From Sclerodactyla briareus (lineage: Eukaryota; Echinodermata; Holothuroidea; Dendrochirotida; Sclerodactylidae): DNA of 64,000 bases. Both the position numbers and the translations under genes were made by a program. The stretch lies in assembly GCA_026419785.1 (NCBI GenBank), contig JAODTK010005896.1, positions 1-64,000 on the forward strand, in the 5' to 3' direction. Numbering within the stretch: position 1 is the stretch's first letter; the number at the start of each line of letters is the position of its first letter. The notes under the pieces are model-generated. The model made no database searches, was not told the DNA's origin, and saw only the letters and a list, made by a program, of their open reading frames with translations. Below are positions 1 through 64,000 of the stretch, piece by piece.

Positions 1-3000
1 TATAAATGTATAAAGTATATGTAGGTTGGGAAAGTGTACCAGGTTATGTTCGGCCGATCCTGGAGGTGAAGAAGTAGAACGCCCCCCCCCCCCCACATTT
101 TGAAGAGAGGGGGTCTAATATCAAATCCTCACCAACTCCCACCTTGTTTTTGACGTGTGGGGGAATAAATTAGCAGCCTCTCAAGTTTTTAAGTGCTCGA
201 TGTTTCCTAGAATGCCAAGAAAGTGCCAACATTCCCGCGCGCATTAACGTGGGTGCGTGATTATTCTTCGCCGGTGAATACAGATCACTGACAACTGTTC
301 AGATCGTTGCCGGATTGTCCCCCGCCGCCCCCCCCCCCCTCTCCGGGCTTAGGCCTGCATCCGTTCCCTTTTTACGTGGTAGTTTTTCAAACTGCAAAAA
401 TTCTCAATATATTCGAATTAGAAATAGACATGAGGCCTATGTCCGCTGATAACTATTTACTAGCCTCGAATCACTTCTGATATGTCCAACCTGAAGTGAC
501 TCCCCCACAACTAATCCGGCCCTTTGACTACACGCTAAAAATTGACCTTCTTCAATGAGCCCTGAAAGGCCCAGTTTTCCGAAAGAGATTAGGAACCCAA
601 CACTTCCGAATTGTCATTCATACATAACATGGCACTTCCGATTCACTGTTCCTGGATCGCTCAGATTTTTCGCTACGTCCCCTGTTTTTTTTCGGTCGTA
701 ATAGTATTGTAAGTATGAGCTTGATTTTTTTTCAGCCCGTTCCCCTGTGAGACTATGTATTCTTTCGGAAATTAAAGAGCCATTTCGTACATAGCTGATC
801 GATCTGAACAACGTGTTATTTTAGATTTATGGTATTATCTTCGAACGGTTTACCTTCAGTTTTTAACTGACTCTCCATCTGAATGAGTCATTTGAACACG
901 TTCTCAACTTACCATCTTTATTCGCTGACTCTTCGAATTGAAGAACCCAAATAACTTTTTGGAATGCTCCGAATCAGCTCAATGCGCCTCCGGATGACAC
1001 CAGCACTTGGCGCGTTAGCGTACGATAGAAACCGTTTTATACACCCCCTACCCTCCCCAGATTTCATGGAATGTCACTTCCGAGCCGTATGGCAGTGAGA
1101 CACTCCCTAAAAAAATGGCAATCAATCCCTCCGGCATGTTCATTCCAAGGAACGTTCTTGAAGGAACTGTCGATATTTATTCCTCACAATTCGAGCCACC
1201 ATCGTTGAAGCGTAGCGTACAAGAACCTTTTTCGTCTTCATACCCTCCAAATAACAGGAAACGAACCTTTCCGGGCCGTATGCAGTGAGCAACATCCCTT
1301 AAATTGACAATCATGTCGAAATTCATATTCCAGAAACTTCTTGAGAACTGCTCGATGTTTACGCCTCACAATTCCACCACCAGTCGGTTGTGTTTTTCGT
1401 CTTAGGGACCCTAACAGATTGCAGCGGGCGGCACTTTCCGGGTCAATGCATAGGCACACAATCTCTAGTATTCACCCAGCATCCAGGTTGACATATGACT
1501 GCCCTGAATTTTATGGCAGGATGGGCCCGTTTTAGATCTTAAAGTTTTGGCGCTGAAAGTGTGGCGCAGATAACGGAGATGTCACCATTATCCAGCACCA
1601 CCAATACCAACCATTAGTAACCCACAAGTCACCCACAGGACGGGCTATGAATGTGAGTCCCCATTCAATTGCTAACAACTGATCTGTGCGGGTGATGAGA
1701 AATGTATCTCTTGACTTACCAGATTAAAAAAGAATAGTCGCTGTACAAACCTTCATACGGATGCAGTGCAGTGGGTTTTCGAATATGAAGGTTCGAGTAT
1801 ACACTAGGTTAGACAAGATTTGACGAATGTTGTGCACATGACGCAATGGTATATACCATGATCGAAAGCCAAAAAGCATGGAAACAAAAGAACGTGCCAA
1901 GACAAGAATGACAAAAAAAAAACTTGGTCCAAAGAGGGAGAGCTGAAGCTGTCCTCTTTGTTGAAGAACTTCAGGTAGTGTTATTACAGGTTAGTAGGGT
2001 GATAAAAGAAGCGGACTCAAAGCATGGAGTTGGACAGGTTCAGGTAAGAAATGGAAAACCTCGTGTGCAAATCAACCCTTTTAGCGGTGATACTGGTATG
2101 ACAACTCGTGTAAACTGTGCGAACATCACTGTCGCGGAAGATGAGTGCCTTTCTCGGGCATTGGATTAAAAAAATCGAGACAGTCAGCAGGAAATTCGGT
2201 TTTTTTTTTTTTTTCAGATTGGTTTCGTTAAAAAAAAAATCCGAATTGTTCTTGTCTCAAAATTGTTTCGCCTAGACTTGCGCCTAATATTGCCATACGA
2301 CAATCACGTGAGAACCCTATAATGTATACTGATGTGACATCCCAGGACCATGTGTTTCGTTGCATAAGTTTCATCTTTTATCAAGAAGCAGCAAATCAGG
2401 CTGGACGACGCCAGTATGTTATAAACAATAAGGGTTCGACTGAACTGTAGCCTTGGTTATGTACAGTATTAGGAAAATGGCAGTGGGATTAAGCATTGGT
2501 AGGGGGTGGGGGGCAGGAATCGTGTCACAACGACTTTCTGCGGTCTCCCATATGTTCATAGGTTTCACGCGTACACGTTAAATGAACATATGGAGAAAAA
2601 ATATAGATTTGCCAGAATCTGAAGAAGTTATTGTGCATGGGCTAATACATTAAACATGTAATGAAAGGACAGAATACAGCACGCACTGCGGAATTCTTTG
2701 CATGATTTGGCCTTCGCAACGTAAAATTTAAGCAAATGATTGGAAATATGTGTTAGGCCTTCAATGGGTTAGGGCCATACGTACCCTAATCGTTTAGGGT
2801 ATTTCTAACCAGGTACCGACAAAATATGGGGGAATGATATCATGTCCCCTCCATACAAAAACTATGCACATCCCCCTCGGGATTGCAGCCTATGTCAGCC
2901 GTCCAGGCCCAACTGTAGAGGCTACCGATTGTTTGTCTAAAATTCGTCATCTTGTGCCCTGACTGATGAAAAGTGCTTAGAGGATTGTCCAACCGAGTAT

Positions 3001-4630
3001 CAAACTTTGAAGAACGTTTGGTCCTTAAATTCCATCAAATTGCGTAGCGCCCATGGCCTTTGACCTGGGGAAACCATTCATCAAGCGCAGTTCTACTGCA
3101 TGAGCTTCCCCCCCCCCCCCCCCATAAAATCCTAATACGACAGCGCTAGCGGATAGTGACGATCCGCTCAGATGGTCAGGTCAGAAATACCCCCCCCTCC
3201 CCCCCCCCCCCCCCCAGAGAAACAGAAAGAAATGATTACCGACTCTACAAAGCGCGCCTACAATACAAGCCCATAGGCACAAACCGTCGTATAGTCGGAA
3301 AAGAGGAACATTAAGTTTCGTACTCTATTTGAATTCAATTTTCTTTGACGGAGCAGCAGGGACCCTCATAATTGTATGAGAGAGTCATAAATCGGTGACG
3401 ATGTGCTCAACTCCAACGAGTTTCTTGTCTGGCATGACATAGGCTGACAAGTATGACCAGTATGGCCAGACAGTACAATTAGGTGACATAGGCACCCAGA
3501 GTGTCGAACCAGATTTAAAGATTTCATGGCGGGGTGGGCATGGCGAGCAGTTTATATGGGTGATTTAATTATGACAGATAGTGTATGTCATGTAGGAAGG
3601 ACCTATCGATGTTTCACTCTTAAACAGAACTACCCTCATTGCTGGTTGGAGAAAAGGTGTGAAGATGAAAAGGGTGGCATACATGTCATGAATCGCCTTT
3701 GTGATGAGCATCTTGTTATATTATAAGTGTGAAAACAATAAGTGTGACGAGGATTCCATACCATAATAATACGACAGGGAGTTGAATGGATGTGTAGAGG
3801 ACTATTAGTTATAATAGTTATAACTTGACCCCATGTTACTGAAGCCATAATTTAATCCCCACCGAAGTTTGGCCCCTCCCAACTCTGCAAGTGTGGTTTT
3901 AAAGCCTTGGCCTTTTCACACATGCCGTGGGGCTGGAGGCAATCCAGTTGCTATTAATAAGAAGAATATGTCGCTGTAAGTTGGCAATGGGAGAATCTGA
4001 TGAAGATGATTGTTTGGTGGTGAGAGGATGCCTTACCTAAAGGGAATGCATCATCTGGCATTTATGGCAGTAACAACCGTATGCATGTACAAGCCAGCCT
4101 ATTCATTTACTCACAATCAATTATACTACACACATACAATAATATAGTCTAAAGTAAGCTTGCGAAGGAGTTGGGCTGGAATAGTGTTTGGCCTATTTTA
4201 TTCTTGCGGCGACTGTGTAACCGTAATTTGTAGATTTGTTAGGTGAATTTTTATATGTCGCCTCGGCTAGGCGGCAAGCGAGGGCCTAACGTTAGGCGAA
4301 CCTAGCCTAAGGTCGGAACCTTGACTTCAGCCTACTTGGTCAGGTAACACCGTAATCTAACGCCTAACAATATACTCTTACCGCGTCATAAATCGAGAAC
4401 TTGCAAGAAAAATGCAAGTCACGTCTGGTGACGCCGTGCGGTATGTTACCGCACTGGCTGGTAATGCCTTCGACTTCCGCACTGTACATACCACACGCGC
4501 AGTCATGCATGCGTAGATTGCGCCCACGTACCGATGTGCGTGCAAGCCTAACGGCTTGTGGCAAGTCGGGGCAATTATGCGGTCCTTTACCCGTCACCGG
4601 TTTCTTCATACGTCTTCGAACAAGTCCGAC
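1..4630. other. Non-coding stretch without a recognisable gene
   Basis: Only short ORFs occur here and none shows a recognisable domain or a splice-bounded coding block. The stretch holds the degenerate tandem repeat at 1020-1480 and several C homopolymer runs (about 81-94, 333-340, 3108-3123 and 3186-3216). The 81-codon open stretch near 1924-2169 on the plus strand begins without an ATG and matches nothing I know. Confidence 0.6.
1020..1480. repeat. Degenerate tandem repeat, about 170-190 bp period, about 3 copies
   Basis: The phrase CTTCCGAGCCGTATGGCAGT near 1078 recurs as TTTCCGGGCCGTATGCAGT near 1268 and, more weakly, near 1436. The intervening phrase of the type CTCACAATTC recurs near 1185 and 1365. 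The copies differ by substitutions and small indels. No coding potential is recognised. Sequence from 440 to 960 shows weaker echoes (for example CACTTCCGAATT near 601), so the array may have begun earlier. Confidence 0.55.
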
Positions 4631-4680
4631 GTGTGTTGTTGTTATTGTGTTGTTATGTTGTTGTTGTTATGTTATTGCTG
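4631..4680. repeat. TTG/TTA-type microsatellite
   Basis: An imperfect TTG-based simple repeat, with interruptions such as TTATTG and TTATG, just upstream of the TGACGTCA-containing tandem repeat. Confidence 0.8.
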
Positions 4681-4706
4681 TTTTTCGTTTTCGTCAAGAA
4701 TGACCT

Positions 4707-4857
4707 CGGTTCATAGGTTATAATGACGTCAGAACGATACGTAATCGCCCGAAAATCGGTTCACAGGGATAATGACGTCAGAACAGATTACGTAATCGAC
4801 CGTAAATCCGGGTCATAGGCTATAAGCGTCGAACGATTAGTATTCGCCCGAAAATTC
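4707..4857 (+). repeat. About 50-bp tandem repeat, 3 copies, carrying TGACGTCA sites
   Basis: Three consecutive copies start near 4707, 4757 and 4808. Each runs from CGGTTCATAGG-like sequence through AATGACGTCAGAAC to TACGTAATCGCCCGAAAAT. The first two carry an intact palindromic TGACGTCA, which is the consensus of the CRE site bound by CREB/ATF-type bZIP proteins. In the third the site is broken (AAGCGTCGAAC). Whether it is regulatory is unknown; no gene start is recognised nearby. Confidence 0.75.
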
Positions 4858-6839
4858 TTAATTTCGGCCAAAATAACGCGCCTGCCAAAATATTTCAATG
4901 ATTCTTAGTCCCTTAAAAATTATAGCAAGGTATTCCATGCGGTTTCCAACGCCATCAGCGCGGCTGTAACAAAGATAAGTTTACGTTTCAAACCATTACC
5001 GTCGATCAGTGATACTTAACAATTAGAAGTGTTCCCTCAAAGCTTTCGTGTGTGTTGCCACCTTACCGGGGGGGTGGCTTTCCTGGGAACTTTGCGTCAA
5101 GTTAGGGCCAAACCAGATCACAATCTTTCGGGCAGTGCATTATACAAGTGAGATCGAGAATTCCGAGTAGTCGAGTGACTACAATCCGGGCGAAGAATGG
5201 GGATTAAATACGAGCAGGGTGAGCGAAATGGTTACCCCAAATTTTCATGGATGCCCAGGTAATGTACATGAAATGTAGGCAACTTTTGAGATTTGGGTAA
5301 TTCCGATTGAATAGTATGACAAGCCCATTAGGTCATGCAGGGAAGTTCATATTCTGGTATCTGGCCTCAGTTCCCTTACTTTCCCGGTCGGTACGCGCCA
5401 ACCGAGCGGCCCTCGCTTAGTAGCAAACCTGCCCCCCCCCCCCGAAAGGGTCCATTCCCAGCCCTAGCGGCGCCGCCCACTGAGAAAAATATGGCCTCGA
5501 ATCGTGATAAGATTTCCAAGTACCGATTTTACTCGGCAAACTCTCTCCATATTTTGCAAAGGGTGTTGTACATCAACATTGAATATATATTCGCACTTCA
5601 CTGGTTGGATATGTAGCAAAATGGAGGGGTTGGTTTCCTAGCTCCAACTCCAAGTTTGCAAGTCTGGGTTTTTGTATTGATTTGTAAATCACTGTTGAAA
5701 TTCTTTAAAAAAAGAATAGAGAGGGGGATGTGCTTGTATTGCTATATCCGCGTAGATCCCAGCCATAGTAACGCGACTTTTTTAACTTGTGTTTTAAACA
5801 GATTTGCCCATGATTCGGATGTTGCAAATTAAGCCCCGGAGGTGCTTTCTGGAGTATAACAAGACAAAATTCCTACTGTGTGCTAATCTACGCGTCAACC
5901 AAACGCGGTGCCTCCGCTTAGAATAGCTTCTTCGCTAACGAGGCACTCTTCATCAGTGTAACTATGTACAAAGTGTAGAATAAATAGTGAATTGCAATGA
6001 GTCTGTCCCCCCCCCCCTACTAATACTTTTCGAGAAGACTCGACGACCCTGTACAGGACATGTTGCCGGTTTTAAGTAGTAGCCGTTGATTGTGGAGAAA
6101 AAGTACTGGTAGGCTGCAGCAAATGAATAGAATATCGTGTTCATCTAGTATTGAAATGTCTTGGTTCGTCGCCCTAATCCTCATCCGAACCCTCTAAAAC
6201 ATAGGCATTTGTTGCCTGATCCCACCCTGGAATTCCCTCCTGTACAGTATTGAAAAGAACGCCAGAGTTTGAAAATGTTTAGAATGTTTGGGAAAAACCT
6301 AAACATCCTGTTCTCAAGCTGTTAGTTGAGGGATCTCTTCTGTCTATAGAGAGAGCCCTGCAATTATCTTTGAACGCGTTATATAGGCGTTAATGGGATA
6401 TTTATCATGAATAGGAGAGTGAGGATGTGGATGTGATTGTTTACCTGTTATTATTAGTTTAGCGATTATTATTACCAGTGATGACACGTTAATGGCTGAC
6501 ACCACAGTTGAAAAAGTTTTCAAAAAGACAAGAACCGGGGGGATACGGGAGGGAGGGGGGGGGGGGGGAGGAGCGGGGAGAGCAAAAAGAAGGCCATAAA
6601 GACCAAAAGAGGAATGAAAGGGACAGGCAAACAATCTAACCAAAACAAGAACACAAAGTTGTGTAGTGATTCATTTTTCCATTAACGATATCAACTTTTT
6701 TTAACCTTGTCCGTGAGCAGCATTGTCGCAGAATTTACAGGCCAAGCCCTGCAATGTGAGTGGTTATAAAAAGTTATGTTGGTGCCTGACTAGAACATTG
6801 ACTGCCCGCCATCGTTATACACAATGATTTTAAGCCGCG
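4858..6839. other. Non-coding stretch, nothing recognised
   Basis: No gene or convincing exon is seen. Poly-C runs occur near 5432-5441 and 6007-6016, and a poly-G run near 6556-6568. The proline-rich reading on the minus strand near 6560 is only the translation of that G run. Confidence 0.55.
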
Positions 6840-7197
6840 TTAAGCCGCGTTTCCATGGAGGCGGGCGGGGGGGCACGCGGACCAACGCGGAGTGACCGTT
6901 GTCCATTGCAGTAGGCGGGCAGGCCGTTTTCTCGGAAATCACGCACCTAGTGTGTATATGGCGCTATATAAGAACCGTGTAGCCTACGAGTCTTTCTGTT
7001 ATATGTTATATCATTTTTATCATTATATTATCCTTATATTATTATATCTTTATCAAAACACCGGACGCATAGGCCCAACTAGTGTTTAAACCTAACACCC
7101 GGTGTTTAGTTTCTCAGACCATGTTCTAACAGAGTCAACGATAGCGGCTTTACGCGCATTGTCCGCTGGACCCCGCGTGCATGGACACGCGGCTTAA
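6840..7197. mobile_element. MITE-like element flanked by TTAA, copy 1
   Basis: The left end reads TTAAGCCGCGTTTCCATGGA (6840-6859). The right end, reverse-complemented, reads TTAAGCCGCGTGTCCATGCA (from 7197), so the terminal inverted repeats match at 18 of 20 positions and both ends abut TTAA. A TTAA target duplication with short inverted termini and no coding capacity fits a non-autonomous piggyBac-like MITE, although the class is inferred from the TTAA alone. TTAAGCCGCG is duplicated just outside the left end (6830-6839). The interior (about 7060-7145) resembles 53695-53770, so at least two copies exist in this window. Confidence 0.65.
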
Positions 7198-9570
7198 GGG
7201 GGCTCCAAATGAAATGCAAGGAGATGATAAATTGTATGAACTATTTGTAAATTCCACATTTGCTCAAATAAATGATGGACTGGCCGCATAACAATTACAT
7301 TCTTGAACAACACGCCTAAAAAAAATGACAAGGGCCAGGGGTATACATTCTCTTTCTATACATCTAGGTGAGTTGACCAGAATGAACTGTCGCCTGTGGT
7401 GATGTTTCCCGCATGCACATGAACCTTTCTCTGATATATTAAATTGCAAATTTGAAATAGAAGCTGGCAGTGGACTCTGATTTCATGGTTATGCACCAGC
7501 AGAGAGTCAGCAGATAATTGCAAGGGGAGCAGATCGCGCGCCTGGAATCAATGGAAGACCTGCGGGGGATATACACTGAATTCCAGACGAAAATCATGTG
7601 GAAAACAGTAAACACTCCGGGCCTAGCCCCAGGCCAACGACTCAGGCCTCGCCCTCACCTACATGAAAAATTGGCGAGCTTGGGTGTACAACCATATCAG
7701 TCTATAGGCCTAACGCTAGGCCCACATGATTAAACAACCTAGGCCTATGCTAATCCTAGGCTATACAATTACAATGGTTGGATGAGTTGAGATATTCACC
7801 CAAGGCCAAATGAGTTTGCAATCTGGGTGGGCCTCCTCATGTATTATAATGCCACAAGGTCACTGCAGAGAAGGTCAAAGGACACACAAATGAGTCAGCA
7901 TTACAGTATACTCCCGTACGCAATAAGCAAATGGCAAAGGCCTACTCCCCAACTCCTTACTTCATTAAGCCAGGAGCCCATGAATTCGAAACAAGTGGAA
8001 TGGGGGGGGAGGTTCGATTGGGCTCTGATTATTTTTAGCCTGGACCTGTTTGCTCCTTTCTATGGGGCTCAACAGACGACTACAGGGTTCAACATTCTCC
8101 ACACAGTGTCACACAACCCCATATTTACACTCAATTGACAGTTGTGAGATCAATTACATGAAAGATAAATGTGTTTTTAGTAGTGGGCCGTTTGGGCCTA
8201 TGCCAATTTGCAAGTGCCCCAGAAGGTTAACTGGACTGTCTGGATCTGTTTCATGTATTACGATGATTAGACCACTCATCAAATTGGAAATAGGGATTCA
8301 TATACCCCATGTGGGCGATGAGACCTTCGTGTTTTTGGGGATTCCCCCTTCCCCAAAAAAAAAAAAAAAAAAATTACACGTATGCATATGCTGCTATGCG
8401 GGAGGGCATGGCCCACCTCCAGGAAAATTTTGATTACATTGGTGTTGGGGACAAAACGTTGGTCAGTATAGTATGGGAATTTGAGGGAAAGGATTCTGGC
8501 ACCACCACATTTGCGCACGCTACTTCCTGGCACCACCACGCACGAGTATAAGCCCTATACTGCTTAACCACAGGCTTTACTCTCACTCATGAAATAAACA
8601 TAAATAACACAAATACAACAAACCAACTGTACAGGACAACTGTGAACCAGGGACACTGTGACAGGGACACTGGACCAGGACAATGTGGCAGTCGATCCAA
8701 ACAACTGGCACCAGGAGGACCCATACCTTTGATGCAACATGGGAAAACAGGAAGACTAAAAAAATTGATTTGCCACTTAAAAACTAAGGAAATGACCCCT
8801 CATTGGCTTTACTGAACTTGAATCAAACTGAATGTTATTGGAAAATGACCCACTAACTCATTCACAGGAGCCCAAAATTATCAAAACATGTGGGATCTGC
8901 CATTAGCAGTAATATTCAGTTTTCAGTCATACTGTCAACTGCCTGTTATACCCCAACTCAAACTAGCTGTGTCCAAATAGATGGCACTGTCACGGCGGCG
9001 GCAGCTACACACCCAAAACATAAATCCCACCCGGACACTTCCAAGTGTCACGGGATATAACTATAAGCTATAAGCTATAAGAAACTTCGAGAGATCTCTC
9101 TCAATAACTATACGATCATCATCAGATTATTCAAGGGAATTTAGGGTCATATTGGACGATATCTCCCATTCATTGCTCCATACCTAAATGACAATTACGC
9201 AGACCAGCCTACTGAAACAAGGGCTACCAAATTTCCTGCGAATATATGATCCATGAACAGCCTTTAAAGACAAAATGTAAGAAATACATGTACTTCCCAT
9301 CCCAAATAAGACAACAAGGGAGACCGATCTATCAACCAGTGGCCAACTGGACAATGGTCACTGGGGGAGTTCACTGGCTAGATAGACCCGTCAGCCCACA
9401 GTGCAGGGGCCATTATCTTCTAGTTAATTTGTGGCTATTTATGGAGTCCAGAGGGAACCCAGGTCCGTGCCAATGAAGACTACATCAGACAGCTGTCAGA
9501 ACAGTGATAAATGCTATTTGAATCAGAACTGCTGGCCATATTAAAGGCCATGGACTGGGGTCAGTCGAAT
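7198..9570. other. Non-coding stretch, nothing recognised
   Basis: No supportable gene. AGGCCTA-rich sequence occurs at 7620-7770. A run of about 18 A lies at 8356-8373, and a short TAAGCTA simple repeat near 9063-9082. ORFs at 7827-8551 are short, overlap in several frames and show no domain. Confidence 0.5.
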
Positions 9571-9579
9571 TGACATGCA

Positions 9580-11440
9580 GGGGAACACTAATTACTGTGA
9601 AAGCGCAGTAGGTAAATCACAAATAACATTGCTAACAACTCGTTATCGCAGTAATTAAGGCCATAATATCCTTGTGAGCAGAACAATACCTTATGATGTA
9701 CATACTGTTCTGAAATTTCAACGTTGCCAAGCAATGTCAATGTAAGTTGTTCCAAAAAAACATTAGTTTTTTTTGTCCATAAGTGACTTTTGATGACCTT
9801 TGATGACATGACCTATTTATGGAATTTGTTACTCTCGATGAAATGCACGCAGTCCTACAAGCTTGTGTATTCCAACATGTAACGCCTATGCTATGCCCAA
9901 AAGGTAATCAGAACCAACCTTTGATCCCCTGTAACTTGAGAACCAAGGCCCGATTGAAAAAGCGGGAGTTTTGTTTTGTGTATTCCACGCAGACTCTGTC
10001 ACATATCTTTGCACACAAAGGTCCACATGGGGTCAATTTATGGACCCTTTTTCGGGATCGGAAGTTCCCTTTGAGAGCGAAAATGGCCACAAAATTTGAT
10101 TCGCCAAAACAAGGTACAGGTCAATTGAGGTCAAAGGTCACACAGATGGAGGGTCAATGAATTGGATCAACTTTGGCACACCTCCAAACTTCGGCAGACA
10201 TTCGGTTTTCCATGCTATGGCCAAAAAACTATTTTTTTGCCTCTAACTGACCTGGTTACTGACGCTTGGATGACATGACCCTTTTTATAAAAAAATTAAC
10301 CCTAGATGGGATACACTCTGTCCTGAAATTCCAACCCATCAGAAAGGGCACGGAAGTTGTTGCAAAACCAGGAAAACATCTTTGGGGCAGTTTTAGGCCC
10401 ATACGTGACCTTGAATGACCTTTGATACATGATGTTTTTATGAAAACTGTTCTCGACCAGATGTACACACCCTGTTCCTGAAACTTCACATGCACAAGCA
10501 ATGTCACGTAAGTTTGTTCCAAAAAATATTCGGTTCTTGTCCAAAGGGACCCAAATGACCCTTTGAATGACTTGACACTTTTTATGAAAAATGTTACTCT
10601 TATGAGATGCAACGCAGTCCCTAACAAGCATTAAGTATCCACAGATTACTGCCGATGTTATTGCCGAAAAGGTACCAAAACCAACCTTTGACCCCTTCCC
10701 GAGTGCCTGATTGACGCGGGAGTTTATTTCGTCTATTCAGCACACCGAGCTTCTGTCACATATCCAAAAATTGACAAAGTTTTAATTTTCTTTCTTTGCC
10801 CTGTACTCTAAAAATAAGCACATTATTCGAGATTTGCCTTTGAAAAAAAACCGGGGGTTTTGTTTTGCCCCTCACATCATCAGAGGTATTTTGAAACCCA
10901 CTGATTCTAAAAAACACCATGACAAATCACTATGAACATAGATCATCCTAACTTGCACTAAATTTCAAATGAAAACTTTGACTCTGATCTCTTTGCACAC
11001 ACAAAGGTCCCATGGGGTCACGTTATTGTCCCTCTTCGATCGGAAGGTACCTTTGGATCCGAAAATGGCCACGAAAATTGATTTCGGCCCAAACATTGTA
11101 CAAGGTCAATTGAGGTCAATCAAAAAGTCCCACAGATAGGTGTCATGAGGTGGATCCAATGGCGCACCTTCTAAACCTCGTAGATGTTTTCTGTTTCCCA
11201 TGTTACCGCCAAAAAACTAGTTTTTTTTTTACGCCTAATAATGACCTTTGATGACCTTGATGACATTAACCAACCTGTTATGTTTAATATGAATCCTTCT
11301 CATCAATCGCAACTATGTCCCAAAAGGTCAGCGATGTAGGACCTTGCTAATAGCAGTTATTGCCTTTTTTGATATTTCAGATTTTTGGCCTCTCATTGAC
11401 CTTTGGTGACCTTGACGGGCCACAGAAGAATCGGGATCAA
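9580..11440 (+). repeat. Diverged tandem repeat array with the GACCTTTGATGAC motif
   Basis: Phrases of the type TGACCTTTGATGACATGACC, then TTTTTATG, then GTTACTC, GATGAGATGCACGCAGTCCT and GTTCCAAAAAA recur near 9690, 9795, 10255, 10410, 10560 and 11245. Within the array a longer unit is also duplicated. The block CACACAAAGGTCCACATGGG through CAAGGTCAATTGAGGTCAA occurs at about 10012-10135 and again at about 10995-11120. The second copy carries an extra ~230 bp insert near 10755-10985. ORFs inside it are incidental. Confidence 0.75.
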
Positions 11441-11533
11441 CTAAAACCACATTACCGAGCCCCACACCAGCCGAATATGAACTTGATACATGCTTGCTTT
11501 TTCTCCAGAATATCGTCCGGACAAAGTGTGTCA

Positions 11534-11581
11534 CATACACACACACACCACACCACACACACACACGGACACACACACATA
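11534..11581. repeat. CA microsatellite, interrupted
   Basis: An imperfect (CA)n tract of about 48 bp with CC and GG interruptions. Confidence 0.9.
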
Positions 11582-12815
11582 CTTTACTACTTTTTACTGT
11601 CGTTACGCGCAATGATTCCTTTGGTCCTTTGCCCTTTCTTTGCCGTTGGCAAGGATCAAAAGACTATACATTCTTGTTAATTAGCCATCCAGTGTGTAAC
11701 GGGGGGGGGACACAATTTCACCCATATCTAATTTGCTCTGCCCAGTAGGCTTTCTTCTGATTTTACTTGCTGAATTACAGCTTTTCAACAACTCAGGAAG
11801 CTTCAACAAGCCTCTCTAGAACGCCTGGGTTATTTTTGATCTTTGATAACTCACCTCCTCTTCTTACCTTCTCAAAGTGGTCAAATGATAACAAGGCAGG
11901 GGGTGTAACCTGTTCCCGGACCACCATGTGTTTACTTTGCTCATCCAACGGACCCCCCCCAAAAAATCCAGTGAATCCCAGATCCGACTCACATTTCTCA
12001 AACCTGGAAAAGCAAAGATTCATGCTCCATGTGCACTGTTTACAGCCGCTTAAGCCGACTGCCAAGACTTATTGTGAAACCATTCCCAGACACGATTCCT
12101 CACATGCCACTCACATGGCGCAATTTCGCAGAACCAGGAAAGCAGCCACAATGAAATAATTGGCATGTTTTTGTAGGTTTTCAGCTTATAGCTGATGATC
12201 ACATTAATGGCAAACAAATAGTTATGTGTAGGTTGACCTATCATAATTTTGGGCACCAAACACCATAATTAATGAGTACTTTGCCTATTCCATAAATTTT
12301 ATGTTTACGGCTCCTTAACAAGATAGCCAGGACCATACCCCCCAAGCATAATTGCTGTGGTTTGAATTTGGGTTATAATAAAGATGGCAGCCAGATCATT
12401 GAACTGACTAAGATTTCAGCATATAAAATATGCTAATTAGCTGGACCAGTTTTACAAATTTTACTGATTGGCATTTCCAAAGGGTGGGAATTCTCTCTCA
12501 GAGTTGTTAAAAACAACATCTTCAACTCACATGTATAGGTAGCTCGTCAATTGCTATTCTAGATGCGTAGAAACCAATGATTGCACAAGCGGGCGGGACA
12601 CTTGGGACAGATCACCACGCATTGTCTCTCTTAATTGGTTATACTTCGATGGATGTTGGACCGAACTAAGTAGCAAGTATATTGACTCTAAGACAGCTGT
12701 GGCCTCATGATGATCAGGTTAAAAAGGTTGTTACAGCGGGCACAATAGGCAATGGATTTGAAAATGCCTTCTTGACTTCATGATCTCAAAATATGACACT
12801 AATTTTGAATTTGTC
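11582..12815. other. Non-coding stretch, nothing recognised
   Basis: No convincing exon was found on either strand. The 130-codon reading near 11767-12159 (plus) has no recognisable domain and overlaps another reading on the minus strand. Confidence 0.45.
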
Positions 12816-12824
12816 TTGGGTTCA

Positions 12825-13130
12825 TTTGTGCAGTTTGAGCACAGCACCATGGGGCTGTGTTACTGTATGCTCTTGGGTTGGGGTCCATTGGTGGTGTTTG
12901 CGACAACTTTCGGCCCGAGGCCCACCCAAGGGGGCCCTATGGACCATAGTGTGAAATAAGGCAAAATGCTTCTCTACAAGTTGTTTTGGTGCTGATTGTT
13001 CAGTCATAACGACGGTCTAATAGCCGTACCTCCAGAGATTCAGGAATTTTTTGACTCAGGACAATGTGGGCCCAAGGGCCCATCTTGCGCATCAGCAAAA
13101 TGATTTCATCCTACCAATTTCAGTGCACAG
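12825..13130 (+). repeat. Single degenerate copy of the repeat family seen at 63.0-64.0 kb
   Basis: Matching phrases in the same order are GGACCATAGTGTGAAATA (12940), GCAAAATGCTTCTCTACAAG (12960), TGATTGTTCAGTCATAACGA (12992), TAATAGCCGTACCTCCAGAG (13018), TTCAGGAATTTTTTGACTCA (13038) and GTGGGCCCAAGGGCCCAT (13066). The same chain of phrases forms the ~285-bp units at the right end of the window. Confidence 0.75.
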
Positions 13131-14160
13131 ATATATAATGTTGATGTTCAATCATTTTGATGGAATAGCCACACCTACCGACTTTTCTGGTCAAAAAGTA
13201 TTGAAGGGGCATAATGAACTATCATGGAAAAACGCAAAATCTGCAAAATGCTTTTTACTCTACAGATTTAGTTGGATTACCAGGGAACTCTGTCAGTTTA
13301 CTCACAGTGATGGTAATGATGGTTCGGGGATTTAAGGTTGAAGGTCATTATGAAAGGCTATTCGAATGTCATAAATTGTGCCCCCCAATAGTGCATATTT
13401 TTCGTAAGTTAATAAAAATAAATTGCGTTGAAAGTTTATTGTCCTGCAGATTTTATTCCATCTAAATAGACAGGGTGTTATAAGGCTTAGACTTTGATGG
13501 CCTGGTGAAGTTAAAATTTACACTGCAGGTGCCTGTTCACTGTACCCATATTTTTAACTTAGTTGATTTTTATCATGCACTTATCATGCACTCACACTTT
13601 CATTACCCAGTATTGAACATTGACGCATCATAGACTTTTATTCCTTCCCTTAAATCCACCATTCCAGCCCAATACTTTGTAGGGTGCCATGTTAGATTAA
13701 GTGGGGTCACCCTCTCTGGCACCATTGCCTATTAACTTCAGAGCAAGAAGGCCCTTCTGTTTACTTCTGTTTACCCTGTGTACACAATAGCTGCCATTAT
13801 CTTATTTTCTTGATGGGGATGTTGGGAGAGGGAACAACCTTGACTGCTCATAAAATTATCTTCACCTAGTGAGCCTGGGTAATTGTATTATTAATTGGAG
13901 TACATATAAATGGCTATGTGGTTCATGGCACCAGGCATTGGGATGGGTTTTTTGAGAGGTTAATGGTTTTGATAGGTGGCATAGGTCTGTATCTTGGTCG
14001 GTAGTCATGACCTACATTTCCTGGCAGTAGCTAGCCATGGGATTGTGAAACTACCTGGCGGCCTGTGGTGATCTGTACCATTCAAATATTGAACACATCC
14101 CTGCTCCCATCCAAGTTAACGCTGGTCATAATTATTCGTATTCATTCCATGTTTGTTTGT
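13131..14160. other. Non-coding stretch between repeats
   Basis: AT-leaning sequence with no recognisable exon. The LINE 3' end probably lies near 14160. Confidence 0.45.
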
Positions 14161-14289
14161 TTTAGTTTAGTGAATAAGGGTCAGGAAGGGACAAAATCCT
14201 CATAAACCAAAACCCCCTGGAGCCACAACATCCAGGCAAAAAATGAACCAAACCACTAAAGAATTCCGCCCGTGATTCCTGAAAAATAA

Positions 14290-15750
14290 CTCAAGACTGT
14301 TCTTGACCCTTCACAACTCTTAGATCTGAGAACAACATTTTCGGAAGACATTTCCTCCACTCTTGATCACTCTCTGCGAGAAAAATATTTACGAATGTCC
14401 AATCTGCAGCGCTGCCACGAAGCTTGAGACAGGGGCCCTATTTGGCAGTAACATTTGAAATTCAAAGAGTAGTGGAAGGACAGGCCATCGAGTCCACTAA
14501 ATTTTGAAAACCGGATCAAGTCCCCGAATTCGCCTCAGCTCCATGGTAGTTAGACCAAGACTCCTTCAATCTTTCCTCTTAGGAAAATTTTCAGACATCA
14601 ATCATTCCAGTTGCCCTACGCTGAACGTTTTCAATAACCTGCTTGTCTTTCAAGTAGGGATTCCACACTTTTACAAAATATTCCAGGTGCGGTCTCACCG
14701 CGCTCAAACAGCCGACAACATATCATTATCAGGAAACTGAAGTGACGTCCTATCAGGCCAGATCCATTACCTCTTTTCTAAGCAGCTTGGCACAGCTGCT
14801 TGGAAGGTTTTCAAAGAAGAATCAAACAAACCCAGATCTTTTTCTGAAATCACCTCCTTATATTTTGGCCATTTAGAACTTGAAGGAAGCGTTGCGTTGT
14901 GAAAACCAACATGCTAAACTTTGCAACTTGTCGACTTGAAAAATATTGCCAGTCGGAAAGACCCTTTGAAATTATATCCAGATTCCCTTGAACAATTTCA
15001 TAGCATCTCATTCTGCACCGACCTCCCGATACAACTTGTATCGTCTTCGAACTTCTTAACCCTGGAAGACAACCTTCAAGATCGTCAATATACCCAGGAA
15101 AGTAAACGGCCGAGAACCGATTCCCTGGGAAACCCCACTAGGACCTTTTGCCAAGAAGACAACCGCCATTAATGACAACTCGTTGTTCCCTATTATAAGC
15201 CGACTCACGAATCCACTTAAGGGCATGCCCCTCAATTCCACAAGCTCTCCAACTTGAGCAAGAGACGCTCATGAGAACCTTGTCAAAAGCTTCTGAAAGT
15301 TCCAGAAAATTATATCAACAGCATTGCCGTTGTCAACGAACTTGTAACTCTTCATAAATTCCAAGAGAATTATCAAACACGAACTATTTTTTTCCTAACC
15401 CCTGCTGGAATCCCTATCAGACTATGCTCATGACAAATAATCAACCAATATGATCCCTAATGATTGAATCCATTACCTTGCAGACAAACGAGTAAGACTG
15501 ACTGCCTGTAATTACAGTAAGAGACCGGTACCTTTCTTGGAAAAAGGAGAACATTTGTCTCCTCCAATCATCCGGAACAATAACCTTCTTGCAGATTCCT
15601 ATTGAAAATAATAGCTAATGGAACAACACTTGGTCGCAGAAGGTTTTAGTAAGAAAGGATAAACTTAACTCCGTCAGGGACCAGGGCTTTAATATCACTT
15701 TTAAGCTTCTGCAGTTTCTCGTTTACTAAACCAGGCGAGCACACCTTATT
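14290..15750 (-). pseudogene. LINE reverse transcriptase and C-terminal segment, frame-broken
   Basis: The segment carries RT palm and finger motifs for target-primed reverse transcription: KLK.DKA..PDG-like text near 15700, NYRQSV near 15515, SGVSQGIGS near 15140 (family SGVPQGSVLGP), YIDDLE near 15080 and FEDDT near 15045 (family FADDT). The C-terminal connection domain shows VWNPYLKDKQVIENVQRRAT near 14650, then EERLKE and ELRRIRG near 14530. Homology fades after FRKCC/SSENVV-like text near 14340. Several +1/-1 shifts and stops interrupt each block. No target-site duplication could be identified. Confidence 0.85.
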
Positions 15751-16354
15751 ACCAATACTGATGCGGAGAAACCACCCAACCCCACAACTAGGTCACCCCA
15801 AAATTATCCAAGGTCTCATGAGTAAAAACAGACGAGAATATAGTGAGACCTTAGCTATCTCTCCTGCTATCGCTGATTTACTACATAACCCGAGTCGGAT
15901 CTATCAAAGGCCAATGTGTCTTGGACTTCTGCTCGTCCCCCTCACATAGAGAAAAATGCCAGGAATTCTCCTTGAATATAGAGGCAATCTGCCTCTCAAA
16001 ATCAAGCTTGCTGAACTTTGAAATGCTCTCGATAAGACACGGCCCAAAGACACGATAATTTGCCCTCAAAAAACATTTGGGGGGGGTTTTTCGCTTACGT
16101 TTGATGGCCAGGAAAACTTCCCTATTCATCCCAGAAGGCCTCTTGTTCTACTACTGCGACATTTCCTCCAAGGAACGTAAACTTTCAAGACCTCGTTAAC
16201 CTTTCAATGAAACCATTCAAGAGTCAACAGCATTCGACTTTCTAACAATTACGCCAATCTATTTCGCTACTAAACCGAGAAAGGCCATCGACATTGGCCT
16301 TCGCGAAACAAGGAACAAGCTCTAACACTCTATGGGATATTGACGAACAGACAA

Positions 16355-16930
16355 TTGAAAGCTAACATATCGTGATCACTTTCACGATTTAAACCCAAGC
16401 CCTCTACATTATCTACACAATTTGGATCACTGCTCAAAAACTAAATCCAAAATATATGCTTTCTGGTAGGAAATGTACATGCTGAGAAACAATCCTGCGT
16501 GACCTTGAAAAAGCCAGATCCCTGACTGCCACTACTAGTAGACCATCAGACCAAGAAATATCTGGATAATTGAAAGCACCCGTCATGATTGTACTCTTCC
16601 TAGAACTTTGAAAAGCATGGTCGGAAAGAAAGATAGTTTTGTTGTCTTCAGGAGCTATTTGAGAACGGTAACTCCAACGCCAACTAATAAGAACTGGGAA
16701 TAAACAGATGAGTAGACGGAATTTCAAATTTTTCGACACCAAACAGAGTTGACAGAACTCACACAATTCGGCCTTCTCAAAACTATTCAAGTCAAGACCT
16801 CACATACAACAAAACTCCACCACCAATTCCATGGATAGTATCGTTCCTATCTTGCCTATAACAACATACAGGAAGGTGAACTTCGGGCTGTGAAATATCA
16901 CTGTCACGCACTACTCGTATACAATGACTT
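16355..16930 (-). pseudogene. LINE ORF2 endonuclease segment, frame-broken
   Basis: This segment encodes a fragment of the apurinic/apyrimidinic-type endonuclease that CR1-like LINEs use to nick target DNA. The 118-codon open piece at 16434-16790 contains MTGAFNYPDISWSD, in which the canonical GDFN has become GAFN. That change replaces the catalytic-site Asp, as far as the motif can be trusted here. After a frame change the text continues as SSDPNCVDNV and RESDHDMLAF, ending in the conserved SDH signature. The N-terminal start of the domain (family pattern N.RS..NK.) is not found, which suggests an internal deletion or 5' decay near 17000. Confidence 0.8.
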
Positions 16931-18560
16931 CAGGCTTTCTTCCTGGACTTAACTGTTTCCTGAATACTTTTTAAAACATTAGCACAGAAAGAATACAGCT
17001 GGCTAACACTATCTATCCTACTGTTGACCTCGCCAACCTCCCACTGCGATGCTTACTCATAACACCACTGCCAGTAAGCGCTCCGGACACCAGAAACCCT
17101 CGCATTTAGTTTAACAACCCGTCCACCAACGCAGACTTTACCAACTTCCCTAACCTAATCCCCGCACCATTAGTGAAAACCTCCTTACGAAAATGATCCC
17201 CTCCTTCCCCAAAACAACGAAACACATCACAAACTTGAACGCCCTCCTCAGCTCACTCTATTCTAACACCTGTTGAGACCCGCTAATCGTCCTACCTGCA
17301 ACAGACTGTCAACAGGGAGAATGCCGCAAATTCGCGAACTTTGTCGACCTAGTGGAACTTCACCTGCACAGCATTCACGTACTCGGGTCTTAGGACCGTC
17401 GACTGTCACCCGGGAGATTATTATGGCCTATCTCGACAACCACCACCTCCCACCTTCCTCATCATCCCACCGATCCTACGATCCTATCCCACTATCCCAA
17501 CACCCTCTCACCTCAACAAACCCCTCCCTAATATCCTTCCTAATTCCCCCCCATGTCCACAACCCTCTCCACTAAATATCCTAATATCCTAATATCTCCC
17601 ACCCCTCTCTCACTATATCCCTTCACACCACCCTTGCTGCCGGAAGACAAAACGCGTAAACGCTTCAAAAGTACGCGTTCGGGACACTTTATCTAATTAT
17701 CTATGCGGAAACTGAAGTCCCTGTCAACATACAATCGAATCCCCCACCACCAAACACTTCCCCCTTTTACCTCCATATCCCTCCCCCACAGTCCCCCTTC
17801 ATTTCCATCCACTCGATGAAACCCACGGCTCTGAATGTCGCCCTCCTCTGTACTCCACACCCGCCCCAGCCATCCAACTGACCCCCTGCATGCCTCCTCA
17901 ACTGCCAGCAATAAAAAACTATTCTAGGTCCAAGGCCAGGACAAGCCATACTTCGTTGTATCGGCCACGCAGACGCCCCTCGTAACCCCTGCACACGGAC
18001 TCTAACGTGCCCCCAGCCTCGCTTCACGCTCTGGTAGTTATGACATTCTTAATCTATAAATATCACCCCATCCGCATTAGTTGTCGTCAAAGCTCACCCA
18101 CTTAAAACTCAGCCACGACTTCAAAAACTCAATCCAGATACAGCAACCCGACAGCTATCAGCCGATCCATCCTCCCATAACAGCAAATGAATAGAAAACT
18201 AAGGACAGAGAATGAGAATAAGTGGGGCATACAGTGAAAAAATACTAATGCAAAAGAAAAAAAAAAGAGTAAAGGGAAAAGCACTCACCAAAACACTACA
18301 ATCGCAAACAAAATACGACTGGCGAATACAAAAGAAGGCTTAACGAGTAAACACGCAGTCCACGCGACGAACAAAACAGATCGACACAGTCACCACACAA
18401 AACAAAGGACACAAAGGATCGGCTGCACCTCATACAGACAAAATTGGTTATAAGGGGAACTCAACACCAAACGAATAGCTTAGGGCAGGATGCTGCACGT
18501 AGAAGAGAACGATGGGCTGCAACTTCCACAAGATTACAAATAGTATCAGACAAACACTCA
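16931..18560 (-). other. Possible LINE 5' region: C/A-rich asymmetric tract
   Basis: The plus strand is strikingly C/A-rich from about 17100 to 18550 (G/T-rich on the LINE's strand), with CCTAATAT repeats near 17575-17600. Its position directly upstream of the endonuclease and its length would suit a CR1 5' UTR plus a decayed ORF1, but no ORF1 zinc finger or other domain is recognised. The minus-strand readings at 17693-18027 are glycine/tryptophan-rich by composition only. Confidence 0.35.
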
Positions 18561-21500
18561 AGAATTAAAGAGATCCGTAGGAAATTCTAAGCACTTGAGA
18601 AATCTCACTGCCCGGAAAATATGGCAAAAACACAGATCACACAAGAATAACAATAATATACGATGATCACCAAAAATGGCAGAAATCAGTAAGAAAACCT
18701 CGCAAATTGCAAATGTGAACTTGTCAGAGCCGGGATGGTGTGCCATGTGAGGGTGCACCTACATTGCCTATTTTTGTTACGTTCCAAGCCTGGGAAACCT
18801 AGCGTTATTTGCAGGTTGTCACTATTAGTCTATTGGTCATTTCGCCAATTTTTTGTGATGGCCATCTTGCAAACTTGTACAGAGACAAGACTACATTGCC
18901 AGTCATTCCTACTATTTTTTTTTGTGTTGTTACCCTGACCTCCGTCATGTGGCTTCTGTCAAGCGGCCTATTCTCCTCAGTATAGAATTGGATGATCTTT
19001 GGTCAGTATTAACCTTTTGCCAAATTGGAAACACATGTAGGTGTTCAATCTAGTGGTCATTCCGAGCATTTTGCAAATTGCAATCATACACAACCATTCC
19101 ACACTGAACTGAGACATCTTTAAGAACAAGCTATGAAGGAGAAGGTCAAGGTCTTAAAGTGCACAATAATATAAAGGCCATTGTATGAAATTGCCTTTTT
19201 ATCTCAATTGGGCATTCTTTTGATGGAGTGTTGACCTAACTGATAACCATGTTCATTGACATTCTTAGACATCTTTTGGCCCCATGAAGATCAAGGTCAG
19301 GTCATTACAGGGGCAAAGTAGGGCCATTCTTTTAAATTGCCTTTTTTGGCGCTGATAATGTTTGAGCTTTAGTCACATAATTGTACATTGGTCTCTGTAC
19401 ATTTATGCGGTTTATAGCTACATCACCATTGGTGCTCTAGTTTAAACAATGGGGCCTCGTTAATCTATGTAGGTGAGCGGGGGCAACTGAAGAATGGCAA
19501 TCCATCGGTCAATCTGTTGCCTGATCAGATAATTTCGGCAGCTTGGTGATAAAATTGAAAAGGGCAAATTTTGCCGTCAGGGTTCGCTAAAGTATGACAA
19601 TACTGGAGAAGTCCAGCCCCATCATTGGCAAACTGCCGGGATCCAATAGACAAGGCATGAGCTGCAGGCCTTTTGATGTGCAATAACATTGTGTACCTTA
19701 TTTAATTTTTTTTCTGGTAGCTTATTTGGTGACAAGACATGTTGATACATTAGATGTTGGCTATATCAGCAAAATGGTCAGTAATATACATGATAAGAGG
19801 TTATTCGGTTAGCCAACCCCCCTTCTCTACTACTCCCCCCCCCTTCTCATCAGTGGAAACATTCGTTCATCTTACATACTGTAGGCAATAAGGTGAGAAC
19901 TTGGCCAAATAGTTAAAGGTCAACATCAATGTTGGGATCTCATCTCTCTGTGATGGCAAGGTTTCTAAGATCTCTGGATTTAGCTCTGGATACTCCCCCA
20001 AATAATGATTTTGAATTGTTGGGTGGGGGGGCTTTTGTTTTGAAGCACCCTTGGGAAAGTGCCCCCACTGTCCTACCCCCGCTCTATGTTGGCCGTTCCA
20101 ACACAAAACTTGGTAGCTCAAATACTAAGTCTCTGTCATGGAAGTACTAAAAAGTGCTCATGGAATTCATTTGAATACATTTTGTTTGCTGGGCCAGGCC
20201 TCAAAGAGGGGGAGCGGGGGGGGAGACACTTGCCAGCATCTCATGCCGCAACATGCAGGTGGCCTTCCCCTTCCCTGGATGAACAATTTTTGTCCTTGCC
20301 ATTTCCCATGTTGAATTTTTCACCCTCGTCAGGATTCAGTGCATGAAATGAGGTGCTTGTGGGGAGTGGTGGTATTTAGTTAGCCTTACCCATATATTGA
20401 GAGGGTTGGGCTTTTCTGATAGAGGAGTTCCCCCCCCATTTTCCCCCCTCCCCCCACATCCTACTACTTCTGGCCTGATCTGCCACCCAGGTCTGATATT
20501 GCAAGCTATGCTATTTTCCATTGAGTAGTGCGTGTGGTGTGTGTGTGGCCATTTGGCCGCACTGTTCCCCTTCAGGTCCATAATCTAACCTGTAAGAAGG
20601 GCCCACAAATGCATATTTTTCTGACTCTCTTTTAATAGCGATACGTTCTAAGTTTGGTAACCTTTAGCAACTGCCTCAGCCAGCACTGGGCCCATAACAA
20701 CTGAATGATCACCTAAGGAGAAATATTAGGGTAAATATTGCATAAACCTCATGTTTCATTGGTGGGCCTAATTTTTGACTAATCAATCTAGGGTGCAAGC
20801 AAGTCACAGCGTGCGGCCTTCAGGATCTCACATCAGTGGCAGCTAAATATAAAGTCAGGTACATGTACATCCATCCTTCAGGTTGTTTTGTTTGTGAGCT
20901 GAAGGATTGGGGTGTGGGTTGATAATTTGTACAGTTGGACTGAAATTGAAAACCAAACTTTCCTTCAGTATATCAGTATACTCAGGCCTTGCTTGAGTTA
21001 CTACTGCTTGTTTGGGGCTTCCTCCAGGGGTTTATTGAGTGGCAATTGTGTAATAGCGCCAGTTGGTACGTGCCGCATGCTCACCATCTGAACAGAACAG
21101 CTCGGAATAATAGATGAGATTCCCCTCATAGCAATATTGTTTTGGCTTATTTTCAAACTGTTGTCACTTTTTGAAAACGTAACCAATTCATCCCATGTAT
21201 TGTTGATAATATGGGGGGGGGGGATTTGTTGTCAAGGTTTTGGTGATGAACAGGATTTGTACTTTTTGGCAGGGGAGTTCCGAAAGACATCGATTTCCCC
21301 CAAACTTTTGATTTGAAATAAACATTGTTAATCTGGAATACACAATCGGGCCAAACAATTTTTTCTCATGCCGAATCTTAAGGCAAGATTTTAAGGTCAA
21401 AATGTGCCATTGTTCTTCGAAAGCACACATGAGTGTTTTTCCCCTCATCAGGTGAGAAGAGAAAGGAAAAGAATCAACGTTGTGGTTCATTTGGCACGAT

Positions 21501-24500
21501 TGGTGCAATTGGTTAAATTTTGTGTACAGCTTCTTCATGAGAAGTAGGTGTAGTATACGTGAAACCTTTGATTCTGGTTGGATATTGGGTTCATTTTTAA
21601 AAAAAAGGAGAATATTAAGAATGATTCATATTTTCGAACAATTTCATCTTGTAAGATCGGGCTAATTTGGCCATGTCTGAGTAGATGAAAGTTATGCAGA
21701 GGTCATTTTGATACTTTTTTTGGCAGGTTATAAAATCAGTTCTACTGGGGTATTTGCATATTTCTCAATTGTGCTACAGTAAATCAGTCGAGTACAGTAG
21801 AGTGGTCGGAATTTTTATCACTCACTATATCATTCCTCTGGTGTTCAGGAATTACCAGTCAATGACACTATTGGGGTCATGCGGCCATTTGCATTCGGGC
21901 AATATCACCCCAGTGCTTCCAACGTATATTGAATCGGTTGAAGATGATTATAGTTTTCTATAATGCGAATCCATCTTTTCCCACGTTTAAAACCTCAAAA
22001 TGATTGATTACTCCTCAAATCAACTGTCGAGTGTATAGGCTTGAGCTACTGCAAACCATTGGTCTGTCAGTTTCTCTATTAAATATAGCATAAATCCTAC
22101 TGACAATAGACCTTTCAGCTCATTATGAACCTCATAAACAACACTCGAGTCAGAACCTGCGTACTACCTTCATTGTTTGCTGAATGGTTTCATATGAACA
22201 GAAGTGGGGAAATGTCCTTTTGTGCCTTTTTATGATGAATTAGGAAATTCTTGAGTTCTAAAAATAAAAACCACTCTGGATGAAGACCCAGTGTGAACAG
22301 AGACAGATTGTTTTGAGGTGTCATCCCTGATTGGGTGATTCAGAGATTGAGTTTTTGAAAGATAAAGTCAATCCAGAAACAAACAATGCAACATGACACC
22401 TGTCCCCTTTCATTTTTTTGTGGTATCCCGTACCGCTGGCGCATGCTATCCATGATGTTTTCGTTTTTTTTTTCATGGACCTTTGGTCTCAGATCAATGC
22501 GTTGGGCGCCCATCGCCTGCCTGTAAGGAATGTTGAAGGAAGATGCAAAGTAAAATCGGGTACCAATAGGTGAGAAACGCAAAAAAACGAAAAGTGAAGC
22601 CTCGGGCTGGAAGGCATCTTTATTCCATCTATGGGGGTGCTGTGCAAGTGCACTAGATTGCAAATCCTGCCTGACAAGAAAGCCATAACAGAAACTACTC
22701 GTGAGGTTCAAGGAAGGACGATGAAATCTAAGAAATGACTCTGTGTTTCCATTCGGAAATCTGCTTGTATATAGCGGTGTAGCCTGTGAAAGTCAATATT
22801 TTATACATGATCTGAAAGTTGGAACAAATCTGAACATTGAAAGCTTTATTTGAAGAAATCAGTTCCCCATTTTTGTTTGTGCAACCATGCTTTCTTGAAC
22901 GTGTGCAATGCATGTGTTTCAATGACTTCTTTTTGCCCTCGTCACACCAGCAGGGATTGCGCTACATCCTTGACCTTCTGCTAGGAATGACAGTACCCAC
23001 ACAATTGCTTTAGTGTCTGCAAAGACGCCATTTGAGAAAAAAAAAACAGCTTGATGCCCACATCCTTGCTATAGCCTACATTTCCACAAGCGATCCTTGC
23101 TGGTCAAATTATTTCTTTTATTTTCCTGCTTTCAACAACCTTCCAAACCTGAGACACAACATCAAAACCATGTAAACATATACCCATTCTATAAAAGTAT
23201 AAAACCATACACATATGTACTTCTGTAATCTTTTAAAGTGAAACTAAAATCCAAAATATATATATCCACTACCATGGTAAAAAAATTATTCTAAATTACA
23301 ACAGGCCTGGTAGATTAATGATTGTATTGTCTTGTCTTGTACTTTGCAAACACCAAATAGTGGTTATCACTGCATAGGTATTAGGCCTATTGAGACGTTA
23401 TTTTATTTTTGAATGATGTTCGATGAAACATGAAAATTGAAAATTTCAGGGTATTTCTGGCACTCTCAACTTCTAATTGTCATGGAAACTTGAATATTTA
23501 GGGACCATCAACAAACTATTTTGGAGTTCTACTGCATTGGATTGAGCCATGCAGCCATCTAGAAATCACGGGATATTCATTAATCTGCCCACTGTGCCCA
23601 GTGATGTACATTATTCTGAGCGATGTAATGGCTTACAGCCAACAACATTGAGAATGTGATGTACATGACTTCAGATTTTCCCAATTATGAACACAATGAC
23701 ACTCATCCCAGTGCATTGTTCAGGCATCCAATGTACAGTTACCCTATTACAATTCATTCCAAAAGTGCCCTGACAATAGGCAGCTCCTCGACCCATTGTC
23801 AGGATCTAAAGCATAAATCCTGAGCTACATAGATCTATTCATAGTGTTTACAAACTGACTGCATCCTGTTCAAGCTGCAGAGAAATGCAAGTACCAAAAC
23901 TGGAAATGGCTCATGGGAGTCTGACTCGTCAACTTCATGGAGAAGTAGTAATTAGTAGATATAGAATGAACTTTGAGAATTCTCCCACTTGCAACATAAC
24001 CCTGATTGCTGCTCCATTATTGGAAGTATAGTTCTTTCGTCTCATTCTTCAAAGGCTTAGTTACGTGCACCAACCCTGCAGTGGTATCTGATCTGATAGT
24101 GTATCAGTAACTGCTGACTGTATGTGGCATGGACCACAAACAGACAGGGACTGTTCACAAACCTCCTTGTTTGAGAAAAAACAGACATCTGGCAGGGAGA
24201 AATGTAAAAAAAAACTTGCTGATCCCACACCTTTTTTGCCTTCTTTTGCTCAAATTCAAATGAAGGAATAGCAGTTATTTTCTCCTTAATTATGTAACAT
24301 GGTTCACATCACAATGTACCAAAGAGATGAACAATTCTGAAGAGTTTCATCAAATGACCACCCACTGTCTCATCCAGGTGAGTTACCAGACAAAGGAGAA
24401 TATGATACATTATGAGCACAGCCCACCCTGAGAAAAACTGTATCCGCGTTTTGCAGATGTCACATCCAAGTCAAATTTACATTGATAAATATATACTATG

Positions 24501-25870
24501 CCATATGTACAAAAACATGTGATCCAGCCGACATGTGACCACAGTGACTGAGGATCACTGGGGAGGTTGACTTTCCACAAGCGGCTGGCTAGATAGTTAG
24601 GGACGACAGCTCTGCCACTTGTTGTAAGGCCTGAAGTTTTGTTCATCTCACAGATTAATCAGCATTTTCCGTCCTTGTCGTGTTCATGTGTGAACGCCAT
24701 TAATGGGATTGCGCGTGAGCGATATTTGATGTTGTTGTCCTACAGTGTGTGCATTAAGTCTAGGATTCTGTAGATATGGTTGTCGTAATACAGCAAGACA
24801 CCATTGATGGCAGTATTCATGTGAGTATAAACGTGGAGAGTGCCCAAAGGAACTGCAGTTGGTCTGCAGAGTTAGAGACAAGATCCGCAGCAGCAAAAAA
24901 TAATCAAAATGAATAGATCGAGCAGACAACGAGAAGGCAAAAGTACTGCGTGTACCAATGCGCCTCGATGGCTGCATCACAGCAAAACTGATTCTATGGA
25001 AAATTTTCTTCATAAACAGCCATTTCGACCATGTGGGTTCAGGCTTACTAGCGGTTAAAACAAAATATTTCCATAGCTATTAATAATACTAGTCTTATTG
25101 CGCAACTCCAACAAGAGTTTGTTCCCTGCGCTTTATGGTGCTGAGAGTGCATGTGGAAAAATTAGGGGAACTGGTGAAAAGAAAAGTTGCAGACTATTAA
25201 TAGATCAAGCCTCCAAGGATACATGTCCACTAGTTAACATATTTTTCCCAGTTCACCCCCCCCCCCCCCTAACTAATGATCCAGTGGACGCATCTGGTGC
25301 TCATAAAGCATATTAACGTTTTTATCCTTTTTTAGTTGCGTGAATTCGCTGCTCGAAGTCTTCTATTCATCGTATATTTAATCCCTCCTAAAAAGTCATT
25401 CTCCTGGAACTTCAAAGAGGTAATGGCCTGTCCATCTGAGATAAATTTGTACACCCCATCTCTCATTGGTTACTCATGGGTTCGAAGTTTCACACCTTAT
25501 CTAAACTGACTGTGCTATATAATGACTCATGCTGGCTTTAGACAGTTCCCCATGCAGTTCACAAATTGCCCCCCGGGCAGGAACTTCCAAAGAGTCTGTA
25601 AACAGAGTTGATTGAACGCTATGTTCGTGGCTGCAGTTAAGTGGTAACCGACAAATATAGACACATGACAGACAACAGGCACATAAACACATGTATAACA
25701 GTGTTATTGCAAAGCAGTGTGCATGATGACAGCCAAACTAAAGCAGATGATTGTCTGAGACAGGCTACATACTTTCATCCGACTGGTACATAGAAACATT
25801 GTTTGTCACCCCTTCTCAGTATGGGTTGTAGTCATCAATCCATTGAAACAGTTGGCCTGTGTGTTTGTTA
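18561..25870. other. Long non-coding stretch with only weak repeats
   Basis: No exon with both a domain and splice signals was found. A weak ~145-bp duplication at about 19145-19370 shares GGTC(A)AGGTC, AAAGTAGGGCCATT and AAATTGCCTTTTT phrases. G/C runs lie at 19838-19851, 20430-20450 and 21213-21222. A possible acceptor/donor-bounded 30-nt block at 22493-22522 is too short to call. Minus-strand ORFs at 22340-22711 and 24684-25013 have no recognisable family. Confidence 0.5.
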
Positions 25871-25879
25871 TTATTACTA

Positions 25880-26465
25880 ATTTGACTAATTTCTGGGTGA
25901 TGACGTGAGGTGATGTGTCTGTGTGGTGGAATAGTGGATGTGGTTGGTGACTGATTGGCTTGGCTTGCAGACCCAGGTAGTTTGATAGGCATATCAATAA
26001 GAAAAGTGGTGAAGATTTAGAGATTTGCCTGTCTTCCTGTTTGTCAGTCCATCCATCCATCCATCCATCCATGATAGTATAAATCGAGCTTGATGCTTCA
26101 GTTTTGACTTTTTCCGTGGAAAGAGGGCAGTGCCTCCCTCAAACTTACTGGATTGCTGTGATATTTGACATAAAAGTTCCCAGAGTTATCCAGAAAACTA
26201 GTTGGAATTGTGTTTGTGTATGTCCATATGACTAATTCAACTAACTTCCTGTGGACTGTTAGGTGATGTCTGCTTTAATAGTGAATGTGGTTGTGACTGA
26301 TTGGCTGGCTCGCACAACATTTGCAAAAGTTGAATGGACCCAGGTAGTTTGATGGGGGCCGGATTTCTATCAGAAAGCGGTGAAAGATTTTATAGATTTG
26401 TCTGTCTACCTGCTCGTCAGCCATTCATCCATGATTGTTTAAAACAAGTTTGACGCATAGGGGTC
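25880..26465 (+). repeat. Tandem duplication of a ~220-bp unit, ~365 bp apart
   Basis: The unit at about 25890-26100 (GTGGATGTGGTTGGTGACTG, ACCCAGGTAGTTTGAT, AAGTGGTGAAGATTTAGAGA, then CCAT repeats and AGTTTGACGCAT-like text) recurs at about 26255-26465 with the same order of phrases (GTGAATGTGGTTGTGACTGA, ACCCAGGTAGTTTGAT, AAGCGGTGAAAGATTTTATA). The second copy has an extra ~25 bp before ACCCAGG. Confidence 0.75.
26047..26072. repeat. (CCAT)n microsatellite
   Basis: About six uninterrupted CCAT units lie inside the first copy of the local duplication. The second copy has only one or two units (26411-26424). Confidence 0.9.
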
Positions 26466-28370
26466 AAAACTACTGTAGAAACCAACCAACATGACCTACC
26501 TGTGAATTAAATGGTAAATGGGATGGAAGAAGAGAGGGAATATTCATTTAGGGTCAATATTGGCTGTCTCATAACGAAAAAGCAAAATGTCTTCATCAGA
26601 CTTTGATAACTGGATTGTTGAGACACTAGTTGACCATAAAATGTGGCCAGAGGTTACCAGTCCTTGAAATATGTCATGCAGTCCAAGTAAGAATTTTGTG
26701 TTATTTGGTGTGGCCCATCACCGTTAATGGGACTAATCTTGAAAAGGGGAGCGGCATCTTCGGGGCATACATCACTATGGGGTAGAGTTTTCATAGTTCA
26801 CAGATTCACAAAGCGTACTGTTTTGTAGATTCTGCATGGTGATGAGGGGGGGGGGCAGCCCTGTCTGCTTGAGATACCCAAAATTATTGTTGCTTGGAAA
26901 GGGGCTCACATGGGGGCTTTACATTTTGAGGGAACCTGTAGGCTACATAACTAAGGTCAGAAAATTCGGACTGGCTCTTTCCCAATGGTTTAGAATTACA
27001 ACTGGAGTGAATGCAAGGCATGTCCAATGGATAATACCGAGTGTTGAAACGGCAATTATGATCATTCATTTCCTGTTTTCATGACATTACCAGAAGCAGG
27101 TCACTGTCCAGGGTCAGATCAAACTAATTGTATTAGTCAATGCTGTTTTAAGCAGCTGGTGAATTGAGTTTGATACTCCTCTATGAGTTCGACACTTCCC
27201 GTGTTCAGATCGTCATCAGTTAGCCAGTTGCATATATATCCGTGAGCAATTATTATGGGATGATTTTTTATCAGTCAGAGGTGTACAATAGACTAAATCC
27301 TGTACATGTACTCAGTATCATACAGTGGATCACCCAAATATGAACCATGGCTCATAGGTGTTCACACAGAGAAGGTTCTGAGGGTTCACCCCTGCACCCC
27401 CACTCTCCCAATCCCCCTCGCCTCCTCTCCAAGTGCGTTAATTGAATGAAAAATTGAACATCATTTAAAAATTACTGTTCATTGCCGTTTGACGGCAGAA
27501 ATTGAACCGATATTGCAACAGTTCATGGGGGTCATGATTTTTGTCTCGCCTGAACTTTGTTTAAGGAGAAGACATAGTGATCACTTGTGGTGTGTGTGTC
27601 CGTCTGTCTGTCATCTATCTCTTTGTAGTATATGCTGTGCGATATCTCCTGAACTGTGAGTTAGGGTGTGTTGTAGAGATATGTCATAGTATCTAAGGGA
27701 TTCAGTGGGTTCAACCAACATCTAAATGTGCTTATTTTAGGAGTACAGGGCCAGAGAAAATAAACAACTGTCAATTTTTGGATATTGTGATAGAGCTCTG
27801 TGTGCTACAGCACCCATACATACAGCTGTAGACAAAACACAATTTCAAGGTCAGGAGGTGGGTTTTGATTACCTTCTGAGCAATACGCATTGGGGTGTGT
27901 ATCTGATTACGAAATGCTTTCGGACCTGGTGCATTCCAGATATCTCTGATTGGATTGTGATGAAATTGAAATATATTGTTCTATGGGTACAGTGGATTGA
28001 ATATTCACAATTTACCATTAAGAGTTTCTATTTTTTCGAAGTGCTATATCATGTTTTCTTCCTATGTCCTAAAAATTAAAATAATACAAATTTAGAAGCT
28101 TCAATAGTTGTAAATTTCAAATGAATTACACAGGTATGTATTTTTCCTAAATGGCAAACTTGGAATCAATGTATAGCCATTCAGTTATTGTTTTTAATTA
28201 GCTTGAATTGATGCATTTGGCCCATAAATATCAGTACTTGACATTTTTGATTTACATATAATGAATAAAGACCCTATGTTTTTGGTGTAGATAGAGGTCA
28301 TTTATTTTTTTTAGTTTTTTTAAAAAGGGCAAAATTGTATATTGACTGGAGTATATCATCGACTCACCTT
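26466..28370. other. Non-coding stretch, nothing recognised
   Basis: No gene is seen. GTCTCGCCTGAACTTTG near 27543, followed by TCTGTCTGTC, is the style of an interspersed repeat start, but no second copy was found in this window. Confidence 0.45.
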
Positions 28371-28805
28371 GCTGGATCAAGCTCAAACTTGAGGCTTGTT
28401 GTGCTCTTGATGAGTATGAAACCTATGCGTTTAGGGGTCAGGTCGAAAAAACTTTGGGGTCAACAATGGTCAAAGTCTGCAAACCTGGTATTTAAAGTCT
28501 AGGATATGTTGTTGATCAAGCTGCAATTTGATATGGTACATGTACCTCTTATGGGAATACAAGAAACTAGATTATTTTTAGTTTGGTTTCTAAGGGGTCA
28601 TTTTTGGGTCAATTTTGGTTTGTTAAACACAGTAACTCAGCACATCTGTGGGATCAAGCAAATGGATGTTCCCCATGATGAGAACACTAACCCTAGTTAT
28701 AGGACATCTGTGGTAATAGTGATCATGGGTAAAATCCATCGTAACACAAAAATTCACATGTAAGTACTTCCCTTGATTAGGATCAAATTTGCTCAAAAGT
28801 CACAG
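28371..28805 (+). repeat. Diverged tandem repeat, ~137 bp period, about 3 copies
   Basis: GGATCAAGCTCAAACTTGAG (28374), TTGATCAAGCTGCAATTTGA (28513), GGATCAAGCAAATGGATGTT (28651) and GGATCAAATTTGCTCAAAAG (28779) start successive units. Between them recur GGGGTCA...TTTGGGTCAA phrases. It is the same style as the repeats at 31980-32500. Confidence 0.65.
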
Positions 28806-29149
28806 GTCATTCGTGTCAGTCAAGTAATTGCTACCTGTAGGCATTCCTGCTTTCTGGTTGATTATAGTTCAGAGAGACTAGAGTCTGTCTGTATGTCTAT
28901 GCGCGCCGTAGTGCTCTCCCTACATGTGACTGTCAAAATTTAGGCAAAAATGTTCTGCCCCTAAATTAGAAGGGTCTCATATGCAGATGCCTCATCTAAG
29001 CAAATGACCAAGCTATGACTCGACTCAGGACCAACTTCCAGGGAGTGTTCCACTGAGTGAATAGTCAGAAGATACTTGGTCATCTTCGTTGCCTACCAGC
29101 CCAAAGCGACCCCAACCCCAGTTGAATCTTGTGTCAGGGGCGTGAATAT

Positions 29150-29280
29150 GGGGGGGTGTGACACCCCCCTGAGATATGAAAAGTGGTCCCATAATGGCAA
29201 ACAGTAGGTATCTGAGCGCGGGGTGGGGGGGGGGGGAGGGGGGGGCGGGGGAATGTGGCGGGGGGGGGGAGGCAAAGCCG
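29150..29280. repeat. Poly-G rich low-complexity tract
   Basis: Several runs of 8-10 G separated by short spacers at about 29222-29273. Proline-rich readings on the minus strand over this tract are artefacts of it. On the plus strand it could form G-quadruplexes. Confidence 0.85.
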
Positions 29281-29838
29281 ATTTTTAGGACTTCTTGAAA
29301 AGACCCCCGAAGATGAATGTTCGTGAACAAAGAATTCCATAAAAACTGTAACAAATGGACCCATTGTACGGAAAGATCGGTCACCTCCCCCTCATCGTGA
29401 ACGTCAAGGCACGGTCGCCGAAACGAAGACCTGGGAAAAAATTACCAAAATAGTCAATCAAAAAAGTCGGGGGTCTCAGACAGAACATCTCGTCGGTCCC
29501 CAAAAAGTTCACACCCTCTTTGGAATATTGTGTATTTACATCCCTGTCTTGTGTACACAGGATGGAAGATCTGACTGGAAGATTTTGGCGTGCTATTGAT
29601 GTTCACCACTCTCACTCAGCCACATGTTAAAAGTTGTGGTTGGGGCGTGAGCAGGAGGGATCAAAGCCAATATCCTCCTCATTCCTGGTGCTGTTTTATT
29701 GGAAAATTAGGGCACGCAGGACGAGTTCATCATGGCCAAGCCTATCCCAATCCTTTGCAATGCGGGGGGACCTGCTTCCCTTTGCCGACGTCATCTACTA
29801 TCGCTTCAGTGTACGTGTATACCTCTCTCCCTCCCCAG

Positions 29839-30033
29839 CACCTGACCACCTAGGGATCTTGAACTGGTAGAAGCGACGGGTACCAGCATCACCCTCTCCT
29901 GGAGACCCCCACAGCTCTCTGGCCGGGCAAAGCTCAAGGGCTACCAGCTGGGATATCGGGCTGAGAAGAGGGAAGGAGAAGAGTGTTGGGAAAGTAAACC
30001 TCAGGAAGAACCAGGCCACCTACACTGTTGAAG
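29839..30033 (+). CDS. FN3 exon A (most of one domain)
   Basis: A strong polypyrimidine acceptor (CTCTCCCTCCCCAG) precedes 29839, and a GAAG|GTATC donor follows 30033. The coding text is PDHLG, then after a one-base gap DLELVEATGTSITLSWRPP and KLKGYQLGYR, then after a second shift GKVNLRKNQATYTVEG. The SITLSWRPP strand-B Trp, the GYQLGYR strand C and the ATYTVEG strand E are standard FN3 landmarks. It begins and ends in phase 1. The F-G strands are missing and should lie in another exon, not found downstream. Sequence just upstream (29700-29838) is open in one frame (ADVIYYRFSV), so the exon could start earlier. Confidence 0.75.
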
Positions 30034-31735
30034 GTATCAAAGTTCCATTCAACCTGCATTTCATGTCCTCCTTTGGAGCCACGAAACTACCCATACTGTA
30101 GTAATCCATTGGAGTGACTGTATGAAGAATAACATGGAAGAAAAAAAATCAGTGGAAACGATAGACTATTAGGTCAAATTCGTAATTCCGTGTGAAATAA
30201 GTGAAAAAAAACAAATAAATTGAATAAATGAATGAATGAAAGTCACTGTGGCAAAACAAGTAACATTTTGACTGAAAGTGATTCTTGCAGATGAGGTATA
30301 AACGATGGCATTCATTTTCAATATCATTAATGCTAATTTTCTCGATTATTTCAAAGGCTGAATGGAAGTTCGTTCAGAGTCCAAAATCAGACGTTGGCCG
30401 ATTAAGCCTGGAATGGAGTAGGAATAAGAGGGTCTATGTATTCAATAATGGATGCCCTGTAATTTGAGACAGGTCACTGGTCTCCACTGTAAAAGCATAA
30501 CCATGCAATCACTGTTCAAATACGTAACCTAACATTTAATTGGAACCATTAAAAAAGTTGAGACTACGTCATGTGAGAGGTGAAAATATTATGGAACTTT
30601 GCCTTCAAATCAAGGAATACCAGGAATTACATGTAAAGATTCAGTATTGGGTTTCATGAGAGAGTGTACGACTAGCATGTTTCAATGGTTTTCAATGTTC
30701 GTAGTGTAGTCTTAGTTCTTAGTCAGGGTTTCAATTTCTTTATTACAGTAAATTGCTTGAAAAAAGGTTTTTGACAATTATTTCTTTCTAAATACCTCCC
30801 CTCTTAGGTACTACCCCTCCAAACATTTTGCCAAGTTGTGGATACAACAAATTCGCCCAACTTTTCTCCCATGTGTTAAGCACTAAGCAACCTTATAAGA
30901 AATGAATCCAAACCTCAGTCTAACATTATCAGTTGTCCTGAATTGCTTGGTTTCAACGCAGGAGTCATAAATATCCATGGCAAACTGATTTCATAGTGAA
31001 CACTATAACGCCAGTGCTGTTAATCATGTGATAAAGTTTCTGTTTCATTGGCGGCCCAAATACTGCATTTGAACATTGTTAAAAAGCCATTCGGTATGTT
31101 ATCATACTGTCAATGATGACAATTTCAGGCCTAAACTTTAGCTTACTGTGTGTGGCCTGGGGTGGTAGTTCGAAGGAATATGGGGTAAGGACAATAACCA
31201 TGGTACCATACAACCCATACCAATGTGGCACGTTGTGCCCGTAGCATCATCTCCAGTAAGGAAGAACAATGTAATGCCCCCCCAACCCCCCTCCCCCCCC
31301 CCTTAAAAAGGGGGAGTTCACTAGAAGGTTGGAAGCCCAGTGTTAGATCGACCATATTTAAACCTAAACCTACCTATACGTTAAGTGCATTTCCAGAATT
31401 CGACCCTTCACTTTTTTCTGTATCCAGACCTTTCTGAGGGCACAACCGCTTACAATCTTTGTTGTAAGGGCCAAGACGGCAGGATGGAACTGGGACTGGC
31501 CGACCGACGACCTATAAGTCTCGCACCCTTGGTATGATATTTGTAGGTTTGGCAGGCGTTTATACTGCTCCAGCTAACGATGATGTAATGTAATGGCACC
31601 TGGTGTACGTCACACTGGGGTTCCTGCCGTCATCTGTTATGTGGAAGGTGAACTTAAATTCCATGGAACATCTTTTTACCGCTTGTTGTCTTGGCCTGAA
31701 TGGAATTCAGGAAGAGAACTTGATGGTCACTTTGG
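30034..31735 (+). other. Intron-like sequence after exon A
   Basis: Apart from the dispersed repeat at 30078-30366, a poly-C/poly-G patch at 31277-31318 and AT-leaning unique sequence, no exon is recognised. The missing second half of the exon A domain was looked for here and not found. Confidence 0.5.
30078..30366 (+). repeat. Dispersed repeat, copy 1 (pair with 46658-46990)
   Basis: It shares with the second copy, in order: CCATACTGTAGTAAT, AAAAAAAATC, CGATAG...TAGGTCAAA, TTCTTGCAGATGAGGTAT (TTCTTGTAGATGAAGTAT in the other), TGGCATTCATTTTCAATATC and ATTTCAAAGGCTGAAT. No coding capacity or clear terminal repeats are visible. Confidence 0.8.
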
Positions 31736-31850
31736 TGTGTGTGGTGTGTGTGTGTGTGTGTGTTTGTGCGTGTTTGTGGTGCTGATGTGTGTGTGTGGTG
31801 ATAAAATAAATGTTTGTGTGGTGTGTGCGTGTTGGTGTGGGTGTGTCACA
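31735..31850. repeat. GT microsatellite, interrupted
   Basis: (GT)n with GTTTGT, GTGCGT and ATGTGT interruptions, mixed with short unique sequence. Confidence 0.85.
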
Positions 31851-31974
31851 CTTTCCTTGATTAGCAGGATTTCTCACAAACCTTGAGTCTGATTCCTATG
31901 GAAACGAAATTTTGTGTGTATCCCTGGGTTGGGTGTACATGATCGTGATTAGATTTTTGGCAGCAAACTCAGTG

Positions 31975-32500
31975 TTAGGTTGGGTAATTAGCTATATTTT
32001 CATGTAATTTACTTTTTAGGCTCGTTAGCCAGATTACACAAGAACCGTATGAGCTACAGTGATTTAGTTTGGCTGAGGACCTGGATGACAGGTGGTGAAC
32101 GTTAGATTTTCAGCCAAAATATTGGGTAGATTAAGTGGTCTAATTTGCATAATTTATGGCGAATTTTTTCAAGTTTGTTAGTCGGATTTTCACGAAACTT
32201 GGTGGATGTGGTCTCCCATGTTTCCCGAGAAAATTCAAAATTCACAGTCACGTGCAAGGTCATTTAAGGTGTCTAATTTGGCATAAATTTAATGTCAATT
32301 TTTGAAAGTTTTGTTTGAATTTCCACCAAAACTACTTGGTAGATTTGATCCACATTTGATCCTGATCATTTTAAAGTCCGCGGGGGTCAGTAGAGGGTCA
32401 TTGTATGTGCCTACTTTGCATGAGTCATTTCCAATTTCCTTCCAACTTGGTAAGACTTTCGCCAAACTCAGTCGGTATGTCCTGTGAACCATTTTCTGGA
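31975..32500 (+). repeat. Diverged tandem repeat, ~135 bp period, about 4 copies
   Basis: Unit landmarks are TAATTTGCATAATTTATG followed by TTCAAGTTTGTTAGTCGGAT and TTTTCACGAAACTTGGTGG, near 32140. They recur as diverged forms near 31983, 32272 and 32409. Two further units of the same family occur at 53205-53420 (for example TAATTTGCATAATTTATGCA and CACCTTGGTGGATGTGGT), so this is a dispersed family in intron sequence. Confidence 0.75.
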
Positions 32501-33990
32501 ATCTGATTGTTTGATGTTTTCATGAATTTGATTGAATTCCCATCATATAATCGCTCCTGTTAGAACAAAGCACTGAGGAACAGTAAACCTAGCTTCCTGT
32601 GGAACATTTTACGCAATTAATAGAATAGACAAATGTGGAGTTTTCCTGAAGATATATTTTTGGGACATCCTGGGCGGCTGCGTGGGGAATAGGTGTTGGG
32701 GTGTGGGGAGGGGGGAGTGTGTTTTGCTGCCTGCAGGGGGGTGGGGCTGGATGGCATGTCCCTGGCTGCTTGGAAAACAGAAGGCAATGAATAAATGAAG
32801 GAAATTTTGATTTGAAAGGCAAAGAAGCCCAGGCTGCTAGGCCAATAGCCAACTAGTTTGTCGAGATTAAGCGAAACTTCGCGTCCATGCGAGAGGTTCG
32901 CAGAACAATAGGAAGCCCCGAGCGCTCGCGAATATTCGTGTCCGCAGCCTAGCTCATTAAACTGGCCTATTGTGCTCGAATTGCAATGGGCCTTTATTAA
33001 TCGCGAATTTCGGCGAAGGTTCGCCCATGTCACTCAAGATTGAGGAGCACCAACGAACACAATAGTTACATAGTGTGTATCATCTGTAGAAGAATCAATC
33101 AGCAAACTCTGTTACATAATGCGAAAAATACTAAACTGTTGCGTAATAAGCGAATTCATACGTTATCGTAATGCAAGGCACATTGTATCACCCGCGTTAA
33201 ATAAATCGCCAATTCCTCCGCTGGAAAACCTGCAAAAACGCGACTTCAGAATTCTTAAACATGTCCAGATATGCGCCGTACTTTCCCCCACGACCAGCCA
33301 AAATTACAACAGCCATATAATCCCGTAGTCTGAAGCCGGAAAACCATGGCAGGAATCGATTATGGCATGAATCAGTATCGGTGGAATTACTAGATATACG
33401 ATCGTAAACATAACCGATTATGCAAGACCTAAAGCGGACATGAATTGAAACAATTACTGCAGCAAAATTGCCCGATTAATCGCTGCATACAAAATGAATG
33501 CATTCACTTGACATTCGTGTAAACGTACTGGAACGATGTTTTGTAATTTGCTATTGTATTTCCGCACATAGACCCCCCTCTCCCTTTTCCGATAAATAGC
33601 ATTCTAAACATGAACACAGTAGTACACACCATTCACTCACGGCATACAGTACAAGTAGCATCCATGATCCCATGCTGCTGTGTAACTATTTTGCCCCTCA
33701 TTCACCTAAATACCGACGCAAAGCCCAAACCTCAAAGTTTGTTGTAAATGTGATAAAATCGATTGTGAAGCTGTTCTTTATAATTGCCCTTCCATTAATC
33801 AGTGGAATGACCCTATTTTGTAGTAACACATGAAACAGGTTCAAAGTTACGTTTGTCACCTTGGGGAACACATGGCTTAGAAAGATACCTACAACACACG
33901 TAGCCATTTGAAAATACCATTAGGCTACACATCTAGTCAGTAGCTACTTATGAAATTGGAATATATTTGATTTGGTTTTGATGTTTTATG
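32501..33990. other. Non-coding stretch, nothing recognised
   Basis: No exon is recognised. G-rich patches occur at 32690-32745. From about 32860 to 33340 sequence such as AAGCGAAACTTCGCGTCCATGCG has a slightly higher GC content but no coding signal. Confidence 0.45.
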
Positions 33991-33999
33991 TTGGGGCTG

Positions 34000-36840
34000 T
34001 TGGCAAAGGTGTAACATGTATTATGGTAGGTGGGACGGGGGGGTTTCAAGGATAGGTCTGGATGGCCCGTGGTGTTGTTGTCGGGTGTGTAGTGGGGCAA
34101 GTTCTAATGTGAGTGTGTATAGTGGCGGTGGGGGGGAGGACAGGGTTGGTGTTGGGGGGGGGGGCAAGCGGAGAGTTACGAAAAATGAATTTATACTTGG
34201 CATAATGAGAACTTTCCCCAAAATCTGAAAGTTCATCTTGAAAAGCATGCCTCTAGGCTAGGTACTAGTTTGAATTGGTAATTCGTGATTACAATCTGTT
34301 TTTGAATGTCCTTACTACCGTACGTGGAGGAATCTAGTGCAATCGATGACAGTAATGTTTGTGTGTGTATTAGTATGTAGGTGGTATGTGGTGAACGCCT
34401 AGTTGGTGACAGCGGGATAGGAGCTCAACCCACCTGGTGGATGAAGCTCATAGCCTTGGTATGTGAGGGGTGCGGCCGCAATATGAGGGGCTCGGAATAA
34501 CGCCTGATTGGTTTGTTGTTGGGGTCGGTCGGTCGTATGGCATCGAGGTCACCAGAGGCAGGCCGGAGCGAGGGGGCTGTCACCCCCCCCCCAATTATTT
34601 TGTGCCGTCGCAAATTTTTTGGTCTGTCGCCAAAAAAAAAAAAAAAGAAGGAAAGCAGAGAAAGCTAGATGGCTGTTGGTGAAGAAATTGAAGAGGGAAC
34701 AAGAGAGGATGCGTGCGTGGGTGCGCATAAATTGCGTGTGTATAGGGAAAGGAGACAGGGAACTGTTTGTTTTGTTCTTTGGTGGAGGTTTTTCTTTTTG
34801 GGGAGACAGGGACTGAAATAGATATAAAACACACGTACCAGACTTTTTTGTCGACTTTGGCCTCTTCATCTAACATTGCCATTCGTCGTCGGCAAAGATT
34901 GCACGTCTTCAACCCATCTTTTGTGATGTCTCTCGCTGGCGGTGTAGGTGGCAAATGGGGACGCGATTCTGTCGGCAATTCGTGCAAGAAGGGGAAAAAG
35001 GGCGTTAGCGTTCGACATCCTATTTTTCATTAGGTAGACAGTCTTCTATGGGGGAGGGGGGGCGGTGTGTAGCGGGAGTTTTTTGGTTTCTGGTCCTATA
35101 TTCCAGAGATCATACAAAAAAAAATCGCGGCCTTTGGCTGAAACAATTAAAGAAAGAAATTTCCCTCAGTGATGTAGGGGGCTGGTTTGTGGGAGGGTTG
35201 GTTGGTGCGGGGTGTATTAGGTGGATTATCTCTGGGTTGGTGGGCTGGGTTGTCTGGGTCGGCTATTTGTTATTACATCTGGGGGCAAGGCATAATGTGG
35301 GGGGGGTGGGTAATTGGGGGGAGATAGTGGGCGGGATGTGTGCACGGTTAGGTGGGTGGGGGCCGCTGGGGTGTTTTGTGTGTGGTGTGGGTGTGGTTTC
35401 GGAAGTAGTTTTTATTGCTTGGGGGGGGGGGATCGGTGGGGGGGGGGGGGTTGGGGGTAAAGATGTGTGGGAGAGATATGGGGGGGGGGGGAGTGATTTG
35501 AGTGGCGGGGGGGACTGAGTGGTTGTGCTGTGGGTGTGTCGGCGGGGGGGTGGGTTCCCTGGTGGAGGGGGGAGTATGTCCGGGAGCGAGGCCGGGCTGG
35601 GGGGATGCGTGGAAAGAGAAGGCCGGCCGGCGGGAGTGCGCCGGCGCACACCTCAAAAAGGGGGGGGCAAGCGGGGTGACCCGGTCCCTCCCCTGGGGGT
35701 TGGTGTGGGCGGTGCTGTGTGTGGTGGGGGTTTGTGGGGTGGGGGGGCGGGTGGGGGGGGTGCTGGGGGGGCGGGGGGGGGTGCAGGTGGGGCGCCCGTG
35801 GGGGGGTGGCCCGCAGAGGCGGAGCAACTTCAAAGCCACAGGTACACAACAGTTTGTAATATTCTAGCGGGTGGCAACTAAAAATCAAGAAAAACTAATA
35901 ATAGTCAAACCCAAGTAACGCAAACGAAAGGTTAGTTGGGCGCTTCATCTGATTTCCCACTCCAACCATTGAACCAAAAGGAAAGGTATGCCTAAGAAAT
36001 TGGAATCAAACCTGAATCGCCCTCTACTCCATTTTCAGTGCACTGCCTGCCCAAAAGTCTCATGCTGTTCGATGTCATTGACTTGAACTTCGTAGTATGG
36101 CGCCATGAAATGCACGTAGTACCCTGCATTCCCAACATGACCCAGCGGGTGTGTTAAAAATTGAATCGATTTCACCTACTCTACTAAAGCGTGACCCTTA
36201 GTTCACCATGCACCCCCTCAAATAGTGCGCTAAAAAATGTATGCGTGGCATGAAAACTTAAATACCGAGTGTCTGCATTTTACATGGTTGTGTCCGTGGT
36301 GTGTGGTGTGGGCCACTGGGCCAGTCGCCCTTCTCTTTTTGCCAGACTGAATGGTTGGCTATTCGTCTGCAACGAGTGTTTTTCGGCATGGAAAAAGTTC
36401 AAAAAACTTTTCGACTAAAAGAGTTTGTTACGGTTGGTGAACCGTTTTTGTAGGACCGAAGCTACGTTCATGTGGTGTGGGGTTGGGTGGTTGCCCGGGC
36501 TTCGGGGGTGTGGTGGAGGAATGGCAAAAGTGGATGTCAGGAGGTGTGCAATCGGTTGGTGTGCGCGATGTTTTGGTGGGGTTGTGGGGTTGTTGGTGCC
36601 TAACACTAACACAAGCCTACGGGTGGAGGCTGTGGGGTTGGGGTAGGCGGGGCCTAACTTAGGGAGTGTGGAGGTGTGGTGTTATGGAGACGCAGGTGCT
36701 GGCCGGTCCGTTGCGAACATCCACCTTGTGTGGTTTAACACTTTTGGGCGTGTCTCTCATCTCTCACCTCTGCGGATGTTCGCTTGTTTTTGGGTTTGGC
36801 TTGTTTTTGGGGGTGTTGGGTTTCGTAGGTTGGGGTCATA
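34000..36840. other. G/T-rich, strand-asymmetric low-complexity region
   Basis: The plus strand is dominated by G and T from about 34010, most extremely at 35160-35820, with dozens of runs of 5-12 G. This is the reason long proline-rich (minus) and glycine/tryptophan-rich (plus) readings occur here, for example at 35348-35888. None looks like a real protein. The tract has many closely spaced G runs able to form G-quadruplexes. It could be a degenerate GT-rich satellite, or the product of poor base calling in G-rich DNA. Confidence 0.7.
36035..36150 (-). other. Short open reading on both strands, uncertain exon
   Basis: On the minus strand LGHVGNAGYYVHFMAPYYEV continues open to a TGA at 36035-36037. 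On the plus strand a CCATTTTCAG acceptor-like site at 36038 is followed by 38 open codons to a TAA near 36155. One of the two may be a genuine terminal exon, but no family is recognised. Confidence 0.2.
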
Positions 36841-37559
36841 CCGGATTCCCCTCCTTCCCCCTACTCAAAACCCCCCTCCCTCGGGTCGCTACTCCCAGTC
36901 GGGCTCCGTCCCGTGGGTCCCGTGTGCTGCCCCGCTCCCCGTGGCCCCTTCCCGGGCCTGGGGTGGTGGTTGGTTGCGGTCGCGTGTGCCGCGTGGGAAT
37001 TTTTCGCGTGCGGCGGCGACGAAGGGATAGAGAGAAGGACGGAGAGATAGGTAGTGATGTTTTTGTTGGGCAGGGGGGGGGTAGGAAGTTCGGCCATGGT
37101 GCAGCGATGCCTGGAGGAGCACGTCAAGTCCGGGGGGTGGGAGAACGCACTCGGTAAATGCGGAGACACCTGCGTGGCTCAGCAAGCACGGACGGCCTTG
37201 CCGGAACGACGTCGGCCGGCAAGGTGGTTCCACGCATGCAGTATGACCAGCTGGTTCTGGGATAGCATCTGCCCTGGATACTTTGTACCCGTTCCCCATG
37301 GTCGTACCCGTGGCCGCGAAGTTCCTATAGCTGTGCAGGGGTGGTTTCATGGGTCCGAAACCCCTGCAGTTCATCGGGGTGACAGCCGAAGAAGCAAGGG
37401 AGCCAAGGGTAAGCAAGTTCAGCAAGACCGCGGGGGGACTAGCCCCTCCGGGACTGGGGGTCTCGGGGGTGACTCGGATCGACCAGGCTGTTGTCGAGTT
37501 CACCTCTCACACACGCTCCCCCCTCCCAGGGAAAGGAACCTGGGATCGTCACAAACCTG

Positions 37560-38600
37560 ACCGGCTCCGGCTGGGGCGGGCGGCCCCGAAGCCCCAGGCG
37601 CAATTGGAGAAGCGCCAGTCGGCGGAGCCAGCCGAAAAACCGACCGTCAACTATCGGGTGGCTCGGGACGGTCGGATCCTGGGGCGTCAGTGGGGCGGCC
37701 CGGCGGCTTCGTCTGACCGAAACCGACCACCCTTTAGCCGGTGGGCTCCGGTGGGTCGGATACCGAGGTCCCGGGACACTCCGAGAGTCTACGGCTCGGT
37801 GGGGCCCGGCGGAGCCCGGGCCGGCTTTGGGCTGGCTGAAACCGAACCAACGGAGCCGGGGGCTCTGGGTGTTCGGACACCAGGGTCCGACCCCGAGGGG
37901 TCAGGGCTCAGTTTTTAAGGCGCCGGCGGGGCCCGGGTTCGGCTTTTGCCCGCGAACACCACAGGAGCCGGGGTGCTTCCGGGGGGTTGGACTCCGAGGT
38001 CCGGACCCGGGGGGGTCGACGGCTCGGTTAGGTGCCGGCAGAGCGCCCGGTCGTCTCGGCGGCCGGACGACCATCTGGAGCGAGGCCCGGCGGTTAGACG
38101 CCGAGATCGGGCCTCCGAGAGGGGTCGACGGCTCGGTTAGGGCGCCTGCGGGCCGCCCGGTCGGCTTTTTGCCGGCCGGAACATACCACTGGAGCTGGAG
38201 GCTCCGGTGGGTTAGACAAAAAAACCCGAGATCCGGAACTCCGAGAGAGGGGTCGGCGGCTTGGTTACTGCGCCGGCGGAGCGCCCGGTCGGCGTCGCCC
38301 GGGCCGAACAGACACTGGATCCGGGGGCTCCGGTGGGTCGGAAACCGAGGTCCGGACTCCCGAGGGTTGTCGCCGGCTCGGTTAGGGCAAAAACCAAATG
38401 CGGAGGTCGCCCCGGTCCGCTTTTGGCCGAGCCAACCACCGGGAACAGGTGGCTCCGGTGGACCATACACCAAGATCCGTACTTGAAGAGGCGCCGGTGG
38501 GTCGCAGATCGGCTTTGCCGGCTGAACCGACCACCGGCGACTCCGGCGGTCTGACACCGAGGGTCCGGTCTCCGAGAGGGGTCACGACTCGGTTGGGGCC
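37560..38600 (+). repeat. GC-rich minisatellite, ~112-bp period, about 8-9 units
   Basis: Each unit has GGCTCCGGTGGGTCGGACAC, CGAGGTCCGGACCCGAGGG, TCGACGGCTCGGTTAGGGC and GCCGGCGGAGCGCCCGGTCG, then GGC...GAACCGACCACCGG. Unit marks lie near 37746, 37860, 37975, 38092, 38202, 38328, 38450 and 38538. The same sub-repeats continue at 40100-40410 ahead of the second long unit. Translated, the units give a ~37-residue Arg/Gly/Pro-rich periodic text, which is a by-product. Confidence 0.85.
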
Positions 38601-40255
38601 CGGTGGCAGGAAGAGCCGGGCCGGTGGAAAGACCAGCAGGCCAATAAGGTTGTGCCCTGGCGGCTGGTTCTAGCTGGTTGGGGCACGAGGAGCGCCAGCT
38701 GGCTTCAAACGGAACGTCAGATCCTATGGCGCAGGCGGCACGCTTGTCGGAGTCAGTAGACTGGGCCAACCCCCGAGGGCCCGGGGCTCCGTTTGCCCCG
38801 GTAGGTCGGTCACCGAGGGGTCGGACCCCATCATGAAAGGCTGACGCTTGAGGTTGGAGTCCCGGCTAATGAGAAGCGCCAGGTCGTTTTTTTCATCCTG
38901 CCGAACCGACCGTCACTCCTCCTCCGGTTCCGATCCTGGGGCGCTTGGTCGGCTTCGGCCGCGAGGCGCCGATTGCTGCGGCTTGGGGCCCTACGCAGAG
39001 GAGCATACCTACCGTTTTCAGGAAAGCCGACAGATCCGATTTACGATCCTGGGGCAGCAGAACCAATCGCCGAGGGCTTCCGACGGAGGCCAACGGCTCG
39101 GTCGGGGCTGGCGCATTGGAAGCGGCAGAGCCGACCGGGATCCATCCCCGAGGGCTTTTCGCAGGGCAGAATCTCGAGGCACCCACGGGCGCTCGATTGG
39201 CTCCGATCCAGGGGCTCCGGTGGTTTTCGAACACCGAGGTCAGACCCTGGAGGGGACCACGGCTCGTTTGGGGGTTTGCGCCTCCCCCTCCCTCAGGACC
39301 CCGTTCTTGAATGCCTGAAAACCAGTTTGCTGGAGCAGTCTGGGTCCCTTGGAGCATGCCCCGCCACCGGCGTCAACGGTCCCGGTAGAGGTCGCCTTTG
39401 TTTCGGTCGTTCCCTCGCCTCGGATGCCCATTTGGGGTTTCCTTCCTCTATCCCCGGGCTTCGAGCGGGGCGTTTTGTTCCTCGGTAACAGACATTCCCG
39501 TGAACGCTCCGGAAAGGAGGCGGGTACCCCGCCACATTCCAAACGGGGACTGGGGGCTCCGAATAGCCGTCCCGATCGGAACACCAACCCGCCGTCGTCC
39601 CGCCTGTCCCTCATTGCCGCCGGGGGCCGGTAGACAACCACCCTGTGGGGGGGGGGGGGGCCGATCCCGATGGTAGGGGTTTCATCACCCCCTTCGAGTT
39701 CACATCGCCCGGGGACCTCTCCACAAAGGGGATGTCCGAAAACCCCCTGAGGGCGGCGAAAATGGACTCTGTGAGACCATCGACTTCGTCGGTTCCCTCA
39801 TGTGACCGCATGCACTTAATTAACGCAACCGGCTCGTCGTGGAATCGTGGTCACGCGTGAGGGGGGCCAGCTCTCGGCGGGACAAAAAAGAAACCGGAAA
39901 TGTGATCGCAGCTAGCGTCAGCCACGGGCCACGGGCGCGTGGCCGGACATCGTCGGCCCTAGGCGGTGTCAAAACAACCTAAAAACGGAGGGCATGGAAG
40001 CTGCTTCGTTGCGGACTTGTGGGCCCTCCTGGGCGTAGACCCCTCTTTGTGGGCGGCTTCAATGCCGCCCGGCGCAGTCGAGAACCGGGCAGGAGGGGCC
40101 GGCCTCCCGGCCATCGCCCGTCCGACCAGACCACTGGATCCGGGGGCTCCGGTGGTCGACACCGAGGTCCGGACCCGAGGGTTGTCGCCGGTCTCGTTAG
40201 GGCAACCTGCGGAGCGCCCGGTCGGCTTCGGCCGAACCACCACCGGGACAGGTGG
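38456..40255 (+). repeat. Long tandem unit, copy 1 (about 1.8 kb)
   Basis: It runs from CTCCGGTGGACCATACACC to the sub-repeats before the next CTCCGGTGGACCAGACAGCC. Shared landmarks with copy 2 are GGTTGGGGCACGAGGAGCGC (38676 and 40476), AACCAATCGCCGAGGGC (39060 and 40850), CGGCTCGTTTGGGGG (39259 and 41039), AGACATTCCCGTGA (39489 and 41257), CGCCTGTCCCTCATTGCCG (39600 and 41363) and CATGGAAGCTGCTTCGT (39994 and 41697). Confidence 0.88.
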
Positions 40256-41825
40256 CTCCGGTGGACCAGACAGCCAAGATCCGTATCTATAAGGGCGCCG
40301 GTGGGGCGCCAGATCGGCTCGGCCGGCTGAACCGACCACCGCGACTCCGGCGTCTTACACCGAGGTCCGGTCTCCGATAGGGTCAACGACCGGTTGGGGC
40401 CCGGTGGCAGGAGATCCGGGCCGGTGGAAAGACCACAAGTCCAGAGAAGGTTGTGCCGGGCGGCTGTTCTATCTGGTTGGGGCACGAGGAGCGCCAGGCG
40501 GGCTTCAAACGGACGGTCCGATCTAGTGCGCATGCAGGGCCCGCGGTCGGACTCATATACTGGCCAACCACCGAGGCACAGGGCCCGTTGGCCCCGTAGG
40601 TCGGTCACCGAGGTGCGGACCTCATGAAAGGCCTACGCTTGCGGTTGAAGTCCTCGAATTAGAAGCGCCATGCTGTTTTTTTCAGCCTGCTCCGAACCGA
40701 CCGTCACTCTCGTTTCGGGTCCTGGGTCCAGCGCTTGGTCTGGCTTCGGTCGCGAGAACGCCGATGGCTCGGCTGGGGAGCCCGACGCATGAGGAAGCCC
40801 ATGACCGTTTTCAGCCGACCAGGTCGATTACGATCCTGGGGCCGGGCAGAACCAATCGCCGAGGGCTCCGACGGAGGCAACGCTCGGTCGGGGCTTGCGC
40901 ATTGGAAGCGGCAGGGCCGACCCGCCATCTCGAGGGCTTTCGAAGGTCAGATCTCGCGGCACCACGGGGCGCTCGATTGGCTCCGAGCCAGGGGCTCGGG
41001 TGGTTTTGAACACCGGGTCAGGACCCTGGATGGACCAACGGCTCGTTTGGGGGGTTTTGGCGCCTCCCCCTCCCTCAGACCCCAGTTCGTGCATGCCCTG
41101 AACACCAGTTTCTGGAGCAGTCCTCGGGTCCCTTTGGAGCAGCCCCGCCACCGGCGTCAACTGGTCCCTTAGAGGGCGCCTTTGTTCCGGTCGTTCACTC
41201 ACCTCGGAACCCACGGTTTTCCCTCGGGCGCCGGGCGGGGCGTTGTTCCTCGGTACAGACATTCCCGTGACCTCCGTAATGAGCGGTCGCCACATTCAAC
41301 GGGGACTGGGCTCCTAAGAGCCCGTCCCGATGGAACAGCCACCCCCCCCGCGCCTTCCGTCCCGCCTGTCCCTCATTGCCGGGCCGGTAGACACCCCCCT
41401 GTGGGGCCGATCGATGGAGAGGGTTTCACCCACTTCGAGTTCATCGCCCGGGGCCTCCACAAAGAGGGATGTCTCGAACCCCTGAGGCGGCTAAAATGAA
41501 CTCTGGGACCTGGACTCGCGGTCCGCACTGGGGTACCATTACTTACGGCTCGTCGGGGAAATCGGGGTCACGCGTAGATGGGCGCAGCTCTCGGCGGGCC
41601 CGGAAATGGGATCGCAGCCTAGGCTCGCAGCGCCTCCGTATGGGCCCGGGCGCGTGGCGGTACATCGGACTCGAGGCGTGTCAAAACCTAAGAGGCCATG
41701 GAAGCTGCTTCGTGCGGACTTGCCCTCCTGGGCGTAGACCCCTCTTTGTGGGCTTCAATGCCTCCCGGCAGTCAGAACCCGGCAGGAGCCGTCCTCCGGC
41801 CACGCCGCCGCCTCGACCTCTAGCT
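40256..41825 (+). repeat. Long tandem unit, copy 2 (about 1.57 kb, shortened)
   Basis: Collinear with copy 1 but about 230 bp shorter. Much of the loss comes from dispersed small deletions, many at homopolymers, rather than one block. Examples are GGGCCGATCGATGGAGAGGG against GGGCCGATCCCGATGGTAGG, and shorter G runs at 41400. It ends where the shared text GGCTTCAATGCC, CGGCAGTC and CGGCAGGAG stops near 41800. No third copy follows. Confidence 0.85.
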
Positions 41826-43640
41826 GAAGGGGAGGCCTAAGGCATAGGCGAAAGCGAGGTCCTTTACTTTCATTCCTCGGAGCACCACCGCGGAGTACGC
41901 CCGTTCGTCCAAGGCAATTCCGATCCTTCCTCACGACGGGGTCGGCGGACGCGAGAGACTACGGGACGCTCATCTTCCCAGGCACCCGCTTCACGTCCGA
42001 TTCCTAGCGTTCTGCTACATGGGGCATGACTACCGCTTGGTGGTCCCTCCCATTCTGCCTCCCGCTACAAGGGGGCATGACACCTCTGTGGTCCTCCCAT
42101 TCGGCCTCCCTAAGGCCCCGAGCTCTTCACCTGGTCTGCAGCCCCATCTTCGATTTCTTGCCGGCAGGAGGGCTCACAAGTCCCCCCCGTCGCTCACACC
42201 GACGATTGCCTTGGTGGCCCGTAGAAAGCGGGTCCGATTGCTCATACCGCGCGGCTCTCAGCGCGTCTCGGACAATGCCGCGGCTGCAGTGTTCATCCTG
42301 CCCTCTGATTATTCCCCGCCAGGCCGGGACTCGGTCCCTTGGTTCACGGCGGCCACTATGATCGATATTTCTCGATTCTGCCGTTCCGCGCGCGGCCGCT
42401 GCGGCGCAGTACGTTGGTCGCTCCGCCCAAGCCGATCCCTCATCGTGGGGAGCTGGCTCTTCTGTCCTGATGACGGAGCCACATAGGGGCGGCGTGGGCA
42501 GAGCCGCATGGGGCGCTGCGGTATATCCGCTTTTGCGACTCCATTCCCAGGGCGACAGTGACCACAGACAGCGTCGCTCTCGGTAGGGGCCAGCTTAGAC
42601 GATGCCCTGTTTTGGGCAGATCAGCGGCAAGGTGCACCGCAGTGACGGTCCCGATCGCACCGTTCGTCCATCTCTTCGTGGCGGCTAACATGCGCGACTT
42701 CATACCTCTCTGGGTCCTGACCCTTTCCGGCTCAGTCAGATTGGTTAGATGGGTACCACGTCACTTGCGCCCGTGTCTCTTTTGGGGGAGACGAGCCAAC
42801 AGTGCTCCGACAAGCGGCGTTCTGGACCGGTCTGCCGACGTCGCAACATCCTCGTTTGTGACCCCTGGTTTCCTCGGTAGGCCGGCGATGTCATTCGTCT
42901 TGGCAAACTCTACTACCAGGGGAAGCAGGGCTTACGACTCCCGGGCACTTCCGCTCTCCGCCCTTGCGGCGATACATCGCGGTTTTCCGCGATGGGTCCT
43001 CCAGGGCGGAGGTGGTCACTGACAGCCAGCTCTTAGGCGAACGTTAGTGAGCGTCACCTGCCGCTCATTTTGGCTCCCGCGTTTTCCCCTCGCCACATCG
43101 CTAAACGCCTTACGACTCTGGGACTCCTCACCTCCACGCCGTTTTTGTTTGGGTGGCAGTGGCCTCCGCCGCGCAGGAGCTGTCTTGATGGGCACTTCCT
43201 ACTACGCCGTTTCTTCCTGGCACGTCCCGACGGGATCCCGTGCCTCTCGGATCGCTTTCTTTGCGAAGATCCCGTCGGTGGCGTTCGCGCCGGAGAGTGA
43301 CTCCCGCGATCGGGTCCGCCCGCGGGAATACCGAGGACAAGCAGTGGTGCCCGTCCAGGCCATGGGCTTGGTTATTGAGAGGACTCGTTTGATCGTCAAC
43401 GGCGATCAATTTTTGGCTTACCGATCCGCCGGCAGCTGGCTTCTCGAGCCGGCTAGACAGAAGTCGCGAGGAAAGCGGCGGCGGGAAAGACTCGGAACAC
43501 CTTTGTCGCGTGCTCTGGACGAAGACGGTGGACAAGGAAGGGCAGTAGCCATAGCGGCTCTGCAAGCTCCGACTACTCAGCATCCGCCTGCACGGCGCGA
43601 GGCACGGGCCCACACCCCGAGCGCCCTGTGCTAGAATGGT
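41826..43640 (+). other. Unique GC-rich segment with unassigned ORFs
   Basis: This part lacks the internal repeats of its left neighbour. Open stretches include 42019-42486 (155 codons), 42558-43022 (154 codons) and 43047-43634 (195 codons) on the plus strand, all starting at ATG, with competing ORFs on the minus strand at 43128-43613. None contains a motif, signal peptide or domain that I recognise. Three back-to-back ORFs on one strand are mildly suggestive, but ORFs of this length are expected by chance in such GC-rich DNA. No TATA box, splice pattern or polyadenylation signal supports a gene. Confidence 0.35.
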
Positions 43641-43649
43641 GCATGTTCG

Positions 43650-43738
43650 ATAAGGGGTAAGTTAGAGTAGGTGAAATAGATTCTACAAAACCGTACGGGT
43701 TTGTGAATCTGTGAGCTACGAATTTTACTTACCCTTAT
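43650..43738. repeat. 89-bp imperfect palindrome, element 1
   Basis: The outer arms are ATAAGGGGTAAGT (43650-43662) and ACTTACCCTTAT (43727-43738). The inner arms are AGATTCTACAAAACCGTACG and the complement running to 43710. Both arm pairs are centred on the same point (about 43694, in CCGTACGG), so it is one nested palindrome rather than two. It stands exactly at the right edge of the GC-rich block. Confidence 0.85.
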
Positions 43739-43928
43739 ACGGGACAGTTCCCACCCATCCATCCCCGCTCCCAGGCCGTCGCAGGCGTCCACTACATTCG
43801 CTTCGGGGTAAACCCCTCGGCATGCAGGACGCCTCAAGCCTGGAAAAAAAGAGAAGGCCGATGGGGTGCAACCCTGGTACTATGTGAAATGCCAGACACT
43901 CTGTAGCAATTGCAGGGGTGCATGGGCG

Positions 43929-43986
43929 ATAAGGGGTAAGTATTCGTAGGCTCACAGATTCTACAACCCGTACGGTTTTGTAGAAT
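43929..43986. repeat. Palindromic element 2, partial
   Basis: The core 43958-43986 is a near-perfect palindrome centred on CGTACG (43972). Its left arm GATAAGGGGTAAGTATTCGT plus GGCTCACAGATTCTACAA is the reverse complement of the right arm of element 1 (TTGTGAATCTGTGAGCTACG then TTACTTACCCTTAT). The outer right arm is absent. The two elements therefore frame 43694-43972 as an interval with ~45-bp terminal inverted repeats, which could be a small MITE. GGTGCATG precedes both elements (43638 and 43916). Confidence 0.8.
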
Positions 43987-44004
43987 ACGAGATGGCTCGC
44001 AGGC

Positions 44005-46650
44005 TCAGTCAGCTCTATTATTACTGCCAAGAACAAGGTACGTCATCGGCATGACGGTCGCTACCTTCAAAGTGCCGTGTGTTACGTGTGCAGTATCAGT
44101 ACTATTTTGGCTGAAAGGCGGGGACGACCAAACATGTAATTTGGAACAATACGTCGGATGTTTGGGATTTTCCGATACATCACAATCACAGGATCTTTTC
44201 CTGCAGTGCCGGCAGGCCAAAGTTCTGCTGCAACAGAAGACCAATGAGAATGTTTTATAGTTGTCACGCCCCAACAACACGACAACCACCGTTTCGCCCG
44301 TGCTAGTACTGGTTCTGGCCAGTAGAGCACGTGGCTCGGATAAGAAATTCGTTCTTCCGCAAACCGCCCACGTGGCAAGTGAGTGAATGTAGCCCCTGGT
44401 CTTTACCCTAAGTTTATAAGAGCCACTATTGCATACAATTTTCTTTTTTTTACACGTACATGGCACACAAGTCTCATATCTGCCTTGGAACTGCTTTGCC
44501 CTGGACCCCCTCCCCCCCCCCCCGTCCCCTAATGTTGGATATTCGAGTTGTACAGGCTTATATTTCATCATAGGCATATCAATATAAAGAAAACAATAAA
44601 CATGATATGAGCGATAGAAAAACATGGTTTGGAATCAAGGCGTTTGAACGAACATGATGATGTCAGATGCAGTGAAATTACAGCAGAATCAAAACTTGGG
44701 CAATTATTAATGTATACGAAAGCGAAAAATGCAATACTAATTTCCCAGGTTGATCACATGTTTGTGTGATGCGTAATATTATACGGCTGCTAATGTTCAT
44801 GGGGAAATAATTTGACTCGTAAAAAACAATTGTAATACAAGGGATAGTAGGGTATCTGTAGCACTGTCTCTCGATCGGGCACGTGGTCGCGCAACCGTGG
44901 AACAGCGCCAGGCACGAAGTGCAAAGGCTGGAAGTATATTAATGTATTTAAGCGATCTAGACCAGATTTTGTCTTGCAAAATAAGTGACTAATTGCTAAT
45001 GCACAATCAATTCATTTTGTGGGAGCTCTCGTACTATTTTTTTTTCTTCTTCCAACAAAACTGCCTATTCCTAGTTGTTGCCCACGTTTGGGCATATATG
45101 CGCTATGTAGGCTTAGTGATTCATAAATGTAATGATCAGGATATGGTTACCTGGGTTGTAAGATACTTGCGACGGTGAACATGCTGCTTACTGAAAAAAT
45201 GTTTCAGCAGTTAATACAGAAAGAATAATGACAGACAACTTTCTTTAGGTTAATTAATTTTTTATCATTAACTTCCTGTGCTTACATTTATACGAGCGAG
45301 TGTGAGGTAGCTCAGTAACTCTTAAGGTTTTCAGAAATAGATCAACTGATCGCCTATCGTTGTACTGAACCACGTCGTGTATCCCACTGTGCTGTCCAAT
45401 ACTAAGGTTTCTCTCGCACGCGATACGGGCATGATGAATGTTGAAAAAGCGAGTCACAAGAATGATCGTGACTACAGATTCCATGCATTGGCGATCAGTA
45501 TTTGGTACGAGATCTCTTCTACTTTGCCCAAAGATAACCAATGAATTTCAAAAAATGTTTCCAGACAAAGATTGGCGTATCTTTTCGCCCTTCCTACATG
45601 TACATGTAACTCGAGTGCGCTCTTCACCTACAAAATCAGCCTCAGCCTCGGTTCGTCGGAACCAGGGTAAGACTACGAACAATCAGCCTTCGAACGTACA
45701 CTCGACAATTTCGATGGATTCTCACGATGTTATCGAGATGCAAAATCGGGCAATACAATAGTTTACGTGTGCTTCATTCATAAAATATGAGGGCAGAAAT
45801 AATATATTATTTTCTCATGGGAGACGGTGTCAGTTAGACAGGCAAAAACTTGGGGCCACAAACAGAATAATGGCCGGGCGATATATGTAGCCCAGTAAAT
45901 CTGCTGGCCTATAACGCAGTCGCTAGATACCTGAAATAAGCTTGACATCTGGGGCCTGTTGTTTTAAAAAGTATAAAAACTCTCTCAATCAAACAATATT
46001 TTTCATGTTTCTGATCATTTGATATTTCATTCAAACTCCATTCAGACGATAAATTCCGCAGAACAGGCTGCTAAGAAACTTGTTAAAATGCGGTGAATCT
46101 ACCTTGTTCCCCAGCGATACATTTCAATAAACCATTCACTTGCGTGATGGTTCCACACTTGTTACGGCCGCTTGGAACACTAGTTTATTTCTACGCCGCT
46201 CTTACAAAAACTGACAAAAGGCATAGTCAGCTTTGCGTGATCAATTGGCCAAGTCACTGATTGACGGAGATCTCGCACAGTTGCGAGCGCTCGCATAATC
46301 TCGTATAAAAGGGGTTAGCTATTGCGCCTAAGGGGATTTAGACGTTTCAAGTTGATTTGGTCAAAGAAGTGAGTTGACTGAGGGATAAAACTTATTCAAA
46401 TTTGGTATTTAGGAGAGACGAGTGGGGCGGCATGAAGAAGGAAAAAGCGAGTAAGGGAATTTGTTATTAAGAGTAAAACTTATAGGTCAGTTATTTTAGG
46501 AATTTTTATGTGTTATATGTGAAAATATGTGATGTTCGTTGACATGACGGTGGTCTGCATGAACTAGCTGGTTGTTTGTGGAGTGAATAATACAAAACCA
46601 CCGATCGTGCAACCAGGTGAGACACGTTTTAATCGATCGACTTGTCATAT
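44005..46650. other. Non-coding stretch with one long minus-strand ORF of unknown meaning
   Basis: A 206-codon minus-strand reading (44005-44625) is the longest ORF outside GC-rich DNA. It is Cys/Ser/Thr-rich with no pattern I know, and shorter ORFs overlap it on both strands. Its N-terminal third runs over a poly-C tract (44511-44524). The plus-strand reading at 45438-45761 likewise has no recognisable family. I do not call either a gene. Confidence 0.4.
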
Positions 46651-46657
46651 CATCCTA

Positions 46658-46990
46658 GCCACGAGGATACCCATACTGTAGTAATACTGTACATGGTAGG
46701 ACTGATATAAAAAATAGAATTGCAAAAAAAAAATCTGTTTCAACGATAGTAGTAGGTCAAAAATCAACAATTTTGTGGAACAGGTCTCTGGTAAAACGAA
46801 TATAAAATTTGTTATGGCTGGCCAGCTTTTTCGAGAATTTGCGAAGTCACCACCATTTTCTCCAAAATAGAAATGATTCGAGTGCTGTAATTTGACTGAA
46901 TTTCTTCTTGTAGATGAAGTATCGAACGTGGCATTCATTTTCAATATCATGATGCTTATTTTCTTAATATTTCAAATTTCAGCTGAATAG
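46658..46990 (+). repeat. Dispersed repeat, copy 2 (pair with 30078-30366)
   Basis: The same order of phrases as copy 1, from GCCACGAGGATACCCATACT to ATTTCAAATTTCAGCTGAAT. It includes a ~40-bp internal section (near 46790-46860) that differs in length from copy 1. Non-coding. Confidence 0.8.
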
Positions 46991-47063
46991 AGTCCAGGGG
47001 GTGGGTGTGAGGAGTTGTATACTCGACAATCAGTTACTCTGGCAGTACCAGGTCAACGTCTTG

Positions 47064-47119
47064 CCTAATAGCCAATGGTCCTAATAGCCAATGGTCCTAA
47101 TAGCCAATGGTCCTAATAG
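47064..47119 (+). repeat. 16-bp tandem repeat, 3.5 copies
   Basis: CCTAATAGCCAATGGT is repeated exactly at 47064, 47080 and 47096, with a partial copy to 47119. Each unit contains a CCAAT pentamer. It looks like recent slippage; no promoter is recognised nearby. Confidence 0.92.
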
Positions 47120-47744
47120 TCTAAACCTTACATTTATACAATTTCGGAGTTAGAGGCCATTTGAGGTTGTGCATGTCTATTGCACAAGATGGAAGCATCC
47201 CATCATGCAATAAAAGATTTGTCAATGCACTAATCCCTTCGATATATTTATTTTTTCATGAAATTGACACTAATTTGCTTTGAAGAATGATGGGAGGCGT
47301 TTGCTGTAGTGGGTCGGTAGAGGTTCAAAGTTCTTGGTGAAAGAAAGACGAGTTATTCAAAACAATGAAAACAATGAATACTAAACATAATAATTCACTG
47401 CAGTCGTCATTACCTGTACACCATATGCCTAAGTCATATTTTCCTCGCTCCTAATCTGGCAGAAAACAAAAGATATACTGGCACCCACTTGACCAACCCT
47501 TCAGTTATATTGTCCGCAACATGATGTAAGCACAAAGTCCCCGCACCACAGTGTGGAAGGCAAAGCCTGGCTAGGCCTACAGGTACCAAGAAACGATAGG
47601 CTAGCGCCTAACCCATGAGAACAACCAAGCAACGGCCTACGGCGGCCATTCCGGAGAAGGAAAGTTATGCAAAACGTCTTCTCCGAGATGATAAAACCTT
47701 CGTGGGTTACCAACAAGTGCACTCTAAAAAATCATGCTCTCAAA

Positions 47745-47920
47745 ACTATAGGGGAAATAGGATGAGAAGGAGGGATTCCAAAGGCTCCTCTGATGCCAGA
47801 GGAGTAGATGCTCCTTAGGTAAATTCCCCTACAATGAGTTAGGGGGAATCTGTTTTGTTCAACTATAACGTCATGCGTTATTGTGCAAAAGGGATTCCCC
47901 CTAATTCCTCTGCAGCATAA
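47745..47920. other. Cluster of short inverted repeats (hairpin-forming)
   Basis: A perfect 8-bp stem with a 4-nt loop, CTCCTCTG-ATGC-CAGAGGAG, lies at 47785-47804. AATTCCCCTA (47822) pairs with TAGGGGGAAT (47839-47849). TATAGGGGAAAT (47747) and ATTCCCCCTAATT (47894) are further arms of the same sequence. This may be a small foldback element, but its ends could not be fixed. Confidence 0.5.
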
Positions 47921-48660
47921 TGGACCAAACTTTGGAGGGCCAATAACCCTCGTTGGAAGATCAAGTTGAATGGAGTCTGGAACCTCTAGATATTAGTTTC
48001 CATCCCCACGATACCGGTATACCCTGTTGTTACCATGCAGTCAGTTGTCCTTCACAGATTTTAATCTATTGAAAGTAATTAGCATGTCTATCAAGAATTC
48101 AATGGATTCCTCCATCGTCCTGTATTGATAATAGTAGAACTTGATCACTGAAGGTCATCTGGGTGCTACCAATTTTTTTTTTTTTTAAAAGGTTAGCTAC
48201 CGTCAGTTTTGGAAAAAAATGCACCAGAATGCGCCTTCAAGATTTTAAGTTGGATTTTCTCCTTAGTTTTGATTTACAATGTCCTTGAGATAGTATATAC
48301 ATACGTAGTGTTCAGTTAATTTCGCCTACAAGTCGATCAATGTCATTGATGACCAATGTTGCATTCAGGATGTTCTGAATTTTGTGTCAAGGGTCATCCA
48401 GGTAACCATTTTGGCCTTTGTCTATAGAAAGGTTTACTACAGATTAGCTAAATTCCTATTCATAGTTGCCAGTTGGTGAGTACAGTAGCTATCTTTGAAT
48501 AGTGGCCCTCATAACAGGGATTTAGGAACAAAGGTCAAGTTTTCTTCATACCTAAGAAGCATATAGTTTGTTAGGATTCTGGGGTCAAAGGTAATCTAGT
48601 GGTCAAAGTTGGGATTTTGTGGGAACATTGTAGAAGGCTTCCGATATGCAGTGTTTATGA

Positions 48661-48970
48661 AGGATTGAATGTCTCCAGCCTGGAGTCTAGTCTATGGTGA
48701 GAAGACTTGGCTGGTATGGCCATGTTGATGTAGTGAGGCTGGATCAGAAGGTTTACTGTCATGGAGATTGCTGGAACAGCACCCGTGCTAGACCAAGAAA
48801 GACCTGGCCCAGTATGCTGCAACAAGATCTTGAGGATTGGAATCTTCATCCAGCTGCTACGAGAAACTGCACAAGTGGAAGAGCTCGAGGAAAGCTGCCA
48901 TGAAACTGTCTTTAATTCCCACTGAGGTGGATTATTTCAGACATTAAACAGGATGATGATGATGGTGAAA
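48661..48970 (+). mobile_element. 3' end fragment of a second LINE with GAT-repeat tail
   Basis: The plus-strand reading at 48694-48903 contains RRLGWYGHVD, then ARPRKTWPSMLQQDLEDWNL. This is the C-terminal signature of L2/RTE-like LINE ORF2 proteins (pattern R.RW.GHV...RPR..W...V..D....L). After a frame change it continues WRKAAMK-like to KLSLIPTEVD. The element ends shortly after in ATGATGATGATGG near 48952, the simple-repeat tail usual for these LINEs. It is 5'-truncated, as most copies are, and lies upstream of FN3 exon B within the presumed intron. Confidence 0.75.
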
Positions 48971-49231
48971 AAGACAAAGAAGGAGAATTCCAAATAGATA
49001 ACTGATTAATTGCTTGTAATATCTTTGTGGCACACTTCACATAAACATAAAACTGCAGTTTTATGAATCACATCCACCATTGGTGGGTATTCTTTTGAAA
49101 GAGTCTGCCTTCCTTGCTAGTTGAACCAGGTGATGAAGAGGAGTGGCCATCAAAAACTATTCGACCCACCCATGACCACTCTTGACAGCATATGGCAGCC
49201 CTAATCACCTTGTTCTTACTTTTCTTGGCAG

Positions 49232-49515
49232 GGGGTGGTGGTGGTGGAGATGGCCTCCCAACCTACCTCAGTACTTTGAGGTACTGGTCACCGGGGACAG
49301 CCTGTACGCCCGATGGTTACAAAGAGGAGGGCCGAGTTTGAGGGGGACATCCTCGGATAGGGCCCAGAACACCCCAGGCGAGCAGGAGGTGGAGCTAGAT
49401 CATCACGGCAGGCTCACCCTTGAGAACCTACCGAGACTGGAGTGGAACATCCTTTCCCTGCGGACCGTCAACAGTGTGGGACAGAGCCCGGTCGTCACGC
49501 AGAGAGCCTGCATTG
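49232..49515 (+). CDS. FN3 exon B
   Basis: Acceptor TTTTCTTGGCAG before 49232 and donor CATTG|GTAAA after 49515 bound a 284-nt exon. One frame is open throughout the exon. It reads YFEVLVTGDSLYARW (strand C region), then LTLENLPRLEWNILSLRTVN and SVGQSPVVTQRACIG, which fit strands E, F and G of FN3. The first ~25 nt run through GGTGGTGGTGGTGG, where a base count error is likely because the frame does not match a phase-1 start. It is slightly longer than exons D-G (256-260 nt). Confidence 0.7.
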
Positions 49516-50390
49516 GTAAATAAGCTAATACCGACTAGGAATGTAATATGGGAATGAGTGATGCTGTAGAAGCAGTGTTTCCTCTAAGAATTTTCTCACC
49601 GAGTGAAAATACAGACATTTTTGAGCTTCGAATCATTGTCTGAACTGCATAGCTTGTGGAGGAATCACAGTGAAAGTATTTTGGGCACAAACCATAGGAA
49701 AAATAGGCAGCACCTGCAGTGTAATTAGTTTCAGTCAGATCACAACTCCTTGCAAAATTCTGCCAATGTTCAGAGCAGGTAAGTTTGTATTCAACATTAA
49801 CAAACCCTCTTTTTTATATATTTTCCCAGAATGTCGTTGGGTCAAATTGGCAGGCCAGTGCATCAAAAAAAAAAAATTGTGTGATATGGGCTTAGACGGA
49901 ACACTGGGTAGAAGATGATACAGTTCTACCGTCTGCCTGCAAAATCGCACCAAGTCCTATAACCTGCCATAGATGGATGCTCTGTAAAATTTATTGTTGA
50001 TGTCAATCTCAAGTACTGCTACATAGTGCAAATGCGTACTGCTGATATTACAGCGGTAGAATTCCTGGACGGGTGAATTTGAATCTAATATACCAGCAGA
50101 GGACAATCCATAATTATGCCACTGCCTAGTTTGTTTCTCATCAAAGGGAAACTAACTCAGCGCCCTACACCCACCCCCCCCCCCCAACCCCTCAAAAGAA
50201 AATGGAACGTTGCACAGTGCTAGAGCAACATGTGAATTGAGCCATCAGAATTACCCAGAAGTTGCGGTAGGTAGTTAGTGTAATGTTTTACGATACGTGT
50301 CTTACAAGGTCACAGCCCCCTGACTGGAGTGTATTATGGAAATGATCAAATCCTGGCTACCAATTAATATGCCTGTGTCTTTTCCAACAG

Positions 50391-50665
50391 AGCGCCAAAC
50401 CCCACCCCCACCCCAGTCCTTCACTGCTACTCCGTCTGCCACCGCATCGGGGCATCTTGGGCCCATGGGAGGAGGACAATCAGGAACTACGTTGTTGCGG
50501 CATCGGTATCAATGAGCCTGGAGAAGAGACTGTGGACGGTTAATGGAACCAGACGAGCCACACCTTTGAAGGGCCGGACCCCTAAACACGCTCTACCTGG
50601 TCTCTGTCCGAGCAGCTAATGAGAATGGGCCAGGACAGAGGCCACCACAGAGAAGGTCACCACAG
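50391..50665 (+). CDS. FN3 exon C
   Basis: Acceptor TCTTTTCCAACAG (ends 50390) and donor ACCACAG|GTATA (after 50665). The text starts TPPPPQSFTATPSAT, a proline-rich FN3 A strand. It changes frame at least twice and ends NTLYLVSVRAANENGPGQRP then TEKVTTG, the canonical F-G strand ending with a phase-1 junction. The middle (strands B-D) is poorly readable because of frame breaks. Confidence 0.72.
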
Positions 50666-51222
50666 GTATAAACTAAACCAAGTAAAACAGGATAATTGGC
50701 TTGCAGTATTTTTCAGTGGACTGGCACTAGAACTAACCATACTGGTCAGATTTATGTAGGAGCAGTGTCTGACTACATAGCATGCACTTGGTAACAAAAG
50801 ACCAAGGGACTCCAATCTCTTTTTTTTTATGGAGGTCAGTGATTGGATAGTTCTCTGAGTGGTTTTGGTACATGTGTAAGGGAAATTGGTTCAGATTCAT
50901 CCATAATAAGCAAAATTCAAGGTGGAGGTCCAATACTAGTTGAAATGCTACTTCCCCCACAGATAGCCTTATATGACCATAGCATGTGGTCATATCATCA
51001 TTGTGCAGTGGTCCATGTGGGTACTCCCTGTCAATATTGAAATGATTGAAATGATTTTTTACCTTGATTCATTTTATCCATTTCACTAGACTAAATGTAA
51101 TAAAAAATAGTTCAGAATTGGTAGAATTGATTATTTCCTCAAATAATAGACCCTGTCTGTTGAGTTATAAACTTGGGGGATATAGTAATTGATCATTGTG
51201 TTCTATTTTCTCACCTCCACAG

Positions 51223-51478
51223 ATGAATTGCGAGCACCGGAGCCTCCGCAGATTGCGGGTATAGAGGCCACCACCGATTCTCACCATCCAATGGACAAGT
51301 GACTCCTCTGTTACTGGCTATCAGATCACTCTCGACCCGGTGGGCACTGTAGACCTGGGTGCCGATGAGACCAGTTACACCTTCACTGGACTCGATGCAG
51401 ACACTGATTACGTCCTGCGTCTCAAAGCAGTGAATGACATCGGCACCAGCCCCCCGACGGAACAGCTGGTTGCTACTG
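51223..51478 (+). CDS. FN3 exon D
   Basis: A clean 256-nt phase 1-1 exon. The acceptor is TCTCACCTCCACAG and the donor ACTG|GTGAT. It encodes ELRAPEPPQIAGIEATTDS; removal of one C near 51280 restores TIQWTSDSSVTGYQITLDP, SYTFTGLDADTDYVLRLKAV and NDIGTSPPTEQLVATG. The strand-B Trp, strand-C Tyr and the L-x-x-x-T-x-Y turn of FN3 are all present. This is the best-preserved domain of the array. Confidence 0.92.
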
Positions 51479-52790
51479 GTGATTATCAGTTTAGATTGAT
51501 TCTGAAACTTTCTCTCCGAAACTGTTACCAAAGCACACACAATACAAGAAACTTGGTCTTGAAAATCAAAATAGTGATGAGGATGGAAGTATTACAGAAA
51601 GTTGTTAAAAGTCGATGTTAACTGCCAATTCCAGCAGCGATACAAGCGTGTCGGCTGACATAAACGAATAGCTTGGAAATTATGCTAGCATACTACATAT
51701 TGTTGATGGTAAAGATAAGTGCATCGCTTATAATTGCGTATAACAGTGGGTTTTGGACATTCTCTCCAGCCTGGATCATGCCAGTTGATTCTGCTCTGGT
51801 GTTCCAGCGGACACAACTGTCATGATTACCCGGTATTCGTATTTGGGAAGGTGACTGCTGTTCAGGCAGTTCTGGTCTTGGCTTTTGGTAATACGAGCCA
51901 GTGGGCTAGGATGGGGTGTCGGGATGATAAGCCCCTGCAGCTAGCTTAGGCCCTGTCTGCAGCGTGTACTCCTTTTCAAGCTAGTACAATATGGGTAATA
52001 ATTTGTTTTTAGTTCTCCCCAATTCCCACCAGGTCCTGGCTCATATGGCTTCTTTTATCAAAATATGCAATGAAGAACATTGTTTTATTATGGGGAATAA
52101 AATAACATGATCATTATGGGGTGGACACTGTTTTGAAGGCCAATGGTCATGTAAATATGACTTTGACATTGATCTTGTTACATTATGGCAGCCGAACACC
52201 AGACCCAGTTTCAGCCGATCCTATTGCTCCAAAAAGGCACAATCAGCATGTTTGTAACATCGGGGGGGGGGGGGGGGACTGATGGATAGGTCATACACAT
52301 ACGAAGTCTGACGTTATACATGTAAATCTGTAAACCCTGTATCAAACTATAGATGGGATTTGAATAAAAAGTAAGAAGGTGATCAACAAGAGATAAGGAA
52401 TAATCACATTTAATCCCAGGGGAATACTTATTTTCGTCTTCCTGTTACCCTTGAATAAGAATGCAGGATATGCTGTAGAATTAGGTGGCCCTGTGATGTG
52501 ATAGATCCTTCAAATTCCTCAAGAGTAAATCAAAATAACTGGAAAGGCAGCATGCTGGAAACTAAAAAATTTAGGGTGTGGGGTTTGTTATGTCCTCTTT
52601 TCACCTGTGCTAGTTTATTGGAGCAAGTCGGTTACACGACAGTTTTGTAATAATTGCGAAAGGTGGTAAATATTTAGGACTTGCTGGAGAGAGAAAATGA
52701 CTGCTTCAAATGGTAATGGGCACATGAAGAGCTTCCAAAGGCCACCACACATTATTTCATGATTGAGAGAAGAATTTTCATCCTTTCCAG

Positions 52791-53050
52791 AGCGAATTGG
52801 CAACCCTAGTGCACCAATAATCACCAACCTAGAGGCGACATCGAGCAGCATTACGGTAGAATGGCGGTCCGAAGACGCCGGCATCACCCGGTATGATGTC
52901 ACTCTGGTGGGGATTGACCGCCAGGCAGTGGGCCCACAGGCCACGTCCCATACCTTTGACAGCCTGGACCCTAACACAGAGTATACAGTAGAGGTGAGGG
53001 CCCTGACCTTGGTGGACCCAGCGACTGGACCTCACAGAGGATATACACTG
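52791..53050 (+). CDS. FN3 exon E
   Basis: The acceptor is CATCCTTTCCAG and the donor CACTG|GTGAGC. It encodes NPSAPIITNLEATSSSITVE, WRSEDAGITRYDVTLVG and SHTFDSLDPNTEYTVEVRAL without interruption. The annotated frame reaches the donor in phase 0. A one-base shift in the last 30 nt gives a GPSQRIYTG ending in phase 1, like the other exons. The tryptophan, tyrosine and DPNTEY landmarks make the FN3 call secure. Confidence 0.92.
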
Positions 53051-53204
53051 GTGAGCACACAGCCCCTACTGAACAGGTTGATATACCATGTAGTCATTGG
53101 TTTGAGGGGCCCTATTTTAAAGCAAGATTGTGGAAACCAACAGGAAGCGTTGTGATTTGGACGGACACAAGAGGATTTTCAGCTTGAAAGATGCTAATGG
53201 GTAC

Positions 53205-53420
53205 AGGTAGTGTAATTTGCATAGTCATGCCTGACTTTGAAGTTTTTTTCCTTCAAAATTTGATGGATGTTGCCCCCCCTAGGTCCTGATAAATGCAAAC
53301 ATAGATTTGGAATCATTGGAAGTCATTTTACCTGCCTAATTTGCATAATTTATGCAATCTTAGGAAATTGTTGGATATCCACACCTTGGTGGATGTGGTT
53401 AGCCTAAGTGATTTGAATGT
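53205..53420 (+). repeat. Dispersed copy of the 31975-32500 repeat family, about 2 units
   Basis: TAATTTGCATAGTCATG (53212) and TAATTTGCATAATTTATGCA (53338), each followed by a GATGGATGTTG/GGTGGATGTGG phrase, match the units at 31.98-32.5 kb. It lies in the intron after exon E. Confidence 0.7.
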
Positions 53421-53599
53421 TAGTTGGGGGGGAACTAGGGGCCAATTTTCGTTGTTTTGTTTGAAATATAGCATATTTGAAAAGGGGCATATCACTTAGC
53501 TCACGCTTGGTTGCTGGCATATGCCTGGTAGGCACCTAGCCACATCCGACCACTGCTTCCGATCATCTGGCCTCACTCTTCCTCCTGAAGCTGTGATTT

Positions 53600-54017
53600 C
53601 ATGCATGTAGGCAACAGTTCCATGCATGGGGTGGACATGGAGGCGAGCAGGTGCTCTGTTTTAACGCAATCATGCCTCCTCCTCTATTTATTGAACACTG
53701 GACGCATACTAGTATTTAAACCTAAACACTGATGTTTAATTACTAAGAAGCATTGTTCTAGATGTGAACAATAGCCCCTGAAAAACTATTAAACCTTCAA
53801 ATTGGCGGATTTCAGAGATTTTAGTTAGCATATAATTCACACGACAATGGTTCAAACATGCAGATATGTGTTCAAATAGATGGCCAAAAAAATTGCCATT
53901 AGGAAAAAAAACGCCCGTCCGCCCGCATCCACGACCGCGTGCGTTGAAACGGCTTATAGCGAAGTATAGCAAGCGATATTATCCACCCGCCCACTTGCAT
54001 GGGAAACCAGCCTAACT
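53600..54017. mobile_element. MITE-like element, copy 2 (diverged)
   Basis: The interior AACACTGGACGCATACTAGT then TTTAAACCTAAACACTGATG (53694-53738) parallels 7059-7105 of copy 1. The right end, reverse-complemented, reads TTAGGCTGGTTTCCCATGC then AGTGGGCGGG, a diverged form of copy 1's TTAAGCCGCGTTTCCATGG terminus. The left end is less clear (near GTTCCATGCATGG at 53610). The TTAA at the right has become TTAG. It is inserted in the intron between FN3 exons E and F. Confidence 0.6.
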
Positions 54018-54299
54018 CCCCAAGGTACCTGCGAACCTGCGCTGTCCTTAAGCTACATGGCTATTATCAGTCCTGAATCAGGCAATTAACCTTCGCCTCT
54101 TTGAGAACCCCTATTAGTGGACACGTGGTCCTGCCAGTGGTTGCCAAAAATGTGCTAAATTTAGGTAGTCAGAAGGAATTCAGTCTATGCCTCAGCTAAA
54201 CAGTGAGCATCTACTTGAGCCGAATGAGGCGTAATAGGTGGCATAATTTAGTACGTACAGCCATGAACCGTCAAACCCACTTGAAGTGGAACCGCAACG

Positions 54300-54325
54300 T
54301 AAAACTGCATGATGATGATGATGTA
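54300..54325. repeat. Short ATG/GAT simple repeat, possible retroelement tail
   Basis: CATGATGATGATGATG resembles the tail at 48952. The ~250 bp before it may be a retroelement 3' end, but no conserved protein or tRNA-like part was recognised. Confidence 0.4.
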
Positions 54326-54688
54326 TCCAAAATGTTGTGATGATGTTAGTGTTTGTAGGTAAGGGTTAGAGGGTCCACAGGGTAGTTTTGAAAGATTGTG
54401 CACCCAATTTTTTTACAGCATGTGCATTTGTGAGATTGCCAAGGTTATCCTACTGACCTTTGAACTATATCATTAATGTATCATTTAACTGCAACATTGG
54501 ACAGCCTTATTAGAATTCTCCTCATCTCCATTCTAACCAACAGACTAGGACTATCAAGTATCATAGATGCTAGCTGTTGTAAGCTCTGCTATCTTAGTTC
54601 CAATCCACATACCATTCATCAGAAATGCAAGTACTCTGTTCTTCATCCTTTCAAGCCAGATTTGTGTCATTTTCTATCTCATTCCCAG

Positions 54689-54944
54689 AGCCGTTGAATA
54701 CGCCAACTGCTCCAGTCATTGTGTCTGACTCGGCCACGCCCGACTCCCTCACCATTAGGTGGCAGTCAATGGAGGACATCTTGAGCTTTGAGGTCTCCAT
54801 AGATGGGGCGCAGCCAGTGTCTCTCAGCCCTTGAGGAACTTCGACACCTCATCAACCTGGAGCACGATACCCTCTACTCCATATCTTGAGCGTTCACTAA
54901 TGAAAATGGCATAAGCCCTCCTACCACAGTGACACTGACTACTG
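54689..54944 (+). CDS. FN3 exon F
   Basis: Acceptor CTCATTCCCAG and donor CTACTG|GTAAGG bound 256 nt, the same length as exon D. It encodes PLNTPTAPVIVSDSATPDS, LTIRWQSMEDILSFEVSIDG, then after a one-base shift near 54825 LEELRHLINLEHDTLYSIS. A TGA follows at the next codon. After a further shift it reads FTNENGISPPTTVTLTTG. It starts and ends in phase 1. The RWQS Trp and the NENG..PP...TTG tail are typical of this array. Confidence 0.88.
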
Positions 54945-56791
54945 GTAAGGAAAATTGCTTCTTGGCAGTGAATAGTGGAGTAGTGGCTGTACTGTTTGAT
55001 TTTGCCACATCCTCTACAGGGTCGTAGACAGGATTCAAAATTAGGTATCCTCGTCTGGGCAGGATGACTTAAAAAAAAACATTGTATGGATTTGTGAATG
55101 CACTACATTCTAGAACAGTGTTTAGGAAGAACACTTTTACATCACTTATGAAATACACTCATACTTCCACCATTTTTGTAAACTTACATGGCCTGAGAAT
55201 TTGTCAAAGTGTTAGGCGTTCAGACACATAAAAATGTTGGCAAAATATGGTTTAGGAAGTGAGCCACTTTCCTACACCTGGGTCACATTATTGTGTATTA
55301 AAAATGACTTTTATGGCAAACAACTGTTCTACTACATTATTTCCAGTTGCCTTTGTTAGTCTGTAATGATGTTTATCATCTGGGGACCATATAAATAGCC
55401 ACTATGATAGCCATGGGGCTGAATTTGGCCATCCTGGTGGACCTGTTTGTGAAAGGAATTGGATCTCAATTGAGTGAGACCTATTCCAAAAGATGGGTGA
55501 GCTGGATCCCCATCTAAAGCCGTGATCCTTTACCTTGTACGCTCACCTGAGGGTGAATCGCCCTTTTATTTGGCACGTGCCTCAGTCTTTCTTGTCTATC
55601 ACATGGTAACCAGCTAGCCAGAACCCAATCTACCAGATTCTGTCTGTGCTCCCACATTGTGACTGTCAATGGGGAGAAACACATGTGGCCTCCTTGTCAT
55701 ACATGGTTGGAACCATCATTTATTGGTCGCTACTAAACACAACTCACAACATTTCCTTGTTGGTCTTGTTAATACACATTCAACAAGCAGGTCGTATTTC
55801 GGTATCGCATCGCAAAATGTGATGAGATAATAGGCAAACTGCGAGAGTTTCCAAAATTGCATGAATTGGTTGCGAGGCGAAACTCTGGCTACGAAATCGC
55901 GAAGCTTTAATTTTATTCGGTGTGATGTTGTGCCCTTCTAAGTGGACATCTCATCACCCGTGCACAAAAAAAATGGCCGGGCGTACGTACCACGTAGCCT
56001 ACACAAGAAATGGATGAAAGCTAGTGGTCGATTTAATGGTAAATGCGAAATGTACCATTATTGTCCTGCATTACTAACAATAAATTGTCAGTGTTCATAC
56101 CTCTCCCAGGAGTGCATTGAAAAATGTGTTAGAAAAATAAAAATTGCTATGCCAAATTTTTTTTGGCATAAGTGCATACAAAAAAAAGAGTGCATAGCAT
56201 TGTTGCTATGCCACTTTTTTAGGTCAGTACGAAACACTGTAACAAGGACTCGAAAATAAAATCAGTTTTGTGCCGACAGCATGATTTATAGACTAGTAAT
56301 GGACCGACACAACAGAATTTTAGTGGATCGATGCACGTCTCCCAGTTTTTCCCTGCGTGTTCCTACCTTTATGTGTGCGATATAAACAGCGCCCACCCCT
56401 TTTGTCCCTTGACACCGTTCTATCCCGTACTTCACCAGTCTTGTATTAGTATCGAAACAGCGATAGTCACGACGTTGCCTACAAATCCCTCTTGACTCCT
56501 TCACACTTTTTTTACCCTACTCCAGCCATCAGAATGTTGGAAAACCCAACACAAAGTAACCAATCACTGAATGCGACCACAGGCGAGACGAGCCAGTACA
56601 GTAATATACATTCCCTTATTGCGTTTGCCATTGTTTCACCTGACCTTTGACATTGATATGACCATCCGAATCATCTACAGTTTAATTGACTGATAGTAAG
56701 TAACCCGAGTTGCCATTGTCCATGCAAAACCTCCTCGGGCTGGAATGGAGGCATGAAAATTTTATCCTATCATACTCAACTCCAAACGAAG
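54945..56791 (+). other. Intron between exons F and G
   Basis: 1.85 kb without a recognised exon or well-defined repeat. Short readings with no domain occur on both strands, and AAAAAAAA/TTTTTTTT runs flank 56155-56220. Confidence 0.55.
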
Positions 56792-57051
56792 ATCAACGGA
56801 GCCCATTAGCTAGACCAACAATCCGATCTGCCCAGGCAACGACGAGCACCATTGAACTCCGCTGGGAGTCAACGGACCCCATTACCAACTTTGAGATTAC
56901 CCTGGTCGGGACGATCCAAATCATCCTGGCCAGCCAGAGACACCTCATACCTTAAGAACCTCCCACCACGACACCAGGTAACGCACCGTGGAACTACGGG
57001 TGATCAATGAGGGAGGCCCCAGCGACCCCGCCCGCTCCCGGGTTACCACTG
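56792..57051 (+). CDS. FN3 exon G
   Basis: Acceptor AAACGAAG (weak polypyrimidine) and donor CCACTG|GTGAGT. It encodes SPLARPTIRSAQATTSTIEL and RWESTDPITNFEITLVG. After frame changes near 56915-56990 it reads TLKNLPPRHQ and VELRVINEGGPSDPARSRVT followed by TG. Start and end fit phase 1. The RWES strand B, NFEITL strand C and RVINEG strand F identify FN3. At least two single-base breaks are present. Confidence 0.87.
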
Positions 57052-58108
57052 GTGAGTTGAGCTCAGGGTCGAGTCACTGCTATGGTCCTAGTTTAGTGTG
57101 GTAGTTTGTGCATTTAAGTGGACATTAGTTAAACATTTCCCCATCAACACTCCCATGTGGAAAATGTTTACAGTTTATATGTGCAATCAGGGAACTCATG
57201 GTTTGCGCGGTGTATTCCTAACATCAAAAATTTCTCAGGTGGTGAACATTGGCAATAAGGCCTCCGATAGAGTGTCCCGAAAACCCAAAAGAAAAAAAAA
57301 AGCAACCTAGGGCCAGTGAACCTTGATGACACATGAAATTATATGGCAAGGAACAACTAGGCAGTTTATTCTTGAATCGGGAATGTCAACTGACTAACAA
57401 TTTTGCCGACTGACCATCGGTAATTATTGCAACTAGTTCTGCGAGCACCTTGAAAACTTGTGGCTTTGTTGCCAGCTATGTATGTTTTTGTTTGTAGGTA
57501 AGCAAGTATGTAGGTATGTGTTACATGGTAAGCCACCACTATGGCAATGATGTATTTTGGGACAATTTTGCTGAAGTTCATAGTTATGTGGCTATTTCAC
57601 CAGCCTTCTCAGTTTTCAACTTGGGCTAATACATTCAGCTTTCGGCAACTGGTCAGTAATTGTTGAAATTAAACCTACTAGGTGTCAGTCGTATAATAGC
57701 ATTCCATCACTCGGGTTGTACTGTATTTACAGTGTTCATGGAGGGAGCAGAAGCAGTCTATCTAATCACAGAGATCAAATCACCCAGTGGGGCAGCACAT
57801 TATCAGAAGAGCAACTATCCCAACACACTGTATATAGCATAGGACAGTTAGAGGCTAGAAAACTACATAACCTTTTCTAAAAAATCATGGCTGTAATTCA
57901 GTGAGATATTGGGATGTTCTCAGGTTGATTTTTTTTCTTCAAAAGTCGATGCCAGTAACATTGAAGGTATCACATTTTTACTGTTTCAACAATGCCATAA
58001 GTTCTCAAGACATTTGACGATGCACACGGGATGTTTGATTCACCTTACATATGTGTGGGTAGTCAACAATTAGAGTCAAAATTTTTTTTTTTTTATATTT
58101 TGAACCAG
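57052..58108 (+). other. Intron between exons G and H
   Basis: No exon or clear repeat is recognised. A T-rich run (58081-58099) directly precedes the exon H acceptor. Confidence 0.55.
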
Positions 58109-58314
58109 ATTCAATGCCTGAGGTTGAAGAGCCACTCCGAGGTGCATGTGGGGGAGTACAAGGTGCGGAACTTTGAGGCGGAGGTAATGGGCCAGACCGT
58201 GATTCTTACCTGGGACCCACCCACCCTGCAGGAGGACGAGACCTTGCTTGGCTACCTCCTCCAGATTGATGCAGAGGCCATCTCTCTCAGCACCTCACTC
58301 AGACTCCATTACAG
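58109..58314 (+). CDS. FN3 exon H (first half of a split domain)
   Basis: The acceptor TTTGAACCAG ends at 58108 and the donor CATTACAG|GTAAGG follows 58314. The text begins SMPEVEEPLRG, shifts to KVRNFEAEVMGQTVILTWDP then PTLQEDETLLGYLLQIDAEA: strand B TWDPP and strand C GYLLQI of FN3. To join exon I in phase 1 the end must be read as PSLSAPHSDSITG, one more frame change. The last ~47 nt of this exon plus the start of the intron form the first unit of an eight-copy tandem array. Confidence 0.78.
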
Positions 58315-58738
58315 GTAAGGTGTATATGATGCAGTGGCCATCTCTCTCAGCACCTCACTCAGACTCCATTACAGGTAAGGTGTATAAGATGCAGAGGCCA
58401 TCTCTCTCAGCACCTCACTCAGACTCCACTACAGGTAAGGTGTATAAGATGCAGAGGCTATCTCTCTCAGCACCTCACTCAGACTCCATTACAGGTAAAG
58501 TGTATAAGATGCAGAGGCTATCTCTCTCAGCACCTCACTCAGACTCCATACAGGTAAGGTGTATAAGATGCAGAGGCCATCTCTCTCAGCACCTCATTCA
58601 GACTCCATTACAGGTAGGTGTATAAGATGCAGAGGCGATCTCTCTCAGCACCTCACTCAGACTCCATTACAGGTAAGGTGTATAAGATGCAGAGGCGATC
58701 TCTCTCAGCACCTCACTCAGACTCCATTACAGGTAAGT
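58262..58738 (+). repeat. Eight-copy ~60-bp tandem array of an exon end plus its splice donor
   Basis: The unit is GATGCAGAGGCCATCTCTCT then CAGCACCTCACTCAGACTCC, then ATTACAG|GTAAGGTGTATAA. The exon-like 3' ends fall at 58314, 58374, 58434, 58494, 58553, 58613, 58672 and 58732. Each is followed by a GTAAGG, GTAAAG, GTAGGT or GTAAGT donor. Units differ at only a few positions (GCCATC, GCTATC or GCGATC). Two units are 59 bp, the rest 60. The first unit overlaps coding sequence of FN3 exon H. Each unit also contains TCTCTCTCAG, which resembles a weak acceptor. Confidence 0.95.
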
Positions 58739-59019
58739 GTATAAGATGAACAGTCCACCTTTCTCTTAGCAATTCACAATATTGGATACAATATCTGCGA
58801 GTCCAAACCCATTCCAGTATGACTGTCCTATGTCAAGTTATTGAGTGCTATTGAGCAACTGAAAGAGATCTGATTTACAGGGGCAGTTTTTGGCTTGAAC
58901 CAGCTATACATACACAGTGAGCATATTTTTCTGTGTGTCTGTCTGCCGGCCCATCTGTCTCCCCGCTGGTTGGCCTGCCTTGGACACAATGTTCATTGTC
59001 AAATTAATTTGAATGAGGC

Positions 59020-59365
59020 AAAATTAGCCATTATGTGGAAAACTGCAAAACACTTCTAGATTAGGTTGAATTAATATGAAACTTGGTCAGTGCTATCATG
59101 GACAAGTGGACATCTGGGGTGAATTTCTGCCATGTTGTTTGAACAGGCAAGCAGCTTCTACAAAATAGATTGGATTAATCATGAAAGTTGGTCAGTTTCA
59201 TCATTGACCAATAGTACCTTTTGGTGTTCATGAATTCGATGTCAAAGGTAAGATCGAAGTGAATCTTGGCCCGTATGTTCAAATGGTCACACTGCTTCTA
59301 CTCCTATACAATAACCATTAATGGTTAATATGGGTGTTTGAGAATACAGAAGCCAAAGGTCAGCC
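59020..59365 (+). repeat. Diverged tandem repeat, ~120 bp period, about 3 copies
   Basis: Phrases of the type CTTCTAGATTAGGTTGAATT/AATATGAAACTTGGTCAGTG (59052), CTTCTACAAAATAGATTGGA/TCATGAAAGTTGGTCAG (59154) and CTTCTACTCCTATACAATAA (59294) start successive units in the intron after exon H. Confidence 0.6.
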
Positions 59366-59874
59366 ATGGTTCAGTTTTCGGTTTTCGTGCCTACACTGAT
59401 AAATTGCTGCAATTTGCATTAGTCATGTGGACTCGGATAGTTACTCAAATGTTGAAGAAACTGGAGAATATCATTCGTAAACATCGCTTCTTCACCAGTT
59501 GCCTCTTTGAAAGTAACCTCTACATCACACTCGACTAGGAAATGATAGGTGAGCCACTATGCCATTAGCACTCTTGTTTCGAAACTGTCACTACACTTTG
59601 AAAATGTAATCAAGTCATCCAACGATTTAACCTGTCCACATAAATTGTGCAATGTTTCATTGTTGATAGGGATGAAGCAAATTAGTAAAGTTATGGCTGT
59701 TGGGATTGATGCGTGATTTTTGTCTGGGAGAAGATTGTTCTCCACATGGTCAGGACGGCCAAGGTATGACCTGACCCCGCACATCATTTCCATTTCCTCA
59801 ATTGTAACTATGAACCAGCTTATTTTAGGCAAGGTCATTATTATATGTGAATCATTTTCCTGTTTGTTTTACAG

Positions 59875-60000
59875 GCAAGATCCACACCTTCAGAAACCTG
59901 GAACCTCTGAGTGATACATTCCATGCAATATGGAACCAATCAGACGGGAGCTGCCGTGGCCCAGCGAGAGGGGTCCTTCAACACAATGTATGGAGTCCAT
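59875..60000 (+). CDS. FN3 exon I (second half of the exon H domain)
   Basis: The acceptor TTTGTTTTACAG ends at 59874. The text KIHTFRNLEPLSDT fits the E strand and E-F loop of FN3 (TF..L.P.S.Y). After a one-base shift NQTGAAVAQREGSFNT follows, as a plausible F-G region. The donor is uncertain: ATG|TATGG-type, CCAT|GTAGGT at 60001 or GTAG|GTAGT at 60005. The end is therefore good to about 10 nt. Reading it after exon H in phase 1 gives SDSITG-KIHTFRN. Confidence 0.62.
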
Positions 60001-60371
60001 GTAGGTAGTATTTCAGTATATTTGGTTGACATTATTACCTTAGTACACTCTTGCAGATCTAACAAGTGTTCTGTTGGTGATCTTCTGACGTTCTTCTCTG
60101 TTTATAATTGGGCAGGAATCTGCGTAAGGGGTACATAGCTCCAACATTTTTTCAACACTTGTATGGACTGGCTGGACTGGTATGTTTGGATTTGCTTAAG
60201 GAAGTTTATGGTCTGGTGTTGTCATGCATGTTCACTGTTCCGGTGCTTTGGCACTACTCTTCTGAATCAACTGAAACTACTTAGTGACTAGTGTTGTATA
60301 GATAGAAGTCAGATATATCATTGAAGTAGGTTCGCCAATTATTCATTGATCCTTAAAATCCCCTTTTTCAG

Positions 60372-60511
60372 AGCGGTTTGTCCCCTCCCGTGTCAACTGA
60401 GTGGAGATTCTGTCCTCAGCACTGCTCGGGTGTGTGGATGGACACCACTGGTCCCCTGTCAAAGGTATCAACGACACGGTACTAACCCTACGCTTACCGC
60501 CCAACAAGGAG
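60372..60511 (+). CDS. Probable FN3 exon J (first half of a split domain)
   Basis: The acceptor CCCTTTTTCAG and the donor CAAGGAG|GTATGG bound 140 nt. After the phase-1 start the frame reads RFVPSRVN, a TGA, then VEILSSALLGCVDGHHWSPV and KGINDTVLTLRLPPNKE. The VEILSS opening suits an FN3 A-B strand and NDTVLTLRLPP an E strand, but the core Trp is not placed convincingly. The call leans on position and splice sites. It could instead be a non-FN3 segment. Confidence 0.45.
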
Positions 60512-61008
60512 GTATGGCCAGTCATGGACCACAAGGTTTAAGAGGCTGCTGTTTGTGATACTATATTCGTTCTAACAGAAACATAACGCTTTTCTATGCA
60601 GTCATGACATTGTGTGATGCCCGAGTTATGGACACATAACTGACTTGCTTGATCACACTGGATGGAATGAGCTCATACTTGGTAGTAGGGTTACCATGAT
60701 GAGTACACGATTCCCATTATTTTTGGGTCAAGTCAACAGTCAGTTAGGCAGAGGCCAATAGAGGTCGCAAGTTGAAAACACACCAATAAGCTGAAATTTG
60801 GCAGCAGCTACCTTAGGAGAAGTACATATATTGCATCGTTTCTGGTGTGAACAGGTGTTATTCGGGACTTTCAAATCACTTTTGAACCTATCGAAGTTGT
60901 GCCTAGTCTCTGCTCAATGGACAAAGTGTTGGAAGTCCTCCGTAGAGTGAACATCCATATCTTACATGAAATGTTGATTTAAACTGACCCCCTCTCTTCT
61001 AATCACAG

Positions 61009-61132
61009 CCCAAACTACCTAATGGCTAATACAGAGACTTTGAATACAGCGTGGGAGATCGATACCAGACACCGAGTATGAATTCTCTGTGCAGACTGTC
61101 CTGGAAGGTGTAATCGCGGATTCAGGGTCGCG
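61009..61132 (+). CDS. FN3 exon K (second half of a split domain)
   Basis: Acceptor CTTCTAATCACAG, donor TCGCG|GTGAGG. After a broken start (PKLPNG, a stop, then YRDFEYSVGD in the same frame) the clear part is PDTEYEFSVQTVLEGVIADS followed by GSR. This matches the FN3 E-F loop and F strand (P.TEY.F.V), with G-strand sequence up to the donor. It completes the domain begun by exon J. Confidence 0.65.
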
Positions 61133-62619
61133 GTGAGGAATTCTACCTCTCCGAAGTGAGTTGAATATTACAATTAGTTCTATGCAGATAATCATCAAAG
61201 TACGCTGAGAATATATTTAATTCCAGTTGAAAGACCGCGCAACTGGTAGCAGACTTCTTGCGAAGTTCGACTAACAAAGTGTAAACACTAGTCCCCAGTC
61301 CAGTGCCATCATAGCAAGGGAAACTTGCAGTGAAACCAAGAACTGAAAAACATGTTAGTGAATGCCACAGTTGACCCAGAATATTACAAGGAGTAAGCGT
61401 ATTGTAGGTCTATTCACCCCACTGTGAGGTAAGTGTATTAAAAAAACTGTTTTAGAGTTCATGCTTGATAGCTGGTGAGCATATTGATGGGGGTACATAC
61501 TGCGAAGGCACTCCACTTCACCAATCTGCCAAAGATATCAGTTCCCACCTGAGCAAGCATCCATCCCTCCCTGAGGTACCCTATGCAATTCAGGAGATAT
61601 CTGCTGCACCGACTAAAATATCCCAAGTATAGGTCTATCATTGGACCCTGCACAGTATTATTGAACACCTGGCAAGGACACAAAAATCCAGGCTGTGGTC
61701 ACCCTGTCACCCATTGCAAATTAAAAGTTTCCCTATGCCGTGGAAAGCATTTCATGCTAGCCCGAGACTGGGTATGTGCAACCTTTTCAGTCCGGGGGCA
61801 GATGTGCACTCCTCAAGCTCCTAGTAGGCTACATAGTAAATATTCCTGCGTCTCATGTGGCACACTACTGAAATATACTGAGTAAGTCACTCGCTACTCA
61901 TAAGTCGCTAGTCGTGTGAAGATATCGAGGCGCTGCCTTGATACAAGACTATAATCCCGAATCTTAATCTTACTCAATCTTTCAAATTTATTGTGGTAAC
62001 AAACACCCAATTGATGCTTGTTTGTGAGGGTGCATAACAAGCCTCCGCTGCTAAATTTGGTTTGTCCTGTGGCATGAAGATTTGCTAGCGACGTTCCAGC
62101 TGGGACAGCTGCTTACGGGCCCACATTCGTTTCTCAATCCGGCCACTCCGGTATGGAGGGCCTATGATTGGTCAACTATCCCTGGGCTGCAGGTTGCCTC
62201 CAGCTTGCTCTAATTGTTCAATTTGTATGCTTGATTTCCTCTCAGGGTAATATTTAATTACACGGTTCCATACTATTAGCCAACATTACAAGCATGACAA
62301 GTCATGCTGTAACCCTCAGCTCATACCAATACTGAATATGAAGAGACTATAAGAACTTGTGACAATTGTTATTTAGTCATTAATTAGTCACATTTTGTTG
62401 AATATTTTTGTAACATTCCACTAATTAGTAGGTGTCACCTAATTTCAAATCAATTTTCCCCATTTGGATGCCAGAATTCTTCTGTTACAACCTTGCTGAT
62501 GTAATATGTAGACTGCATAGTTTCAAATCAATTTCATGATCACTAATTGCTCCATGTTTCATTCTTGTAATTTTTCATATCCATTAGCTAAATATATTAT
62601 ATCTATTTTTTGTCTTCAG
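61133..62619 (+). other. Intron between exons K and L
   Basis: No further exon is recognised in these 1.49 kb. The 100-codon reading at 61583-61885 has no FN3 landmark and no flanking splice pair. Confidence 0.5.
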
Positions 62620-62737
62620 CTGATGGCCAAGCCCCCCGTCTCTTGACAGTTGTACAGCTCATGTTAGAGTTTCCTAACTTCATCCATGCCACCTTGAACT
62701 GGCTGCCACCCCTGGAACGTTACAGCGGAGGTATCAG
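62620..62737 (+). CDS. FN3 exon L (first half of a split domain)
   Basis: The acceptor TTTTTTGTCTTCAG ends at 62619 and the donor ATCAG|GTAAGA follows 62737. The 118-nt exon is open from end to end: DGQAPRLLTVVQLMLEFPNF, IHATLNWLPPLERYSGGI, R. The LNWLPP strand B and SGGIR before strand C are classic. It starts in phase 1 and ends in phase 2, so the partner exon lies beyond the window. It is the only exon in the array with no visible frame break. Confidence 0.88.
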
Positions 62738-62780
62738 GTAAGAACAAAACTAAACCTCAAATAACTGGATGAAGAATTCT

Positions 62781-62806
62781 TATCTAATCTAATCTAATCT
62801 AATCTG
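62781..62806. repeat. (AATCT)n microsatellite
   Basis: About five TCTAA/AATCT pentamers at the start of the last intron. Confidence 0.9.
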
Positions 62807-62929
62807 TGGGAATTATCTAGGTTGTCCAAATCAAGAATTTACTTGCCTAAACAGTGTATCATTGGAAGAGTGGCTGTTGTTTTTCTATGCATTTTTAGCT
62901 CAAACCAGCTATTGGAATCTGCATGGCAC

Positions 62930-62958
62930 TCTATCTATCTGTCTGTCTGTCTGTCTGT
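62930..62958. repeat. TCTA/TCTG microsatellite
   Basis: TCTATCTA passing into (TCTG)n, about 28 bp. Confidence 0.9.
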
Positions 62959-63039
62959 CATGGCCTCTTCCTGGACCCTAAGAATGTCTGAATTGTCAAG
63001 GTCAAAGGTTATATAGTGGCAATATGGGCCATTATGTGT

Positions 63040-64000
63040 CAAATATCAAGATGTATCTTCTCCTACAAATTTTGGTGCACAGTGTGCTGATGTTTGGTCA
63101 TAATGATGGTCTATCAGCCGTACCTTCGGGGTGTTCAGGAATTTTTGTCCAAGGTCCCAGTTGGGCCAAGGGCCCATTTTATTGATTTTCACACAATGGT
63201 GCTCGAGATGCATGTCCTCCTACAAGCTTCAATTAATTTTCTTCAAAGTTACATGTGATGCTTCTTGGGTAAAGAACCATTGTGGATGTTCAGGAAGTTG
63301 GGCCATTGTGTGAAATACCACAAAATCTTGTATCTCCAACAAATTTAGTTGCACAGTGCTGATGTTCAGTCATGATATAATGATGGTCAAATAGCCGTAC
63401 CTTTGAGGTGTTCAGGATTTTTTGGTCAGAGGTCTGACGTGGGCCTGAGGGCCCATTTATGATATTTCACACAATGGTGCTCGAGATGCATGTCCTCCTA
63501 CAAGCTTCAATTAATTTTCTACAAAGTTACCTGTAATGCTTCTTGGGTAAAGAACCATTGTGGGTGTTCAGGAATTTTGGGCGTTTGGGCCATAGGGCCC
63601 ATGTGTGAAAGTACACCAAAATCTTGTATCTCCAACAAATTTAGTTGCACAGTGCTGATGTTCAGTCATAATGATGGTCAAATAGCCGTACCTTTGGGGT
63701 GTTCAGGATTTTTTGGTCCGAGTTCGGACGTGGGCTTGAGGGCCCATTTATGATATTTCACACAATGGTGCTCGAGATGCATGTCCTCCTACAAGCTTCA
63801 ATTGAATTTCTTAAAAAACATGTAAGGTTCTTGGGTAAGTGCCATTGGAGATGTTCAGGAATTTTGGGCCCAGGCCCAGTTTTTGGGCCTCTGGGCTCAT
63901 TATGTGAAATACCGCAAAATCTTGTATCTCCTACGAAATTCTGTTGCACCATGCTGATGTTCAGTCAATTGTGTCTAATAGCCGTACTGTCAGGGTGCCC
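63040..64000 (+). repeat. ~285-bp tandem repeat, more than 3 copies, continuing past the window
   Basis: CAATGGTGCTCGAGATGCAT followed by GTCCTCCTACAAGCTTCAAT starts at 63193, 63473 and 63763 (periods 280 and 290). Each unit also has AAAGAACCATTGTGG, GTTCAGGAA, AATCTTGTATCTCCAACAAA, TGTTCAGTCAT and AATAGCCGTACCTTTG. A single diverged relative lies at 12825-13130. It is intronic with respect to the FN3 gene. Cut by the window end. Confidence 0.92.

Follow-up and report, generated by a model that had tools for sequence, protein, structure and literature searches.

The 64-kb window (the whole stretch of DNA that we analysed) contains several exons of a gene encoding an FN3 protein. Upstream exons at 51265 and 52763 have clear Pfam fn3 matches (47.6 and 43.6 bits). 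Downstream of them lies a predicted exon corresponding to FN3 strands A-C (Table 1), in which one of the three frames, the one starting at 58109 (..YKVRNFEAEVMGQTVILTWDPPTLQEDETLLGYLLQIDAEAISLSTSLRLHYR), is open throughout and whose match to Pfam fn3 is weak (15.6 bits, E 0.02, below the cut-off). The next FN3 exon part has no Pfam match when searched alone; a PDB search with the joined query gives weak matches to titin FN3 domains (best E 0.00011). Elsewhere in the window, long open frames on both strands extend over several kilobases (39960-43660, without Rfam match), and tandem repeats of other kinds occur, including a 291-bp unit in about three copies at 63059-63870 (Tandem Repeats Finder (TRF) score 1068) and a perfect 16-bp repeat of 3.5 copies at 47064-47119. 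Rfam, at gathering scores, gave no match anywhere in the 64-kb window.

Table 1. Features of the FN3 locus (window coordinates) and arrays judged to begin at an exon end elsewhere in the same genome. Slashes mark splice points.
Feature	Position	Strand	Remarks
FN3 exon (strands A-C), acceptor ..gaaccag/ATTCAATG	58109-58314	+	predicted: one open frame, weak fn3 match
Unit 1	58268-58327	+	60 bp
Unit 2	58328-58387	+	60 bp
Unit 3	58388-58447	+	60 bp
Unit 4	58448-58507	+	60 bp
Unit 5	58508-58566	+	59 bp
Unit 6	58567-58625	+	59 bp
Unit 7	58626-58685	+	60 bp
Unit 8	58686-58744	+	59 bp
Donor 1, CAG/GTAAGG	58315-58320	+	presumed real 5' splice site; first GT after 58199; 8/9 consensus letters
Possible 23-nt micro-exon of unit 5 (TCTCTCTCAG/../GTAAGG)	58531-58553	+	suggested by the sequence
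Donor 8, CAG/GTAAGT	58733-58738	+	decoy or cryptic; full consensus, 9/9 letters
Degenerate stub like the start of a ninth unit	58745-58804	+	intronic; weak alignment, judged by eye
Next FN3 exon part (GKIHTFRNLEPLSDTFHAIW..), acceptor tttgttttacag	59875-60004	+	needs phase 1; judged by eye
C3139, FN3 exon end (the array of units 1-8 above)	58268-58744 of the window	+	closed past the donor as assembled
C2509 (L034), asparaginyl-tRNA synthetase exon end (..GIDPTPYYWYTDQ/)	439885-440390	-	about 11 copies, 48-bp period
C2309 (L016), TPR exon end	319044-319727		about 27 copies, 75-bp period; first donor ACAG/AT as assembled
C2234 (L014), spectrin-like exon end	168678-168940		about 7 copies; first donor CAG/GAAGTC as assembled
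C2492, L9-like exon end			39-bp unit
C3019, exon end			open frame and acceptor only
C2358, exon end			open frame and acceptor only
C1968, exon end			open frame and acceptor only

The 3' end of the predicted exon is repeated in tandem together with its 5' splice site, in eight units 59-60 bp long. Each is made of the last 47 nt of the exon and the first 13 nt of the intron, the arrangement that a preliminary description of this DNA had proposed. TRF assigns the array a score of 878 and 8.1 copies, compared with a top score of 54 in 20 base-shuffled windows. Every unit carries an AG/GT donor, the last exon bases being 58314, 58374, 58434, 58494, 58553, 58613, 58672, and 58732. The donor-to-donor spacing includes two values of 59, again as described before, and unit 8 is a third 59-bp unit, its missing base lying 3' of its donor. 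Pairwise identity among units is 93-98%, with substitutions at six columns plus three one-base losses, and variable columns amount to 4 of 47 in the exonic and 4 of 13 in the intronic part, so that they give no sign of conservation of the donor part of the unit. It is extremely unlikely that the assembly has inflated a smaller true copy number: many small indels are seemingly present in it, but the units differ by these substitutions, variants are common to units 4-5 and to units 7-8, and many loci in the genome carry arrays that differ in sequence and period.

A tandem unit of minisatellite size that spans an exon-intron boundary (the exon being predicted from its one open frame and weak fn3 match) and carries splice signals (CAG/GT in all eight units) makes the array itself, by its anatomy, a member of an already described kind, the mirage minisatellite. 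It is distinct from a tandem exon duplication, in which the whole exon and its acceptor are copied, as the acceptor (58107-58108) is located outside the unit. Matches of the units to the rest of the 64-kb window are chance-like (12-22 nt). Neither paralogs nor a second haplotype without the array were found in a search of the 319-Mb genome with the array region, where the single match was the locus itself, or with the joined FN3 peptide, where the seven matches (E up to 10) were all at the locus, results that do not prove rarity.

We consider it probable, at roughly 80%, that donor 1 is the one used in this mirage-type minisatellite and that the other copies are neutral intronic decoys. The array would have originated by tandem duplication across the 3' end of the FN3 exon and its 5' splice site, followed by expansion to the eight near-identical units; since the first exon end, with its donor, would keep its position at each duplication, the extra copies would land in the intron. 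The spliceosome would take donor 1, with units 2-8 removed together with the intron as tolerated decoys, and growth of the array would leave the mRNA unchanged so long as donor 1 is chosen. Array copy number probably differs among individuals, which we infer, as we do the use of donor 1 and the neutrality of the copies. A scan of the sequence detected no GT between 58200 and 58314 and, as assembled, the exon frame is kept open by donor 1 only. Counting against the donor-1 reading, the consensus match of donor 8 exceeds that of donor 1; the donors other than donor 8 match at 7 or 8 of nine letters. Shuffled versions of the array all folded at least as well as the array itself (100 of 100; z +3.35), and on this basis the idea that RNA structure hides the donors was rejected.

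The reading frame bears on whether later donors could be productive. The exon's only open frame runs into a TAA at donor 1, so that donors 2-8 would, as assembled, truncate the protein. This TAA, reported earlier for the frame of the strand B-C part, holds letter by letter, and so does the frame said to be open through the 60-nt units (it corresponds to an open reading frame at 58203-58625), although the four stops that this second frame meets upstream within the exon, at 58119, 58125, 58185, and 58200, had gone unmentioned. An open frame in the array is in any case weak evidence, since shuffling the unit at constant composition still leaves one frame or more open in tandem in 80% of cases; the consensus unit in tandem has two. 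Simple splicing from donor 1 is not clean as assembled either, because donor 1 is in phase 2 and the acceptor at 59875 in phase 1, and an indel, a second acceptor, or a micro-exon would be needed; judged by eye, a second AG at 59892-59893 (ttcag/AAAC) would suit donor 1 in its phase 2. Against Pfam fn3, four ways of joining the FN3 parts score 16.0, 15.9, 18.1, and 18.3 bits, values that are not decisive.

The preliminary description had read the array as a copy-number-variable switch of isoform length, with donors 2-8 in use and each adding about 20 residues (KVYKMQRPSLSAPHSDSITG) between FN3 strands C and E. We consider this quite unlikely: the frame is closed as assembled, with the four stops barring entry from the exon start and the TAA at donor 1, at least one open frame is what 80% of the shuffles offer anyway, and published mirages of amphioxus are reported as normally spliced (PMC3087553, PMC3902484). 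The anatomy that had been described stands, but the functional switch built on it is not supported. A single wrong base near 58250-58300 would nevertheless make the exon frame the same as the array-open frame and let it join 59875 in phase 1. Indel errors look frequent in this assembly, the neighbouring FN3 exons seem, by eye, to be in phase 1 at both ends, and joining in that phase extends the fn3 match a little and raises its score (18.3 versus 15.9 bits). A lancelet exon annotated in PGBD5 and composed of 108-bp repeats would likewise add 57 residues; it had no cDNA support, and the authors omitted it (PMC3902484).

Later donors could also be used occasionally to the detriment of the transcript, the inclusion of the in-frame TAA lowering the mRNA by decay, and more so with more copies. 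Such a poison or regulatory array is quite unlikely in our view. The TAA follows donor 1 in the assembled frame and stops recur in the units; among donors 2-8 five equal donor 1 in consensus letters, one has one more and one has one fewer, and the weak folding makes it appear that they are not hidden. Against this, indels make the frame uncertain, and the amphioxus Adh and TnC mirages are reported without aberrant mRNA (PMC3902484).

Each unit also contains TCTCTCTCAG and CAG/GT, and the anatomy of a possible 24-nt micro-exon per unit had therefore been described correctly. On paper, the unit 5 version of 23 nt would bring the reading back to the phase 1 that the exon at 59875 needs and so mend the phase between the two FN3 parts, but it hangs on one missing T in a sequence seemingly rich in indel errors and may itself result from an assembly indel. 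Moreover, the intron between adjacent units would measure about 36 nt, which is short for an animal. It is very unlikely that the array consists of micro-exons of 23-24 nt, or is an intermediate of intron gain in which AG/GT sites serve as stepwise splice points, even if intron gain has been proposed from mirages (PMC3087553) and reported from AGGT tandem copies elsewhere (PMC4974935), and human tandem repeats are reported to activate cryptic sites and form introns (PMC2812944).

How much weight the frame can bear depends on the quality of the assembly, for which we used actin as a yardstick (three loci, L075-L077, of 27 matches, some copies of which may be pseudogenes). About 1.85 kb of actin-matching sequence in these three loci contain four frame changes. 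A 602-nt stretch covering residues 168-376 has one of them, with identity rising there from 57% to 93%; a 525-nt stretch covering residues 204-376, at 80-100% identity, has the other three, and the remaining stretches have none. Further actin matches in the genome contain stops. Within the window, between 51150 and 57180, the FN3 domain runs on, by eye, across frame changes in four exons (about 51228, 52792, 54690, and 56810; a further exon at 49170 was left aside), pointing to assembly indel errors or gene decay; the start of the exon at 58109 possibly also contains a frame change within its FN3 domain (by eye). Likewise, an asparaginyl-tRNA synthetase exon of the same genome has a one-base insertion in the first unit of its array that is absent from the later units inspected. 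The assembly thus seems to carry indel errors, and the one-base indels at the array may well be among them, both those that make units 59 bp long and the one behind the frame conflict. With such probable errors the true frame and unit lengths may differ from those assembled, which weakens both the arguments built on the 59-bp units and the frame argument against a length switch, not decisive by itself.

The same architecture occurs in other genes of this genome. We surveyed it for three copies of CAGGTAAG at 48-78 bp spacing (31 rows in 8 contigs) and for three copies of CAGGTRAG at 28-58 bp spacing (48 rows in 13 contigs), which together gave 17 contigs, counting one array per contig and leaving out a second place on C3001 (89090). 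In 8 of the 17, the FN3 array among them, the array begins where an exon plausibly ends, as assessed by eye from an open frame and an acceptor up to the first donor, and comprises about 7 to 31 repeats of exon end and donor. The remaining nine (C1986, C2964, C1070, C1595, C2088, C2775, C2843, C3001, and C3072) were not judged to be at exon ends; that of C1986 lies about 90 nt inside an intron, and the upstream flank was short in C2775, C3072, and C2088 (about 106, 158, and 290 bp, respectively). The asparaginyl-tRNA synthetase is identified by a PDB match (E 8.5e-12; Pfam without match), and a 59-bp array adjoins its 48-bp array. The TPR exon matches Pfam TPR_17 (E 3.3e-5, 24.3 bits for a cut-off of 24.4), the spectrin-like match of C2234 is weak (E 0.0033, below cut-off), and the product of C2492 presumably resembles mitochondrial ribosomal protein L9, with no convincing PDB match (best E 0.53). 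Pfam at E 1 found no match for the peptides of C2492, C2358, and C1968.

The asparaginyl-tRNA synthetase gene is expected to be essential, and the presence of a donor array in it fits the harmlessness of the copies. The first donor is intact in six of the eight exon-end arrays; its disruption as assembled in the other two (C2234 and C2309) counts against the use of donor 1, which would be unusable there unless these are assembly errors. For a length switch, the consensus of the unit can be read without a stop in the frame of the exon in the asparaginyl-tRNA synthetase (48 bp) and L9-like (39 bp) arrays, but a stop comes right after the donor in C2309, C1968, and C3019, and within six codons in C2358. 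In C2234 the 64-bp period shifts the frame, yet the exon frame is open for 21 residues up to the second donor. Selection on unit length or frame left no clear sign: TRF periods divisible by three are found in five or six of the eight exon-end arrays (that of C2492 being 38 or 39) and in five of the nine others, without a clear difference.

Set against the minisatellite background, donor arrays show no clear excess, since the non-donor octamer CAGGARAG, searched with identical gap limits, had 37 rows in 10 contigs compared with the 48 rows in 13 contigs of CAGGTRAG. Backward controls yielded 18 rows versus 31 for CAGGTAAG, 21 versus 48 for CAGGTRAG, and 5 versus 37 for CAGGARAG, rows being overlapping hits in which large arrays weigh more; the first two leave room for some modest excess of donor arrays, but that of AAGGTRAG does not (55 rows, 58 in the control). 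Minisatellites abound in this genome, and donors get included in them.

It is a long shot that boundary-spanning minisatellites, recurring in unrelated genes, constitute evolvable splice-donor arrays in which open units of a multiple of three let protein length follow repeat number. If they did, changes in the number of copies, and loss of the first donor, would shift the exon end outward in whole-residue steps, of 20 residues per unit in the FN3 gene, 16 in the asparaginyl-tRNA synthetase, and 13 in the L9-like protein, and the spectrin-like array, with its broken first donor, would be a case caught in the act. The value of these arrays lies in their numbers, one genome having at least eight independent arrays of a plausible exon end and donor. 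They are natural experiments on how the spliceosome chooses one donor among near-identical tandem donors and on the growth or origin of introns from boundary duplications.

Several known systems resemble the FN3-exon array. The minisatellite of the human gene 6-16 (G1P3/IFI6) reportedly provides multiple splice donor sites, repeat-borne like the candidate donors of the FN3-exon array. Intron gain by tandem duplication of AGGT-containing segments, described in PMC4974935 for the proposal of Rogers 1989, ATP2A1, and 24-bp AGGT arrays in fission yeast, shares the tandem copies containing AG/GT; the copies studied here differ in that they sit where a predicted intron begins. The closest likeness is to the amphioxus mirages, minisatellite-like duplications spanning exon-intron boundaries in Adh3, globins (BflGb6 and BflGb9), TnC, and PGBD5, with regular splicing reported as undisturbed (PMC3087553, PMC3902484). 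One globin is reported to have 6 versus 3 units in two haplotypes, and the extra AG/GT sites could act as cryptic sites (PMC3087553, PMC3902484); in PGBD5, a 60-bp unit abuts a 5' splice site, its copy number being 2 in one assembly and 7 in another (PMC3902484). Searches of the present genome for GFP-family proteins, mNeonGreen, class III ADH, and COX1, as pointers to the host, gave no match, which tells little as to a cephalochordate host, ADH being expected in animals in general. The holothurian array, read here from genomic letters, differs in that its gene encodes an FN3 protein, and shares with the mirages the minisatellite-size tandem copies that carry splice signals across an exon-intron boundary and, with PGBD5 in particular, the 60-bp units at a 5' splice site.
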